Made by a program: the position numbers and the translations under genes
In this document: one piece after another, positions 1-52,306 of the stretch
Layout of the letters: the number at the start of each line of letters is the position of its first letter
How positions within the stretch are numbered: the stretch's first letter is position 1
Notes under the pieces: model-generated
What the model saw: the letters and a program-made list of their open reading frames with translations, nothing else
Database searches by the model: none
Told to the model about the DNA's origin: nothing
Assembly: GCA_943355005.1 (NCBI GenBank)
Contig: CALRDV010000009.1
Location: forward strand, 1-52,306
Source: Patescibacteria group bacterium
Lineage (GTDB): Bacteria; Patescibacteriota; Microgenomatia; UBA1400; MFAQ01
Direction: 5' to 3'
DNA: 52,306 nt

Positions 1-10
1 ATCATAAAAA

Positions 11-32
11 AACCTTGTAAGGTTACAAGGTT
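11..32. terminator. Bidirectional hairpin terminator
   Basis: A perfect inverted repeat (AACCTTGTAA / TTACAAGGTT) is followed by T-rich tracts on both strands: TTTTATTTCT on the plus side and TTTTTATGAT on the minus side. On the minus strand it follows the stop codon of the holin-like gene at 49-435. Confidence 0.75.
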
Positions 33-48
33 TTATTTCTCATATTGA

Positions 49-435
49 CTATTTCCATTTGCTCTTTTTGTCGTTTGTTAAATTCGCAATGATCGCGACG
101 ATGACACCAATCACGAGCGCCTGCCACCATTGTGGACCATTGTAAGCCGGTAGGGTATATCTCCCGGTCCACCAAGCTGTGAACATCAGAGCCAGGTAAA
201 CAAAAACACCATCGACGCATAATCCAAATAATCCCAGAGTAATCACATTGAGAGGGATGGTGACTATTTTTGTGAACACTTTGAGAAGATAGAGTACATA
301 GTCAAAAACGTACACAAAGAACATTGTCCAAAGCGCCGTGGCAAACATGTAGTACCCGGGAGTTAGCGCAATCCACTTCATCCCGTAGAAAACCCAAAGT
401 GCAACCATAATCGCAAAAAGTTTTTTGAAATTCAC
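49..435 (-). CDS. Holin-like four-helix membrane protein (PF04020 type)
   Basis: A small integral membrane protein of about 128 aa. Four hydrophobic segments are visible, and the middle one carries the PLNVITLGLF motif typical of the 'mycobacterial 4TM phage holin' family (PF04020). That family is widespread on chromosomes and its members are mostly not phage genes; the role is unknown. I start it at the GTG at 433-435 because AAGGAG (442-447 on the complement) lies 7 nt upstream. The longer reading from ATG at 471 would place its start inside the probable -10 region (TGATATATT, 472-480). A second member of the same family lies at 31202-31615 and shares the P-x-N-x-I-T-L motif. The family call is fairly secure; the function is not. 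Confidence 0.7.
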   Translation of the reverse strand: MNFKKLFAIMVALWVFYGMKWIALTPGYYMFATALWTMFFVYVFDYVLYLLKVFTKIVTIPLNVITLGLFGLCVDGVFVYLALMFTAWWTGRYTLPAYNGPQWWQALVIGVIVAIIANLTNDKKSKWK

Positions 436-471
436 TAGATTCTCCTTAACGTAAAAGTACTTGCAACCCAT

Positions 472-480
472 AATATATCA
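472..480 (-). promoter_or_regulatory. Extended -10 element of the holin-like gene
   Basis: The complement reads TGATATATT, a TGn-type extended -10. It would give a leader of about 30 nt containing the AAGGAG site before the GTG start at 435. Confidence 0.45.
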
Positions 481-512
481 CAATTCTACAATAAATCAAG
501 TGCTTTAAAACG

Positions 513-534
513 ACCAATAAAAAGCCCGAATATT
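513..534 (-). promoter_or_regulatory. Possible weak LexA-type site upstream of ruvA
   Basis: The plus strand contains ACCAATAAAAAGCCCGAAT, which resembles the element shared by lexA and uvrA (ACC...A-rich...ACCC-A/G-AAT) but with one extra base between the two C-rich blocks. It covers the -35 region of ruvA. The match is weak. Confidence 0.25.
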
Positions 535-550
535 CACCTTTTAGTCATGC

Positions 551-556
551 TAGAAT
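551..556 (+). promoter_or_regulatory. -10 hexamer of ruvAB, leaderless arrangement
   Basis: TAGAAT preceded by TGC forms an extended -10 (TGCTAGAAT). Only 6 nt (GAGTCT) separate it from the ruvA ATG, so transcription should begin at or within a base or two of the start codon. No Shine-Dalgarno is present. Confidence 0.6.
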
Positions 557-562
557 GAGTCT

Positions 563-1120
563 ATGATTGGCTATTTGGAAGGAGAAATTAAATATTCAGG
601 CAACGGCAAAGTCATTCTTTTTGCCAATGGTATTGGCTTTACTGTTTTTATTCCTTCCAGCCTTTCCTTTTTGGAGAGAGACCGGGCGCAGCTCTTCATT
701 CACACTCACCTCCGAGAAGATAATCTTTCCCTCTTTGGTTTTGCCACCCCCGAGGACCTCGACCTCTTTGAACTCCTCATTTCAGTTTCCGGTGTCGGAC
801 CTAAGATAGGGCTGGCAATTTTTGCTTCAGCCAATGCTGGGAATATCGTAAAAGCTATCGAATCCAGCAATCTTACTTTTTTCAATGCCATTTCCGGCGT
901 CGGCAAGAAAACAGCTCAGAAAATTATTTTGGATTTAAAGTCTAAGGTTAGCAAAGGGGATATAAATATGAAAAACTTGGAAGGAGCTTCCGAGCTTGTC
1001 GATTCATTAATTGCCCTTGGTTTCCAAAAACAAGAAATATCTTCCGTACTTTCCGGCATTGATTCCTCGTTATCCTTATCGGCCCAGATTAGAGAAGCCC
1101 TAAATTTATTACGCAAATGA
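563..1120 (+). CDS. ruvA: Holliday junction branch migration protein RuvA
   Basis: RuvA binds four-way DNA junctions as a tetramer and loads RuvB rings for branch migration during recombinational repair. The 185-aa product starts MIGYLEGEI, the usual RuvA N-terminus (OB fold). Two helix-hairpin-helix motifs follow (ISVSGVGPKIGLAI near residues 73-86 and ISGVGKKTAQKII near 111-123). A flexible linker leads to a small C-terminal RuvB-binding domain (from about residue 140, LVDSLIALGF). Length is close to the usual 190-205 aa. Its TGA stop overlaps the ruvB ATG by 4 nt (ATGA), so the pair is translationally coupled. It is probably expressed from a leaderless promoter just upstream. ruvC is not in the window. 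Confidence 0.96.
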   Translation: MIGYLEGEIKYSGNGKVILFANGIGFTVFIPSSLSFLERDRAQLFIHTHLREDNLSLFGFATPEDLDLFELLISVSGVGPKIGLAIFASANAGNIVKAIESSNLTFFNAISGVGKKTAQKIILDLKSKVSKGDINMKNLEGASELVDSLIALGFQKQEISSVLSGIDSSLSLSAQIREALNLLRK

Positions 1121-2073
1121 TTAATCAGTTTGAATCTGTCAGGCCTGCTTCATGGATAGATTTTTCCGGTCAGCCACAAGTAGTAAAATCGTTGAAAATC
1201 GCCATTTCCGCCGCCAAGTCCAGAGAAGAGCCCATGGAGCATACATTACTATATGGACCCCCTGGTCTAGGTAAAACCACCCTGGCTCATATAATCGCCA
1301 ATGAGATGGGAGTTAATCTCAAAATTACTTCAGGCCCCGCTCTCACCAGAGCCGGAGATCTGGCATCTATCCTTACCGCCTTGGAGCCGGGTGATGTTCT
1401 GTTTATCGATGAAATTCATCGTCTGAGTAAAACAGTCGAAGAAGCCCTTTATCCGGCTATGGAAGACTGCGCTATTGATATTATTTTAGGGAAAGGTCCC
1501 GCAGCCAAAAATTTACGACTCGATTTGAATCCATTTACCTTGGTGGGAGCTACTACTCAGGCCGGTCGTATCAGTTCGCCTCTTCGAGACCGTTTTGGTA
1601 TAGTTCATCGTCTGCGTTTTTATCTCCCGGAAGAATTGATGGGCATCATCCAGAATGCCGCCAAGAAATTTGAATTGAAGTTAGATGATGAATCCGCTTT
1701 AGAAATAGCAAAGCGCTCCCGTGGCACTGCCCGTATTGCCCTCAAACTCCTCCGTCGCGTCCGCGATTACACCTTGGTGGAGAATGACTCGGTTACGACT
1801 CCCGAAAACATCAAGGGTTCACTTGATTTCTATGAAGTCGACGAGGAGGGTTTAGATGAAACAGATCGCCGTCTTCTCAGGGCCATCATCGAACAGCATC
1901 GCGGAGGTCCTGTTGGTTTAGAGACGTTGGCGGCTCTAATTTCCGAATCCGTTGACACTATTACGGATCTCTATGAGCCTTACTTGTTACAGTCCGGCTT
2001 TCTTTCCAAGACTAGTAAAGGCAGAGTCGCCACTCAAAAATCCTACGACCATCTAGGTTTGGTTGCCAAGTGA
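1117..2073 (+). CDS. ruvB: Holliday junction branch migration ATPase RuvB
   Basis: RuvB is the hexameric AAA+ motor that pulls DNA through the RuvA-bound junction. The 318-aa product has Walker A GPPGLGKTT at residues 47-55, Walker B with DEIH (LFIDEIHRL), sensor 1 region GATTQAGRISSPLRDRFG with the arginine finger, and the C-terminal winged helix (GPVGLETLAALISE, with a final GRVATQKSYDHLG). Length is slightly below the usual 330-350 aa because the N-terminus is short. It starts inside the ruvA stop codon (ATGA), a classic coupled operon. Confidence 0.97.
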   Translation: MINQFESVRPASWIDFSGQPQVVKSLKIAISAAKSREEPMEHTLLYGPPGLGKTTLAHIIANEMGVNLKITSGPALTRAGDLASILTALEPGDVLFIDEIHRLSKTVEEALYPAMEDCAIDIILGKGPAAKNLRLDLNPFTLVGATTQAGRISSPLRDRFGIVHRLRFYLPEELMGIIQNAAKKFELKLDDESALEIAKRSRGTARIALKLLRRVRDYTLVENDSVTTPENIKGSLDFYEVDEEGLDETDRRLLRAIIEQHRGGPVGLETLAALISESVDTITDLYEPYLLQSGFLSKTSKGRVATQKSYDHLGLVAK

Positions 2074-2079
2074 TAAAAT
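2071..2079 (+). promoter_or_regulatory. Extended -10 for the small gene at 2113
   Basis: TGATAAAAT, in which the TGA is also the ruvB stop codon. Transcription would start near 2086, giving a leader of about 27 nt with GGAGG. Confidence 0.4.
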
Positions 2080-2112
2080 ATCTTTTCTAGAACCTTAATT
2101 TTTGGAGGCAAA

Positions 2113-2328
2113 ATGACACGCAGAGGTAAATTTTATTTCGCTCTCACTTTTACTACTATATTCGGTTTTGTGACAGTCTTAGCCGCCAATCTTTTGCCAT
2201 TAGCAAGCTGGCCGGTGACATTGATATTTGGACTCTTATTTTTCTTCGGTGTATTTCTCTCACTAAAAAGTCTTGAAAATATTTCAAAAGGCTCAGGATT
2301 TAAGCGCCGTCGCACTCCCAGGTTTTGA
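2113..2328 (+). CDS. Small two-helix membrane protein, unknown function
   Basis: A 71-aa protein with two hydrophobic segments (about residues 10-30 and 33-50) and a very basic tail (KRRRTPRF). I do not recognise a family. The start is well supported: GGAGG lies 5 nt before the ATG. It follows ruvB by 39 nt and is closed by a strong terminator, so it may be cotranscribed with ruvAB or read from its own promoter at 2071-2079. The basic tail suggests an inside-facing C-terminus (positive-inside rule). Confidence 0.65.
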   Translation: MTRRGKFYFALTFTTIFGFVTVLAANLLPLASWPVTLIFGLLFFFGVFLSLKSLENISKGSGFKRRRTPRF

Positions 2329-2335
2329 TAATTCT

Positions 2336-2362
2336 TACCCTCCTTAAACGGAGGGTATTTTA
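2336..2362 (+). terminator. Rho-independent terminator
   Basis: Stem TACCCTCC / GGAGGGTA with a 6-nt loop, followed by TTTTAAT. It closes the ruvAB region transcript. Confidence 0.85.
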
Positions 2363-2368
2363 ATAACG

Positions 2369-2374
2369 TATAAT
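2369..2374 (+). promoter_or_regulatory. -10 hexamer, leaderless arrangement (glycosidase-like gene)
   Basis: A perfect TATAAT, with 6 nt (CTTTTT) to the GTG start at 2381 and no Shine-Dalgarno. Confidence 0.6.
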
Positions 2375-2380
2375 CTTTTT

Positions 2381-3517
2381 GTGCGCATTTTATCTCTCAT
2401 TATCGTCTTTTATCTATTTATTTTCTTCATATCTCCCGTGCTTGCTATTTATGACCCGTTACAAATCCCCAATAACAAAATCGGCATCCACATCCTATTC
2501 CCTTCAGAGCTACATGAGGCTGCCAAGCTGGTAAACAACTCGGACCAAGCTGCTTGGGGCTACATCTTGGTTCCCATCCAAGCCTCGGATAGAAATAGGA
2601 AGAAGTGGCAAAATTTCTTAGATGACTGCCGAGTAGAAAGAGTAATTCCTATTATTCGAGTCGCAACGGTTCCTGAAGGTTCCAGTTGGATTCAGCCTAA
2701 TAGTTTTGATTTAATTGATTTCGCCAATTTTCTAAATGATTTAAAGTGGCCGGTCCAAAATCGCTACATAATTCTATTCAATGAAGTAAATCGTCCGGAT
2801 GAATACGGTGGCACTGTTAGTCCGGAAAGTTATGCCGATATCCTCAGTAACGCCATAGACATTTTCAAAGAGAGATCTGCTGATTTCTTTATACTGCCGG
2901 CAGGTCTCGATAATGCAGCCGCAAATTACGGAGGAGCTCTGTCTTGGAGTACGTACCTGAATAGAATGTATCGTGCACGGCCTGATATCTTTAGCAAAAT
3001 TGATGGCTGGACTTCTCACGCGTATCCAAATCCGGAATTTTCTGCTCGGCCGGATAAGTCAGGAGGCAACAAAATAGATTCTTATCGGTACGATCTCAAA
3101 TATCTAAAGAAGTTTACTTCCAAAACCTTGCCAGTATTTATCACTGAAGCCGGGTGGTCCAATAAAAATCTTTCGGACAGACAAGTTTCCCTTTACTACC
3201 AGTACGCTTTTTCCAAAGTCTGGTCCGATCCACAAATAGTAGCCATAACCCCGTTTTTGTTCAACGCTCAAGATGGTCCCTTTAAACAGTTTTCCTTTTT
3301 AGATCAAAATCACAAATTAAAGGAATTCTCATACAATCTCTCGGTCTTGGCTACGGTTGGTCAGCCCGTAATAGTAGCTCTTGAAGTTCCTCCGGAAATT
3401 ATAGAGGCTCCTGTCGTAATCGATAAGCCTATACCTGTAGCAGAAAAACCCACCCCCTTTAAAGATCTCAATAAGCTGTATAGTAACATCAAGTCGTTAT
3501 TTGGCTTAACAAACTAA
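2381..3517 (+). CDS. Secreted glycoside hydrolase-like protein (clan A TIM barrel)
   Basis: A 378-aa exported protein. Residues 1-22 form a signal peptide ending SPVLA, followed by a TIM-barrel-like domain to about residue 320 and a Pro/Val/Ile-rich tail. Two motifs match the catalytic glutamates of clan GH-A: ILFNEVNRPDEYGG (acid/base candidate, Asn-Glu) and VFITEAGWSN (nucleophile candidate). The substrate cannot be read from the sequence; enzymes of this shape act on plant, fungal or host-surface polysaccharides. It starts with GTG, directly after a -10 box. Its last base overlaps the ATG of the next gene (TAATG), so holA is probably cotranscribed. Alternative: a non-catalytic barrel-fold protein. 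Confidence 0.7.
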   Translation: MRILSLIIVFYLFIFFISPVLAIYDPLQIPNNKIGIHILFPSELHEAAKLVNNSDQAAWGYILVPIQASDRNRKKWQNFLDDCRVERVIPIIRVATVPEGSSWIQPNSFDLIDFANFLNDLKWPVQNRYIILFNEVNRPDEYGGTVSPESYADILSNAIDIFKERSADFFILPAGLDNAAANYGGALSWSTYLNRMYRARPDIFSKIDGWTSHAYPNPEFSARPDKSGGNKIDSYRYDLKYLKKFTSKTLPVFITEAGWSNKNLSDRQVSLYYQYAFSKVWSDPQIVAITPFLFNAQDGPFKQFSFLDQNHKLKEFSYNLSVLATVGQPVIVALEVPPEIIEAPVVIDKPIPVAEKPTPFKDLNKLYSNIKSLFGLTN

Positions 3518-4200
3518 TGCTTATCATCCATGGCGAAGACATTGTTTCTTCTTACAAAAGACTGACTGAAGTTATCGACACCTACAAAAAGGAAGGACTT
3601 GAAATCGTTATAAAAGAAGCCAGCGAGCTGGATCCCACCAATCTACGCCAAGAAACATCAGCCACCAATCTTTTTGGTACTTCTAAGTGTCTAATCATCA
3701 AAAATCTCCTCTCAAGTGGTAAAGCCAAGCAAAAAGACCTACTAATCAAGATTCTGTCTCAAATAGAAGCTACAGAAGTAGTCATGTTTGAAAATAAAAA
3801 AATTACCGATACGACTCTAAAAGCTTTTCCTAAAGCAAAAGTGGAAGCCAGTAATATCAACCCGGTTATTTTTAAATTTTTGGACTTACTACGACCTGGA
3901 AATTCACGTAATATTCTTAGTGGCTGGACAAGACTGCTTCAGTTGGATCACGAACCGGAGTATGTTTTTGCGATGCTTGTCCGTCAAATTAGATTACTAA
4001 TTCAAGCCAAGTCCGGACCATCTTATCTGAAGATGGCGCCATACCCCAAAAAGCTCATTATAGATCAAGCTACGCGATTTGAGCTCAATCATCTACTAGA
4101 CCTTCATTCCCATTTATACGAAATTGACAAGAAAATCAAAACAGGCACCGGTTCTCTCCCCATAGATCAATTCTTGGTTCAATTTCTTCTCAAAATCTGA
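3517..4200 (+). CDS. holA: DNA polymerase III delta subunit-like protein (short HolA)
   Basis: Delta opens the sliding clamp within the clamp loader. The 227-aa product has the delta N-terminus (MLIIHGEDIVSSYKRL, then ETSATNLFGTSKCLIIKNLL and EVVMFENKKI) and the C-terminal collar-like helical part (VFAMLVRQIRLLIQAK...LLDLHSHLYEIDKKIKTG). Usual HolA is about 320-350 aa, so roughly a third is missing, mainly the central lid region. The signature is recognisable but diverged. It starts by TAATG overlap with the preceding glycosidase-like gene, an odd pairing for a replication protein. Confidence 0.75.
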   Translation: MLIIHGEDIVSSYKRLTEVIDTYKKEGLEIVIKEASELDPTNLRQETSATNLFGTSKCLIIKNLLSSGKAKQKDLLIKILSQIEATEVVMFENKKITDTTLKAFPKAKVEASNINPVIFKFLDLLRPGNSRNILSGWTRLLQLDHEPEYVFAMLVRQIRLLIQAKSGPSYLKMAPYPKKLIIDQATRFELNHLLDLHSHLYEIDKKIKTGTGSLPIDQFLVQFLLKI

Positions 4201-4233
4201 CAGGTAGTCTCAATAGGCGGGTTTTTAAAAGTG

Positions 4234-4242
4234 TGATATAAT
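4234..4242 (+). promoter_or_regulatory. Extended -10 promoter for the DEAD-box helicase leader
   Basis: TGATATAAT is a perfect extended -10. The predicted transcription start near 4249 leaves a leader of about 100 nt before the ATG at 4351, one of the longest in the window. Confidence 0.65.
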
Positions 4243-4248
4243 AACCCA

Positions 4249-4350
4249 TAATTGTTCTTAGGTAGGGCTGTTAGCCCTGAGGTAGACTCGATCTCGATTG
4301 TCTAGCTTTTATTTTCCGGAGGACAATCGGGGACCCCCCCACAAAAATAT
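4249..4350 (+). promoter_or_regulatory. Structured 5' leader of the DEAD-box RNA helicase
   Basis: Two hairpins are visible. The first is AGGGCT (4264-4269) with AGCCCT (4273-4278). The second is an 8-bp perfect stem, CGATTGTC (4295-4302) with GACAATCG (4322-4329), whose 19-nt loop holds most of the only GGAGG (4318-4322). A GGGGACCCCCCC run follows, then an A-rich stretch up to the ATG. GGAGG lies 28 nt before the ATG, too far for direct use unless the RNA folds. A plausible inference is autoregulation by the helicase or by temperature. Confidence 0.5.
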
Positions 4351-5562
4351 ATGTACAATTCACGCCCGTCCTTTGGACGCCGACCTTCTGGTGGTGGCTT
4401 TCGCCCCTCCGGTAACTCATTTCAGCGACCCGTCCGCCGTAGCGGAAATCGTTTCATGCCCAAATCTCTTGACCCGAGATTTTTCGTCTGTGCTGCAACA
4501 CCTACTTCAGAGGCAGAAGCCATTATTAGTCACGCGTTTATCGATTTCAATCTTCACCCACAAATTCATTCTAACTTGGCTATAAAAGGAATGACTACTC
4601 CTACTCAGATTCAAGATCAAGCCTTAGAGCATGCGCTTGCAGGCAAAGATATTATTGGTCTGGCTGATACCGGAACAGGCAAAACTGCCACCTTTGCCCT
4701 ACCTATTATTCAAAAGCTCTTGGCCAACCCCAACGAGACTTGTTTAATCGTGGCACCTACTCGCGAGCTAGCCGTCCAAATTCGAGACGAAATCCGTGCT
4801 CTAGCTACCAATCTTCCTATCTACTCCTGTGTACTTATCGGAGGTTCCGATATCCGCAGACAGCTCGACGATCTTCGCAGACGTCCACATATCTATATAG
4901 GAACACCAGGAAGACTTCGTGATCTTTATAACCGCCGTGCCCTAAACCTATCTAATACCAAGACAGTAGTCTTGGATGAGGTTGATCGCATGCTCGACAT
5001 GGGATTTATCAAAGAAATCACTGAACTAATGTCCTTCTTACCTAAGGAAAGACAAACTTTATTGTTCTCAGCTACCTTAGACCAAAAAGTTGAAGACATT
5101 GCCCGCAGATTCTTGACCAACCCTATGAAAATCTCCGTCAAAAATGGTGCTACTTCTCACAATGTAGATCAGAACATTATCCGTACTCACGGAAACAAGA
5201 TGGAAGTCTTGCATGATCTCTTGAGAAAAGAAGACTTTAAGAAAGTCCTCGTCTTTGGCAGAACCAAGCATGGAGTCGAAAAGATCTCTATAGCTCTTCA
5301 GAATGCCGGCTTTCCAGCCGATGCCATTCATGGTGACAAGCGCCAAAATCAAAGAGAAAATGTTTTAAGAAAGTTCAAAGCCAATCAAATCAATATCCTT
5401 ATCGCTACCGACGTGGCAGCTAGAGGTATCGATGTCAAAGATATCACGCACGTGATTAACTACGACGAGCCTGCTACTTTTGAGGACTACACCCACCGCA
5501 TTGGTCGTACCGGCCGTGCAGGCAAGACAGGTGTTGCCCTTACCTTTGTCGAGAATATCTAA
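4351..5562 (+). CDS. DEAD-box ATP-dependent RNA helicase
   Basis: A 403-aa RNA helicase that remodels RNA duplexes, probably in ribosome assembly or cold adaptation. After an Arg/Gly/Ser-rich N-terminal tail (about 40 aa, with repeated RPSG motifs) come the ordered motifs: Q motif (GMTTPTQIQDQAL), I (ADTGTGKTA), Ia (APTRELAVQ), Ib (GTPGRL), II as DEVD rather than DEAD (VVLDEVDRML), III (SAT), IV (VLVFGRTK), V (ATDVAARGIDV) and VI (HRIGRTGRAG). It ends soon after motif VI, so there is no C-terminal RNA-binding extension; the basic region is at the N-terminus instead. The long structured leader sets it apart from its neighbours. Confidence 0.95.
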   Translation: MYNSRPSFGRRPSGGGFRPSGNSFQRPVRRSGNRFMPKSLDPRFFVCAATPTSEAEAIISHAFIDFNLHPQIHSNLAIKGMTTPTQIQDQALEHALAGKDIIGLADTGTGKTATFALPIIQKLLANPNETCLIVAPTRELAVQIRDEIRALATNLPIYSCVLIGGSDIRRQLDDLRRRPHIYIGTPGRLRDLYNRRALNLSNTKTVVLDEVDRMLDMGFIKEITELMSFLPKERQTLLFSATLDQKVEDIARRFLTNPMKISVKNGATSHNVDQNIIRTHGNKMEVLHDLLRKEDFKKVLVFGRTKHGVEKISIALQNAGFPADAIHGDKRQNQRENVLRKFKANQINILIATDVAARGIDVKDITHVINYDEPATFEDYTHRIGRTGRAGKTGVALTFVENI

Positions 5563-5567
5563 TACTT

Positions 5568-5624
5568 CGTCATTGCGATCCAGCCTTTAGCCCCGGACCT
5601 GGATCCGGGGGGCGTGGCAATCTA
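5568..5624. repeat. Palindromic repeat family A, copy 1, with a nested palindrome
   Basis: It begins CGTCATTGCGATC and ends GGCAATCTAC, the same outer arms as the copies at 24169, 47059 and 48668. The interior carries a second palindrome, CCCCGGA (5591-5597) with TCCGGGG (5604-5610), absent from the other copies. The -10 of the ATPase gene follows closely. Confidence 0.75.
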
Positions 5625-5632
5625 CATTTTGT

Positions 5633-5638
5633 TATAGT
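5633..5638 (+). promoter_or_regulatory. Probable -10 hexamer of the P-type ATPase gene
   Basis: TATAGT, 17 nt before the ATG. The leader would be about 10 nt without a Shine-Dalgarno. Confidence 0.4.
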
Positions 5639-5655
5639 TATCTCAGCACATAACT

Positions 5656-8079
5656 ATGAAATTTCAAGGATTATCTTCTCATGAAGTCGAAAAGCTTCAA
5701 AAACAATTTGGACCCAATTCACTTTCTGAGGAGAAGTCATACAACGCTCTAAATATATTTCTTTCTCAATTCAAGAGTCCCCTGATATACATACTTCTTG
5801 TGGTGATAGCTATTTCCTTTTTTTTCAAGGAGTACTTGGACGCTATCCTCGTAATTGCTGTCATTACCGTCAATGTCGGGATGGGTTTTTTCCAGGAGTA
5901 CAGTGCCCAAAAAACTCTTGCCTCTCTCAAAAAGATAATTAGACCTACAGCTATTCTCATTCGGGATGGTTTGAAGAAAACTATAAATGCCGATGAAATC
6001 GTTCCCGGAGATATTGTTCACTTTGGGGCAGGTGATACTATTCCCGCCGATGGTCACATCGTCGATGGCACCAATATACTAGTCAATGAGGCTATTCTTA
6101 CCGGTGAGGAGGAACCAGTACAAAAATCAATTCTCAAAAATAGTGTCATCGTTTTTATGGGTACCACTGTTGTTTCGGGTCGTGGCATACTCGTTGTAGA
6201 CCAGATTGGCATCAAGACCGAGATTGGCAAAATAGGCAAAAGTCTCACCGAAATCAAAGATACCTCCACACCACTCCAAGAAAAATTAGAAGCATTTTCG
6301 AGAACCTTGGTTGCTGTGATTATTCTGGTTACCGGCATGATTTTTCTAATTGGTTTAGCTTACAATCAAGAGTTCTGGCACATGTTTCGAATTGCTATTG
6401 TACTTTCGGTTGCGGCTATTCCGGAAGGACTTCCGATAGCGGTTACGGTCATACTATCTATTGGAGTAAGGAGAATTCTCAAAAAAAACGGACTAGTTAA
6501 AAAGCTTTTGTCCATTGAAACCCTTGGAGCCACCTCTGTCATTTGTACTGATAAAACGGGAACTCTTACGGAAGGAGTGATGCAGGTTGTCAAAACTAAC
6601 TTTAAAAATCACAAAGACGCCTTGATGGCATTAGTCCTTGTAAACACTCAGAGAACCAGTTTGGAAATAGCCATTTGGAGTTACTTAAAAAAACACCTTG
6701 GATTAGATCCCCAAACCATTATTGACCGTGCTGAGATTCTTTACGAAGAAGCATTTGAAAGTGACAAAAGGTTTGCGAAGACTACAGCCAGGGTGGGAAG
6801 TAAAACGGCTACTTACGTCATTGGTGCGCCGGAAGTCATCATCAACTTTTGTACACTTACCAAGAAACAAAAAATGAGCATCTTGCTCGACTTTGAAAAC
6901 TGGGCCAAATCCGGGCTAAGGGTGGTTTGTCTGGGAGAAAAATCAAATGACAACAAAAGTAATTCGGGTTTTCAATATCTAGGGCTTATTGGAGTAAAAG
7001 ATCCGGTTAGAAAAACCGTCGCCGAGTCAATAGCTAGAGCCCGTCGTGCCGGCATAGATGTCAAAATTGTCACCGGTGATTATCTCCATACTGCTCTGCG
7101 TGTGGCCGAAGAGGTTGGTCTTGAGGCTCCTGAAGGATCTTTTATGGAAGGTAAGGAGCTTGATAAAATTTCACCCGAAGAGCTAAGGTCCAGGATCAAA
7201 GCTACGACTCTTTTTGCCAGAATTGCTCCAATTCAAAAATTAAAAATAATTGAGGCTTTGCAAGCCAATGGTGAAGTAGTAGCCATGACTGGTGACGGGG
7301 TAAATGATGCCCCCGCCTTAAAGAGAGCTGATATCGGAATCGCTGTGGGTACTGCTACTGATGTGGCGAAAGCAGCCTCGGACCTTATACTGCTTGATAG
7401 TGACTTTAAAACCATCATTTCTGCAGTAGAAGAAGGACGGATTATTTTTGCCAATATCAGAAAGGTTGTTGCCTACGTCTTGTCCAACTCTTTTGCTGAA
7501 ATTATTTTAATTGTAGGGGCCATAATTTTAAACGTGCCTCTTCCAATCACTATTGTCCAGATACTTTGGGTTCAACTTATTTGCGACGGACCTCCGGGTA
7601 TTGTTCTCGGATTTGAGCCCAAAGAGACCGGGATTATGGATGAAAAACCCAATAGACTAATCCAGGAACGTATACTAGACCTGCCTATGTTGCTTCTGGT
7701 TTTCGTCATAAGTTTTACTGCTGGCATTGTCGCCTTAATGTCGTTTTTACACGTTTATAATGGTCACAATCTTGTAACTGCCCAGACTGTCGCCTTTTCC
7801 ATTATTGGATTGATAGGTCTTACCTACGTTTTCTCCTACAAGGGGCTGCGTAGATCTATCTTTAAAATTAATTTATTTGATAATAAATATCTGCTTTGGG
7901 CTGTAATTTACGGGCTTACCTTGCTTTATTTAGGTATATATAACCCTGGAGTCAATCGGCTTCTGGGCACAGAACCTATGTCGCTCGGGCAATGGCTATA
8001 CCCAATTGCAGCCTCAATTATCACTATTTTGTGGGTAGAAATTGCCAAGGCAGTCAGCACTCGCCAGGCACGAAAATAA
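5656..8079 (+). CDS. P-type cation-transporting ATPase (Ca2+-type, P2)
   Basis: An ATP-driven cation pump of the plasma membrane, 807 aa. In order: N-terminal cation-ATPase domain (LSSHEVEKLQKQFGPN), helices M1-M2, actuator domain with TGEEEPV in place of the usual TGES-x-P, M3-M4 with PEGLP, phosphorylation site DKTGTLT (Asp299), a nucleotide-binding domain of reduced length, the hinge MTGDGVNDAPALKRADIG, then M5-M10. M5 reads SNSFAEI (Asn and Glu as in SERCA site residues). M6 reads WVQLICDGPPGIVLGFEP, keeping the Asp of the Ca2+ site but with Gln and Cys where SERCA has Asn and Thr. Ca2+ export is the likeliest role; Mn2+ is possible. No Shine-Dalgarno. No terminator is visible before the next promoter. 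Confidence 0.9.
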   Translation: MKFQGLSSHEVEKLQKQFGPNSLSEEKSYNALNIFLSQFKSPLIYILLVVIAISFFFKEYLDAILVIAVITVNVGMGFFQEYSAQKTLASLKKIIRPTAILIRDGLKKTINADEIVPGDIVHFGAGDTIPADGHIVDGTNILVNEAILTGEEEPVQKSILKNSVIVFMGTTVVSGRGILVVDQIGIKTEIGKIGKSLTEIKDTSTPLQEKLEAFSRTLVAVIILVTGMIFLIGLAYNQEFWHMFRIAIVLSVAAIPEGLPIAVTVILSIGVRRILKKNGLVKKLLSIETLGATSVICTDKTGTLTEGVMQVVKTNFKNHKDALMALVLVNTQRTSLEIAIWSYLKKHLGLDPQTIIDRAEILYEEAFESDKRFAKTTARVGSKTATYVIGAPEVIINFCTLTKKQKMSILLDFENWAKSGLRVVCLGEKSNDNKSNSGFQYLGLIGVKDPVRKTVAESIARARRAGIDVKIVTGDYLHTALRVAEEVGLEAPEGSFMEGKELDKISPEELRSRIKATTLFARIAPIQKLKIIEALQANGEVVAMTGDGVNDAPALKRADIGIAVGTATDVAKAASDLILLDSDFKTIISAVEEGRIIFANIRKVVAYVLSNSFAEIILIVGAIILNVPLPITIVQILWVQLICDGPPGIVLGFEPKETGIMDEKPNRLIQERILDLPMLLLVFVISFTAGIVALMSFLHVYNGHNLVTAQTVAFSIIGLIGLTYVFSYKGLRRSIFKINLFDNKYLLWAVIYGLTLLYLGIYNPGVNRLLGTEPMSLGQWLYPIAASIITILWVEIAKAVSTRQARK

Positions 8080-8104
8080 ATCACTTGTTGTTAATGGTAC
8101 ACTA

Positions 8105-8113
8105 TGGTATAAT
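8105..8113 (+). promoter_or_regulatory. Extended -10 promoter of pncB
   Basis: TGGTATAAT is a perfect extended -10. It gives a leader of about 55 nt with AGGAG 8 nt before the ATG. I recognise no known riboswitch in the leader. Confidence 0.65.
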
Positions 8114-8175
8114 ATCCCGTAGTAAACTTTTGCACGCTAAAATCACGGCTAAAAACCAATAATAGGAGTATTACC

Positions 8176-9414
8176 ATGGTCTCAATAAAAAACGTTAATC
8201 CGTTATACCTTGATGCTGAAGGTTTTATCAAACAGCTCTACAACCATTTTCTTGATAATGATTTGTATGCTTATACAATGGCCAATGCAGCCCAGCGTAT
8301 GTCTCCGGACACAGTAACCGAAGATGAGCTAATTATCAGAAAGTCCTTCAAGATCACGGAAGAATTTGTAAACGAGCTCAAGCGTCAAATTAACTTTTTT
8401 CCCAGCCTATTTTTGTCTGATGAGGATGAAGAAAAATTTCAAAAGGCTTGTTATTATTTGCCTAAAACTTTTATGAAATGGCTTAAGGCTTATCGATACG
8501 ATCCTAGCGAACTGACAATTTGGGCAGAGGGAAATGTTCTCAAGATCAAGATTAAGGGGCTTTTCTGCAGAACCGTATTCTGGGAAACTCCGCTGATGGC
8601 TCTTATCAGTGAGCTATTCTTCTTGATGAGCGGTGAAGTTCCCGATGCAGAATATATTCATCGGGCAGAACAAAAAGGGCTTCGACTTCGCCAGATCGGC
8701 GCCCGGTATTCTGAGTTTGGAACTCGAAGACGCTTCTCTTTTGAAGTTCAGAAGAACGTTCTAGAAGCCCTTATTCGAACCTCAGGACTACTCAAAGATG
8801 GTGGTGTGCTTGTTGGCACCAGCAATGTCTATTTAGCACTTCTATTTGGAATCACACCAACGGGCACAAACGCTCACAAATGGTATCAGCTTTGCGCTGG
8901 ACTGTTTGGTGTTCGCATGGCAAACAGAATGGCATTACAGTGGTGGTCTGAAGTATACGGGACGTATCTCGGAACTGCTTTAACAGACACATATACCACT
9001 GATGACTTCATAAAAACGTTCGACCGCCACGATGCAATGCTTTACGAAAGCGTCCGTCAAGACTCGGGTGATCCGTTTGAATATGTTCGTAAAATTCTTA
9101 AAGCATACGAAGATCTGCTAATTCGCCCGATTACGAAGACTATCCTTTTTTCTGATTCTTTAAATATCGACCTGGTGGAAAAAATCGTTGCCTTTTGTGC
9201 AGGAAAAATAAATTGTGCCTTTGGCATAGGCACTTCCCTCTCAAACGACATCATCGGAGTTGAACCGTTGAAAATTGTCATAAAACAAATTGCTGTTTGG
9301 CTGCAAGATGGTCGCAGAGTCGGAACATGCAAAATATCTGACGATCCCGAGAAAGCCTCAGGTGCTCAAGAGGTAGTTTGGCATACAAAATATGAACTAG
9401 GAATTCTGCAGTAA
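8176..9414 (+). CDS. pncB: Nicotinate phosphoribosyltransferase
   Basis: It joins nicotinate and PRPP to give nicotinate mononucleotide, the first committed step of NAD salvage (Preiss-Handler pathway), in the cytoplasm. The 412-aa product has the family hallmarks: NDLYAYTMANA near the N-terminus, FGTRRRFSFE, the loop GTSNVYLALLFGI, TGTNAHKW with the histidine expected to be phosphorylated, ALTDTYTTDDF and VRQDSGDPFEYV for PRPP binding, and a C-terminal GIGTSLSND. Length is normal. It is monocistronic between a strong extended -10 and a strong terminator, with a good ribosome site. No other NAD gene is nearby, so the organism probably imports nicotinate. Confidence 0.93.
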   Translation: MVSIKNVNPLYLDAEGFIKQLYNHFLDNDLYAYTMANAAQRMSPDTVTEDELIIRKSFKITEEFVNELKRQINFFPSLFLSDEDEEKFQKACYYLPKTFMKWLKAYRYDPSELTIWAEGNVLKIKIKGLFCRTVFWETPLMALISELFFLMSGEVPDAEYIHRAEQKGLRLRQIGARYSEFGTRRRFSFEVQKNVLEALIRTSGLLKDGGVLVGTSNVYLALLFGITPTGTNAHKWYQLCAGLFGVRMANRMALQWWSEVYGTYLGTALTDTYTTDDFIKTFDRHDAMLYESVRQDSGDPFEYVRKILKAYEDLLIRPITKTILFSDSLNIDLVEKIVAFCAGKINCAFGIGTSLSNDIIGVEPLKIVIKQIAVWLQDGRRVGTCKISDDPEKASGAQEVVWHTKYELGILQ

Positions 9415-9420
9415 TTTCTA

Positions 9421-9448
9421 TACACCCCGCGTGAGCGGGGTGTTTTTA
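9421..9448 (+). terminator. Rho-independent terminator after pncB (left mirrored copy)
   Basis: Stem CACCCCGC / GCGGGGTG, loop GTGA, then TTTTTAT. Its 24-nt core is the exact reverse complement of the terminator at 9784-9807. Confidence 0.9.
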
Positions 9449-9469
9449 TGTAGACTCAGGCACGAGCTG

Positions 9470-9499
9470 TTGACAAAAACCTACCATTCATCCTATAAT
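9470..9499 (+). promoter_or_regulatory. Sigma-70 type promoter of the small gene at 9539
   Basis: TTGACA (9470-9475), an 18-nt spacer and TATAAT (9494-9499), both perfect consensus. It is one of the strongest promoters in the window. Confidence 0.85.
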
Positions 9500-9538
9500 C
9501 ATGTCTGAAAGAAAAATTGAAAATCTATGGAGGTTGTT

Positions 9539-9781
9539 ATGGACAACGGAATGAAAGATCGTGTGGCACAAGCACTGCCAATGTTTAAGGGAAAATTAAA
9601 AAGTGTGATAAAAGGCGAGGCAGAGGTCCTTCTTACTGAACTGGGATTTTATGTTTCACCTTCTCGTTTGGAAGAATTCGCCACTGTGATGGCTGAAGAA
9701 CTAAGGATTTCGGAAGTAATCGAAAAAGTCGAATTTCGAAAGGCTGAGGGCCACAACCCGGATAGGTTTGTAATTAGTTAG
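9539..9781 (+). CDS. Small acidic protein of unknown function
   Basis: An 80-aa soluble, mostly helical, charged protein with no transmembrane segment and no family I recognise. I start it at ATG 9539 because GGAGG (9529-9533) lies 5 nt upstream; an ATG at 9527 in the same frame would put the Shine-Dalgarno inside the coding region. The full-consensus promoter, strong ribosome site and own terminator predict high expression of a stand-alone gene. The two flanking terminators are mirror copies of each other. Function unknown. Confidence 0.75.
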   Translation: MDNGMKDRVAQALPMFKGKLKSVIKGEAEVLLTELGFYVSPSRLEEFATVMAEELRISEVIEKVEFRKAEGHNPDRFVIS

Positions 9782-9783
9782 AC

Positions 9784-9813
9784 AAAACACCCCGCTCACG
9801 CGGGGTGCTTTTA
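9784..9813. terminator. Bidirectional terminator (right mirrored copy)
   Basis: Stem CACCCCGC (9788-9795) / GCGGGGTG (9800-9807), loop TCAC, then CTTTTAT on plus and GTGTTTTGTC on minus. It serves the small gene on plus and mgtC on minus. Confidence 0.88.
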
Positions 9814-9826
9814 TATCAGCACAAAT

Positions 9827-10474
9827 CTACTCCTCAGATCTTTCCAGCTCATACTGGATTTTTGATTTCTTAAGTTCGGCTCTGAGTATTTCATTTCTTT
9901 GATTAGATGAAATTATGGTGGCTATTACCAGTTTGTCTTTTACGGAACGGTGTCGAACATCGGCGCCTAGGTTCATAAGGATCAATTCCAATTTCTTCTC
10001 ATCTTTAGGTTCTACCTTTAATAAATAAAAATCTCCTTTCAAACCATATCGATATTGCATTGTAGCTATGGGGTCCAAAAGCAATACGAGAAGTACTGTT
10101 ACGATTGCCGGGAGAAGTAGTCCGGCCCCAATACTAAGCCCAATTGCTGATGTAATCCAAATCGTAGCCGCCGTCGTCACTCCGGAAACTTTATTGCCAT
10201 TTTTAAGAATTACTCCTGCACCGAGAAAACCTATGCCTGTAATTACTTGAGCCATGAGTCTGGCGGGGTCTGCTCCCGCCACACCGTACCACTTCCCCAA
10301 ATATACAGAAATTCCTGCCATAAGAGCAGATGCGACACATACCAGCATTTGAGTTCTGATTCCAGCCGGCTTACCGCTTCTCTCTCTATCAAAGCCAATA
10401 ATTACTCCGGCCACAAATGCCACCAAGACTCTGAGAACTATCTCCACTTGATACTGATCGGCAGTCAAAAACAT
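9827..10474 (-). CDS. MgtC/SapB family membrane protein
   Basis: An inner-membrane protein of the MgtC/SapB family (about 215 aa from this start). The hallmark FDRERSGKPAGIRTQMLV follows the first helix. Four more helices follow (ALMAGISVYLG, ITGIGFLGAGVILK, TTAATIWITSAIGLSIGAG, LLLPAIVTVLLVLLL), and a cytoplasmic ACT-like C-terminal domain from about residue 140. The family is linked to Mg2+ limitation and survival under stress; the exact activity is unsettled. I choose ATG 10474 (MFLTADQ) because a TGGTACACT box ends 6 nt before it; the upstream in-frame start at 10492 would lie inside that box. It diverges from the phosphohexomutase gene. Confidence 0.88.
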   Translation of the reverse strand: MFLTADQYQVEIVLRVLVAFVAGVIIGFDRERSGKPAGIRTQMLVCVASALMAGISVYLGKWYGVAGADPARLMAQVITGIGFLGAGVILKNGNKVSGVTTAATIWITSAIGLSIGAGLLLPAIVTVLLVLLLDPIATMQYRYGLKGDFYLLKVEPKDEKKLELILMNLGADVRHRSVKDKLVIATIISSNQRNEILRAELKKSKIQYELERSEE

Positions 10475-10480
10475 ATTCAG

Positions 10481-10489
10481 AGTGTACCA
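10481..10489 (-). promoter_or_regulatory. Extended -10 of mgtC, leaderless arrangement
   Basis: The complement reads TGGTACACT, 6 nt before the ATG at 10474. Confidence 0.55.
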
Positions 10490-10519
10490 CAAGGCCTGTC
10501 CTGAGCAAAGCCGATGGAC

Positions 10520-10525
10520 TATACT
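10520..10525 (+). promoter_or_regulatory. -10 hexamer of the phosphohexomutase operon, leaderless
   Basis: TATACT, with 6 nt (GAATTA) to the ATG at 10532. It forms a compact divergent pair with the mgtC promoter. Confidence 0.55.
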
Positions 10526-10531
10526 GAATTA

Positions 10532-11938
10532 ATGCAGTTAAATCCGTATATTTTTCGTGGGTATGATATTCGAGGAATCGCCGGTGAAGATTTATCCGAA
10601 GAAACCTTTTATTTGCTTGGTAGGGGATACGCCACCTTCTTGCACGAAAGAAGAATCAAGCTTTGTCCTGTCGGTCGAGACAATCGAGCCAGCAGTGAGT
10701 CATATTCCAAATCATTCATCAAGGGTTTAAACGATGGAGGTATAGATACTATAGATTTAGGCTTATCTCTTAGCCAGGTAGTTTATTTTTCTTCTTATCA
10801 CTTTCTCACCAAGGCCTGCGCCATGGTCACGGCGTCACATAACCCCAAAGAGTTTAACGGACTTAAGCTGGGAACCGGCTATTCGGAGACCATGGGTACG
10901 CAAGATATTCAGGATTTAAGGAAAATAATTGAACATTCCCGTTTCACTTCCGGATTTGGACGTAATCACCGAAAAGATATTTTTCCTTATTATCTGGAAC
11001 ATATTCAGAGTTATTTCAAATTAGGTAAGAAGTGGCGAGTAGTCATAGATACCTTAAATTCTTCCTCAGGTAAATTTTATCCAAAAATATTTGCCAAAGC
11101 GGGATGCCAAGTCATAAAACAAAACGATTCTCTTGACGACCGATTCCCCAATGGCACGGACCCAACTGACATCGATGTTTTGGTTCAGCTTTCCAAGAAA
11201 GTCATTAGAGAAAAAGCAGATATTGGCTTTGCCTTCGACGCAGATGGAGACAGGATGGCTGTAGTAGACGAACAGGGAAGATACCACTGGATGGACATCA
11301 TCGTTACAATTTTTGCCATCGATGTTCTGGAAAATATTCCCGGAGCCACTATCATCTACAACACACTTTGCTCCAGGGCCGTTCCGGACACTATTTCTAG
11401 ACTTGGTGGAAATCCTGTCATGTGGCAAACCGGCCATTCCTTTATCAAGGATAAGATTAGAGAGACCAAGGCCATGCTTGGAGGCGAATTATCCGGTCAC
11501 ATCTTCTTTATGGACAATTATTTCGGTCACGATGATGCGGCATACGCTTGTCTCAGATTACTCACCTTTTTGGAAAAGCACAATGAAACTCTATCTGAGG
11601 CCACTGCGTCAATAGAAACGCATATTGGCAGTCCTGAGATCAAGCTTGGAGTTCCGGATGATAAAAAATTCGATTTGGTAGATAAACAAATTCGTCACGA
11701 CATGTTCGTTGCTTGGCCTTACGCCAAAGTAACAGATCTGGATGGTGTCCGGCTCGACACCGAAGATGTCATGATGGTGGTTAGGGCTTCTCAAAATGGT
11801 CCGTATATTACAGTTAGGTTTGAAGGTAAGAATGAAAAGCTTTACAATGAAGTAAAAGATAAACTAAATCAAATCCTTTCCGGTTACCCGATAATCAACT
11901 GGAAGGATAATATCAATGGCTACGCCTTGAAAAAATAA
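10532..11938 (+). CDS. Phosphomannomutase/phosphoglucomutase
   Basis: It interconverts hexose 1- and 6-phosphates (mannose and/or glucose), feeding sugar nucleotide and cell envelope synthesis. The 468-aa alpha-D-phosphohexomutase has the active-site phosphoserine loop TASHNP (Ser102), the Mg2+ loop DADGDRM, the sugar loop GGELSGH, and a C-terminal phosphate-binding segment VRFEGKNEK, where bacterial PMM/PGM more often have R-x-SNTEP. I start at ATG 10532 (MQLNPYIFRGYDIRG) because the -10 ends 6 nt upstream; an in-frame ATG at 10514 precedes the -10. The next gene starts immediately after the stop codon. Confidence 0.9.
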   Translation: MQLNPYIFRGYDIRGIAGEDLSEETFYLLGRGYATFLHERRIKLCPVGRDNRASSESYSKSFIKGLNDGGIDTIDLGLSLSQVVYFSSYHFLTKACAMVTASHNPKEFNGLKLGTGYSETMGTQDIQDLRKIIEHSRFTSGFGRNHRKDIFPYYLEHIQSYFKLGKKWRVVIDTLNSSSGKFYPKIFAKAGCQVIKQNDSLDDRFPNGTDPTDIDVLVQLSKKVIREKADIGFAFDADGDRMAVVDEQGRYHWMDIIVTIFAIDVLENIPGATIIYNTLCSRAVPDTISRLGGNPVMWQTGHSFIKDKIRETKAMLGGELSGHIFFMDNYFGHDDAAYACLRLLTFLEKHNETLSEATASIETHIGSPEIKLGVPDDKKFDLVDKQIRHDMFVAWPYAKVTDLDGVRLDTEDVMMVVRASQNGPYITVRFEGKNEKLYNEVKDKLNQILSGYPIINWKDNINGYALKK

Positions 11939-13006
11939 ATGAATTTCTTAGACGATCACAAAAACTATAAGCAGTATGACCCGGACAATCTATACGATTC
12001 TCTATCCAAAATTAGTCGTCAGATAGAGTCTGGCTGGCATTCTGCCGATTTCATCAACCTCGACTTTGAGACAAGCGACATCGACAATATTGTTTTTGCC
12101 GGTATGGGTGGGAGTAATTTGTCTGCAGAGGTAGCGCGTTCACTTTCTCCCTTTTTATTGAATCTTCCTTTTGAAATAGTTGCCAATTATCGATTACCCT
12201 CCTACGCAGGAAAAAGAACACTAGTAATTCTGTCCAGCTATTCCGGTAATACCGAAGAAACGCTTTCATGTGCTCAAGATGCCTCTATGAGGAGTTGTCC
12301 TTCTGTCTGCATTACTACAGGTGGGAAGTTAAAAGAATTTGCGCTTAAAAACGATGTTTCTTTGATTGAGCTGGACGAAAAACACAATCCCTCTAAATCC
12401 CCTAGAGCCGGCATTGGTTTAAATCTTGGGGCTCTACTCGCCTTACTTCTCAGGTTAAATCCATCGGCCAAACGACACTTTAATTCCAAAGACATAGTCC
12501 AAACAGTCGAACGTCTTTCCGACATGGTGAATATACACAAAGACACCTCTGATAACCCAGCAAAGATGCTTGCAAGTAAGCACAAAGGCCTAGGCATAAT
12601 TTTTCTTTCGGCCAACCATCTCGTGGGTGTAGGCAAAGTTTTTGAAAATTACTTAAACGAAACAGCCAAGACTTTCTGTGCTATTTACAATTTCCCTGAT
12701 CTCAATCACCATTTTTTGGACGGCCTTATTTTCCCCACCTCTCTAAAAGATGACACTTCGTTTTTGATACTTAATTCCGGCCTTTTTCCGGAGATAATTC
12801 AAAAAAGAATTCAAATTAGTCGAGAAGTCCTACTGAAACAAAAATATCGAGTTAGCATTATTAAGCCTGAAATTACCGATCCGGTACTCCAAGTATTTGA
12901 GTCACTGGTCTTTTTGGTAATGTTTAGCTATTATTTAAGTATCGCCAATAAAGTTAATCCTGAGGTAAATCCTTGGGTCGACTATTTAAAAAAACAACTA
13001 CACTAA
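11939..13006 (+). CDS. Bifunctional phosphoglucose/phosphomannose isomerase
   Basis: A 355-aa sugar isomerase with two SIS domains, of the type first described in archaea, that interconverts fructose 6-phosphate with glucose 6-phosphate or mannose 6-phosphate. Visible signatures are FAGMGGSNLSAEV, the SIS core LVILSSYSGNTEETL, SPRAGIGLNLG, LNETAKTFC and FPDLNHHFLDGL (candidate catalytic base region). It starts directly after the mutase stop codon (TAAATG), and its own stop overlaps the next start (TAATG). The three-gene run therefore links hexose phosphate interconversion to the PEP end of glycolysis. Confidence 0.88.
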   Translation: MNFLDDHKNYKQYDPDNLYDSLSKISRQIESGWHSADFINLDFETSDIDNIVFAGMGGSNLSAEVARSLSPFLLNLPFEIVANYRLPSYAGKRTLVILSSYSGNTEETLSCAQDASMRSCPSVCITTGGKLKEFALKNDVSLIELDEKHNPSKSPRAGIGLNLGALLALLLRLNPSAKRHFNSKDIVQTVERLSDMVNIHKDTSDNPAKMLASKHKGLGIIFLSANHLVGVGKVFENYLNETAKTFCAIYNFPDLNHHFLDGLIFPTSLKDDTSFLILNSGLFPEIIQKRIQISREVLLKQKYRVSIIKPEITDPVLQVFESLVFLVMFSYYLSIANKVNPEVNPWVDYLKKQLH

Positions 13007-15282
13007 TGCCCACAACGCCTGCCCTGGTACTCCCATTTAGCAAAATCAGAAGAGATGATATTCCTTTAGTTGGGGGAAAGGGTGCCAATCTTGGTGAGAT
13101 GTATAGCTTTGGTATTCCTGTTCCAAATGGTTTTGTTGTTACTGCTTATGCATATCAATATATGATTGAGCAAAATGCTTTGCAGCCGGTAATCCGAGAA
13201 ATTATCCGCCAAACAGAAGTGACGGATCAGAAAGCACTACAGAAAGCCTCTATCAAAATTCAACGTCTAATAAATACCGCCAATATTCCTCAAGAACTCA
13301 TTCAAGAAATTTTTGATAGTTATTCCACCCTTAAATCAGGAGACAAAAATCCTCTGGTAGCCGTCAGATCTTCCGCCACCGCCGAAGACTTACCGGATGC
13401 TTCATTTGCCGGTCAGCAGGAATCTTATTTAGACATCAAAGGTGAATCCAATTTAGTCCAAGCCATCCGAAAGGCCTGGGCTTCTCTCTGGGGAGCGCGA
13501 GCTATCTTTTATCGAGCTACCAAAGGTTACGATCATTTCAAGGTTCAGCTGGCGGTTCCGGTACAGCTCATGATTCAATCAGATGTGTCCGGTGTGGTTT
13601 TTTCTGTCAACCCGGTAAGTAGGAACAAGAATCAAGTCGTCGTCGAAACAGTTTGGGGCTTAGGTGATTACATGGTTCAGGGTGTGGTAAATCCAGATCA
13701 CTACATAGTAAACAAAGACACACTCACCATCCATTCTCGACAAACAGTCCCTCAGACAGTTATGGAAGTTAGGAACATTCCAAATGGAGTTAAGAAGGTA
13801 AATGTACCGAAAGAGAAAATCAATGCCCGCAAACTTACGGACGAACAAGTCATTGAGGTTGCCAAACTTTCCATCAAGGTTCACCAGCATTACTTCTTCC
13901 CTCAAGACAGCGAATTTGCCGTGGAAGACGGAAAAATATTCTTAGTCCAAACCAGGCCCATCACCACGCTTGATTTGGGAAAAGGCAAACCTAAAGTTTC
14001 CGAAGAACAGCTTTTAAAACTCAAGCAAGTCCTTCAGGGTGAGCCTGCTTCATTTGGAGTTGGTTTTGGCAAGGTTGTAAAAATAAAATCTGCTTCCGAA
14101 ATAAATAAAGTAAAAGAGGGTGATGTTCTGGTAACAGAAATGACTTCTCCGGATTTTGTTCCCGCTATGAGAAGAGCCTCTGCCATCGTCACTGATAAGG
14201 GTGGTCAAACCTCTCACGCCGCTATCGTATCTCGGGAGTTGGGGATTCCAGCAGTAGTCGGAACCAAGATTGCCACTAAGACTTTCAAAGATGATCAAGT
14301 AATTTCTGTCAACGGTTCTACAGGAGCCATATATCTTGGTGTCCCGGAAAAAGCAAAAGCGGTTGCCGAAAAAGCATTCAAAGAAGAAGAATTTCCAAAG
14401 ACAGCAACTAAAGTCTATGTAAATCTAGGTGAGCCGGAACTCGCTCCTGTAGTTGCACAAGGAAATTCTGATGGTGTTGGACTTCTAAGAGCTGAATTTA
14501 TGATGGCACAGATAGGTGTTCATCCAAAGAAAATGATTCACGACGGAAAGTCTCACATTTTCATAGAGAAACTAGCCGAAAGTTTAGCGATGTTTACCGA
14601 TAGCTTTGGTGACAGGCCAGTTGTCTATCGTGCGTCAGATTTCAAAACCAACGAATACAAAAATCTAGTCGGAGGTGCTGCTTACGAGCCGTTAGAGCCA
14701 AATCCCATGCTTGGTTATCGTGGTGCTTATAGATATATCAACGACGAATCAGTCTTTAATCTGGAATTGGAAGCCATCAAGATGGTCAGAAATAAGATGG
14801 GCTACAAAAATCTAAATTTAATGGTTCCTTTTGTTAGAACGGTTGACGAACTGGTTAAAGTCAAGAGAATTGTTTCTGCTTCCGGTCTTACCCGTTCAAA
14901 CACCTTTAAACTTTGGATGATGGTCGAGATTCCTTCAAACGTCATTTTGCTAGAAGATTTTATTCAAGTTGGAATCGACGGTGTATCCATCGGCAGTAAC
15001 GACCTTACCATGTTAATTCTGGGTACCGATCGCGATAACGAAACTGTCGCTCCGGAGTTCGATGAAAGAAATCCGGCCGTTACCTGGGCTTTGGAGCATG
15101 TAGTAAAAACAGCAGTTAAGCACCACATCACTAGTTCACTTTGTGGACAGGCAGCCAGTTTATATCCTGATCTGGTGGAAAAGCTCGTCGGCTGGGGAAT
15201 AACATCAGTTTCGGTAAGCCCTGACGCCGTAGACAACACTAGACGGGTAATTGCGAACATCGAAAAACGTCTACTGAAATGA
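13006..15282 (+). CDS. ppsA: Phosphoenolpyruvate synthase
   Basis: It converts pyruvate + ATP to PEP + AMP + Pi, and in many fermenters can run toward pyruvate. The 758-aa product has the N-terminal nucleotide-binding domain (VGGKGANLGEMYSFGIPVP, VRSSATAEDLPDASFAGQQ, QTRPITT), the swivelling phosphohistidine domain (GGQTSHAAIVSRELG, His404) and the PEP-binding barrel (GVGLLRAEFM, GSNDLTMLILGTDRDN, SLCGQAAS with the catalytic Cys). ATG 13006 overlaps the preceding stop by one base; a TTG at 12973 would give a longer, less likely N-terminus inside the isomerase gene. No pyruvate kinase is visible here. Confidence 0.95.
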   Translation: MPTTPALVLPFSKIRRDDIPLVGGKGANLGEMYSFGIPVPNGFVVTAYAYQYMIEQNALQPVIREIIRQTEVTDQKALQKASIKIQRLINTANIPQELIQEIFDSYSTLKSGDKNPLVAVRSSATAEDLPDASFAGQQESYLDIKGESNLVQAIRKAWASLWGARAIFYRATKGYDHFKVQLAVPVQLMIQSDVSGVVFSVNPVSRNKNQVVVETVWGLGDYMVQGVVNPDHYIVNKDTLTIHSRQTVPQTVMEVRNIPNGVKKVNVPKEKINARKLTDEQVIEVAKLSIKVHQHYFFPQDSEFAVEDGKIFLVQTRPITTLDLGKGKPKVSEEQLLKLKQVLQGEPASFGVGFGKVVKIKSASEINKVKEGDVLVTEMTSPDFVPAMRRASAIVTDKGGQTSHAAIVSRELGIPAVVGTKIATKTFKDDQVISVNGSTGAIYLGVPEKAKAVAEKAFKEEEFPKTATKVYVNLGEPELAPVVAQGNSDGVGLLRAEFMMAQIGVHPKKMIHDGKSHIFIEKLAESLAMFTDSFGDRPVVYRASDFKTNEYKNLVGGAAYEPLEPNPMLGYRGAYRYINDESVFNLELEAIKMVRNKMGYKNLNLMVPFVRTVDELVKVKRIVSASGLTRSNTFKLWMMVEIPSNVILLEDFIQVGIDGVSIGSNDLTMLILGTDRDNETVAPEFDERNPAVTWALEHVVKTAVKHHITSSLCGQAASLYPDLVEKLVGWGITSVSVSPDAVDNTRRVIANIEKRLLK

Positions 15283-15293
15283 TTCAACACCAC

Positions 15294-15318
15294 TGTCATT
15301 CCCGACCTGATCGGGAAA
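15294..15318. repeat. Palindromic repeat family B, copy 1
   Basis: TGTCATTCCCGACCTGATCGGGAA, a palindrome with CCCGA / TCGGG arms. The same unit occurs at 48724 and in altered form at 50391 and 18847. TATAAAAATAA follows at once and probably supplies the enolase -10. Confidence 0.75.
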
Positions 15319-15319
15319 C

Positions 15320-15325
15320 TATAAA
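15320..15325 (+). promoter_or_regulatory. Probable -10 for eno next to a repeat
   Basis: TATAAA, 20 nt before the eno ATG, directly abutting the palindromic repeat. The same repeat-TATAAAAATAA junction precedes typA. Confidence 0.4.
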
Positions 15326-15345
15326 AATAACTTTAGTCCTTTAGT

Positions 15346-16617
15346 ATGCCAAAAATAAAATCAGTCTACGCCAGAGAAATCCTCGACTCTCGTGGTAATC
15401 CCACCATCGAGACCACTGTGTGGTCAGACAACAATCATGGAGCCGTGGCTTCTGTCCCCAGTGGAGCGTCTACGGGACGTCTGGAAGCATACGAACTACG
15501 CGATGGCGACCCAAACCGTTTTGAGGGTATGGGTGTTCTAAAGGCGTGCGCTAATGTAAATCAAATCATTAGCAAATACTTGATAGGTCAAGATCCTTTA
15601 AAGCAAAACGACATCGACCAAATCTTGATTAATATTGACGGCACGGTAAACAAATCAAAGCTAGGAGCCAACGCAATACTTTCGGCTTCACAAGCTTGTT
15701 TTGAACTTGGAGCGGCATGTGCTGAACTTCCTACTTTTGAATATACTGCTCAGAAATATGGTCTCGCTACTCCCTCAGCCCTTCATCTTCCCACTCCCAT
15801 ATTCAATATGGTCAATGGCGGTAAACACGGCGCCGGTAATTTAGATTTTCAAGAATATCATGTCATCCCATCAAGTCGCAAAAAATTCTCCGATGCTTTG
15901 GAGATGGGGGCCGAAATATATCATCTTCTCCGGAAAGTCCTAGAAGAGAAGAAAGCCATTCATTCGGTGGGTGATGAGGGAGGATTTGCCCCAAATTTGT
16001 TTTCTAATACTGATGCTATAGAACTACTGGTTGAAACGATTGAAGGAAGTAGATATAAATTAAACGAAGATGTCTATCTAGGTATGGATATCGCCGCATC
16101 TTCCTTTTTTAGTAATGGTAAATACAAAATAAGTGATGTAAAAGACCCACTTACCGGTGAAAAGTTAGGAGATTTTCTTGTCGACCTAAATCGAAAATAC
16201 AACTTACTTTCCGTAGAAGATCCTTTTGATCAAGACGCTTGGATTGATTGGGAAAATTTTACAACCGCTGTGGGTAAACAATTAATGGTCGTAGGTGATG
16301 ATCTTCTTGTCACTAACCGTTCAAGGTTGGAAGAAGCCATCAAAAGAAGTGCTTGTAACACTGTACTTATAAAGCCAAATCAAATAGGCACCATCACTGA
16401 AGCTGTCGCTGTTATCAAATTAGCAAGGAAAAATGATTTTTCAATCATTGTTTCTCATCGCTCGGGTGATACCGATGAAGATTTCCTTGCAGACTTTGCT
16501 GTCGGAGTTGGAGCTGATTTTGTAAAATTTGGCGCTCCCGGAAGAGGTGAACGTGTTACCAAATACAATCGAATACTCTTTATACAGGAGTATCTACAAA
16601 GCGTTAACCCTCAATAG
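15346..16617 (+). CDS. eno: Enolase
   Basis: It converts 2-phosphoglycerate to PEP in the cytoplasm. At 423 aa it is of normal length. Signatures: AREILDSRGNPTIET, the mobile loop SVPSGASTGRLEAYELRDGD, NMVNGGKHGAGNLDFQEYHVIP, the metal ligands in GMDIAASSF, SVEDPFDQDAW and VVGDDLLVTN, the catalytic lysine in LIKPNQIGT, and SHRSGDTDEDF, where most enolases have HRSGET-E-D. The last is a conservative Glu to Asp change. The gene sits between ppsA and gpmI, so three consecutive steps between 3-phosphoglycerate and pyruvate are encoded side by side. No Shine-Dalgarno. Confidence 0.97.
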   Translation: MPKIKSVYAREILDSRGNPTIETTVWSDNNHGAVASVPSGASTGRLEAYELRDGDPNRFEGMGVLKACANVNQIISKYLIGQDPLKQNDIDQILINIDGTVNKSKLGANAILSASQACFELGAACAELPTFEYTAQKYGLATPSALHLPTPIFNMVNGGKHGAGNLDFQEYHVIPSSRKKFSDALEMGAEIYHLLRKVLEEKKAIHSVGDEGGFAPNLFSNTDAIELLVETIEGSRYKLNEDVYLGMDIAASSFFSNGKYKISDVKDPLTGEKLGDFLVDLNRKYNLLSVEDPFDQDAWIDWENFTTAVGKQLMVVGDDLLVTNRSRLEEAIKRSACNTVLIKPNQIGTITEAVAVIKLARKNDFSIIVSHRSGDTDEDFLADFAVGVGADFVKFGAPGRGERVTKYNRILFIQEYLQSVNPQ

Positions 16618-16620
16618 ATT

Positions 16621-18129
16621 ATGTCGAAACGTGTCATCCTTTGTATCATCGACGGCTGGGGTATAGCGCCCGATTCTCCGGGAAACGCTATTGCACTGGC
16701 ACACCCTCAAACCTACAATTATCTACTTCAGAATTTTCCTCACACCCAGATTTTGGCCGCAGGACCGGCAGTAGGTCTACCGGAAGGGTTGGATGGTAAC
16801 AGTGAAACAGGACACTTAAATATCGGAGCCGGTAGGGTGGTCTTTCAGGACTTAGCTCTTATTAATATGTCCATTGCAGATGGCAGTTTCTTTACCAATC
16901 GTGCTCTTCTTGATGTCTCAAAACATATCAATTCCTTTGGTTCAAGTTTACATGTCATGGGACTAATTGGGGCTACGGGTGTTCATGCGTACAATGAACA
17001 CTTATTTGCCATTTTGATTTTTGCAAAGAATCACAATATTCAAAATGTCTACATTCATCTCATTACCGACGGTCGAGATAGTCCTCCGGATAACGCCATA
17101 GTTCAATTAAAAGCTGTTCAGGAAAAAATTAATGAATTAGGTGTGGGGAAAATAGCCTCAGTTATGGGGAGATACTTCGCTATGGATCGCGACAATCGTC
17201 ACGAAAGAATCCAAAAAGCTTATGACTGTTTGGTAGGAAAAACGACAGAAAATCAAAAAGATCCAATTACTTTAATGGAGAGATCTTATAGCCAATCCGT
17301 CTATGACGAATTTATATCGCCCGTATCCATAGGAGAAAATCCGGAAGAATCCAGAATCAAGGCCGGTGATGCGGTTATTTTTTACAATTTCCGAACTGAT
17401 CGTGCCAGGCAGTTGACCGACGCCTTCTTAAATTCAAAAATTCCAAACTTAAGATTTGTAACCATGACTCGATATCGTAAAGATTTTGAAAATCCGGTTA
17501 TGTTTCCAACCACCCATATTGTAGATACTTTGGGTGAAATAATATCTAAGCAACATTGGACTCAGCTTCGTGCCAGCGAATCGGAGAAAATTGCCATGGT
17601 AACCTATTATTTCAATGGTCAAATTGAAGAGTCTTTCCCTGGCGAGGCAAGATTGTTTGTCGATTCCCCCAAAATCGCCACCTATGATTTACAACCCCGT
17701 ATGTCCACAGACCATCTCATTTCAGAGTTCTCCCAAAGCTACAAGAAAGACAACTTTGCTTTAGGCGTTTTAAATATTGCTTGTACAGACATGGTTGCGC
17801 ATACTGGGAAGATTGATAAATCTATAGAAGCCGTAAAAGCCGCGGACGACGCGCTTGCCTCACTGGTCAATTTAGCTAAGGAGACCGACAGCTATCTTCT
17901 AATTACAGCAGATCATGGAAATGTAGAGGAACTCATTACCATTGACACAGGGAGCATAAACACCGAACATTCTAGATATCCGGTTCCTTTTATTGTCTAT
18001 CACCCTACGGATTATCATTTTCAGCTTCAGCCTGGAAAGTTAGGAGACGTAGCCCCAACCATCCTAAATATTTTTGATATACCCCAGCCGGCCGACATGA
18101 ACGGCAAAAACCTCATCATCCGCCCATAA
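16621..18129 (+). CDS. gpmI: 2,3-bisphosphoglycerate-independent phosphoglycerate mutase
   Basis: It interconverts 3- and 2-phosphoglycerate using two metal ions (usually Mn2+) and a phosphoserine. The 502-aa product has the metal motif CIIDGWGIAPDSPGNAI, the nucleophile in DGNSETGHLNIGAGR (Ser61), the transferase domain (HLITDGRDSPP, GRYFAMDRDNRHER, FYNFRTDRARQL) and the C-terminal metal sites (NIACTDMVAHTG, ITADHGNVE, NTEHSRYPVPF). Only 3 nt separate it from eno, so they are cotranscribed. Its 3' end overlaps the end of rsmI on the other strand by 14 bp. Confidence 0.97.
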   Translation: MSKRVILCIIDGWGIAPDSPGNAIALAHPQTYNYLLQNFPHTQILAAGPAVGLPEGLDGNSETGHLNIGAGRVVFQDLALINMSIADGSFFTNRALLDVSKHINSFGSSLHVMGLIGATGVHAYNEHLFAILIFAKNHNIQNVYIHLITDGRDSPPDNAIVQLKAVQEKINELGVGKIASVMGRYFAMDRDNRHERIQKAYDCLVGKTTENQKDPITLMERSYSQSVYDEFISPVSIGENPEESRIKAGDAVIFYNFRTDRARQLTDAFLNSKIPNLRFVTMTRYRKDFENPVMFPTTHIVDTLGEIISKQHWTQLRASESEKIAMVTYYFNGQIEESFPGEARLFVDSPKIATYDLQPRMSTDHLISEFSQSYKKDNFALGVLNIACTDMVAHTGKIDKSIEAVKAADDALASLVNLAKETDSYLLITADHGNVEELITIDTGSINTEHSRYPVPFIVYHPTDYHFQLQPGKLGDVAPTILNIFDIPQPADMNGKNLIIRP

Positions 18130-18823
18130 GTGACACAACCAGAGTTGCCTCTCCCTTAATCTTTTTATCAGAAATATTTTCCACAATTTCCTTCAAGCTT
18201 CCCCGGAAAATCTTTTCCGAAATTTTTGTCAGGTCCAGTGATAGACATGCTTGCGTATCTTCACCGTAAATCTCTATCATGTCCGCCAAGATTTTCAGTA
18301 GTCTCACTGGAGACTCGTAAAAAACGGCCGAAAATTTCATCAATTCAGACATAGTCTTAAGGTTCTTAAGAACTTCTTTTCGTTTACCTTCTTTTTTGGA
18401 CAAGAAACCTACAAACATATACTTATCTGTAGGTAATCCGGAAATAGACAAAGCCGCACTCTCAGCAGTAGGGCCGGGAATCACACTTACTTCCCATCCC
18501 AGATCCAAGCCTTCTCTGACCAGTTTAAATCCCGGGTCCGATATTAGTGGCATTCCGGCGTCACTTACCAATACCGCTTCTTCCAATTCATTCATTTCTC
18601 TCAGTAAACCGGGTAATACTCGGTACTCGTTAAAGTCGTTTACAAATTTAAGTCTGGCTGTAAGCCTCTCGGCTTTACCTAGGGTTACCAATTTACTCCA
18701 GAGATTACTAAACATTCTGGTATCTTCGCAGACAATAAATTTTGTTTCGGAGAGTATCCTCAAAGCTCTTGCGGATAAATCCTCCACATTCCCAATCGGT
18801 AACCCCACAACAGTAAGTTTCAT
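18116..18823 (-). CDS. rsmI: 16S rRNA (cytidine-1402 2'-O)-methyltransferase RsmI
   Basis: It methylates the 2'-O of C1402 in the ribosomal P site, using SAM. The 235-aa tetrapyrrole-methylase-fold protein has the family N-terminus VVGLPIGNVEDLSARAL, then CEDTRMFSNL, VLVSDAGMPLISDPGFKLVREG, VIPGPTAESAALSISGLPTDKYMFVGFL and FYESPVRLLKIL. The short C-terminus lacks the extra domain of about 50 residues seen in the E. coli protein (286 aa). A TAGAAT box ends 6 nt before the ATG, so it is probably leaderless. It converges on gpmI with a small overlap. Confidence 0.93.
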   Translation of the reverse strand: MKLTVVGLPIGNVEDLSARALRILSETKFIVCEDTRMFSNLWSKLVTLGKAERLTARLKFVNDFNEYRVLPGLLREMNELEEAVLVSDAGMPLISDPGFKLVREGLDLGWEVSVIPGPTAESAALSISGLPTDKYMFVGFLSKKEGKRKEVLKNLKTMSELMKFSAVFYESPVRLLKILADMIEIYGEDTQACLSLDLTKISEKIFRGSLKEIVENISDKKIKGEATLVVSLMGG

Positions 18824-18829
18824 ATGTAT

Positions 18830-18835
18830 ATTCTA
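18830..18835 (-). promoter_or_regulatory. -10 hexamer of rsmI, leaderless arrangement
   Basis: The complement reads TAGAAT followed by 6 nt (ATACAT) and the ATG. Confidence 0.55.
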
Positions 18836-18846
18836 CTTCAAACAAT

Positions 18847-18875
18847 TGTCATTCCGTGCTTGACACGGAATCCAT
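18847..18875. repeat. Palindromic repeat family B, variant copy
   Basis: GTCATTCCGTG-CTTGA-CACGGAATCCAT: the outer GTCATTCC...GGAATCCAT arms of family B around a different inner palindrome. It lies between the end of lexA and the rsmI promoter. Confidence 0.6.
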
Positions 18876-18883
18876 CCCCTCCG

Positions 18884-19504
18884 TCAAATATACTTCCTTA
18901 TTACCCCCACACACTTACCTTGAACTTTTACGTTTATCGCAAAAATAGGGGACATGGAAGAGTTCGCGGGTTCAAGTCGGACTCTGGTTCTTTCTCTGAA
19001 AAACCTCTTTAGCGTTGCCAACCCATTTTCCAGTAAAGCTACTACAATATCTCCGTCCTTTACGGCTCCAATTTCACATTCCTCAATCAGAACATAGTCG
19101 TGGTCAAAGATACCTTCCTCAATCATGGAGTCGCCTTTCACTTGAAGCACAAAAGCTCTTTTCTTACCCGAAACCATTGATGCTGAAACCTTCATGGTGG
19201 CGTTTGGATCGGTAAGTGGCTCGATCGGGCGTCCGGCGGCGATGTAGCCCAATATAGGAAGCTCCAGGGATGCCATTTCCACGCTTGGTCTGTCTACTAC
19301 CTCAATTCCACGGATAGCTCCCTCAAATTTACGGATGATACCCTTCTTCTCCAACGCTTGAAGGTGCTCATGGATCGTAGCAAGGGAAGAAACTCCGATA
19401 GCATCAGCGATTTCCGAAAGAGTAGGGGAGTACCCCGACTTCTGGATGAACTGAGAAATAAACTCTACGATTTGTCTTTGTCTTTTGTATAGTGTTACGG
19501 CCAT
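18884..19504 (-). CDS. lexA: LexA SOS repressor
   Basis: A repressor of DNA-damage genes that cleaves itself when RecA filaments form. The 206-aa product has an N-terminal winged helix (RQRQIVEFISQFIQKSGYSPTLSEIADAIG, recognition helix near residues 40-52) and a C-terminal S24 peptidase domain. All functional residues are present: cleavage bond Ala90-Gly91 (GYIAAGRPIEP), catalytic Ser126 (GDSMIEEG) and Lys166 (ATLKRFF). I start at ATG 19504 (MAVTLYKRQR) because a -10 box ends 6 nt upstream; a TTG at 19525 in frame precedes that box. A candidate operator lies between its -35 and -10, which fits autorepression. uvrB and uvrA are close by. Confidence 0.96.
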   Translation of the reverse strand: MAVTLYKRQRQIVEFISQFIQKSGYSPTLSEIADAIGVSSLATIHEHLQALEKKGIIRKFEGAIRGIEVVDRPSVEMASLELPILGYIAAGRPIEPLTDPNATMKVSASMVSGKKRAFVLQVKGDSMIEEGIFDHDYVLIEECEIGAVKDGDIVVALLENGLATLKRFFRERTRVRLEPANSSMSPIFAINVKVQGKCVGVIRKYI

Positions 19505-19510
19505 AGATTC

Positions 19511-19539
19511 ATTATTACCAAACAATACCCAAATGTCAA
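19511..19539 (-). promoter_or_regulatory. lexA promoter
   Basis: On the complement: TTGACA (19534-19539), then AATAAT (19511-19516) after a 17-nt spacer, and 6 nt to the lexA ATG. The transcript should be leaderless. Confidence 0.7.
19517..19536 (-). promoter_or_regulatory. Candidate LexA operator at lexA
   Basis: The complement reads ACATTTGGGTATTGTTTGGT. It matches the uvrA upstream element (25231-25250) at 16 of 20 positions. It contains a GGGT/TGGT direct repeat 10 bp apart and fills the space between the -35 and -10 of lexA, as expected of a repressor site. Confidence 0.5.
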
Positions 19540-19565
19540 CTAATAAAACCCAAAGGTTCTGGTTA

Positions 19566-19574
19566 TGATAATAT
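19566..19574 (+). promoter_or_regulatory. Extended -10 of the zinc-ribbon gene
   Basis: TGATAATAT. Transcription would start near 19581, giving a short leader with GGAGG (19593-19597) 7 nt before the ATG. Confidence 0.5.
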
Positions 19575-19604
19575 ACCTCGTATTCTTACTCAGGAGGCAC
19601 CTTT

Positions 19605-19934
19605 ATGAAATCATGTCCGAATTGTGACACCAAATGCCCACAGAACTCGAGATTTTGCCATATGTGTGGTCACGCCTTGTTGGGAAATCTTGTAATTGTT
19701 TATGCCGTGAAAGGTAGTGGCTCAAAGTACATTTTAAAAGGTAACAGACAGAAAAATATGAAGACGTTCCTGGAATACAACGATGAAGTATTCGAAACTC
19801 CAGGGGCTATCATTATTAAATGTTTTGAGCAGGATCTCCAAAATGGTGAACCGTTCATACCCAATCAAATATTTCTCGCCAGCGCTCATAGTCCGGTGGA
19901 GATAAAAAGCTTCGAAATTGAATTCATAAAATAG
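19605..19934 (+). CDS. Small zinc-ribbon protein, unknown function
   Basis: A 109-aa protein. The N-terminus is a zinc ribbon with Cys4, Cys7, Cys18 and Cys21 (CPNC...FCHMCG). The remainder looks beta-rich and has no family I recognise. The start is firm (GGAGG with 7-nt spacing). It is divergent from lexA, which puts the lexA operator about 30 bp from its own -10, so shared regulation is possible. It is closed by a terminator just before uvrB. Zinc ribbons of this type are found in nucleic-acid-binding and membrane-associated proteins alike, so no role is assigned. Confidence 0.75.
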   Translation: MKSCPNCDTKCPQNSRFCHMCGHALLGNLVIVYAVKGSGSKYILKGNRQKNMKTFLEYNDEVFETPGAIIIKCFEQDLQNGEPFIPNQIFLASAHSPVEIKSFEIEFIK

Positions 19935-19940
19935 GATCAT

Positions 19941-19962
19941 CCCGGGAATACCCGGGTTTTTT
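19941..19962 (+). terminator. Rho-independent terminator before uvrB
   Basis: CCCGGG-AATA-CCCGGG followed by TTTTTT. The uvrB -10 begins only two bases later. The hairpin also contains GGGTATT-N3-GGG on its complement, resembling the lexA/uvrA element, though the hairpin alone explains it. Confidence 0.8.
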
Positions 19963-19963
19963 G

Positions 19964-19972
19964 TGAGAAAAT
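19964..19972 (+). promoter_or_regulatory. Extended -10 of uvrB, leaderless arrangement
   Basis: TGAGAAAAT, ending 7 nt before the uvrB ATG. No Shine-Dalgarno. Confidence 0.45.
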
Positions 19973-19979
19973 AGACCAG

Positions 19980-22028
19980 ATGGACTTCCAACTCGAATCT
20001 ACCTACAAACCCACAGGGGACCAGCCAAATGCGATAGAAAAGCTGGCAATCTCTATAGATCAGCAGAACCCACACCAGACATTGGTGGGCGTCACCGGTA
20101 GTGGCAAAACCTTCACCATCGCCAATGTCATCCAAAAAACTCAGCTTCCAACACTGGTCATGTGTCACAACAAGACCTTGGCATCTCAGCTCTATCAAGA
20201 ATTCCGCGACTTCTTTCCTCACAATGCCGTTTCTTACTTTGTTTCTTACTACGATTACTACCAGCCGGAAGCCTACATTCCTCAGACGGATACCTATATC
20301 GAGAAAGAAGCAGACATTAATCCCGAGATCGATAAATTCCGCTTAACTACGACTGCCAATTTACTTTCCCGTCCCGACAGTATCGTTGTTGCTTCTGTTT
20401 CTTGTATTTACAATATCGGCTCCCCTCTTGATCAAGAAAAAAATCAACTCCCTCTCGCTAGGGGGCAGGTCATTTCCCGGGATACCGTTCTCATGCGACT
20501 CTCAGACCTGCAATATATGCGCACCAACGCCGAACTAGTCCGAGGCATGTACCGCGCCGTAGGCAACTCTGTTCAGCTTTTTCCTTCCTACAAAGACGTC
20601 ATTATTTCCATGCAGTTCGACGACACCACCTTAACAAACATAGAAATTCTTGACCCCTTTAACTACACCAAGATAGAAGACGAAGACTTGGACAACACAG
20701 GCTTCTTAACCATTCACCCGGCCAAACTTTTTATCACCGATCCTCGTAATCAAGGTGAAGCCATCGCAAATATCCGCAGAGATTTGGAAACTCAGGTCAA
20801 GAACTTTAAAGATGCCGGCAAGCTAATTGAAGCTCACCGCATCGAACAAAAAGTTAACTACGACCTCTCCATGTTAGAAGAAGTTGGCTATGTCAGTGGA
20901 ATCGAAAATTATTCCCGATACTTTGACGGCCGAGTTCCCGGATCTGCCCCTTATTCCTTATTTGAATACTTTCACTACAACGCCAAAAAGTTTAATAAAC
21001 CCGGTTTCTTAACTGTCATCGATGAATCCCACATTTCTCTCCCTCAAGTCAGAGGAATGTACAACGGCGACCAAGCCAGGAAAGAAAATCTAATCAACTT
21101 CGGTTTTCGTCTACCCAGCGCCAAGGACAACAGACCTCTAACCTATACCGAGTGGCAGTCCCGGACCCCAATTAAGCTTTACTGTTCCGCTACCCCCACA
21201 GAGCATGAACTTTCACTTTCTCAAACTTCTACCATTCCTACAGTAGCAGAACAGCTTATCCGCCCGACAGGTCTTCTTGACCCTGAAGTTTTTGTCTTCC
21301 CCACCAAGGGCCAGATTGATCACCTTACCCAAGAAGTGATTCGAAGAAAAGAAATAGGTGAAAGAACTTTAATACTAACAATGACAAAAAGAATGGCTGA
21401 AGATTTATCCGACCATTTGAAAGAAAAATATGATTTGAAAGTTGAGTACTTACATTCGGACATTCACACCATGGATCGGGCCGATATTCTGGACAAACTT
21501 CGTCTAGGAGATTTCGATTGTTTAGTGGGTATTAATCTTCTGAGAGAAGGTCTCGATCTCCCGGAAGTTTCACTTGTCGCAATCCTGGACGCCGACAAAG
21601 AAGGCTTTCTCAGGACACCAACTGCCCTTATACAGACCATGGGGCGTGCAGCTCGCCATGTCAACGGCCGTGTTTACCTTTATGCCGACAGGATTTCCAA
21701 CTCCATGAAGATCGCCATGGACGAAACTCTCCGTCGTCGCAAAATCCAAATGGATTACAACACGGAACACGGCCAATCTCCGGTAGGAATCAATAAACCC
21801 ATTAGAGATAGATTGTTCAAAGCCGAAAGTACTACACCTCTACCTAAGATTAAGGAGTTAGCTGAGCATGGCTGGATGGAGATAGAAGATGTAAACGCTG
21901 AAGCTCTCACACCTCAAAAGAAAAAGATTCTTGTGGTCAAACTTAAGAAAATGATGAACCAAGCCGCCAACTCCTGGAACTTCGAGCTCGCCGCTCGCTA
22001 CCGCGACACGATCAAAAAGCTCCAATAA
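19980..22028 (+). CDS. uvrB: Excinuclease ABC subunit B
   Basis: The damage-verifying helicase-like subunit of nucleotide excision repair. It is loaded by UvrA and then recruits UvrC. At 682 aa it is of normal length. Motifs: Walker A GVTGSGKTFT (about residues 38-46), VMCHNKTLASQL, the beta-hairpin region YYDYYQPEAYIPQTDTYIEKE, VIDESHISLPQVRGMYNGD (motif II), the C-terminal helicase motifs (GINLLREGLDLPEVSLVAILDADKEGFLR, QTMGRAARH) and the C-terminal UVR motif (NSWNFELAARYRDTI) that binds UvrC. Start MDFQLESTYKPTGDQP is typical. It lies next to lexA, and with uvrA and uvrC in the same 12 kb the complete excinuclease is local. Confidence 0.97.
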   Translation: MDFQLESTYKPTGDQPNAIEKLAISIDQQNPHQTLVGVTGSGKTFTIANVIQKTQLPTLVMCHNKTLASQLYQEFRDFFPHNAVSYFVSYYDYYQPEAYIPQTDTYIEKEADINPEIDKFRLTTTANLLSRPDSIVVASVSCIYNIGSPLDQEKNQLPLARGQVISRDTVLMRLSDLQYMRTNAELVRGMYRAVGNSVQLFPSYKDVIISMQFDDTTLTNIEILDPFNYTKIEDEDLDNTGFLTIHPAKLFITDPRNQGEAIANIRRDLETQVKNFKDAGKLIEAHRIEQKVNYDLSMLEEVGYVSGIENYSRYFDGRVPGSAPYSLFEYFHYNAKKFNKPGFLTVIDESHISLPQVRGMYNGDQARKENLINFGFRLPSAKDNRPLTYTEWQSRTPIKLYCSATPTEHELSLSQTSTIPTVAEQLIRPTGLLDPEVFVFPTKGQIDHLTQEVIRRKEIGERTLILTMTKRMAEDLSDHLKEKYDLKVEYLHSDIHTMDRADILDKLRLGDFDCLVGINLLREGLDLPEVSLVAILDADKEGFLRTPTALIQTMGRAARHVNGRVYLYADRISNSMKIAMDETLRRRKIQMDYNTEHGQSPVGINKPIRDRLFKAESTTPLPKIKELAEHGWMEIEDVNAEALTPQKKKILVVKLKKMMNQAANSWNFELAARYRDTIKKLQ

Positions 22029-22066
22029 GTTTACGGCCAAAGATGGACATTTTAGCTTCCTAAGGA

Positions 22067-22072
22067 TAGTAT
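22067..22072 (+). promoter_or_regulatory. -10 hexamer of the nuclease-like orphan
   Basis: TAGTAT, with 8 nt (AGACCTAC) to the ATG. uvrA (AGACAGTC) and uvrB (AGACCAG) have the same AGAC start after the hexamer. Confidence 0.4.
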
Positions 22073-22080
22073 AGACCTAC

Positions 22081-23580
22081 ATGGAAATCACATTACAGGG
22101 AATAGGTAAAGAAGCAGAAGATCAAGTTGAACCAATTATTTCAGCCACAGAGAAAAAAAATCAAGAACTGGAGTGGGAATACAATCGAAGTTTAGATTTA
22201 GCTACAAAAAATACATTGGAACAAGCAGGGGAAGTGTCAAATAGTAATGGATTTTTTGATAAACGAAAGTTTGACTTTGTTAGAAGAAACCTAAAGCTAA
22301 GAACTAGCCCAAAATTTCAAGGAAGGCAAAGTAAGCTTGTAGACTCTTCACATTCAGAAGTTATGGCAAATTTACTGAACGCTAACGTTTACGTTTATAG
22401 TGAAACCAGAAAAGAGACTCTAGATAAATTCGTGGTAGCAGAACATGTGGAGAGAATTGGTTCAAAGAAAGATAAAAGAATTTTTCAAATTTATTACGGT
22501 GCCGGGAATTCGACAGAAGATTTAGAGAATTTGAATGAATTATTATCAGACCCCGAAGAGTTTTTAAATTCAAATTTAGGGTACAGAAAAGCTAAATCTG
22601 AAGATTGGAGTATTACTATCAATGTGCTTTACCCTGATGATATACCCGCAAACGAGAAGGTTGTAAAACATCTAAATGAACAGGAGTCGAAAATTAACTC
22701 AGAATCTAGCGGAATACTCATAAAATATAAATTAGATAATATTCCGTTTGACGCTGATAAAGTAAAAGTACTAGATCGGTTGATTGAAAAAAATAAAAAG
22801 GAGGTAACCAGACATCCCTCTGAGCTTTTTTTAGAAGTTAGAGAAGTGACTATTAAAAACTTATTAACTCAAATAACCTCTGAGCTACCAGAAAATTCTG
22901 CTTTATTGAAATTAATTAAAACTGATTTTGATTTTGTGGTCAAACAGGTTTATGAAAGCATCAAGAATTATCACAGTGGTAATTCAGAAGCTGCAATGGG
23001 TTATATGTTTGAAGCTGCTGTCGCAATAGAAATGAGAGATGGAGTGCTTGATGACACACTTTCAGAGATGTTTTGGCAAATTGCCCACAATAACAAAAAA
23101 GAAGTTATAGATTTATCAAGTGAGGACTTTCGGGCATTAAATAAAGAGTATCAAGAATTTATGGCTAGTAAGTGGCATGGTCATGGTGACTTTATTATCA
23201 CGGATGATGATATAGCGGATGGGAAAAAAGTCAGAAAAATTTCTGCCTTAATTGAATGCAAGTCCTCTTCTTCTGAAAGTATTCCTGAGTACGTTAGAAA
23301 TCAAATTGTAGGTGAAGTGGGAGATTTGGAAGTATTTGTTGAAAAACACAACAAAACTAATCGGGAAAAAATAGCCATGCTTCCGATTAAAGACATTAAA
23401 GTCATATTAATTAAACCTTTACCGAAAGGAGTCGAAAACAAACCATCTAATCGTACCGGAAAGCAAACCTTTGTTGGATTTAATTCTGTAGCAATTCTAA
23501 GGTCAGCAATTAGCGAAGAAGATATAGAAATAGTTAGAAAGTATATGGGAACAATTATTGAAAATACCCACAAGACATAA
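22081..23580 (+). CDS. Orphan protein with PD-(D/E)XK nuclease-like C-terminal region
   Basis: A 499-aa soluble protein; no known family recognised over its length. The N-terminal half is charged and helical. The C-terminal half carries a pattern typical of PD-(D/E)XK nucleases: FEAAVAIE (Glu311, Glu317), then HGDFII (Asp370), then ALIECKS (Glu392-Cys-Lys394), followed by a long helix. Such cores occur in restriction enzymes, repair nucleases and phage defence proteins. The 22-residue gap between Asp370 and Glu392 is long but within what the superfamily allows. Base composition is more AT-rich than the flanking repair genes, suggesting transfer. Alternative: an inactive relative or chance motif. 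Confidence 0.6.
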   Translation: MEITLQGIGKEAEDQVEPIISATEKKNQELEWEYNRSLDLATKNTLEQAGEVSNSNGFFDKRKFDFVRRNLKLRTSPKFQGRQSKLVDSSHSEVMANLLNANVYVYSETRKETLDKFVVAEHVERIGSKKDKRIFQIYYGAGNSTEDLENLNELLSDPEEFLNSNLGYRKAKSEDWSITINVLYPDDIPANEKVVKHLNEQESKINSESSGILIKYKLDNIPFDADKVKVLDRLIEKNKKEVTRHPSELFLEVREVTIKNLLTQITSELPENSALLKLIKTDFDFVVKQVYESIKNYHSGNSEAAMGYMFEAAVAIEMRDGVLDDTLSEMFWQIAHNNKKEVIDLSSEDFRALNKEYQEFMASKWHGHGDFIITDDDIADGKKVRKISALIECKSSSSESIPEYVRNQIVGEVGDLEVFVEKHNKTNREKIAMLPIKDIKVILIKPLPKGVENKPSNRTGKQTFVGFNSVAILRSAISEEDIEIVRKYMGTIIENTHKT

Positions 23581-23591
23581 TTAAATAGTCA

Positions 23592-24131
23592 ATGAACAAA
23601 AGCAAGCCAGTTAGTTCTACCTGGACCTCTCCGGATGATGGTACTGTTGTTAAGTTTACTTGGTTACCAGGAGATAATATTTCGATTTACACTCCCTACA
23701 CCCAGTGCTATGGTGTCTGCTTTAATACCGAAGGAAAAATGCTTATTCAAAGGGTGGAAGATTCCGACTGGTGTCTATCTGGAGGTACAGTCGAGGAAGG
23801 CGAAACAGCGGAGCAAACGTTACGTCGCGAGATGCTGGAAGAAACAGATGTCACTATAAAAAACATTATTCTATTGGGTGGTCAAGAAGTTTCTTTTCCG
23901 AATGGTCACAATTTGCATCCCAAAAGAGGTGAAGGTGATCTTTTCTATCAGCTGCGATATTATTGCGAATTGGACGAATTGCTTCCTCAAACCCCGGACC
24001 CGGACAAGGGCAAAATTCATGACCGTCTTTTTGTCGACCCGGCTGAAATTACCAAATACTTCGATTGGGGTGCGACGGGTGCCGCCATCTTCGCGCAGGC
24101 CACAGCTTTATATAATAAACTTCACCCCTAA
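23592..24131 (+). CDS. NUDIX hydrolase
   Basis: A 179-aa hydrolase of the NUDIX superfamily, which cleaves nucleoside diphosphates linked to another moiety, often for nucleotide clean-up. The NUDIX box is complete in its metal-binding part: GGTVEEGETAEQTLRREMLEE, with Thr-Asp where the consensus has x-Gly. The N-terminal strands (CYGVCFNTEGKMLIQRV) and the end (DRLFVDPAEITKYFDW) fit the fold. The substrate cannot be inferred. It starts 11 nt after the nuclease-like gene with no Shine-Dalgarno and may be read from that gene's transcript. Confidence 0.85.
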   Translation: MNKSKPVSSTWTSPDDGTVVKFTWLPGDNISIYTPYTQCYGVCFNTEGKMLIQRVEDSDWCLSGGTVEEGETAEQTLRREMLEETDVTIKNIILLGGQEVSFPNGHNLHPKRGEGDLFYQLRYYCELDELLPQTPDPDKGKIHDRLFVDPAEITKYFDWGATGAAIFAQATALYNKLHP

Positions 24132-24132
24132 C

Positions 24133-24157
24133 ACCTGCAAGGAGAGTCCTTGCAGGT
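24133..24157. terminator. Strong stem-loop after the NUDIX gene
   Basis: An 11-bp perfect stem ACCTGCAAGGA / TCCTTGCAGGT with loop GAG. No U tract follows, so it may be an end-stabilising hairpin rather than a classic terminator. Confidence 0.5.
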
Positions 24158-24168
24158 CTCACTCCACC

Positions 24169-24198
24169 CGTCATTGCGAGCGGAGCGCGGCAATCCAG
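24169..24198. repeat. Palindromic repeat family A, copy 2 (short form)
   Basis: CGTCATTGCGAGCGGAGCGC continues into GGCAATCCAG: the simplest copy of family A. The TATAAT of the following GNAT gene begins 4 nt after it. Confidence 0.8.
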
Positions 24199-24201
24199 GC
24201 A

Positions 24202-24207
24202 TATAAT
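24202..24207 (+). promoter_or_regulatory. -10 hexamer of the GNAT gene, leaderless arrangement
   Basis: A perfect TATAAT with 6 nt (ATAAAC) to the ATG at 24214, directly after a palindromic repeat. Confidence 0.6.
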
Positions 24208-24213
24208 ATAAAC

Positions 24214-24699
24214 ATGACCGATACCGATACAAAAATCATCAAACTCGACTCTAAAGATTGGCAAAAATACAAAGAAATTAGACTTGAGTCGCTTAGGATG
24301 GAGCCACAAGCCTTTAATTCCAAGTATGCCGAAATCTTAAACAAACCTGACCAATATTGGATGGACGAACTATTAGACCCAGACAAACTATATTTATTTG
24401 CCGAGGTTGAAGGCGAAATCGTTGGCACTATGAATGCTTCATTTAACGAAAATAATATAAAAAACGAAGCGGTCATTCACGGCGCCTATGTAAATATTAC
24501 TCATAGACGAAAGGGGATAGGTCAACAGCTTCTTACAGCACTTTTGGATGAAGCCAAACTGCATCCTGTAGTCAAAATAGCCAAGCTTTGGGTAAAAGGC
24601 TCGCAAATCAAAGCCCGCAAGCTTTACGAATCCATGGGTTTTTCAGTCACTGGCAAAGACGGAGAAAACACCCTAGTGATGGAAAAATCTCTAGTCTAG
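24214..24699 (+). CDS. GNAT family N-acetyltransferase
   Basis: A 161-aa acetyltransferase that transfers acetyl from acetyl-CoA to an amine of unknown identity. The GNAT core is clear: N-terminal strand and helix (KIIKLDSKDWQKYKEIRLESL), strand 4 (VIHGAYVNITHRRKGIGQQLLTALLDEA, with the CoA loop RRKGIG), and C-terminal ARKLYESMGF. The open frame extends further upstream to 23878, but that part overlaps the NUDIX gene in another frame. ATG 24214 follows a perfect -10 by 6 nt, so it is the likely start. It is closed by a terminator shared with the opposing gene. Confidence 0.88.
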   Translation: MTDTDTKIIKLDSKDWQKYKEIRLESLRMEPQAFNSKYAEILNKPDQYWMDELLDPDKLYLFAEVEGEIVGTMNASFNENNIKNEAVIHGAYVNITHRRKGIGQQLLTALLDEAKLHPVVKIAKLWVKGSQIKARKLYESMGFSVTGKDGENTLVMEKSLV

Positions 24700-24708
24700 A
24701 AAAATAAA

Positions 24709-24730
24709 ACCCCCTAATAAATTAGGGGGT
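24709..24730. terminator. Bidirectional terminator
   Basis: ACCCCCTAAT / ATTAGGGGGT with a 2-nt loop between two convergent genes. A-rich and T-containing tracts flank it on both sides. Confidence 0.8.
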
Positions 24731-24737
24731 ACTTTCG

Positions 24738-25094
24738 TTATTGAGCTCCAGACTTGCGAGGTACGGAGTGACTGGTTCTTGATCCGATCACGCCTTCAAT
24801 CTTCTCATCTTTGATGAATTGAAGAATTCCTTCTCCTGGGAACTCGCATGGTAAAACTTGGTAGATCTTAATTACACTTAAGTGATCGAAACATAAGGTA
24901 TCAAATAGACACACTGCATGGTTTATCCTGCCAAGCCAACTGACTGAAGTCGTACGTGGTTCGCGCTTCAGTTCAGTGTCTACCTTTACATAGTCCCCGG
25001 CTCGCGGATAAAGCGCTATAGGATCAAGCAGTCCTTCTACGACCTTGAATAATCTTTTTGGTGCTTTTACCACTATCGGTTTAGTTTTACGCAT
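24738..25094 (-). CDS. Small protein of unknown function
   Basis: A 118-aa soluble protein, basic at the N-terminus (MRKTKPIVVKAPKRLFK), with a beta-rich pattern and a C-terminal Ser/Arg-containing tail. I recognise no family. The start is well supported by AAGGAG 7 nt upstream, and TATAAT lies on the complement at 25134-25139. It is a stand-alone gene converging on the GNAT gene. Confidence 0.65.
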   Translation of the reverse strand: MRKTKPIVVKAPKRLFKVVEGLLDPIALYPRAGDYVKVDTELKREPRTTSVSWLGRINHAVCLFDTLCFDHLSVIKIYQVLPCEFPGEGILQFIKDEKIEGVIGSRTSHSVPRKSGAQ

Positions 25095-25133
25095 CGAAAA
25101 GCTCCTTCATATTTTAATGTTGCTGCATCGGGA

Positions 25134-25139
25134 ATTATA
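25134..25139 (-). promoter_or_regulatory. -10 hexamer of the gene at 24738-25094
   Basis: The complement reads TATAAT. The leader is about 35 nt with AAGGAG. Confidence 0.5.
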
Positions 25140-25230
25140 CTACCTAATATCAAGGGATACAAAAGAGACAAGTAATATGTTCGCAGAATATCACAGAATT
25201 ATAAGTTAGTTTGGAATAACATGGCCAATA

Positions 25231-25250
25231 ACATTCGGGTATTTTAGGGT
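25231..25250 (+). promoter_or_regulatory. Candidate LexA operator at uvrA
   Basis: ACATTCGGGTATTTTAGGGT, with a GGGT direct repeat 10 bp apart. It matches the lexA element at 16 of 20 positions and covers the expected -35 region of uvrA (the -10 is 25260-25265). Confidence 0.5.
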
Positions 25251-25259
25251 GAATTGATG

Positions 25260-25265
25260 TAAAAT
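25260..25265 (+). promoter_or_regulatory. -10 hexamer of uvrA
   Basis: TAAAAT, with 8 nt (AGACAGTC) to the ATG. No Shine-Dalgarno. Confidence 0.5.
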
Positions 25266-25273
25266 AGACAGTC

Positions 25274-28195
25274 ATGTCCACCTCTCCATCAACTCATTTA
25301 ATCATCAAGGGAGCACGTCAGCACAATCTCAAGAACGTCAATCTGACTTTGCCAAAGAATAAACTGGTGGTTTTTACAGGGGTCTCCGGATCCGGCAAGT
25401 CCAGCATGGCTCACGACACCATCTATGCAGAAGGCCAGCGTCGCTATGTCGAGTCACTTTCTTCCTACGCCCGCCAGTTTCTGGGGGTCATGGACAAGCC
25501 TGATGTGGATCAGATCGAAGGTCTTTCACCCGCCATCCTCATAGATCAGAAGCAGGGGAGCCACAATCCTCGCAGTACGGTCGGTACCGTTACCGAGATT
25601 TATGACTATCTCCGTCTCCTCTTTGCCCGTATAGGGCACCCTCACTGCCCTCAATGCGGTCGCGAAATCATGCCTCAAGACATCAATCAAATCTACAAAT
25701 CCGTTGTAGACCTCGCCATAAGCCATCCCAGCTACCAAAAGCAAAAAGGTGCTAGGCTTCTGATCTTGGCTCCCATTGTCAAAGGCCAAAAGGGTGAATT
25801 CAAAGAACTTTTTCCTGGCCTGCTCAAGCAAGGTATCCAACAGGTCAGAGTCGATAACAAAATTCTTTCAACTACTTCTACTTTATCTTTATTCAAAAAT
25901 AACCGTCACAGTATCGAAGCTGTAATCGACAAGCTTGTCATTGGCCAAGTTCAGGGAAGTCCGGAGTACGAGAAACAGCGTTTAATTGACTCTCTAGAAC
26001 AAGCACTCAAAATCTCTGACGGTGAAGTTTTTGTCAGCATTGTCTCCGACCCCTCTTTATCTTTTCCCGAAAATCCTGAGCAGATGGAAGACCACTTATT
26101 TTCACAGAAACTAGCCTGTCCTGTCGATAATATTTCTATTCCGGAAATCGAACCAAGATACTTTTCCTTTAATGCACCGGAAGGCGCCTGTCCGGAATGT
26201 ACCGGTCTAGGGACCAAGATGGTCCTCGATACGGATTCGGTTGTTTCTCCCTCACTTAGTCTTCTGGAAGGCGCCATTATTCCTCTTGCATCCCAGTTCG
26301 AGTCGCGCACTTGGCTGGCCAAACTAGTTCTCGAAGCCATGGATTCCATGGGTTTCCCAGGAAACAAACCACTGTTAGACCTTACAGATGAACAAAAAAA
26401 TGCTTTATTCAATGGCACTGGCAAAAAAGTATTTTCCATCAAAGGCATCAACCGTCACGGCAAACATGTTTCCCGAAAAATGACATTTGAAGGTCTGTCT
26501 AAAGAATTCGAAAGACGTTATGAAGAGTCCAGTTCCGAATCATTTAAGGAGGAAGTAGCCAAATATCTCATCCGGAAAACTTGTCCGGTATGTAAGGGAG
26601 CTCGTCTAAAATCCGAAGTTCTTGGTGTTCACGTCGATAATTGCTCTATCAGCGAAGTCACTTCCTGGTCTACTGCTAAGTCCAATCAATTTTTTCAGGA
26701 ACTATTTAACAAGTTAACCTCCACCGAACAACAAATCAGCGAACCAATTGTGAAAGAAATAGGGGACCGGTTAAGTTTTCTCATGTCAGTTGGTCTTGAT
26801 TACATCACATTAGCTAGAGAGTCCGGAACCTTATCAGGGGGAGAGCTCCAGAGAATTCGTCTCGCTAGTCAGATTGGATCTCGTCTTACCGGAATACTTT
26901 ATGTTTTAGACGAACCAACTATTGGTCTCCATCAGCGTGATAATGCCAAATTAATCAAAACATTGCAAGATCTCGTTACTTTGGGAAATTCATTAGTGGT
27001 TGTAGAACACGATCAACAGACCATGGAGAATGCCGATCACATTGTCGAGTTCGGTCCTAAAGCGGGCTATCTTGGTGGAGAAGTAACTTTTGAAGGCACA
27101 GTGGATGAGATGAAGGCGTCGAACTGTTTAACAGGACAGTATTTATCGGGTAGAAAATCAGTGGTCGCCGTAAAACCAAAAGAACCCGTTGAGAGTCCAG
27201 CCTCCATTCGACTTACCGGCTGTACCCATCACAATCTCAAAGATATCGATGTAGATTTTCCTCTAAATAAATTTGTCGCTGTTACTGGTGTCTCCGGTTC
27301 CGGCAAATCATCTCTGGTCGTAGACACTCTTTACGAAGCACTTTCGCAAAACCTTAATCCCATGCACCACAAAGAGGATATCAAATTTGGCACAATTACA
27401 ATTCCTGATGTGGTAAAAAGAGTTTCTTTAATTGATCAAAGTCCTATCGGCAAGACTCCCAGAAGTAATCCCGCTACTTATACCAAAGTCTTCGATTACG
27501 TCCGTCAGCTGTTCTCAAATACTCAAGAGGCTAGATACCGCGGTTACGGACCGGGCCGTTTTAGTTTCAATGTCAAAGGTGGTCGCTGCGAAACTTGTGA
27601 GGGAGATGGACAGCTAAAAATCGAAATGCAATTCCTCGGCGATATCTATATTACTTGCGAAACCTGTAAAGGTACTAGATTTAATGACCCTACTTTGGAA
27701 GTAGAATACAAAGGTAAGAACATTTCTCAAGTCCTAGGAATGACAGTGGATGAAGCTAGTGACTTCTTCCGAAATGTCCCCGCCATTAGCAAGAAAATAG
27801 AAACTATCAAGAAAGTCGGTCTAGGTTACATAAAGTTAGGACAAAGCGCTCCTACTCTTTCCGGCGGAGAAGCTCAAAGAGTCAAGCTTGCCACAGAACT
27901 GGCCAAGACGGGTAGTGGGCACACCATATACATTTTGGATGAACCTACCACAGGACTTCATTTTGAAGATTTAAGTAAACTGGTGCAAACCCTTGTCGAT
28001 TTGGTAAATCAAAATAATACAGTCATAGTTATCGAACACAATCTAGACGTAATCAAAAATGCCGACTATATTATTGACATTGGGCCCGAAGGTGGCGAAG
28101 CTGGTGGTCAGCTAATCGCAAGTGGCACACCTGCCAAAGTTGCAGCCAAATTCGACACTCCCACTGCCCAAGAGTTAAAAAAGTTAGTCTTCTAA
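25274..28195 (+). CDS. uvrA: Excinuclease ABC subunit A
   Basis: The damage-sensing ABC-type ATPase dimer of nucleotide excision repair. At 973 aa it is full length. First Walker A GVSGSGKSS (about residue 36 on), then the zinc site HCPQCGREI, a UvrB-binding region, a second zinc site CPECTGLGTK and CPVCKGARL, the first signature LSGGELQRIRLASQIG with Walker B YVLDEPTIGLH, the second Walker A GVSGSGKSSL, a zinc motif CETCEGDGQLKIEMQFL...CETCKG, and the second signature LSGGEAQRVKLATELA with Walker B YILDEPTTGLHFED. A candidate LexA operator lies upstream. The next gene starts 22 nt after the stop. Confidence 0.97.
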   Translation: MSTSPSTHLIIKGARQHNLKNVNLTLPKNKLVVFTGVSGSGKSSMAHDTIYAEGQRRYVESLSSYARQFLGVMDKPDVDQIEGLSPAILIDQKQGSHNPRSTVGTVTEIYDYLRLLFARIGHPHCPQCGREIMPQDINQIYKSVVDLAISHPSYQKQKGARLLILAPIVKGQKGEFKELFPGLLKQGIQQVRVDNKILSTTSTLSLFKNNRHSIEAVIDKLVIGQVQGSPEYEKQRLIDSLEQALKISDGEVFVSIVSDPSLSFPENPEQMEDHLFSQKLACPVDNISIPEIEPRYFSFNAPEGACPECTGLGTKMVLDTDSVVSPSLSLLEGAIIPLASQFESRTWLAKLVLEAMDSMGFPGNKPLLDLTDEQKNALFNGTGKKVFSIKGINRHGKHVSRKMTFEGLSKEFERRYEESSSESFKEEVAKYLIRKTCPVCKGARLKSEVLGVHVDNCSISEVTSWSTAKSNQFFQELFNKLTSTEQQISEPIVKEIGDRLSFLMSVGLDYITLARESGTLSGGELQRIRLASQIGSRLTGILYVLDEPTIGLHQRDNAKLIKTLQDLVTLGNSLVVVEHDQQTMENADHIVEFGPKAGYLGGEVTFEGTVDEMKASNCLTGQYLSGRKSVVAVKPKEPVESPASIRLTGCTHHNLKDIDVDFPLNKFVAVTGVSGSGKSSLVVDTLYEALSQNLNPMHHKEDIKFGTITIPDVVKRVSLIDQSPIGKTPRSNPATYTKVFDYVRQLFSNTQEARYRGYGPGRFSFNVKGGRCETCEGDGQLKIEMQFLGDIYITCETCKGTRFNDPTLEVEYKGKNISQVLGMTVDEASDFFRNVPAISKKIETIKKVGLGYIKLGQSAPTLSGGEAQRVKLATELAKTGSGHTIYILDEPTTGLHFEDLSKLVQTLVDLVNQNNTVIVIEHNLDVIKNADYIIDIGPEGGEAGGQLIASGTPAKVAAKFDTPTAQELKKLVF

Positions 28196-28217
28196 AAATC
28201 TGAAATACTTAATTTGT

Positions 28218-29993
28218 TTGATATTTTCATTGCTGTTTTTTTGCACAGCCTCAGACGTGTTTGCTATCGCCAAATTTAACACTACCTACCAAATCTACTA
28301 TAACGTCACTGAAACAGGGAAGACACATGTCAAATTTGTAATCAATCAGAAGAACAATCTTTCTGTTGTCTATGCTACGGATTTCGGCTTAAGCATCAAT
28401 GAAACCAAACTGGAGAACATAAAAGTTTTAGATGAAGGCACTCCGGTAAAGGCAGATGTCATCAAAAGTCTAAATCAAACTTCCATCACATTTCCATTTT
28501 CCAGTAAGGTAGTTGGTAAAGATAAGTTACACACTTTTACCATCGAATACGATACTCCGGATATTACGACCAAATCGGGAAATACTTGGCAGATTGATAT
28601 TCCCAGATTAGACCAAGACGAAAATGTCACAGCTCAGACCGTAATTCTTACTGTTCCCACTGGTTTTTCAGTTCCTGCTTATATAGATCCCAAGCCGGAT
28701 GTGGTAAATGGAAATATCTATTATTTTAGTGGCAACAAAATCAGTAATAAATCTATCAGTGCGGTTTTTGGAAAGACACAATATTATCGCGGAAAGTTGG
28801 ATTACCACCTTACCAACAACGACAGCTCCAAGACCAGAATGGAAATCGCTTTACCTCCTGACACTTCGTATCAAACCGTATTAATTAAGAGTATCAATCC
28901 ACCACCGATAAACATTAATTTTGATAACGATGGAAATTTATTGGCATCCTATGATCTCTTATCCAAAGAAAAAAAAGATATCTCTGTAGAAATAATTTTT
29001 CGGCTAGACTTTCTACCCAAACCTTCCAAATCTCAGCCTCCCGACTCCTTACTTTCCAAATCCTCAATCTGGAATTTCGATCACAGTGTATTTAGTTCAC
29101 CGGAATTAAGCAGTCTAAAAACCCCAAAATCAATATATGACTTTGTCTCTGACAAGCTAAAGTATGACTATGAAAAACTAAATAGGGAACGACCCGGGCG
29201 GGTACCGGCAGCAGAGTCATTGATAAACTACCGGAGTGCGATCTGTACAGACTTTACAGATGTATTTGTGTCACTAGCAAGAAAGGCGGGTATACATTCA
29301 CGGGAACTTCAAGGTTTTGCAATTACCCAGAATCCTGATCTAAAGCCGCTTTCTCTTACCCAGGATGTGCTTCATGCTTGGCCGGAATATTTTGACAAAG
29401 CAAAATCTACTTGGATACAAGTGGATCCTACTTGGGCCAACACCACAAGAGGAATTGATTATTTTAATAAATTGGACTTCAATCACATCGTCTTTGTCAT
29501 CCATGGAGAAAATTCTGAATATCCTCTCACTGCCGGAGCTTACAAAAACGGATTAAAGACAAAGGATATATCCATTGAGCCCACGGAGATTGTAGATTTT
29601 CCAGCTCCTAAATTTACCTTACAGTTTGTGAAACAGGAAGGAGAAAATGTTCTAATCGAAATAAAAAATCTGGGGGGTTCTTCTTTTTACGGCTCACTTA
29701 GAAGTGATGAAACTTCTTATCTTGAGAAACTTGAAACGTGGGTAAGTGTCCCGCCTTTATTTACAAAAACTATTAGTCTCAAGGTCAGAAATACCCCTTA
29801 TTTTGGCAATATCAATTCTCGGGCTATAATTTACCTTAATGGCGCAAGATATGACACCGGAGTTTCCATCGGTTCAGCCTCCAATCAGGCTCTCTTACTC
29901 TCCGGAATCGGAGGATTTTTGGCAGTCGTTGCCTTCTGGGCCAGGCATTTACATCTTCGAAGACAAAAACAAAAAACCTCTCTATATCGGTAA
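28218..29993 (+). CDS. Exported transglutaminase-like protein with C-terminal membrane anchor
   Basis: About 591 aa. A hydrophobic export signal (LLFFCTASDVFA) is followed by a beta-rich extracellular region, then a transglutaminase/protease-like core with its triad: Cys343 (SAICTDF), His386 (LHAWPEYF) and Asp403 (WIQVDPTW). A beta domain follows, then a transmembrane helix (LLLSGIGGFLAVVAFWA) and a basic cytoplasmic tail. It probably cleaves or cross-links amide bonds at the cell surface. The start is uncertain: the TTG at 28218 gives a signal without a basic residue, while reading back to CTG 28200 adds Lys and makes a normal signal peptide. The last 155 nt overlap the uvrC frame. Confidence 0.78.
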   Translation: MIFSLLFFCTASDVFAIAKFNTTYQIYYNVTETGKTHVKFVINQKNNLSVVYATDFGLSINETKLENIKVLDEGTPVKADVIKSLNQTSITFPFSSKVVGKDKLHTFTIEYDTPDITTKSGNTWQIDIPRLDQDENVTAQTVILTVPTGFSVPAYIDPKPDVVNGNIYYFSGNKISNKSISAVFGKTQYYRGKLDYHLTNNDSSKTRMEIALPPDTSYQTVLIKSINPPPININFDNDGNLLASYDLLSKEKKDISVEIIFRLDFLPKPSKSQPPDSLLSKSSIWNFDHSVFSSPELSSLKTPKSIYDFVSDKLKYDYEKLNRERPGRVPAAESLINYRSAICTDFTDVFVSLARKAGIHSRELQGFAITQNPDLKPLSLTQDVLHAWPEYFDKAKSTWIQVDPTWANTTRGIDYFNKLDFNHIVFVIHGENSEYPLTAGAYKNGLKTKDISIEPTEIVDFPAPKFTLQFVKQEGENVLIEIKNLGGSSFYGSLRSDETSYLEKLETWVSVPPLFTKTISLKVRNTPYFGNINSRAIIYLNGARYDTGVSIGSASNQALLLSGIGGFLAVVAFWARHLHLRRQKQKTSLYR

Positions 29994-31176
29994 ATCTATC
30001 AATCTCAAGACCAGATTCAAGCAACATTATGAAGGTTTTGTCGATGGAACGACCAAAGCCCAGCAGTTTATTCCACAAACGAAATACATGTATTTCAGGC
30101 CGGTCAGAAATGACATTGAAGCGGTTATTACAGAAGCCAACTATATCAAGTCTTATCAGCCTCGATACAACTCAATTGTCAAAGATGATCGCTCAAATTT
30201 ATATATTATTTTTGGCAACAATCCGGATACTAAAGTAAATATTGTTCACGCTACAGACATTCTTAACCTAAATTTGGACGATTTCAAAAAACAAGTATTT
30301 GGGCCATATACCTCCGGAACAGTTGCCCAAACTCTCTATAAACAAATGAGAAACATCTTCGGTTTCTGTCTACATCCATTTAACAGTACCGGCAGGGCCT
30401 GCTTTAATTTTCACATTGGTCACTGCCCCGGAGCTTGCACTGGCGAAATTTCACCGGTTAAGTATCACAGGCATTTGGGTAGACTCAAGAAATTTCTTTC
30501 AGGACAGTTCACACTTCTAGACAAAAGTTTACATATTGAGATTAGATCCGCTATTAGGAAGCAGCACTTCGAAAAAGCTCAGCAGGTCAAAACTCAAATA
30601 GATGGTCTGCACTACGTCCTAAGTACCAGGAATTCAAGTCTACTATTAAAGCTTTCGGACGCGACTGATGCACTTCAGTATCAAATAGTAAAAAAAATCG
30701 GACATCCATTACTCAAGAAGCCACCGTATCGAATCGAGTGTTACGATCTGGCTCATCTTCAGGGATCTAACTATGTAGGTTCCATGACGGTATATATAAA
30801 CGGTTCTCCCAGCAACAAAGATTACCGCCACTTTAACGTCAATTTTCCGGACCGTTCAGACCCAATTGCTATGAAACAAATAATCGAGAGAAGGTTGGCT
30901 CATCGTGAATGGGGGAGACCCGATCTTATAGTGCTGGATGGTGGCATTCCCCAATTATCTATAGTCAGCCCAATTATTCCCGGAAATATTCCGGTAATTG
31001 CCTTAGCAAAGAAAAGAGAAACCATTTATTTCTTTGATAAAGATCGCAAGGTGGTTACTGTCAGTCTCCCTCTAGAGGATCCTGTTTTAAATTTACTTAG
31101 AAGTCTTCGAGACGAAGCACATCGCTTTGCTAACTCTTTCCACAAGAAACAAAGAGGAAAAAGTTTAATTTCCTAA
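29839..31176 (+). CDS. uvrC: Excinuclease ABC subunit C, short form
   Basis: The dual-incision nuclease of nucleotide excision repair. The 445-aa product has the GIY-YIG domain (PGIYIFEDKNKKPLYIGKSINLKTR, about residues 34-60), the Cys region near ACFNFHIGHCPGAC, a UVR motif (FEKAQQVKTQIDGL) for UvrB contact, and the RNase H-like nuclease domain with its residues kept (ECYDLAHLQGSN, DLIVLDGGIPQLS, RDEAHRFANSFH). It stops where canonical UvrC (about 600 aa) continues into two helix-hairpin-helix motifs, so the DNA-binding tail is missing. The first ATGs (29839, 29851) lie inside the preceding gene; I see no later start before the GIY motif except a TTG that would cut into it. Confidence 0.88.
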   Translation: MAQDMTPEFPSVQPPIRLSYSPESEDFWQSLPSGPGIYIFEDKNKKPLYIGKSINLKTRFKQHYEGFVDGTTKAQQFIPQTKYMYFRPVRNDIEAVITEANYIKSYQPRYNSIVKDDRSNLYIIFGNNPDTKVNIVHATDILNLNLDDFKKQVFGPYTSGTVAQTLYKQMRNIFGFCLHPFNSTGRACFNFHIGHCPGACTGEISPVKYHRHLGRLKKFLSGQFTLLDKSLHIEIRSAIRKQHFEKAQQVKTQIDGLHYVLSTRNSSLLLKLSDATDALQYQIVKKIGHPLLKKPPYRIECYDLAHLQGSNYVGSMTVYINGSPSNKDYRHFNVNFPDRSDPIAMKQIIERRLAHREWGRPDLIVLDGGIPQLSIVSPIIPGNIPVIALAKKRETIYFFDKDRKVVTVSLPLEDPVLNLLRSLRDEAHRFANSFHKKQRGKSLIS

Positions 31177-31186
31177 GCCCACGTAC

Positions 31187-31192
31187 TATACT
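31187..31192 (+). promoter_or_regulatory. -10 hexamer of the holin-like gene at 31202
   Basis: TATACT, 9 nt before the ATG; a leader of only 2-3 nt is expected. Confidence 0.45.
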
Positions 31193-31201
31193 TAAATCAG
31201 A

Positions 31202-31615
31202 ATGAAAATCTTTCTGCGAAACGTTCTCATCAACTGGCTAGTTCTGTATCTTGTCGGCTCCGTATATCCTGGTTTCACTATATTCCACGACATAAAGACA
31301 TTACTCTCTGCAGCCGTCATCTGGCTTCTGTTGAACAAAATTGTAAAGCCGATTATTAAACTTCTCCTCTTACCCATAAACCTTATAACCTTAAATCTGT
31401 TTTCTTGGGTTATTTCTCTTCTCACCTTGTTCCTTCTACAAGTGTTAGTCGGCGGTATCTCGATTACTCCTTACAGCTTCCCGGGAGCCAGCTTTGAAGG
31501 CTTTGTGATCCCATCTATGAACATCGGAATTTTCCTCTCGTATCTTATTACGTCCACACTCTTAAATGCCTTCCACAGCTTCATTATGTGGCTAATAAGA
31601 AAGGACGCCGAATAG
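31202..31615 (+). CDS. Holin-like four-helix membrane protein (PF04020 type)
   Basis: A 137-aa integral membrane protein with four hydrophobic helices and the family motif LLPINLITLNLFSWV. It is a paralogue of the protein at 49-435 by family, although the two are diverged. The role is unknown; these proteins are common chromosomal genes and there is no phage context. It is followed after 16 nt by secG, whose own -10 sits in that gap, so the two may be read from separate promoters. Confidence 0.75.
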   Translation: MKIFLRNVLINWLVLYLVGSVYPGFTIFHDIKTLLSAAVIWLLLNKIVKPIIKLLLLPINLITLNLFSWVISLLTLFLLQVLVGGISITPYSFPGASFEGFVIPSMNIGIFLSYLITSTLLNAFHSFIMWLIRKDAE

Positions 31616-31619
31616 AGGA

Positions 31620-31625
31620 TATAAT
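31620..31625 (+). promoter_or_regulatory. -10 hexamer of secG, leaderless arrangement
   Basis: TATAAT, with 6 nt (AAAGCT) to the secG ATG. Confidence 0.6.
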
Positions 31626-31631
31626 AAAGCT

Positions 31632-31853
31632 ATGCAGATTACACTTATCGCCCAAATTGTCGTTTCCCTGGTATTAATAATTTTGGTAACCCTCCAATCC
31701 AAAGAAACATCTCTGGGGGCAAGTTTTTCGTCGGCTACTCAGTCCGGCTTCCACACCAAGAGAGGGCCTGAAAAGATTATTTACTTGGCAACGATAGTTT
31801 TCTCTATCATTTTTTTGATTCTCTCCTTTCTTAATATCGCTGTCTGGAAATGA
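31632..31853 (+). CDS. secG: Preprotein translocase subunit SecG
   Basis: A small accessory subunit of the SecYEG channel. At 73 aa it shows the standard form: helix 1 (IAQIVVSLVLIILVTLQ), the conserved loop SKETSLGASFSSATQSGFHTKRG, and helix 2 (IIYLATIVFSIIFLILSFLNI). It overlaps the next gene by ATGA, so it is translationally coupled to the solute-binding protein gene. Confidence 0.92.
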   Translation: MQITLIAQIVVSLVLIILVTLQSKETSLGASFSSATQSGFHTKRGPEKIIYLATIVFSIIFLILSFLNIAVWK

Positions 31854-33181
31854 CCAACCCTTTTAGAGAGAACATCTGGTTTATCAAGGGCTTTTTTAAG
31901 AAATATTCCCTTCAGATACTGGTCAGTGTTGGTGTAACTATTGTTCTAGCTTTGGTGGGGAATTTTATATTGGCAAAACTTCCCAAAGCCAAAGCTTCTT
32001 ATCGCATAGGTATTGTTGGTCAGTTTGGCTCGGGGCAACTTCCTCCGTACATCATCAATTTTTTAAACGCAGGTCTCGTAACCATGAATAGTAAGCATGA
32101 ACCCCAGCCCGGATTGGCAGAAAAGTGGGAAGTTAGTGAAGATGGCAAGATATATACCTTTTACTTAAAACCGGGTCTCAAGTGGTATACAGGGGAAAAT
32201 GTAAAAGCTTCTGATGTTAAGATCTCAATTCCCAATATCACCATCGAAACCATAGACCCAAACATAATCCGCTTCCATATTCCTACCAAATTCTCTCCAT
32301 TCTTGTCTCTCTTAAATATTCCCCTTTTAAATGCCAATGGGAAGTTGATAGGTGATTATGACATCCATCTAAAACAAAAAACCTCCGGAGTGATATCTCA
32401 GATTACGGTAGATACCAGTGATCGAACCATGGTCTTCAATGTTTTTCCTACCGCCAAACAAGCAATCACCGCGTTTAAACTCGGCCAAGTTGACTTGGTT
32501 TTAAATTTACCTACGGATTATCTTTCGGATGCTCGGCAATTCGGCAAGACCAAAACTGAGATAGATTTCAATCACGTTGTCACGTTAATTTTCAACCAAC
32601 AAGATCCAAATTTAAAAGAAAAAACCATTAGACAAGCCTTGGCATATTCCCTGAAAGATAAAATTTTTGGTCAAACAGAGGCACTCACAACAATCAGCCC
32701 TTCTTCTTGGGCATTCAACCCGCTAGTAAAAACATACCCCTACAACCCTCAAAAGACCAAGGACTTAGTCAAATCTCCTGTTTCCCTAGAACTGGCGACC
32801 ACTCCCGAACTTTTAAATATTGCAGAGAATATTAGAAATCAGCTTACCTCTGACCAAATTACCATAAACACTAAGGTTGTTACATCTACCCCTGAACAGT
32901 TTCAACTACTCCTTACCAACTACCTTATCCCTGCAGACCCCGACCAGTACCGGGACTGGCATTCCACTCAAACGACTAACATTGGCAGGGGCGCTGACGA
33001 AAAGATTGACAAGCTACTCGAAGACGGACGCATTACCCAGGACAGTAAAGAAAGAAAACGCATCTATTTTGATTTCCAAAAAACTTTCTCGGAAGAACTA
33101 CCGGCACTTGTACTTTTCCAGCCCTCAGTCTTCAATCTGGCAAGGAAAGACGCCTACTTCAACATAATCTCCTCAAACTAG
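31850..33181 (+). CDS. Membrane-anchored family 5 solute-binding protein
   Basis: 443 aa. The short basic N-terminus is followed by an uncleaved-looking helix (ILVSVGVTIVLALVGNFIL, about residues 25-43), then a family 5 (oligopeptide/nickel type) binding-protein fold: YRIGIVGQFG, NAGLVTMNSKHEPQPGLAEKWEVSEDGKIYTFYLKP, KWYTGENVKASDV, and RQALAYSLKDKIFG. These proteins normally deliver peptides to an ABC transporter, but no permease or ATPase gene is in the window. The coupling to secG (ATGA) is notable. It is probably a surface-held peptide binder; the ligand is unknown. Confidence 0.82.
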   Translation: MTNPFRENIWFIKGFFKKYSLQILVSVGVTIVLALVGNFILAKLPKAKASYRIGIVGQFGSGQLPPYIINFLNAGLVTMNSKHEPQPGLAEKWEVSEDGKIYTFYLKPGLKWYTGENVKASDVKISIPNITIETIDPNIIRFHIPTKFSPFLSLLNIPLLNANGKLIGDYDIHLKQKTSGVISQITVDTSDRTMVFNVFPTAKQAITAFKLGQVDLVLNLPTDYLSDARQFGKTKTEIDFNHVVTLIFNQQDPNLKEKTIRQALAYSLKDKIFGQTEALTTISPSSWAFNPLVKTYPYNPQKTKDLVKSPVSLELATTPELLNIAENIRNQLTSDQITINTKVVTSTPEQFQLLLTNYLIPADPDQYRDWHSTQTTNIGRGADEKIDKLLEDGRITQDSKERKRIYFDFQKTFSEELPALVLFQPSVFNLARKDAYFNIISSN

Positions 33182-33225
33182 ATAAACATAGGATTTTGAG
33201 ACCAATCTGGTAAAATTGTGATGTT

Positions 33226-33299
33226 GGACTCTTAGCTCAGTTGGTTAGAGCGCCTCGTTTACATCGAGGAGGTCGCAGGTTCGATTCCTGCAGGGTCCA
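33226..33299 (+). tRNA. tRNA-Val (anticodon UAC)
   Basis: The cloverleaf is complete: acceptor GGACTCT / AGGGTCC, D arm with AGCTCAGTTGGTTAGAGC, anticodon stem CCTCG / CGAGG with loop TTTACAT (anticodon at 33260-33262), T arm GCAGG-TTCGATT-CCTGC, discriminator A. CCA is not encoded. A 26-nt copy of its 3' part recurs 145 bp downstream. Confidence 0.95.
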
Positions 33300-33308
33300 C
33301 AAAAGTCG
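33283..33308 (+). repeat. Direct repeat 1, Val locus (tRNA 3' part)
   Basis: 26 nt starting GATTCCTGCAGGG, from T-loop position 57 of tRNA-Val to 9 nt beyond its 3' end. An exact copy lies at 33428-33453. Confidence 0.9.
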
Positions 33309-33325
33309 TACCCTAGAGGTGCGAC
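33305..33325 (+). terminator. Hairpin following tRNA-Val
   Basis: GTCGTACC / GGTGCGAC with a 5-nt loop, followed by ATTTGTG; probably the tRNA terminator. Confidence 0.5.
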
Positions 33326-33345
33326 ATTTGTGTATCAAGACCCAA

Positions 33346-33434
33346 AGGAATCGAGTGACGGAAGCAAGCTCGTAACGATCTTGCTGAGTCGGGTTCGAGA
33401 AAATTTTTAGCAGAAAATTATTCGAGAGATTCCT
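33346..33434 (+). other. tRNA-associated structured element, Val copy
   Basis: A closing stem AGGAATC (33346-33352) pairs with GATTCCT (33428-33434), which belongs to the duplicated T-loop/T-stem segment of tRNA-Val. Inside lies the 38-nt conserved core: GAC-GGA, a hairpin AGCAAG / CTTGCT around CGTAACG (33363-33385), then GA-GTC-GGGT. A second, AT-rich hairpin follows. The Leu and Gln copies have the same order and the same core spacing. Confidence 0.75.
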
Positions 33435-33453
33435 GCAGGGTCCACAAAAGTCG
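33428..33453 (+). repeat. Direct repeat 2, Val locus (displaced tRNA 3' part)
   Basis: An exact 26-nt copy of 33283-33308, 145 bp downstream; no tRNA 5' half precedes it. The next gene's stop codon begins 4 nt later. Confidence 0.9.
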
Positions 33454-33456
33454 CTT

Positions 33457-34710
33457 TTAAGGAATTCTATTTGGGGTTAGTTGTGTAAAGTCAACTTTTG
33501 AGAAGACTAAAACCTCGTTATAACCAAAACCTGATGGACGCCTTCCAAACTCTTCGAATCTTTGTTCCCACTCTTGGTCGTAAATAGCTTGTAGAATAGC
33601 AACATCACTAATTTGATATACACTATCAAAATATTTATCGATATCATCTTCGTTTCTAAAATCCATTATTCCGCTGGGATCGTCAATATCTCCCTCAAAA
33701 GCTAGTGATAGTTCACCAAAATCTTTTAGTGGTAGTAGGTATGTGGGTCTATCTTGGTGCCACCCAGTACCAACTTCTTTATATTTTCTAGAACTTGGAT
33801 TAACTATAACCGCGGAAAGTGATGAGACACTTGAAACCTTGAATACTTTAAGAAAGTCGTGATGCTTGCTCAATTTATCTGTACTATCATCATCCGATGC
33901 AAACCAGTTATGCCCAATAGCAACATTTTTAAGATAGTCTTTTAGATACTCAATGTTACCTGGATTAAAAAAGTACTCAGGATCTTTTGCTAAAATATCG
34001 CTTATTTCCTCGATTGTATTCATGCGAGAATGCTTTAATATTTTTGCTCTAATTTCTGGGTCAGGAAAAGTATTACTATCTAAACTCAGATTTGCCAACT
34101 CTGGATTCGCTTCTGCAATCATAAGGACTATAATTTCATCATAGATTTTTCTTGCCAATACCATCCTCTCTAACGATTCAGTTTCACTTAGCTTCATTCG
34201 CGCCATATGTCTCTCAACAGCTGCCGCCTCTTCACCGGTTCTAATTAATATGTGATTTTGGATTTCCAATTGAAAAGTTTGATCTAAAGGAGGCAGGCCC
34301 AATAGTTGGCCAAACCGAGAAAGTTGTTGACAGGCAGCAATATTATCTACTTTAGGATCATAAACATTATGGATATCTTCTAGAAGCATATTATTGTTGG
34401 TAAAAGATAGGGTGTTATTATCCTGATCAAAAACAAATCGCATTAAGAAATTTGCATCGCTATTTGACTTAATTTCTACTGAGAAACTTCCGTTCTTGAT
34501 ATCCGATAGCACTTTATATTGATCAGGTGACCAAATTTTAGACAGATGTTCTGATGTAAAGTTTTCTGGTGAAACTAAAGTGTTTCCCGATAACTCTAAT
34601 TTGATACCCATGACACCAGAGAGTCTATCTGATGAATTTAGTAATTCCCACGGATTAGATCTTTGAATTTCTTGTGGAGTTGTCCACTCCATTCCCATGT
34701 CTTTTGGCAT
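33457..34710 (-). CDS. Orphan protein of unknown function
   Basis: 417 aa, soluble, acidic, with no signal or transmembrane segment and no family I recognise. The middle part (about residues 165-260) is helical (TESLERMVLARKIYDEIIVLMIAEANPEL), and the C-terminal third has more strands (GTGWHQDRPTYLLPLKDFGELSLAFEGDI). Base composition is AT-rich, like the orphans at 22081 and 48807. It ends 4 nt from the displaced tRNA-Val fragment. The start has AGAGG close to the ATG and TATAAT 11 nt upstream on the complement. Other in-frame ATGs lie 12 and 18 nt further in. Confidence 0.65.
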   Translation of the reverse strand: MPKDMGMEWTTPQEIQRSNPWELLNSSDRLSGVMGIKLELSGNTLVSPENFTSEHLSKIWSPDQYKVLSDIKNGSFSVEIKSNSDANFLMRFVFDQDNNTLSFTNNNMLLEDIHNVYDPKVDNIAACQQLSRFGQLLGLPPLDQTFQLEIQNHILIRTGEEAAAVERHMARMKLSETESLERMVLARKIYDEIIVLMIAEANPELANLSLDSNTFPDPEIRAKILKHSRMNTIEEISDILAKDPEYFFNPGNIEYLKDYLKNVAIGHNWFASDDDSTDKLSKHHDFLKVFKVSSVSSLSAVIVNPSSRKYKEVGTGWHQDRPTYLLPLKDFGELSLAFEGDIDDPSGIMDFRNEDDIDKYFDSVYQISDVAILQAIYDQEWEQRFEEFGRRPSGFGYNEVLVFSKVDFTQLTPNRIP

Positions 34711-34721
34711 ATACCTCTCAG

Positions 34722-34727
34722 ATTATA
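34722..34727 (-). promoter_or_regulatory. -10 hexamer of the orphan gene at 33457-34710
   Basis: The complement reads TATAAT, 11 nt before the ATG at 34710. Confidence 0.45.
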
Positions 34728-34810
34728 GATTATTAGGAGAAGCTTGCTTATTTATAGATTATTGCACCACAAGAAGGGTCTGAGATTAGAAAATATTAAA
34801 AGATGTCTAA

Positions 34811-34836
34811 AAACAAAAATACTCCACAAAGGAGTA
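34811..34836 (-). terminator. Terminator of the tRNA cluster
   Basis: On the complement, TACTCC / GGAGTA with a 5-nt loop, then ATTTTTGTTT, just after tRNA-Leu(GAG). Confidence 0.75.
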
Positions 34837-34847
34837 CTTTCGTCTAG

Positions 34848-34930
34848 TGCCGAGGAGAGGACTTGAACCTCCACAGGATTGCTCCCGCTACCACCTCAAG
34901 GTAGTGCGTCTACCATTTCGCCACCTCGGC
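34848..34930 (-). tRNA. tRNA-Leu (anticodon GAG)
   Basis: Class II tRNA with acceptor GCCGAGG / CCTCGGC, D arm TGGCGAAATGGTAGACGCA, anticodon stem CTACC / GGTAG with loop TTGAGGT, a long variable arm and T loop TTCAAGT. CCA is not encoded. No element of the kind seen after tRNA-Leu(CAG) follows it. Confidence 0.94.
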
Positions 34931-34942
34931 ATGTGTAATATG

Positions 34943-35016
34943 AGCGGGAAAAGGGATTCGAACCCTCGACCTCCTCCTTGGCAAGGAGGCGCTCTAGCCA
35001 ACTGAGCTATTCCCGC
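34943..35016 (-). tRNA. tRNA-Gly (anticodon GCC)
   Basis: Acceptor GCGGGAA / TTCCCGC, anticodon stem CCTCC / GGAGG with loop TTGCCAA, T arm GAGGG-TTCGAAT-CCCTT. CCA is not encoded. It lies 12 nt before tRNA-Leu(GAG) on the same strand. Confidence 0.94.
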
Positions 35017-35042
35017 ATATGCCTATATTTTACAGCACAATG

Positions 35043-35115
35043 TGCCAAGCTGAGGACTCGAACCTCAATTTCGTGTTTTTCAGACACGCGCCGTGACCAT
35101 CTTGGCTAGCTTGGC
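35043..35115 (-). tRNA. tRNA-Phe (anticodon GAA)
   Basis: Acceptor GCCAAGC / GCTTGGC, anticodon stem CGTGT / ACACG with loop CTGAAAA, T arm TGAGG-TTCGAGT-CCTCA. CCA is not encoded. The D arm (AGCCAAGATGGTCACGGC) is unusual for tRNA-Phe. First gene of the three-tRNA run. Confidence 0.9.
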
Positions 35116-35151
35116 ATGCCTACTTATTATATCAATACTTTAATATAAAAT

Positions 35152-35170
35152 GCCCGCCGGTTTGGCGGGC
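35152..35170 (-). terminator. Terminator of the small gene at 35178
   Basis: GCCCGCC / GGCGGGC with a 5-nt loop; on the complement ATTTTATA follows. Confidence 0.8.
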
Positions 35171-35177
35171 GATGGAT

Positions 35178-35432
35178 TTAATAACCCTTATCGTAACAGT
35201 ATTCATAGAAACGTCGAATATCCTTATTGAGTGCTCTCAATCCTTCGGGGCCACCTCTACGCTCAGCCAGGCGATGTCGGATCGCTTTTTTCTCAATTGG
35301 GTCTGTCGTGATTTTTAATATCTTTCGATCTTCGCACTGTCGTACTGATCTCATGAAAATCATTAAACTCGCCCGTAGGTATTTTTCTCGTAAATACAGG
35401 TAGTATGTGTCAGATTCACGCTTGTTTTTCAA
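35178..35432 (-). CDS. Small basic protein of unknown function
   Basis: An 84-aa, strongly basic, Arg/Lys/Tyr-rich, mostly helical protein that ends YEYCYDKGY. No family recognised. It starts with TTG; AGGAGG on the complement 5 nt upstream makes this start convincing. The gene has its own terminator. Charge and size would fit a nucleic-acid-binding or ribosome-associated role, but nothing proves it. Confidence 0.65.
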   Translation of the reverse strand: MKNKRESDTYYLYLREKYLRASLMIFMRSVRQCEDRKILKITTDPIEKKAIRHRLAERRGGPEGLRALNKDIRRFYEYCYDKGY

Positions 35433-35472
35433 AAGAGCCTCCTTCTTTGTCTAGGAAATTATTCTAACATGT

Positions 35473-35551
35473 GACTGTTCAAATCCTCCTATAAATGAAA
35501 AATCGTACCACAAGGGCACGAGTTTTCCATTTGTGGGCGGGGAGGGATTTG
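35473..35551 (-). repeat. Direct repeat, Leu locus, distal copy (79 bp)
   Basis: An exact 79-bp copy of 35620-35698. It covers tRNA-Leu(CAG) from T-loop position 56/57 to the 3' end, the terminator hairpin, and the first bases of the structured element up to its GTC triplet, where it stops. This looks like the remnant of a second, truncated unit. Confidence 0.9.
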
Positions 35552-35634
35552 CCTTCAGTAAATCTCTTTTGAGATTTCTTCAGGACCCGTCTCACCAGGT
35601 TCGTTACGAAACTGGTTCCGACTGTTCAAATCCT
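35545..35634 (-). other. tRNA-associated structured element, Leu copy
   Basis: In tRNA orientation, AGGATTTG pairs with the displaced CAAATCC of the T-loop region to close the element. The core is GTC-GGA, hairpin ACCAG / CTGGT around TTTCGTAACGAAC (35594-35616), GA-GAC-GGGT, followed by a second hairpin AAATCTC / GAGATTT. Element length 90 nt, against 89 at Val and 80 at Gln. Confidence 0.75.
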
Positions 35635-35698
35635 CCTATAAATGAAAAATCGTACCACAAGGGCACGAGTTTTCCATTTGTGGGCGGGGAGGGATTTG
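35620..35698 (-). repeat. Direct repeat, Leu locus, copy joined to the intact tRNA
   Basis: 79 bp identical to 35473-35551 at an offset of 147 bp. It includes a hairpin plus T run (CGTGCC / GGTACG then ATTTTTC on the complement) that probably terminates tRNA-Leu. Confidence 0.9.
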
Positions 35699-35761
35699 AA
35701 CCCTCATGAGTTGCCTCGCAGCGTTCTGAACACTGTGCGTCTACCATTTCGCCACCCGCCC
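35681..35761 (-). tRNA. tRNA-Leu (anticodon CAG)
   Basis: Class II tRNA: acceptor GGGCGGG / CCCGCCC, anticodon stem CAGTG / CGCTG with loop TTCAGAA, long variable arm, T arm GAGGG-TTCAAAT-CCCTC. CCA is not encoded. Its 3' part is duplicated downstream. Confidence 0.94.
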
Positions 35762-35826
35762 CTCACAAGCCTTATTATACCAATCAACTATCCCTGAACA
35801 GTTATGTAATGACAATAGGCGATACC

Positions 35827-38800
35827 TCACCCTCTCCAAATCACGAAATACGTCTTAGTCAGAAGGTGGACACAAAGAGTAACAAACAATCCTCGGTAAA
35901 AGCCACCGGTCGGGGACATAGATGCAAAGAATAGAGTCACAAACATGAACATGTAAAATGGCACAGTTAGTTTGGAAAGAACCATTGTAATGATTTCCAA
36001 GGTCTTACTTACGACAGGATGTGCCTTAGGATCCATTGGAACTGAATATCGAACGGCTTTGTTTTCTGATTCGGTAATCTCGATATCATCACCCGGCTTG
36101 TAAATACTGGCATAAAGAATATCCGAGTCAGACATTAGCTGAGATGGATAAACATAGTTCATTGCGTTTGATTTTAGTTTGTAAGTATCGGGTGCCGGTT
36201 TTAAATAATAGCGGCCTTCTGCGTCGGTAAAGTCTGAAGCCAAGTTTCCGGAAGCAGAATACACCATGACATAAGCGCCTGAGATGGGTTTATGGGAGGC
36301 AGCATCAAAGACTAGACCGTCATTTTTATTACTGGTAAATAGGTGTCCGGCAAAAGCACTAAATATAGAACCAAAGTATTTGTTCGACAATCTGCCTAAG
36401 CCGTTAAGAAAATCAAGAGGTAAATTTGCAACACTTCTGCTTGTTTGTGAATATACGGGTAACAAAGATTTAAAAATTACAAATAGTGATGTAGAAACAC
36501 TGTAGACAGCAACCACAGCAACAGCATCGGTAGAAACTCTAACTGTCGCCTCTGATATTTTCTCCGCTCTTTTAATAATTCTTGGAAGCGGAGCTGTGGC
36601 AGCAAGTGTCGCATTGTCTACAGGCAAACTTACCACGTTAGACTGATTTTCGGATACTTGTACGGAAGGAATGGTAATGGTTGTAGAGCCGACATCAACT
36701 GTTACATCATAAACTCCGGTAGGCGCTGTCAGAAGAACTTCACCATTTGAATCTGTTTTGACTCCCAATACGTTACTTAAAACCGTCGCTGTTTGATCAA
36801 TAACGCTTAATGGCTGCACCAGAATAGCACTACTGTCTACATTTGCTGAGATAGCATCAACTGTACCTGTCTGGATGATAATCTGATTTATAGTTTGAGT
36901 AGATTCGGGAGTAATAGTTGGTTCAACATTAGCCGGAGTAGCTGTAGCAGTGAGTGCCGGAGTTTTGCTTGGGGTTACAGTAGTCTTCTTTGTTTTGGTT
37001 GGCGTAGGAGTTTTAGTTGGAGTGATTTTAGTTGTCGGAGTAGGTGTAACTTTTGGTGTCGGGGTAACCTTTGGAGTAACTAATGTTACTGTTGCTCCCA
37101 AGACAGCAGATCCTTTTTTGTCCACCACTTTGATCTTTGTAGTAGGATTTGTAATTGTTGATTTTGGCTTAGTTGATAAAGAAGGTGTTGGGGTGATTGT
37201 AGATTTAGTTGGAGTTGGACTTTTCGTTGGTGTCAATGTAGGCGAAAGAAGTGCAGTGGGTGTTGGGATTACAGTTGCAACATCTACAGATTTACTGTTT
37301 GACCAAGGTCCCGGAACACAAGCATTAATTGCTCTAACTTTAAAGAAATACTTGGAAGTTGGCGAAAGTGAATTAATCGTATACGAAACCGCTGTGGATG
37401 AATATGTAATTGGGAAATTAACCATATACGTTTCACTATTCAAAGCATTTCCATAGGCAACTGAATAATCTGTTGCACCCGTGTTAATAGGAGAAAAGCT
37501 AAGAGTTACTTTAGTTCCCGATCTTTTGGCAGAAAACAAAGTAGGGGCAAGTACCGGCGCCAGTGCGGAACAGCTGACTGGAGCCGAAACAATATCTGTA
37601 GAAACCGATGTGGAAGTACCTAAAACTGTAGCCGCAGCTGTCGGCGACGCCGTAGGAGTAGGAGTTGCTGTCGGAGTTGGTGTGGGTGATGCAGCAACTT
37701 GGATAATTGGATATCCATTATTTTGCAAAGCATCTATTGTCCAAATAGTACTGAAGTTCCAGCCAGTCAAATTCGCTTGATTTTTAAGTTGTGATGTAGT
37801 GAGACCTGACCCGCTTCCGCTACTAGCTAATCCACTCGATTCAGTATCCCAATATGAGCTTGTTATAGTTGCTCCAGCATCCCAGCCAGAATAACCTCCA
37901 ATATATAAAGAGGTCATAGCTCCAGTAGCTGTGCCAGTACTATAAGTATTGGTAATAGTCGAGATATTCATCTCACCTGCAAATCCACCAACTTCCTCAT
38001 CGGTATAGTCGAGTTGTGTAGAAGTTGCATTACCTCGTGAATAAGAGTTTGTAATGGTATGAGATGTTCCTGAAGTATAATTGATATCACCAACAAATCC
38101 TCCAACAATGTCATATCCTTGGACATTTCCAGTACTCCAACATCGATCAATTGTCGAAGCAGAAGCAGAAGGAAGTACGCCCACAAATCCTCCAACAGTA
38201 GATGAAGAGCCGAGTGTTGTTATTGAACCGGTCGCATAACTAAGTGAAACTGATCCTCCTCCAATAGATCCTGCAAACCCTCCATAATATGATCCATAAT
38301 CACCATATCCTAGATCCGCGCCTATGCTGATATTCCCTGTTGCGTAAGAACTAGTAATAGTACCGTTGCGATGAGCAGCCACAAAACCACCAACAGTACT
38401 ACCGGTATCGCCAACGGGCACAGTTATTGCTCCAGTGGCATAGCTATTTGTGATAGTAGGAGCGCTCCCGGTTTTTTGCTGTCTAGTAAGAGCTACAAAT
38501 CCGCCAACATCAAAATACCCTGCATTATTATCATCAGCTATCACAGTTACGGTGCCGGTTGAATGACTATCAATAATACTAGAGCCAGCTTCCATGAGTC
38601 CTACAAATCCTCCAGTATCCCACACACTACTGGATCCAGCTGTAAGTTGTCTCTCTGCAATTACATTCCCAGTAGAATAACAATTAGTAATTACCTTACT
38701 CCCTTGATATGTATCATTATTACCCATAGTTCCCACGAATCCACCATTATCAAAACTATCCGAGGAACTATTGCTATACGTAATTCCAATATGAACCTCA

Positions 38801-40947
38801 CCAGTAGAATATGAATCCGTAATGGTAGCCGATCCTAGCATGAGTCCAATAAAACCGCCGTTGTCATAGGCCACTTCTCCAGTGTGAACAAAGCCAGTTG
38901 AATATGAACTGGTAATTGCAGTAGTTCCTCGAGCGTATCCAATGAATCCACCAATTTGCATTGAATATTCTCGATAATCGACATTTACAGTAGAAAAACA
39001 ATTACTAATAGTAACGGCTCCGATCGATGAGCCAATTAACCCTCCAACATTACGTGAAGTGAAGCCACTGTTTGCCGTCTGATCAATTAATCCAGTCGCA
39101 CTCGATCCTGTAATACTCGAGGTACCATCGATCTGGCCTACGAGGGACCCAATATCTTGATATGTATTCCCCTCCTTCGTAATGTGAACATTTGTAAGTT
39201 TGATATTTGTGAATGTCGCTCCATTGGCATATCCAAATAAACCAGCGCCACTCGCAGTCACTTTAATAAACAATCCATCAATTGCATATGAACTTGAACC
39301 GGTTAATGTACCCGTAAATGGTGTATTTGCCGTCGTCCCAACGGGCAAGAATCCATTTCCTCCATTCCAACCTGTAGTAGCAGTACAGTCGATATTATTC
39401 ATTATCTGATAATACGAAGCTTTATTGTTCTCCATTTCTTGAAGTTGGGCACACGATGTTAGTTGATAAGGATCACCAACTGTCCCAGCCCCACTTCCAG
39501 AATATGCAGTAAATCCATCAGACTGTCCACCAGATCCAGTCATTCCAGTAATTTTCCAGTAAGTTACAAGGTCTCCGAGGTCACTTACTTTGCTTACAAC
39601 TATATTTCCAAACGCTTCTGAAAAAGCACCGACTCCACGACTCACTCCATTTGTGCATGACAATGAAACATCAGATAAACTTGTTGCATCAGGACATATA
39701 TAGACAGTAGTGCTAGTTCTACCAGCTGGGATAGGTACATATAATGTATGAGTTGCCGCAGCACCAGGAGCTCCAATTAAGTTATGTACAAAAGATTTCC
39801 CCGCTGGTTGATCGCTATCAGCTGTGACACTAGTCCAATCACCGTCTGATCCAAGTGTAACTGATATATCACTTACAGATTTTCCACCGGTAGTCTTGAG
39901 TCTCAATGTGTTGGTACCTTGTATTCCGTAAAGAGTTCCGCTTTCGATGTTTAAAGAATCCAGGGTGTTAATCAAATTTAGGCCAGCCGATAAATTCGTA
40001 ATTTGATATGAGGTTCCAGTGTTATCAAACTTCCGAATCTTCGGAACTGTAAGAGATGAATCAGTTGTGTAGACTACACCACCATATACTGTCAATCCAT
40101 AAGGGGTAGTAAGTCCCGGGTAAACTCCTAGGTAAGTACCATCGTTCTGAAATTTCTCAATTCGACTATTATTAGTATCCGTCACATATATATTGCCACT
40201 GGTATCAAATGCCATATTAAGCGGGCCAGCCAACGTATCGTAGGTAGTACTACCACCACTAGATTTTGTAATAGATGAAATATATGTGCCGGTGTTACTA
40301 AACTTTGTCAGTTTGTTCTGAGTGGTGTCTAGAGTCCAGACATTTCCGTCGCTATCTACGGCGACGTCATACAATGAAGTAAATTGACCATTACCCGTGC
40401 CACTACTTCCCCACTTTGTAAGAAAATTACCATTAGAATCAAATTTTGAAACACGATAATTCAGCAAATCTGCCACATAAATATTATTCGAACTATCTAT
40501 AGCAATACCCTGAGGCATGTTAAATTTAATATCAGTAGATCCAGAAGTAGTTCCACCTACCGTCCATAGCAATGTAACCAGATCATTAGAATATTTCTTG
40601 ATGCGGTGGTATCCAGCATCCACTACATATACATTGTCACTTGAATCTACAACCACATCGGTAGGCGCACAAAGATTTGAGGTACTACAAGTAGTGCCAC
40701 CTTTTTTAGCTGAGTAGGCAAAGGCACTCGTAAATTTCTGAACACGGTTATTACCACTCTCAGCAACGAATATGTTACCACCGGAATCTACGGCTATTCC
40801 TCTGGGGGTCTTCATTTGTCCATTACCAGTACCAGCTGTTCCAGACGATGTAATTAAATTAAAAGTAGAAACACTGGCCAAGACCGATCCTGAAAAAACA
40901 CAAAAGAAGACAAGAACAAAAATCACACATCTCAGGTATCTAATCAT
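35827..40947 (-). CDS. Giant surface protein: NHL propeller, GLUG repeats, fibronectin type III, Pro/Thr stalk, membrane anchor
   Basis: 1706 aa, exported (signal near residues 1-24, ending SVLA). Residues about 40-315 hold six NHL repeats (PRGIAVDSGGNIFVAESGNNRVQKF and five more), one six-bladed beta propeller. After a beta domain come twelve GLUG-like repeats (GGFVG...TITNSYSTG), about residues 590-1050, typical of adhesins. Then Pro/Thr stalks around a fibronectin type III domain (APTLFSAKRSGTKVTLSFSP), a second Pro/Thr stalk splitting an Ig-like domain, a hydrophobic helix, a carboxypeptidase-regulatory-like domain (GLVFDAASHKPISGAYVMVY) and two C-terminal helices. It probably mediates attachment to a host cell or matrix. 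TGGTTAAAT ends 6 nt before the ATG, so it is likely leaderless. Confidence 0.88.
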   Translation of the reverse strand: MIRYLRCVIFVLVFFCVFSGSVLASVSTFNLITSSGTAGTGNGQMKTPRGIAVDSGGNIFVAESGNNRVQKFTSAFAYSAKKGGTTCSTSNLCAPTDVVVDSSDNVYVVDAGYHRIKKYSNDLVTLLWTVGGTTSGSTDIKFNMPQGIAIDSSNNIYVADLLNYRVSKFDSNGNFLTKWGSSGTGNGQFTSLYDVAVDSDGNVWTLDTTQNKLTKFSNTGTYISSITKSSGGSTTYDTLAGPLNMAFDTSGNIYVTDTNNSRIEKFQNDGTYLGVYPGLTTPYGLTVYGGVVYTTDSSLTVPKIRKFDNTGTSYQITNLSAGLNLINTLDSLNIESGTLYGIQGTNTLRLKTTGGKSVSDISVTLGSDGDWTSVTADSDQPAGKSFVHNLIGAPGAAATHTLYVPIPAGRTSTTVYICPDATSLSDVSLSCTNGVSRGVGAFSEAFGNIVVSKVSDLGDLVTYWKITGMTGSGGQSDGFTAYSGSGAGTVGDPYQLTSCAQLQEMENNKASYYQIMNNIDCTATTGWNGGNGFLPVGTTANTPFTGTLTGSSSYAIDGLFIKVTASGAGLFGYANGATFTNIKLTNVHITKEGNTYQDIGSLVGQIDGTSSITGSSATGLIDQTANSGFTSRNVGGLIGSSIGAVTISNCFSTVNVDYREYSMQIGGFIGYARGTTAITSSYSTGFVHTGEVAYDNGGFIGLMLGSATITDSYSTGEVHIGITYSNSSSDSFDNGGFVGTMGNNDTYQGSKVITNCYSTGNVIAERQLTAGSSSVWDTGGFVGLMEAGSSIIDSHSTGTVTVIADDNNAGYFDVGGFVALTRQQKTGSAPTITNSYATGAITVPVGDTGSTVGGFVAAHRNGTITSSYATGNISIGADLGYGDYGSYYGGFAGSIGGGSVSLSYATGSITTLGSSSTVGGFVGVLPSASASTIDRCWSTGNVQGYDIVGGFVGDINYTSGTSHTITNSYSRGNATSTQLDYTDEEVGGFAGEMNISTITNTYSTGTATGAMTSLYIGGYSGWDAGATITSSYWDTESSGLASSGSGSGLTTSQLKNQANLTGWNFSTIWTIDALQNNGYPIIQVAASPTPTPTATPTPTASPTAAATVLGTSTSVSTDIVSAPVSCSALAPVLAPTLFSAKRSGTKVTLSFSPINTGATDYSVAYGNALNSETYMVNFPITYSSTAVSYTINSLSPTSKYFFKVRAINACVPGPWSNSKSVDVATVIPTPTALLSPTLTPTKSPTPTKSTITPTPSLSTKPKSTITNPTTKIKVVDKKGSAVLGATVTLVTPKVTPTPKVTPTPTTKITPTKTPTPTKTKKTTVTPSKTPALTATATPANVEPTITPESTQTINQIIIQTGTVDAISANVDSSAILVQPLSVIDQTATVLSNVLGVKTDSNGEVLLTAPTGVYDVTVDVGSTTITIPSVQVSENQSNVVSLPVDNATLAATAPLPRIIKRAEKISEATVRVSTDAVAVVAVYSVSTSLFVIFKSLLPVYSQTSRSVANLPLDFLNGLGRLSNKYFGSIFSAFAGHLFTSNKNDGLVFDAASHKPISGAYVMVYSASGNLASDFTDAEGRYYLKPAPDTYKLKSNAMNYVYPSQLMSDSDILYASIYKPGDDIEITESENKAVRYSVPMDPKAHPVVSKTLEIITMVLSKLTVPFYMFMFVTLFFASMSPTGGFYRGLFVTLCVHLLTKTYFVIWRG

Positions 40948-40953
40948 TAATTA

Positions 40954-40962
40954 ATTTAACCA
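40954..40962 (-). promoter_or_regulatory. Extended -10 of the giant surface protein gene
   Basis: The complement reads TGGTTAAAT, 6 nt before the ATG. Confidence 0.45.
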
Positions 40963-40980
40963 TAGCTTGCATCAAAAATG

Positions 40981-40986
40981 TATAAT
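40981..40986 (+). promoter_or_regulatory. -10 hexamer of the gene at 40995
   Basis: A perfect TATAAT, 8 nt before the ATG; no Shine-Dalgarno. It is divergent from the giant surface protein promoter. Confidence 0.5.
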
Positions 40987-40994
40987 GATATTTC

Positions 40995-41819
40995 ATGCCT
41001 ATCACTCCTACAGATTTTGAAAAATATCTCATCTCAGAATATTTCAAACACGGTTCTATTAACAAAGTTTTCTACTTCCATCATTTTGGTATACCCATTT
41101 CTTATGCAGGCTATGATCGTGTTCTGACAAAATATGGCATCATAAAATCTGCAGGCCCCAATAGCAAACTTACCGAATCCTTAGGTGTCTTAAGTATGGT
41201 CGCGGACTACAAACTTTCTCTAGAAAAAATCTACGAGAAATACGCCCCCCAAACAATACGAGTTTCTACCAATACTCTCCACCGCATACTACATTACACC
41301 CGTTTGGGTCTAACTCGTCGTCAAGGAGTCGCCTTAATAATTTCTCCCAAAACAAGCAAGAAGCTATATTTAATCGGAAGGGATATCAGTCTTTCTCAGC
41401 CAGGCCTTGGTCAAAAAGGGGATCTCTCGCTACCCATGGGTCACGCACGCACTGGTGAAAATCCAAGAGATTCCATAATTCGAGTTCTCCAGCAAGAGGT
41501 CTTTACTGACCTGACCTTAAGCAAAGAGTTCCCTTACGAAGTAGTGCCTGAGCATCCAAAGCCGGTCATGTATATGAAAATCGCAGATATTCGAGTTTCT
41601 GTCTTCCAAATTTCGTTAGTAGGGGATTACTCGTTCTCCAGTGTTAAGCTAGACAATATTGAATTCCAAACTCTAAACCAAATCCGGCAAAAATCTATTC
41701 GTCCCGGCGTCGAAGATATACTAAAAGTTTATGAAAACTCTTTGGAAATTGAGGATGAATCAGTTCCTGAATATAACTGTAGTCTAAATCTGGCTCTGGC
41801 CGAAGTCGAAAACCAATAA
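40995..41819 (+). CDS. Helix-turn-helix protein with degenerate NUDIX domain
   Basis: 274 aa. The N-terminal 110 residues look like helical DNA-binding segments (GSINKVFYFHHFGIPISYAGYDRVLTKYG; TLHRILHYTRLGLTRRQG). The C-terminal part has a NUDIX-like layout: KKLYLIGRDISLSQ, GDLSLPMGHARTGENPRDSIIRVLQQEVF and a strand-rich end. The NUDIX box keeps Gly, the first Glu and the last Glu, but Arg-Glu is replaced by Arg-Val and Glu-Glu by Gln-Glu, so it probably binds rather than cleaves its ligand. By analogy with NUDIX-related regulators it may sense a nucleotide. It is divergent from the giant surface protein gene, a candidate target. Confidence 0.6.
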   Translation: MPITPTDFEKYLISEYFKHGSINKVFYFHHFGIPISYAGYDRVLTKYGIIKSAGPNSKLTESLGVLSMVADYKLSLEKIYEKYAPQTIRVSTNTLHRILHYTRLGLTRRQGVALIISPKTSKKLYLIGRDISLSQPGLGQKGDLSLPMGHARTGENPRDSIIRVLQQEVFTDLTLSKEFPYEVVPEHPKPVMYMKIADIRVSVFQISLVGDYSFSSVKLDNIEFQTLNQIRQKSIRPGVEDILKVYENSLEIEDESVPEYNCSLNLALAEVENQ

Positions 41820-41823
41820 AAAA

Positions 41824-41842
41824 GGGAGTCATTAAGACTCCC
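41824..41842. terminator. Terminator between convergent genes
   Basis: GGGAGTC / GACTCCC with a 5-nt loop. On the complement CTTTTTT follows, so it is strongest for the minus-strand gene; it may also stop the plus-strand gene. Confidence 0.75.
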
Positions 41843-41848
41843 AATTCC

Positions 41849-42070
41849 TTACAAACGATCCATACCAGTCTTTTTTTCCTCTTCACGAATCACCACATCA
41901 TGCGCCATGATTCCGGGGCCGGAAAAGGTGAGTACAGCCAGAAAAATCCCCAGCCCGAGTGTGAAGTGAAAGTTAAAAAACACTGCGCAGACAACAACAA
42001 CGATGAACAGACTGATCCAGAAACTCTTATTCAAATTCTTCCAAGTATAAAAAGCCAAAAACTCTTTCAT
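41849..42070 (-). CDS. Small two-helix membrane protein, unknown function
   Basis: 73 aa. Two hydrophobic helices (FWISLFIVVVVCAVFFNFHF and GLGIFLAVLTFSGPGIMA) and a charged C-terminal tail (REEEKKTG). No family recognised. The start is supported by AAGGAGG 7-8 nt upstream on the complement. Confidence 0.65.
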   Translation of the reverse strand: MKEFLAFYTWKNLNKSFWISLFIVVVVCAVFFNFHFTLGLGIFLAVLTFSGPGIMAHDVVIREEEKKTGMDRL

Positions 42071-42197
42071 AAAAATGTGCCTCCTTAAATTAGGTTAGCG
42101 AAATTATACCACCATCACGATGATTCTATATTTATAAATTCATATATACTTTATTAAGAATATTAATAATTATTACAATTAGTTATTTTAAAATAAT

Positions 42198-42596
42198 ATG
42201 TTTTTAAAGCTCTACTTTATTGCCCTGCCGGTCTTTTTGGGGATAGACATGGTTTGGCTTACTTTGATTGCCAAAAACTTCTATGCCAAGCAAATTGGTT
42301 ACCTGATGACCAAAAACCCTAATCTGATAGCTGCTTTCATTTTTTATCTAATTTTTATTGCCGGCTTAGTCTTCTTCGTTATTACTCCCGCCTTGGATAA
42401 GAAAATATGGCTACACGCCCTTCTCGCGGGTGCATTCTTCGGTCTAGTTACTTACGCAACTTACGACCTCACCAATCTGGCCACTATCAAAGATTGGCCT
42501 CTCATAATTACAGTCGTAGACTTAATTTGGGGTATGAGTGTTTCCGCCGCAGTGTCTGTGGCCACCTATTTTATTGCTCTTAAAATCGGACTATGA
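42198..42596 (+). CDS. DUF2177-type membrane protein
   Basis: A 132-aa membrane protein with four helices. It matches the DUF2177 pattern: [25 protein letters not shown], then a helix, [27 protein letters not shown], and [18 protein letters not shown]. The biochemical role is unknown. It overlaps the next gene by ATGA, and the partner is an isoprenylcysteine-methyltransferase/steroid-reductase-like membrane protein. In other bacteria these two families often sit with lipid-modifying genes; that link is from general knowledge and is not shown here. Confidence 0.8.
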
Positions 42597-43366
42597 ACTA
42601 TTACTCCACACTCGCTCTCGTTCTGCTAGTGTATATGACCTGCTGGTTTATCATTTCAATAATTCAAAAGAGAAACGATATTGCTGATATTGCTTGGGGA
42701 CTGGGTTTTGTGCTTGTTGCCTGGTTGTCTTTTTATCTTTCCGGATTTTCCCAGAAGGGTCTTTTGGTCAATGGTTTGGTTACGATCTGGGGTTTAAGAC
42801 TAGCATGGCATATTTACAAACGTAACCGAAACAAGCCGGAAGACTCTAGATATCTTGAGTGGCGGAAAACCTGGAATTATTTTTATCTAAGAAGCTATTC
42901 TCAAGTCTTTTTGCTTCAAGGCATTTTTCTTTATCTTATTTCATTGCCTGTAATTTTTATCAATTACAACGCCTCAAGTAATTTTGGTTTTTTAGAAATT
43001 ATTGGACTACTTGTATGGGGTATTGGATTCTATTTTGAAAGCAAGGGGGACGCAGAACTTAAGGAATTTATTTCCAATCCTGTAAACAAAGGTAAATTGA
43101 TGGACAAAGGTCTGTGGAAATATTCACGCCACCCAAATTACTTTGGCGAAGTCACTCAGTGGTGGGGAATTTTTGTAATTGCTCTATCGATATCCGGATC
43201 TCTATTCACCATTATCGGACCGCTTACTATTACCACACTGATACTTTTTGTTTCGGGCGTGCCTTTATTGGAAAAGAAGTATGACGGCAGACCGGACTGG
43301 GAAGAATACAAAAAAAGAACCAGTGTCTTTATTCCGTTGCCTCCCAAGAGGATTGCATCGGCTTAA
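42593..43366 (+). CDS. DUF1295 (steroid 5-alpha-reductase-like) membrane protein
   Basis: 257 aa, about six helices. DUF1295 features: [48 protein letters not shown], and the C-terminal cofactor region [23 protein letters not shown] followed by [26 protein letters not shown]. Relatives reduce double bonds or methylate lipid-like substrates using NADPH or SAM; the specific substrate is unknown. Coupled to the DUF2177 gene by ATGA. Confidence 0.85.
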
Positions 43367-43422
43367 ATTCTTCAGTATCCTCATTTAAACGCTAACTTCT
43401 ACGCACGTATAATGTCCCATAG

Positions 43423-43451
43423 TTGACAAATAGCTTAAAATTTGCTATAAT
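43423..43451 (+). promoter_or_regulatory. Sigma-70 type promoter of the gene at 43486
   Basis: TTGACA (43423-43428), a 17-nt spacer and TATAAT (43446-43451), full consensus. Another TATAAT lies upstream at 43407-43412. Confidence 0.85.
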
Positions 43452-43485
43452 TTACCCCATTCTGGTACGTTTAAAAGGAGCAAAA

Positions 43486-43863
43486 TTGAAAAAGATACTG
43501 AACGTAATCGTATATATTGTTCTTCCTCTGGTTATATTTTTTCTCATAATTTCCGGAACTGCAAAAACCATCGTCTACGCTGTCGTTGGATCAACAGTAA
43601 AAGACTTCGCAGTTTATGGGTGGTCCGATGCAACTCCGGCTATGATGAAAGATGTTATACCCAGCCTTGAAAAGGTAGAGGTTTTTCCGTCAAAAGAACA
43701 ATTTGATGCCTATCTGAGTCAAACCTACAAGCCCAGCCAAAAAGTCAAGTTCAACTGTTTGGATGGAAACGGGAATGGTGGCGTCTACGTATCCATGACA
43801 ATTTCGGAGGTGTACAAACAAGATTGTCCCTACGGATACATGGCAATCTATAAATTCCCCTAA
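43486..43863 (+). CDS. Membrane-anchored small protein, unknown function
   Basis: About 125 aa. A basic N-terminus and one strong hydrophobic helix (ILNVIVYIVLPLVIFFLIISG) precede an outward-facing domain with two Cys (NCLDGNGNGG and QDCPYGYM) that could form a disulfide. No family recognised. The TTG at 43486 is chosen because AAGGAG lies 5 nt upstream; an upstream TTG at 43423 is itself part of the -35 box. A full-consensus promoter and a strong terminator suggest high expression. Confidence 0.7.
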   Translation: MKKILNVIVYIVLPLVIFFLIISGTAKTIVYAVVGSTVKDFAVYGWSDATPAMMKDVIPSLEKVEVFPSKEQFDAYLSQTYKPSQKVKFNCLDGNGNGGVYVSMTISEVYKQDCPYGYMAIYKFP

Positions 43864-43890
43864 TTCATCTTTTCTTCAAGTTAAACAAAG

Positions 43891-43917
43891 CCGACGAATG
43901 CAAACGTCGGTTTTTTT
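43891..43917. terminator. Rho-independent terminator
   Basis: CCGACG / CGTCGG with an 8-nt loop, then TTTTTTT. The displaced tRNA-Gln fragment begins at the last T. Confidence 0.88.
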
Positions 43918-43935
43918 GTTGCCGAGCTAGGACTC
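43917..43935 (-). repeat. Displaced tRNA-Gln 3' fragment (19 bp)
   Basis: Exact copy of 44054-44072, from T-loop position 57 to 2 nt beyond the discriminator, 137 bp away from the intact gene. Confidence 0.88.
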
Positions 43936-44008
43936 CCTCGAGTAGCTTCGCTCTCTCGGACCTGTCTCGCTGGGTTCGTCACGAAACCAGCTCCGACTTT
44001 CGAGTCCT
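43929..44008 (-). other. tRNA-associated structured element, Gln copy
   Basis: In tRNA orientation, AGGACTC pairs with the displaced GAGTCCT to close the element (80 nt). The core is GTC-GGA, hairpin GCTGG / CCAGC around TTTCGTGACGAAC (43969-43991), then GA-GAC-AGGT, and a second hairpin CGAG...AGC-GAA-GCT...CTCG. It matches the Leu core at 30 of 38 positions without gaps. Confidence 0.75.
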
Positions 44009-44023
44009 AACTGATTTAAACAT

Positions 44024-44046
44024 TAAAAAACTCCCACAAGGAGAGT
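44024..44046 (-). terminator. Terminator of tRNA-Gln
   Basis: On the complement, ACTCTCC / GGGAGT with a short loop, then TTTTTT. Confidence 0.75.
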
Positions 44047-44055
44047 ATTTCAATG

Positions 44056-44127
44056 TTGCCGAGCTAGGACTCGAACCTAGAATACCCTCCTTCAAAGGGA
44101 GGTGTCCTACCATTAGACGACTCGGCA
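44056..44127 (-). tRNA. tRNA-Gln (anticodon UUG)
   Basis: Acceptor TGCCGAG / CTCGGCA, anticodon loop CTTTGAA in a CCTCC-type stem, T arm CTAGG-TTCGAGT-CCTAG, discriminator A. CCA is not encoded. A 19-nt copy of its 3' part lies 137 bp downstream. Confidence 0.94.
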
Positions 44128-44162
44128 AAAAGTACTCATAGGAACAAGCTCTATTTTACCAG

Positions 44163-44168
44163 TATAAT
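44163..44168 (+). promoter_or_regulatory. -10 hexamer of the tgt-like gene
   Basis: A perfect TATAAT. A TTG start codon lies 6 nt downstream (44175) and an ATG 15 nt downstream (44184). Confidence 0.6.
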
Positions 44169-44174
44169 TATCGG

Positions 44175-45293
44175 TTGAACACTATGCCTAAGAAAACTCA
44201 TTTTAGATACAAATACGGGGAAATACCTTACCCTGTCTTCTTCCCGGACGCCACTCGTGCTCTGGTCAAGTCTTTGGATAGCGACGATATCCGCGCCACC
44301 AAAACTTCCGGCATCCTAGTAAACACTTTCCACCTTTGGCATATTTTAGACAAATCCGTCTTGGCGGCTTTTGGCGGAATCCGCGAATACATGGGCTGGA
44401 AAGGTGCCGTTATTTCCGACTCAGGCGGCTTTCAGGTCATGTCTGTGGTCAAGAAAGGTGTGAGTGAGGGTAAGATCACCGACGAGGGGGTTGTATTTCA
44501 TCCATCCAGAAACCGGAAAGTGGTTTTTACCCCGGAAGAATCAGTTCGTCTCCAAATGTCCCTGGATACTGACATGGTGGTCGTCTTGGATGATTTTACC
44601 GATCCCAAAGACGATCATACGCAAGCCAAAAAAACCGTCGACAGGACTCTGGAATGGGCGAGAAGATCCAAAGCCGAATTCGATAAAATTTGTTTAGAAA
44701 AAGGCAAAACAGATGAAGATAGACCCTATCTACTGGGAGTTGCTCAAGGTGGTGAATTTATGGATTTAAGAGAAGAATGTACCAAGGAACTGGTAAAAAT
44801 CGGATTCGATGGCCTTGGTTGGGGTGGCTGGCCTTTTGTGGAAGGAAAAATAAATTTCAAAAGTGCAGAGGTAATTTCACAAAATGTTCCTGAAGGCTAT
44901 CTCTTGTATGGATTGGGGATTGGGAAGCCTGAAGACATTATCAAATGCTTTAAACTTGGCTACAACATTTTTGATTGTGTTCTACCTACCAGAGACGGCC
45001 GCCACGGCAGACTATATGTCTTTGATGCAGATGATATAAAAGATATTGATGTCACCAAGCCAAACTTTTATCATTTCTTTAATTCCAAAAAATTTGCTAA
45101 CATCGCGGACACCTCTAAGATTAGTGAGTATTGCGATTGTTCCCTCTGTCAAAACTACTCTAAGGGGTATTTAGTTCATCTTTTCAAATTAGGTGACCCT
45201 GTTGCAGGACGATTGGCTTCACTCCACAATCTAAGATTTTTCTCTCTACTGATGGAGAAACTTCAAACCGCTAACTTTTCTTCCCAATCTTAA
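44175..45293 (+). CDS. tgt: tRNA-guanine transglycosylase-like protein
   Basis: Family enzymes replace guanine in tRNA by a 7-deazaguanine. The product is 372 aa from TTG 44175, or 369 from ATG 44184; the TTG fits the leaderless spacing of other genes here. Conserved: ISDSGGFQVMS (Asp82), GVAQGG, nucleophile Asp267 (NIFDCVLPTRDGRHG) and the zinc site CDCSLC followed by His. Divergent: the base-recognition motif, normally Asp-Glu-Cys, reads VLDDFTDP with Phe for Cys, and the usual GGLAVGE reads GGWPFVEG. The substrate base may differ from preQ1. No other queuosine gene is in the window. Confidence 0.85.
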   Translation: MNTMPKKTHFRYKYGEIPYPVFFPDATRALVKSLDSDDIRATKTSGILVNTFHLWHILDKSVLAAFGGIREYMGWKGAVISDSGGFQVMSVVKKGVSEGKITDEGVVFHPSRNRKVVFTPEESVRLQMSLDTDMVVVLDDFTDPKDDHTQAKKTVDRTLEWARRSKAEFDKICLEKGKTDEDRPYLLGVAQGGEFMDLREECTKELVKIGFDGLGWGGWPFVEGKINFKSAEVISQNVPEGYLLYGLGIGKPEDIIKCFKLGYNIFDCVLPTRDGRHGRLYVFDADDIKDIDVTKPNFYHFFNSKKFANIADTSKISEYCDCSLCQNYSKGYLVHLFKLGDPVAGRLASLHNLRFFSLLMEKLQTANFSSQS

Positions 45294-45651
45294 TTACTTC
45301 TTTGAGAAGTTCTAGAGCCTGTACAGCTTCTTCATCATCCATTTGATTGGCAAGCTCAATTAACGCTCTCTTACCTTCCTCTCCCGACACCTCTCCCAGA
45401 TAAGTCCCCGTTTCTAACAAAGCTACTGTCTCACTTTGAGACATCTCCACTTCCGACTCAATACACTCTAGTGTTATATCCTGAGCTTTTGTCTTATTCT
45501 TCTTTTCTCTTAAGTATCTGGCTGTCAGCCATATAGCCCCTCCTATTGCTCCAGCGGCACCAGCTACAGCCAGGGCAGTGGGCCAGTATTTCTCGATAAA
45601 CTTTTTAGTAGGTTCCCCACCAATCGTCTCTTGTTCCATTTTTTTTGGCAT
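45271..45651 (-). CDS. Single-helix membrane protein with acidic tail, unknown function
   Basis: 126 aa. One hydrophobic helix (about residues 24-46, ALAVAGAAGAIGGAIWLTARYL) followed by a basic stretch and an acidic helical cytoplasmic-type domain (GKRALIELANQMDDEEAVQALELLKEVIK). No family recognised. TGATACACT ends 5 nt before the ATG at 45651, so this start is likely; a second ATG follows at 45639. Its end overlaps the end of tgt by 23 bp, tail to tail. Confidence 0.6.
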   Translation of the reverse strand: MPKKMEQETIGGEPTKKFIEKYWPTALAVAGAAGAIGGAIWLTARYLREKKNKTKAQDITLECIESEVEMSQSETVALLETGTYLGEVSGEEGKRALIELANQMDDEEAVQALELLKEVIKIGKKS

Positions 45652-45656
45652 ACTTC

Positions 45657-45662
45657 AGTGTA
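45657..45662 (-). promoter_or_regulatory. -10 hexamer of the gene at 45271-45651
   Basis: The complement reads TACACT within TGATACACT, 5 nt before the ATG. Confidence 0.45.
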
Positions 45663-45722
45663 TCAAAGTATATTTTTCAAGCACTTTCAATATTTGAAAT
45701 TCAGGTCTATCATCAACTATTA

Positions 45723-47054
45723 ATGGGCAGTAGAAAAAATGAAGTCGAAAATAAATCGAATCAAGAAATTTTAAGTGAGCTCAAAAATCCACCTTCTCCG
45801 ATAAATTTACATTTATATCAACCACCCCGTCTTTTAAACATCGATATCGGAAATCGTACTGGAACAATTTTCGATATCACCGGGCAAACAGTCTCATCTA
45901 AGGGCTTTAACTATCAAATCACCACGGAGAGTTACGCTCCACTAATAAATAATCAAATTCTGGCCGATAAAAATATTAGCTGGAATCTGTACGGAGTTAC
46001 GGCCGACTGGCTGGAAATTAATCAGCCGGAATTAATCGAAAATCTAAAAAAACAGATGGAGGCTGGCGCTAAGCCTCCGGTAGGTGATACCTATCTCCAC
46101 ATAATTTTTCCATTTTTATCTCAAGATCACAAAGACATGCTTTTAAAAATTAGTAAGACAGTCTACAAGGAACGATGGGGCGTGGAGCCTGAAACCGTTT
46201 GGCTACCCGAGTCAGCAGTTGATAGCCAAACTTTGGATTCTCTGGCCAAGAATGATTTTAAAGGAGTTCATCTCAGGGAACATCAAACTTATGGAAGTCG
46301 AGGAAATATCCAAGCAGTCAGTACTAATTTCGGTAAGATTCTAGCCATTTCTGGTCATAATTATTTAAGCGGATTAGTGGGATTCGATAAACCTTGGGCA
46401 GATACATTTTTCGATAGATGGCACCAAGAAGCCAATAATCTGGGTTTTGCTCCCAGGATATCTATAGATGGAGAAACACTCGGTCATTGGTGGAAAGCAC
46501 AGAATGGAGTCTATGAATTTACTTCGTATTTACTTAAGTATTTAAAAGAGGGAAATGAAGGTAAAAACTTAAACTTTAACACTGGTGAAATTTTCGACGC
46601 TCGATTAGTAGAAAATACCAGTTGGAGCTGTATGGATACCGGTCTGGGAAGATGGAAAGGGGACCCAAACTGCTACTGCGGTCTACCTGAAAATGGCTGG
46701 CAAGCCAACCAAATACGTAGCTCCAAGAGAGATCTCTTTGAAAAACTTTCGGAAAGCAGCTATAGAATCGATAACATTTTAGATGAATCTCAGTCAGACT
46801 GGCGGGAAATATATAAAGAATGGTTTCTCAGTCAAAGATTTAGTTTGGCGAAGGGTCTTCCAATAAGTGCTGATTTCTTAAAAGACAAAGCTTTAGAAAA
46901 ATTGTTTATCTCTGCCTACATTAGAGATTTAGGTTGGACCAGCTGTGGTTGGTTCTTTGGAGATGTCAACGGCTTCGAGCGTCAGATTCCTGCGAACTCA
47001 CTTCGTGCCATCGCCGAAATTATGTCCTGGCCCGACATATTACCAAACTCCTAA
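45723..47054 (+). CDS. GH57/DUF3536-like glycoside hydrolase
   Basis: About 443 aa, no signal peptide, so cytoplasmic. It resembles GH57-type enzymes, which act on alpha-glucans: NLHLYQPPR near the N-terminus corresponds to the His-Gln-Pro start of the family, then HIIFPFLSQDHKDMLL, VWLPESAVDSQTLDSLAKNDFKG (the WLPE-A motif), and ISIDGETLGHWWK. The substrate is unknown; glycogen-like storage or a surface glycan precursor are options. The open frame continues to 45645, but ATG 45723 avoids overlap with the opposite gene's promoter and fits the family's N-terminus. TATCAT lies 9 nt upstream. Confidence 0.75.
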   Translation: MGSRKNEVENKSNQEILSELKNPPSPINLHLYQPPRLLNIDIGNRTGTIFDITGQTVSSKGFNYQITTESYAPLINNQILADKNISWNLYGVTADWLEINQPELIENLKKQMEAGAKPPVGDTYLHIIFPFLSQDHKDMLLKISKTVYKERWGVEPETVWLPESAVDSQTLDSLAKNDFKGVHLREHQTYGSRGNIQAVSTNFGKILAISGHNYLSGLVGFDKPWADTFFDRWHQEANNLGFAPRISIDGETLGHWWKAQNGVYEFTSYLLKYLKEGNEGKNLNFNTGEIFDARLVENTSWSCMDTGLGRWKGDPNCYCGLPENGWQANQIRSSKRDLFEKLSESSYRIDNILDESQSDWREIYKEWFLSQRFSLAKGLPISADFLKDKALEKLFISAYIRDLGWTSCGWFFGDVNGFERQIPANSLRAIAEIMSWPDILPNS

Positions 47055-47058
47055 TCAT

Positions 47059-47090
47059 CGTCATTGCGAGTGTATTCACGCGGCAATCTA
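47059..47090. repeat. Palindromic repeat family A, copy 3
   Basis: CGTCATTGCGAG...CGGCAATCTA, with an interior (TGTATTCACG) unlike the other copies. Confidence 0.75.
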
Positions 47091-47148
47091 GTTTATCAGC
47101 CACCCAAGTATCTCGCCATTGGCGGGACCATCCAATAAGTACCGAATT

Positions 47149-48021
47149 TCAAAACAACTCCACCGGAAAATACTTGGATCTCTCTACTGTAAAATCCGAA
47201 TTCAATATTAAATACTCAAAATCAAATCCTCGTTTAATGTCTACCGGCTTAGAAAAAAACAAAGATGTGGCAATTCCATCGGCCACCATTGCGCTCTCTG
47301 CCACCACCCAAGTTGACAAAATGTCAGTAGGGGATTGGAGAGAGTTAATATCAAATATATGATGAAAGTTTCCCCACTGACGTCGGCTTCCGGAAGATCC
47401 ACAAATGCTTTGATTTTTTATTTCGGCCACCCCGATGACTTGCTCGAAGTTCTTCGGATTTTCTAGCCCAACTCTTAACACTTTTGTTTTTGATTTTTGC
47501 AACATATCGCCTCCGGCATCGATACAGTACTCAGAAATGCCATTTTCTTCCAGCAATTTTCCCAAAAGATCGATTAAATATCCCTTGCCGGCAGCGCCTA
47601 AGTCCCATTTAAGTGGTTCTTTTACATTAATGGTGGGGAATTTATACTCGGCCACACTTTCAAGATCCGGCATGTGTTCTAACACCCCCTTAGTTATAAA
47701 TGAATATTCTTTATCGTATCCTGCCATATTAAGCAATTCTCCCACCAAAGGGGTAAATTTTCCGTTGGTAAATTTATTTAGTCTAAAGTAGAAATCAAAT
47801 AATTTTTCAGAATCCTCAGGCAAAGCAAACTCCCCTGATTTTTGAGATATTTTGGATATCAAGGAATCTTCTCTAAATCTAGAATAAATACTTTCAAAAT
47901 CCTCTGCTCTGTTTGAGAGAATTGTCCTAATCATTTCAAGTTTGGCCACTGAAAAATCTTCGGCAAAATCAAATTGCCATTTTGTTCCAGTGGCCAAAAA
48001 ATCAAATGAAGAACCCCCCAT
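47149..48021 (-). CDS. apbE: FAD:protein FMN transferase ApbE
   Basis: It attaches FMN covalently to Ser/Thr of exported flavoproteins, using FAD and Mg2+. The 290-aa product shows the family motifs in order: ATGTKW, FTPLVGELL, the core DLGAAGKGYLID, DAGGDML, SICGSSGSRRQW with HHIFD, and the metal loop AESAMVADGIATSLF. There is no clear signal peptide or lipobox, so it may act inside the cell, or its N-terminus may be used for export in an unusual way. It starts 2 nt after the stop of the FMN-carrier gene, its obvious substrate. Confidence 0.9.
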   Translation of the reverse strand: MGGSSFDFLATGTKWQFDFAEDFSVAKLEMIRTILSNRAEDFESIYSRFREDSLISKISQKSGEFALPEDSEKLFDFYFRLNKFTNGKFTPLVGELLNMAGYDKEYSFITKGVLEHMPDLESVAEYKFPTINVKEPLKWDLGAAGKGYLIDLLGKLLEENGISEYCIDAGGDMLQKSKTKVLRVGLENPKNFEQVIGVAEIKNQSICGSSGSRRQWGNFHHIFDINSLQSPTDILSTWVVAESAMVADGIATSLFFSKPVDIKRGFDFEYLILNSDFTVERSKYFPVELF

Positions 48022-48023
48022 GA

Positions 48024-48527
48024 TTAAACTTTGGCTACAGTTTTGATTTTCTCAATCGCATCATTGAAACCTTTGGAGGTCAGAGAAGATCCAGATACTT
48101 TATCTAGCTTTACTTCATTAATGTTTTTTCCGACAACCATCTCCATAAATCCTCCAATAAACAGATTCTGCATTGTAATCGACTTGGGCTTGGTAGCTTT
48201 AGAAATTACTTCAGCCTCGGTAATTACATTGGATTTAAGAGTAATTTTAACCTCAACAGATTCATCTCCGGCCGGGGAAGTATAGTTTCCGGTTGCAACA
48301 TACTTACCATCTTTGTAGTTTGCAATAATTGCGGGGGTAACAGTCATGGTAACTTTTGCAGATTGCTCTTCACCCTTGCCCATCTCCAAAACCTCCTCTT
48401 TGGATGGCTTCCTCAAAGCAAATATACCAATACCAATTAATAACACGACGATTAAAACAAAAGGCAAAATTTTATTTTGCGATCCCTCAGTTTTAACTTC
48501 TACTTTTGAATCTATGGATTCTTCCAT
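48024..48527 (-). CDS. Membrane-anchored FMN-binding (flavinylated) carrier protein
   Basis: 167 aa from ATG 48527. A short charged N-terminus, one helix (ILPFVLIVVLLIGIGIFAL, about residues 20-38), then an FMN-binding domain: YKDGKYVATGNYTSPAGDESVEVKITL and KSNVITEAEV. The ApbE target motif near the C-terminus reads DKVSGSSLTSKGF, matching the known D-x-x-S/T-G-A-S/T pattern except Ser for Ala, with Ser as the flavin-accepting residue. It probably relays electrons at the outer face of the membrane. TATATA ends 5 nt before this ATG; the longer frame up to 48617 is less likely. It heads an operon with apbE. Confidence 0.85.
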   Translation of the reverse strand: MEESIDSKVEVKTEGSQNKILPFVLIVVLLIGIGIFALRKPSKEEVLEMGKGEEQSAKVTMTVTPAIIANYKDGKYVATGNYTSPAGDESVEVKITLKSNVITEAEVISKATKPKSITMQNLFIGGFMEMVVGKNINEVKLDKVSGSSLTSKGFNDAIEKIKTVAKV

Positions 48528-48667
48528 TTTTATATATAAATTTGTAATTGTATTTATTATATACATGCAACATAACCAAACAGAGTGAATTGCGTGCGCA
48601 TAAGAAATATCGAGCAAGCTCTTATGTAAACTAATCTTCCTGAAATCCCGCTGAAAATTATCACCAT

Positions 48668-48710
48668 CGTCATTGCGAACCCCGCCAAAGGCGGTGGTGT
48701 GGCAATCCAG
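48668..48710. repeat. Palindromic repeat family A, copy 4
   Basis: CGTCATTGCGAAC, an inner palindrome CCGCC-AAA-GGCGG, then GGCAATCCAG. Confidence 0.78.
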
Positions 48711-48723
48711 TAACCAACCACCC

Positions 48724-48752
48724 TGTCATTCCCGACCTGATCGGGAATCCAT
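48724..48752. repeat. Palindromic repeat family B, copy 2
   Basis: TGTCATTCCCGACCTGATCG followed by GGAATCCAT, identical in its first 24 nt to the copy before eno (15294). It lies 13 nt after the end of a family A copy. Confidence 0.78.
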
Positions 48753-48794
48753 CTGGTAACTAAAATTATCTTGCACAATCTCAATAAAAGTAGT

Positions 48795-48800
48795 TATAGT
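48795..48800 (+). promoter_or_regulatory. -10 hexamer of the orphan gene at 48807, leaderless
   Basis: TATAGT, with 6 nt (AATCTC) to the ATG at 48807. Confidence 0.55.
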
Positions 48801-48806
48801 AATCTC

Positions 48807-49727
48807 ATGCCTCCAACAGTTTCGGAAATCACTATTGAAACTCAACTTACAGAATCACAACGGATTGAAAGATCGAAGGATAAAAAATCCCTCAGGTATC
48901 AGAAATTAATCGAAGGTGTGAGGTGCAAGGAAGTAAAAGTTATCGAAAGACAAAATTTAATCCTAAGAGAAATGCCGGACCCAAAGATATTAGCTGAGGA
49001 AATGTTGGCAGCTGTAATGGCAAATAACACAGAGTTCCCCGAATCAAAATCAACTAGAGATGAAATTATTAGAGGACTGTTGTTTGAAAAGCTTGTAGTA
49101 ATTGAGAACGATCTTTTTGATTTAAGTAAGACAGGAGAGTCGGATGAGTCTTCAGAAGAAGTGTATGACGACAAACTCCTGGTCGAATTTGCACATAACG
49201 CAAAAAGATTTGGGTATGACTTAGGTCAATTCAATGGGGATATTGATTTTGTTAGAGAACATGCCAAAGGAAACATTAGTGAACTTTTTGGGGTTGGAGA
49301 CGCAAAGTTTTCATCTTTACTTAATGAACACTGTTATAAACAATTTAAGAATTTCAGGAGAGGATTAGAAAAAGTGGCAAATTTTCTAAATCACAGAACC
49401 GACACATCTGAGCATGGCTTACCTGGATTCGGTGTGGGTGGCCGTCAAATTGAAATCGCTGATCTTAACCATTTCCGTCAATTTCTAATTCTAAGTAGAA
49501 ATGTAAAAATGAATTTAGGAAATATTGCCGAGTTTATTCAGAAAAAAACTCAGGGCGATGAAAAAAATCCAGGCCTAAACCCAGAAGACTTTGTAAAATT
49601 TGAAGAGATGTTTATAGCCGGAAAGATTGAAATAAGAAATTCTGTATTCAGTCAAGATGAAGTTAATAACATAAAATACGAAGTCATGCGACGAATTAAT
49701 TCAAGGGAAGAATACCATGATGAATAA
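48807..49727 (+). CDS. Orphan protein of unknown function
   Basis: About 306 aa, soluble, highly charged, mostly helical, without signal, membrane helix or a recognised family. Features are an N-terminal basic helix (TESQRIERSKDKKSLRYQKL), an acidic stretch near residue 110 (KTGESDESSEEVYDD), and a His/Gly segment (HRTDTSEHGLPGFGVGGRQIEI). AT-rich like the orphans at 22081 and 33457. I start at ATG 48807 because the -10 ends 6 nt upstream; the frame reaches back to 48771 through that box. Confidence 0.62.
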   Translation: MPPTVSEITIETQLTESQRIERSKDKKSLRYQKLIEGVRCKEVKVIERQNLILREMPDPKILAEEMLAAVMANNTEFPESKSTRDEIIRGLLFEKLVVIENDLFDLSKTGESDESSEEVYDDKLLVEFAHNAKRFGYDLGQFNGDIDFVREHAKGNISELFGVGDAKFSSLLNEHCYKQFKNFRRGLEKVANFLNHRTDTSEHGLPGFGVGGRQIEIADLNHFRQFLILSRNVKMNLGNIAEFIQKKTQGDEKNPGLNPEDFVKFEEMFIAGKIEIRNSVFSQDEVNNIKYEVMRRINSREEYHDE

Positions 49728-49764
49728 CTATTAAATCTCTTAACAAAAAGCTAGAATAATCAAT

Positions 49765-49770
49765 TAATAT
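49765..49770 (+). promoter_or_regulatory. -10 hexamer of the coiled-coil gene at 49778
   Basis: TAATAT, 7 nt before the ATG; no Shine-Dalgarno. Confidence 0.4.
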
Positions 49771-49777
49771 AAACAAT

Positions 49778-50221
49778 ATGGACAATACAAATCAAACACC
49801 CCTACCCGAAGGTACCAATCAAGCGGTTACCAGTCTCTTCCAGATTGAAAATCTAATCAAGACTCACATATCTCACATCGAGTCCGTAAAGCTTGAGCTC
49901 CAGAAGCAAGCCGAAATGTTTAACGATGTCCTAGCGAATGATGAAAAATACAAAAAGGCCACAGAAGAAGGCAAAGAAATTGCCAAGAGAAAATCTGAAG
50001 CCAAGCAAGACATTCTCAAGTCTCCGGCCAATGCTTCGCTAAATCAGAAAATCAAAGACATGCGCCAAGAGATCAAAGAGCTGAAAGCCGCTCTCAGTAA
50101 CTATCTACAGCAATACCAGAAAATTGCCGATACTGACCAAATCGAAACCGAAGACGGTGAAGTCCGCCAAATTCTTTACGCCGCACGTCTAGTCAAGCTC
50201 ACCGGCAAGTTCTCCAAATAG
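49778..50221 (+). CDS. Coiled-coil protein of unknown function
   Basis: 147 aa. Two long heptad-type helices (about residues 20-70, IENLIKTHISHIESVKLELQ onward, and 82-118, LNQKIKDMRQEIKELKAALS onward) separated by KSPANAS, then a short C-terminal domain (EDGEVRQILYAARLVKLTGKFSK). An antiparallel helical hairpin is likely. No signal or membrane helix. No family recognised. Confidence 0.68.
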   Translation: MDNTNQTPLPEGTNQAVTSLFQIENLIKTHISHIESVKLELQKQAEMFNDVLANDEKYKKATEEGKEIAKRKSEAKQDILKSPANASLNQKIKDMRQEIKELKAALSNYLQQYQKIADTDQIETEDGEVRQILYAARLVKLTGKFSK

Positions 50222-50280
50222 GGGACTGATATTAGGCGCTGATTATGCTAAGATAAATTCGAATTAGTTCTTTTGGCGCA

Positions 50281-50309
50281 TAGACAGTCCAGCTTATATA
50301 GGTTATAAT
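50281..50309 (+). promoter_or_regulatory. Strong orphan promoter
   Basis: TAGACA (50281-50286), a 17-nt spacer, TATAAT (50304-50309). Predicted start near 50316, only 5 nt before a terminator hairpin. Confidence 0.55.
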
Positions 50310-50320
50310 ATCCCTATTAC

Positions 50321-50342
50321 CGCTTCGAAAGAGCGTTTTTTT
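50321..50342 (+). terminator. Rho-independent terminator
   Basis: CGCT(T) / (G)AGCG stem with a CGAAA-type loop, then TTTTTTT. It could end the transcript of the coiled-coil gene or a tiny transcript from the promoter at 50281. Confidence 0.75.
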
Positions 50343-50390
50343 AAGGTCTGAATACTGCCTTTTGCTTTTCTAGACACAAATATTAAACAT

Positions 50391-50441
50391 TGTCATTCCC
50401 GACCTGAGTGGGCTGAAAGTCCCGATCCGGTGAGGGAAATC
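50391..50441. repeat. Palindromic repeat family B, expanded copy 3
   Basis: It begins TGTCATTCCCGACCTGA and ends with GATCCGGTGAGGGAAAT; the middle has been altered (GTGGGCTGAAAGTCCC). TATAAAAATAA follows directly, as at eno. Confidence 0.65.
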
Positions 50442-50447
50442 TATAAA
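50442..50447 (+). promoter_or_regulatory. Probable -10 of typA next to a repeat
   Basis: TATAAA, 14 nt before the ATG; it lies in the same repeat-TATAAAAATAA junction as the eno promoter. Confidence 0.4.
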
Positions 50448-50461
50448 AATAAACTACAACT

Positions 50462-52288
50462 ATGCTCAACATCAGAAATATTGCCGTTATTGCTCACGTT
50501 GATCATGGCAAAACCACATTAATCGACGCCTTCATCAAGCAATCGCATATTTTTCGTGATAATCAGGATGAGATGAACCAGACGACTCTTCTGGACAGTA
50601 ATGTTCTTGAGCGAGAAAGAGGCATCACTATTCTGGCCAAAAACATCTCCGTTACTTACAAAGGCACCAAGATCAACATTATCGATACACCCGGCCACTC
50701 TGATTTTTCAGGCGAAGTCGAGCGCACCCTCGGTATGGCCGACGGAGCCTTACTCATCGTCGACGCTCAAGAGGGTCCCATGCCTCAGACCAGATTCGTT
50801 TTAAAACGAGCCTTTGAGCTCGACCTCAAAGTGATAGTGGTCATCAACAAAATTGACAAACCAAACGCAGACATCGCCAAAACCACCCACAAAATTGGTA
50901 ATTTGTTCCTCGAATTGGCTACCCAAGACGCTCAGCTCGAATACCCTACCCTATATTCCGTTAGTCGCACTGGCAAAGTATTTACGACTCCTCCAACAGA
51001 CTTCAATCAGGAAGCCAGTGTGGTGCCATTATTGGACGAAATCATAAAATATATCCCGGCTCCTACCAATAGCATCGAAGGTTCATTTAAGATGCTTGCT
51101 TCCTCGCTGGACTACGACTCTCATTTGGGTCGCATAGTCATAGGTAAAATTTTCCAAGGCACCATCAAGCCAGGTCAAAAAGTAATTATTCTCGGAGATA
51201 CAGTTAAATCAGGACAAGTAGACAAGGTTTTTCTTTCCAACGGATTGACTAGAGAAGAGGTTAAAGAAGCCTTTGCAGGTGATATCGTAGCTATTACCGG
51301 TATTCAAGAAATCAAAATTGGCCAAACTGTTTCTACACTTGGAGACACTGAACCTCTAGCTTCAGCCAAAATCACTGAACCTACACTTCACGTCACCGTC
51401 GGACCAAACACCTCACCACTATCAGGCAGAGAAGGGGAGTTTACTACTGCCAGACAAATCGAAGAAAGATTGGCTAGAGAGCTCGAAACTAATCTTTCTC
51501 TAAAGCTCAGAAAACTTGAAAATGGTAAATATGAAGTTTCCGGAAAAGGTGAACTTCATTTATCTGTCTTATTGGAAACACTCAGACGCGAAGGTTACGA
51601 AGTAGAAGTTGGCAAACCTGAAGTTATTTACAAAGATGTCGATGGTAAAAAATGTGAACCTTTTGAAGAGGTGAACATTGTAGTTCCAAACGAATATATG
51701 GGCACAATTTCCCAAGAAATTGGCAAACGCTTCGGACATTTAGTTAGTATGGAGCCCATTACAGATCAGGAAACTGAATTTGTTTATCGTATGCCTACCC
51801 GTGCTATTCTAGGTTTAAGATCTCTACTTTTGACCGCTACCAAAGGCACTGTCATTTTTAACAGTCAATTTGTCGACTTCGAACCTGTTGGTCCAAACCT
51901 ACCAAAAATGCGTAGGGGCGTGCTTATAGCCACAAACTCAGGTGAAGCCCTTTCCTATGGCCTCCAGGCCGCTCAGGAGAGAGGAATTACCTTCGTAGAT
52001 CCGGGTGATTCTTTGTACGAAGGTCAAATCGTCGGTATGAACGCCAAACAAGAGGATATCGAAATCAATGCTTGTAAGGGTAAACAGCTTACAAATATGC
52101 GTTCCAAATCTTCCGATGGTGTCATCCAGCTTGTTCCAGCTACCCATTATTCATTGGAGCAGTGTCTAGACTTCCTCGAATCCGATGAACTTTTGGAAAT
52201 TACCCCCAAGAACTTAAGATTACGCAAAAAGTATCTTACTCAAATTGAGCGCCGTCGCCATCGCGAAGAGCTCAAAAACACCTACTAA
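50462..52288 (+). CDS. typA: Translational GTPase TypA/BipA
   Basis: A ribosome-associated GTPase of the EF-G type, involved in 50S assembly and stress growth. At 608 aa it is complete. G1 AHVDHGKTTL, G2 region with RERGITI, G3 DTPGHSDF, G4 NKIDKPNA, and G5-like VSRTGK; then domain II (SLDYDSHLGRIVIGKIFQG), domain III (GKGELHLSVLLETLRREGYEVEVGKPEVI), domain V (PFEEVNIVVPNEYMGTISQEIGKRFG) and the BipA-specific C-terminal domain (GTVIFNSQFVDFEPVGPN, KGKQLTNMRSKSSDG, LTPKNLRLRKK-type end). It follows a palindromic repeat and has no Shine-Dalgarno. Confidence 0.97.
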   Translation: MLNIRNIAVIAHVDHGKTTLIDAFIKQSHIFRDNQDEMNQTTLLDSNVLERERGITILAKNISVTYKGTKINIIDTPGHSDFSGEVERTLGMADGALLIVDAQEGPMPQTRFVLKRAFELDLKVIVVINKIDKPNADIAKTTHKIGNLFLELATQDAQLEYPTLYSVSRTGKVFTTPPTDFNQEASVVPLLDEIIKYIPAPTNSIEGSFKMLASSLDYDSHLGRIVIGKIFQGTIKPGQKVIILGDTVKSGQVDKVFLSNGLTREEVKEAFAGDIVAITGIQEIKIGQTVSTLGDTEPLASAKITEPTLHVTVGPNTSPLSGREGEFTTARQIEERLARELETNLSLKLRKLENGKYEVSGKGELHLSVLLETLRREGYEVEVGKPEVIYKDVDGKKCEPFEEVNIVVPNEYMGTISQEIGKRFGHLVSMEPITDQETEFVYRMPTRAILGLRSLLLTATKGTVIFNSQFVDFEPVGPNLPKMRRGVLIATNSGEALSYGLQAAQERGITFVDPGDSLYEGQIVGMNAKQEDIEINACKGKQLTNMRSKSSDGVIQLVPATHYSLEQCLDFLESDELLEITPKNLRLRKKYLTQIERRRHREELKNTY

Positions 52289-52306
52289 AAGATACCCCGC
52301 TTCGGC

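Follow-up and report, generated by a model that had tools for sequence, protein, structure and literature searches.

The window, a stretch of 52,306 nucleotides, is part of a draft genome of 1.25 Mb; among named organisms, Ca. Collierbacteria (Microgenomates, Patescibacteria) are its nearest relatives. Within it, lexA and uvrA are each preceded by a copy of the same short element, and the following features are used throughout:

18884-19504, minus strand: lexA, with an ATG start at 19504, encoding a LexA DNA-binding domain and an S24 peptidase domain
19511-19539, minus strand: lexA promoter, with TTGACA (19539-19534), a 17-nt spacer and AATAAT (19516-19511), matching 11 of 12 consensus positions in a promoter scan
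19517-19533, minus strand: predicted LexA operator at lexA, TTTGGGTATTGTTTGGT, found in all lexA upstream regions read from the window's family (f1)
19538-19554, minus strand: possible auxiliary LexA site with 2 mismatches, 21 bp upstream of the main lexA site
19605-22028, plus strand: divergent unit of a small zinc-ribbon ORF (19605-19934) and uvrB (19980-22028), sharing its intergenic region with lexA
25234-25250, plus strand: predicted LexA operator at uvrA, TTCGGGTATTTTAGGGT, conserved before uvrA across family f1
25260-25265, plus strand: probable uvrA -10 box TAAAAT, assigned by eye and by conservation (TATAAT in many relatives)
25274-28195, plus strand: uvrA, with UvrA_inter, UvrA_DNA-bind and ABC_tran domains

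The lexA and uvrA promoters

Judged by its sequence, the protein encoded at 18884-19504 is a full LexA of 206 residues. It carries both the PF01726 and PF00717 domains, scores 187.3 bits against TIGR00498 (the NCBIfam lexA model, cut-off 110.95), and has an AAG cleavage site, a GDSM serine, and a TLKRF lysine that align with those of solved LexAs. Its recognition helix, SSLATVHEHL, hardly varies within the order, in keeping with a single stable half-site on the DNA.

At lexA, the half-sites TTTGG (19533-19529) and TTTGG (19522-19518) lie 11 bp apart, and the operator core at 19517-19533 is itself the 17-nt promoter spacer. The preliminary description had a 20-bp element exactly filling this spacer, which is true of the 17-bp core; the 20-bp version extends three bases into the -35 box. 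The site thus lies in lexA's own promoter, as autoregulation would require. Because the start codon is only 7 nt past the AATAAT box, the lexA transcript is probably leaderless. At both lexA and uvrA, the -10 box ends 6 to 8 nt before the start codon (19504-19516 and 25260-25276), and both transcripts may be leaderless. In line with the possible auxiliary site, TTYG pairs at an offset of 21 occur in 6 of 10 lexA upstream regions of the family. As lexA and uvrB are divergent neighbors in several relatives too, the lexA operator may act on uvrB as well.

At uvrA, TTCGG (25234-25238) forms the strong half-site and TAGGG (25245-25249) a weaker one. In the family, a TTYGGGT half-site stands at the matching place in nearly every readable uvrA upstream region and the second half is variable. 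The TAAAAT box was not called by the promoter scan. Relative to this box, placed by eye, the core sits where a -35 element would be, in agreement with the earlier proposal that the element covers the -35 region of uvrA.

The two sites share the consensus TTYGGGTAWTNTNNGGT, and the window holds exactly two perfect copies of it, those at lexA and uvrA, plus the imperfect copy (2 mismatches) at 19538-19554. In the longer form first described, the complement of 19517-19536 (ACATTTGGGTATTGTTTGGT) and 25231-25250 (ACATTCGGGTATTTTAGGGT) are indeed identical at 16 of 20 positions. Without comparison to other genomes, this pair match is suggestive only, because the best 20-mer match between two 100-bp upstream regions reached at least 16 in 6 of 400 dinucleotide shuffles.

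Spacing of the half-sites across the order and beyond

Comparison with other genomes placed the period of the repeat at 11 bp. Among lexA upstream regions from the whole order, same-direction TTYG pairs 11 bp apart occur in 49 of 69 (shuffled mean 1.62, maximum 4), counts that overstate the number of independent events, since a clade's genomes are not independent samples. When only families other than f1 and f11 are considered, YGG pairs at lexA still peak at 11 bp (14 of 25; shuffled mean, 1.93), and outside the window's family an 11-bp TTYG pair precedes uvrA in 5 of 13 cases against a shuffled mean of 0.24. At 26 lexA loci from other Patescibacteria, including Uhr-, Magasanik-, Nomura-, and Gottesmanbacteria, TTCG pairs with the same period (TTCG-N7-TTCG) were found in 14, against a shuffled mean of 0.14, and several of these sites read TTGACATTCGGTTTCTGTTCGG, likewise filling the promoter spacer. 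As a positive control, the method was applied to 39 lexA loci of mixed taxa outside Patescibacteria (among L144-L197), and 10 of them showed GTTC pairs with an 11-bp offset. What carries the argument for an 11-bp period at these predicted operators is that the pairs recur in many families and also in other classes.

The preliminary description had instead read GGGT-type half-sites 10 bp apart. Its literal GGGT and TGGT words are present and they do form a direct repeat, but what is conserved is a period of 11 bp (TTYG-N7-TTYG), not 10. A LexA operator built on a 10-bp repeat of GGGT has some appeal within the window's family: GGT pairs at an offset of 10 appear in 10 of 10 lexA upstream regions, GGGT repeats at exactly 10 bp at uvrA, and self-similarity is 2.43 at 10 bp versus 2.18 at 11 bp, a measure by which the two registers are indistinguishable. 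This 10-bp signal arises because the half-site contains a run of G. Outside the family, the 10-bp register is not enriched, whereas enrichment of TTYG or YGG pairs at 11 bp is seen in several families and extends to other Patescibacteria. We rejected 10 bp as the conserved register, and regard an operator of that form as very improbable.

An inverted-repeat reading of the Firmicutes or Escherichia coli type was also rejected for the window's family. No inverted arrangement of half-sites was found there, and the original choice of a direct repeat over GAAC...GTTC or CTG...CAG was sound. In lexA upstream regions of family f11 (e.g., L020, L022, and L030), the 11-bp direct repeat is accompanied by a TTCGGG 20 bp downstream, and the probable transcription start lies within an inverted TTCGGG-N9-CCCGAA.

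Candidate regulon in Ca. Collierbacteria

In the family, TTTGGGTA(A/T)T(G/A)TTTGGT stands shortly before lexA, except that the site in G015 lies about 100 bp further upstream. Conservation before lexA orthologues had been named at the outset as one of the points on which the proposal would stand or fall, and the element is conserved there. Sites are present in 16 of 16 family genomes, with 116 at no more than 1 mismatch compared to 31 for reversed controls. Because the search pattern was used to gather the family logo, the conservation in its fixed columns comes in part from the pattern itself, and the logo is partly circular; the lexA and uvrA upstream sets were aligned by gene and hence are not circular.

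Pattern searches and chosen stretches of sequence gave five exact copies of the consensus in the window's genome, each 11 to 68 bp upstream of an open reading frame. Two are those at lexA and uvrA; the others stand before a Dam-type methylase gene, a Bro-N gene, and a small ORF that has a Y-family polymerase gene (IMS, IMS_C) behind it, so that the same site stands before other DNA damage genes, namely, uvrA and the Y-family polymerase operon. Allowing up to 2 mismatches gives 60 copies in this genome versus 26 with the reversed pattern, while GGGTNNNNNNGGGT alone gave no signal (13 matches versus 34 reversed controls). Overall, genes downstream of sites include those for IMS/DinB polymerase, Dam, and Bro-N proteins, and relatives add Gp49-like/HTH pairs that resemble toxin-antitoxin operons, RhuM, serine recombinases, and a LAGLIDADG protein. 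A LexA site lies directly before the start codon of many Bro-N genes of the family (L063, L204, L211, and others), and these may be a damage-inducible gene family in Ca. Collierbacteria.

A site before recA is usual for an SOS regulon, though not universal, and a regulon in which recA lacks the tandem site is unusual. The tandem site was not found before recA of relatives, where isolated half-sites are present: single half-sites on the other strand, with CCCRA in the promoter spacer and beside the start codon, 35 to 36 bp apart in seven genomes. Upstream of recA in the family (L219-L231), CCCGA occurs 9 to 12 bp before the start codon in 11 of 13 genomes, and the promoter spacer contains CCCRA, a LexA-like half-site on the opposite strand, in most of the genus. 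A search with PF00154 gave no match in the window's genome (G000), G004, or G007, even at E values up to 10. We do not conclude that recA is absent, because about 14 kb of G007:C1:68000-86000 (L244), adjoining a match to the recA neighborhood, reads N, and rny, the neighbor of recA in G001, is missing too.

A probable direct-repeat LexA operator and its likely role

Together, these comparisons, and not the pair match alone, indicate that the element is very probably the LexA operator (SOS box) in Ca. Collierbacteria and takes the form of a direct repeat, TTYGG-N6-TTTGG, with one turn of the helix (11 bp) from half-site to half-site. Conservation of the site at both lexA and uvrA and the 11-bp repeats found across the order bear out the original idea of a LexA operator of the direct-repeat type. 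That two promoters merely resemble each other, with no regulator involved, is hardly credible: a few of the shuffled pairs do reach a 16-of-20 match, but the family keeps the site at lexA as well as uvrA, and it is enriched over reversed-pattern controls. A different repressor or activator could jointly control lexA, uvrA, and the accessory genes, and many of the targets are mobile-element-like genes of a kind that often have their own regulators. However, no regulator but LexA itself is linked to the site in each lineage read, the site lying in the lexA promoter, and the 11-bp repeat accompanies lexA throughout the order and in other Patescibacteria as well. We consider control by another regulator very unlikely, slightly more so than a LexA operator with a 10-bp repeat.

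The observed sequence, positions, and conservation of the sites, the genes downstream of them, and the domains and catalytic motifs of LexA suggest how such a LexA operator would work. A LexA dimer in which both winged-helix domains point in one direction would bind the direct repeat and block RNA polymerase, at the -35/-10 spacer of lexA and at the -35 region of uvrA. DNA damage would lead to RecA-dependent self-cleavage of LexA at the Ala-Gly bond, as in other bacteria, and cleavage would turn on lexA, uvrA, and the Y-family polymerase operon. Accessory genes for the Dam methylase, Bro-N proteins, toxin-antitoxin-like pairs, RhuM, and the recombinase would also be induced.

An 11-bp direct-repeat LexA box is already known, and what is described here is an extension of a regulon, ordinary in kind. 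The preliminary description had pointed to Alphaproteobacteria as a precedent, and the Caulobacter crescentus box GTTC-N7-GTTC is such a direct repeat with an 11-bp period (PMC9578287, table; PMC8565304). The alphaproteobacterial box and the site predicted here have in common the direct repeat, the period, a LexA repressor, and DNA repair targets, and some Patescibacteria have GTTCGG repeats that contain GTTC-N7-GTTC; in contrast, the half-site here is TTYGG(G), and the window's sites, TTTGG and TTCGG, lack GTTC. The boxes of Firmicutes (CGAAC-N4-GTTCG) and E. coli (TACTG(TA)5CAGTA) are likewise operators of lexA and repair genes (PMC9578287, table), but they are inverted repeats, unlike any arrangement found in the window's family. 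A passage of PMC7739468 counts a 2017 study of the Patescibacteria LexA network (Sanchez-Osuna, Barbe, and Erill; PMID 28618189) among cases of direct-repeat LexA motifs; that study concerns the same superphylum and the same regulator.

Tentatively, and with less than even confidence, we suggest that all Patescibacteria may share one ancestral direct-repeat LexA box, approximately TTCGG-N6-TTCGG, and that the Collierbacteria regulon may have come to exclude recA from the genes with a tandem site and to take in numerous mobile, toxin-antitoxin-like, and Bro-N genes. The predicted operator provides a concrete, testable SOS regulon for uncultured bacteria with reduced genomes and fixes the register of their LexA box at 11 bp. 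It also shows the clade-wide stability of a direct-repeat operator paired with one recognition helix, and which accessory genes would have joined the damage response.

Follow-up and report, generated by a model that had tools for sequence, protein, structure and literature searches.

Cassette-like units with folded, target-matched ends behind tRNA genes of Candidatus Collierbacteria suggest a relative of integrons

Why should the 3' ends of three different tRNA genes recur some 140 bp away from the genes to which they belong, each starting at nearly the same point of the T loop? This question is raised by a 52,306-nucleotide stretch of DNA from a Patescibacteria group bacterium (contig CALRDV010000009.1 of assembly GCA_943355005.1), which we analyzed as a whole and refer to as the window. 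The organism belongs to the group Candidatus Collierbacteria, and its genome is designated G000 below. Six tRNA genes are present in the window; a unit stands behind three of them (Val, Leu-CAG and Gln) and is absent at Leu-GAG, Gly and Phe. The direct repeat that marks the unit comprises 26 bp at Val (33283-33308 and 33428-33453; offset 145), 79 bp at Leu-CAG (35620-35698 and 35473-35551; offset 147) and 19 bp at Gln (44054-44072 and 43917-43935; offset 137), exactly the lengths and offsets given in a preliminary description of this DNA, in which site-specific insertion had been proposed as their cause. By our own arithmetic, an exact 26-bp direct repeat is expected by chance about 3e-7 times in 52 kb. 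The first base of the displaced copies corresponds to T-loop position 57 at Val and Gln and to position 56 at Leu, and the common starting point claimed in the preliminary description therefore holds in the window; it also extends to the family, where the displaced copy begins at position 56 or 57 in 45 of the 60 tRNA-linked elements in which its start can be placed.

The units of the window are built in the same order (Table 1): the tRNA gene is followed by a terminator-like hairpin, a guide, a core made up of the stems P2 and P3, a variable hairpin (P4) and the displaced 3' half of the tRNA, which P4 directly abuts. The core has the consensus GNCGGA, then a hairpin with TCGTRACGA, then GAGNC. 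Each guide is the reverse complement of the T loop and the 3' strand of the T stem of its own tRNA (Val, AGGAATCGAG; Leu, GGAGGATTTGAAC; Gln, TTAGGACTCGAA). Since the 79-bp repeat at Leu-CAG spans a terminator and a guide as well, a second unit begins there, whose core has been lost. The target-matched guide, the conserved core and this second unit start were absent from the preliminary description. The window also contains a perfect 24-nt inverted pair (9423-9446 and 9784-9807) around an 84-aa ORF (9527-9781), with each arm of the pair forming a GC-rich hairpin (CACCCCGCGTGAGCGGGGTG), and a dispersed repeat around TGTCATTCCCGACCTGATCGGGAATC that is present in four copies (at 15285, 18838, 48715 and 50382).

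Table 1. Parts of the three units in the window and positions of second-class cores
Feature	Position	Strand	Basis or remark
tRNA-Val(TAC), regenerated target	33226-33300	+	ARAGORN, Rfam; 56/57 junction between 33282 and 33283
Val 3' half, first copy (start of the inserted unit)	33283-33308	+	26-bp direct repeat
Terminator-like hairpin, Val unit	33301-33329	+	Sequence
Val guide	33346-33355	+	10 bp with intact T arm, 7 bp with displaced copy
Val core (P2, P3) and P4 hairpin	33356-33427	+	Model R1 match, 67.6 bits; covariation
Displaced Val 3' end	33428-33453	+	Direct repeat
tRNA-Leu(CAG), regenerated target	35680-35761	-	ARAGORN, Rfam
Terminator-like hairpin, Leu unit	35641-35679	-	Sequence
Leu guide	35624-35636	-	10 bp with Leu T arm
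Leu core and P4	35552-35623	-	Model R1 match, 80.1 bits
Displaced Leu copy with second terminator and guide (start of the core-less second unit)	35473-35551	-	79-bp repeat
tRNA-Gln(TTG), regenerated target	44055-44127	-	ARAGORN, Rfam
Gln guide	43999-44010	-	Up to 14 nt with T arm, 11 nt with displaced copy; pairing runs slightly past the coordinates
Gln core and P4	43936-43998	-	Model R1 match, 68.2 bits
Displaced Gln 3' end	43917-43935	-	19-bp direct repeat
Second-class core loci	G000 C2:139840 (L104), G000 C7:33302 (L109), G008 C30:86918 (L146), G005 C26:31691 (L167)		

A pattern search detected a fourth copy behind tRNA-Cys in G000 and copies in seven of the eight other genomes of the genus. 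We built a covariance model (R1) on the core alone and left out the guides, since these come in two lengths and were misaligned by MAFFT. Among the 16 family genomes searched (most of the genomes compared are draft MAGs), G000 contains 24 copies, eleven relatives contain between 2 and 19 (the latter in G008), and four others have none; G007, which is 99% complete, carries only 2 copies, and G014 carries 12 whereas its congener G009 carries none. In the tRNA-linked copies, the core starts about 53-71 nt past the end of the tRNA. Tight linkage was seen to tRNAs for Cys, Leu, Arg, Asp, Tyr, Ser, His, Thr, Gln, Val, Glu, Trp, Lys, Gly, Pro and Ala, and the targets comprise at least 15 amino-acid classes of tRNA and, in addition, tmRNA. 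No core turned up outside the family in 374 sampled genomes of the class or in 380 of the phylum. A pattern scan of 84,980 species (257 billion bases) returned about 15 scattered matches outside Collierbacteria, a number that equals the chance expectation by our own arithmetic, and the viral contigs scanned with the pattern gave no match. In Rfam searches with the gathering thresholds and with relaxed ones, tRNA alone exceeded the cut-off, the remainder being weak chance matches, and none of its models represents the core. No earlier description of these elements was found in the literature searched, which did not extend to subscription papers.

In most tRNA-linked copies, the guide is complementary to the intact T arm over 9-15 bp across the junction, and to the displaced copy typically over 6-11 bp from the junction onward. 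The stems of the core covary: P2 occurs in all four Watson-Crick types (GGC/GCC, 29; GCC/GGC, 28; GTC/GAC, 21; GAC/GTC, 15) and P3 is paired in 464 of 485 cells, while the internal loop GGA/GA is constant in 89 of 99 cores. Structured RNA usually reveals itself by G-U pairs that outnumber A-C combinations. This is the case for the tRNA stems of the same genomes (88 G-U versus 9 A-C) and for the 70 terminator-like hairpins of the same elements that were measured (90 versus 13), but not for the core stems P2 and P3, with 7 G-T versus 9 A-C (Fisher p 5e-5 against the tRNA stems and 3e-4 against the terminators). By this measure, selection on the terminators looks like that on RNA, and selection on the core like that on DNA. 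The pattern of substitutions points to a core fold that is maintained as DNA, with the caution that template switching at imperfect palindromes could also perfect such stems.

The cores are not partitioned according to their targets. Near-identical cores stand behind different tRNAs with different guides, the nearest neighbor of a core lies on the same tRNA in only 9 of 69 cases, and one core is identical, together with its guide, in two genera. A second class of core matches lacks an upstream tRNA (TGCCGGA...GAGGCGGG) and possesses a long left hairpin. Its members have the reverse orientation. They neighbor tRNA-Arg(CCG) or sit where an apparent 5S rRNA gene, recognized by eye, has its 3' end; one is situated behind an apparent rplO gene. 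These cores, too, are flanked by copies of the end of their target. As a separate observation, the displaced tRNA copies of several genomes are interrupted, a few bases in, by GC-rich palindromes such as CTGCCTGCCGGCAGGCAGG (examples are G008 C25:80957, G003 C21:814 and G008 C15:34023).

Comparison of the same loci among relatives revealed both empty and occupied sites. At the Lys-Glu locus, the two tRNA genes are a few bases apart in G002 and G007, and are separated by a unit and a displaced Lys copy in G001, G004 and G006. The Leu-CAG locus is empty in G004 and occupied in G002, with the common flank meeting the end of the displaced copy, and the Val locus is empty in G005 and G006 and occupied in G008. 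Orthologous tRNA genes of the same genus thus exist with and without a unit and their flanks join where the displaced copy ends, which supports the proposal of site-specific insertion; according to the preliminary description, units at identical places in all relatives and a complete lack of empty sites would instead have favored a fixed role. The sites also undergo turnover. The core at the Cys locus is of a different subtype in G000 and G002. In G003, a Leu-type 3' end with its Leu flank is found behind a Val element, and in G008 a Val-type 3' end is found behind a Leu element. Both mismatched ends are broken at the junction, an arrangement that suggests recombination between sites.

Units occur in tandem behind the tRNAs for Ser-GCT, Asp and Lys, and several of them carry cargo of 0.6-4.6 kb, with genes in both orientations. 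The unit behind tRNA-Asp in G000 comprises a promoter-like sequence, a Shine-Dalgarno sequence, a 151-aa ORF, a terminator and the folded end; likewise, the second unit behind tRNA-Asp in G002 contains a single 124-aa ORF with a promoter-like sequence and a Shine-Dalgarno sequence. The second unit behind tRNA-His in G008 (1.2 kb) carries a gene for a Na/Ca exchanger in reverse orientation. Larger units were found in G004, one of about 4.6 kb behind His and an array unit of about 2.1 kb with a Y1 transposase gene behind Gln. Contig 57 of G012 has a folded end at either contig end, and radical-SAM and peptidase-like genes lie in between. The preliminary description had envisaged a unit of only about 140 bp that is devoid of an integrase; the lack of an integrase is borne out in the units examined, but the size is not general, since units of this type can hold genes and reach about 4.6 kb. 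Close to where cargo units end, and also close to Y1-transposase-like genes, we repeatedly found a short conserved peptide with the consensus VLDDEILEPVCAQI.RLR (L151, 769-822 and 3706-3774; L025, 5410-5508, 6231-6290 and 7077-7169; L137, 1462-1548; L227; L228).

Which enzyme might move these units? The preliminary description had suggested looking for a tyrosine recombinase gene flanked by the same core, but no recombinase gene in such a position was found. Two types of Xer-like tyrosine recombinases (in G000 at C3:132321 and C2:79008) are encoded across the 16 family genomes, including the non-carriers (in G004, 77% complete, only one was found); both score below the curated XerC and XerD cut-offs and far below that for the integron integrase (TIGR02249), and IntI itself was not found. 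With no core-flanked tyrosine recombinase and Xer-like genes in every family genome, mobilization in trans, as had been proposed, is likely. The Xer-like genes do not adjoin cores, and both types are also present in element-free relatives, so their co-occurrence with the elements lends no positive support. None of the other enzymes searched for tracks the carriers: reverse transcriptase (RVT_1) is missing from most carriers, Y1_Tnp is missing from the carriers G002, G012, G013 and G014 (2-13 copies) and present in the non-carriers G009, G010, G011 and G015, serine recombinase is missing from G008 despite its 19 copies, and the DEDD recombinase of IS110 was found in none of the 16 genomes. Among the families tested, only the Xer-like tyrosine recombinases occur in every carrier; this elimination favors a tyrosine recombinase that would act in trans. 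A conventional island at tRNA-Asp of G001 (L256, C1:663500-671000) encodes a 333-aa tyrosine integrase, and two T-loop units stand behind its displaced copy. Its integrase looked like an autonomous partner of the units, but that copy begins on the anticodon side and not in the T loop, and we regard the island as a separate entity.

The island in G001 illustrates a different explanation of the duplicated tRNA ends, namely that ordinary tyrosine-integrase islands have been worn down to att remnants. Crossover would then occur in the double-stranded T loop, the core would be DNA bound by accessory proteins, and its inverted repeats would be incidental or perfected by template switching. Sites of tyrosine recombinases are indeed often flanked by inverted repeats, and the displaced fragment follows the logic of tRNA islands (PMC4383910). 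However, such remnants would hardly account for a guide that covaries with each tRNA or for a three-part fold with a constant internal loop; moreover, the G001 island crosses over elsewhere in the tRNA, and none of the units examined contains an integrase. We therefore consider this explanation unlikely. An element of the tRNA 3' trailer with a processing or regulatory role, fixed in its place, would fit the constant distance to the tRNA and the conservation, between genomes, of some pairs of elements that share a tRNA (Lys, 97%; Ser-GGA, 97%; Glu-CTC, 95%). It is already contradicted by the empty sites and the patchy occupancy, and equally by the uneven copy numbers and the two core subtypes at the Cys locus, and we give it the least credence of all the explanations weighed here.

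IS200/IS605 and REP-RAYT elements also combine a guide with a neighboring hairpin and have small non-autonomous copies. Single-strand transposition by an HUH (Y1) enzyme, as in IS200/IS605 or REP elements, is accordingly worth weighing; the transposase would then recognize guide and hairpin. A hairpin with a guide on its 5' side and a cleavage site on its 3' side recalls the right ends of IS200/IS605, and one unit of the Gln array (G004 C40) does contain a Y1 transposase. Yet carriers are not tracked by this enzyme, and regenerated target halves of 17 or more nt that restore a gene are not a known feature of IS200/IS605, which makes this route quite improbable. The guide complements the intact tRNA over the junction, as P1/P10 would, and the core is conserved and structured; one could thus imagine mobility at the RNA level, through a small ribozyme that splices or reverse-splices and uses its guide to align the two flanks of the junction, much as a group I intron uses its internal guide. 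A group I or other ribozyme was set aside on account of the G-U test, in which the terminators of the elements but not their cores show the bias of RNA, and of the reverse transcriptase that most carriers lack. The missing Rfam ribozyme match, the cargo genes in both orientations and the position of the terminator before the core also speak against it, and we rate it slightly below HUH transposition.

We favor, at a probability of about 0.6, a reading in which the units represent integrative cassettes that are not autonomous, act in the manner of the attC cassettes of integrons and use the T arms of tRNA genes as insertion sites; the data suggest a hitherto undescribed relative of integrons. 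Site-specific DNA recombination would insert the cassette between T-loop positions 56 and 57 of a tRNA or tmRNA gene. The cassette starts with its own copy of the 3' half of the target, by which the tRNA is restored, followed by cargo or by nothing, and ends with the terminator-like hairpin and the folded attachment site (guide, P2/P3, P4). Within a single DNA strand, the guide would pair with the sequence just past the crossover, so that the resulting duplex has the sequence of the target, and a tyrosine recombinase encoded elsewhere would join this folded end to the double-stranded T arm. The anatomy of the units, the match of the guides, the covariation, the empty and occupied sites, the tandem units, the cargo and the turnover are observed; the single-stranded intermediate, the enzyme and the excision of circles are what we infer, and neither an excised circle nor an excision event was observed. 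More tentatively, and at somewhat less than even odds, integration may be target-adaptable, with one recombinase serving at least 15 tRNA classes and tmRNA and the folded-DNA guide determining which T arm is entered.

Integron attC sites comprise an R''/R' pair, an L''/L' pair and an extra base on the R''-L'' arm, and recombine at the L'-R' boundary (PMC2727003). The units resemble them in having the folded site at the 3' end of the cassette, in the topology (R''-L''-loop-L'-R', where the inner edge of R' is the crossover point), and in the individual parts: the outer pair R''/R' corresponds to guide and copy, the inner stem L''/L' to P2/P3, the extra base is on the R''-L'' arm, and the top is variable. 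Tandem arrays, one-gene units and a structure more conserved than its sequence are also shared with integron cassettes. Unlike in integrons, however, insertion takes place at the T arms of many tRNAs and not at a single attI site next to intI, the outer box matches each tRNA instead of being a common heptanucleotide R box, an additional hairpin (P4) borders the crossover from the 3' side, the 3' half of the target is carried along, and promoter-like sequences are present in the two cassettes inspected.

Genomic islands in tRNA and tmRNA genes, as catalogued by Islander, lie between a regenerated target and a displaced 3' fragment, and the T loop is one of their crossover subsites (PMC4383910). 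These traits recur here, along with empty sites in relatives. The units differ from such islands by the lack of an integrase, a minimum size of about 140 bp, tandem cassette arrays and one family serving many tRNA types, and the att site of an ordinary integrase has no folded end that bears a target-matched guide. In the integrase-less phage CTXphi, a forked hairpin of one strand forms the duplex attachment site on which the host Xer enzymes act (PMC3089051). The units would likewise have a folded single-strand attachment site and use host Xer enzymes, but they target tRNA T arms instead of dif, and they are cellular cassettes without phage genes. They also stand apart from the bridge-RNA elements of the IS110 family, given that no DEDD recombinase was found in the 16 genomes. 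The system works like a mixture of the integron, CTXphi and tRNA-island systems and does not coincide with the full definition of any of them.

If our reading is true, gene capture by folded DNA sites extends beyond integrons and exists in the Candidate Phyla Radiation, in which gene mobility is little known; there, tRNA genes would offer many points of entry in parallel. That guide and target pair suggests a site-specific recombination that can be retargeted by changing about ten bases. With this system, one could also ask directly if Xer-type enzymes, lacking the special helix of the integron integrase, can recombine single-stranded folded sites. Should integration indeed be target-adaptable, the tRNA genes of these bacteria would represent integron platforms scattered over a reduced genome.
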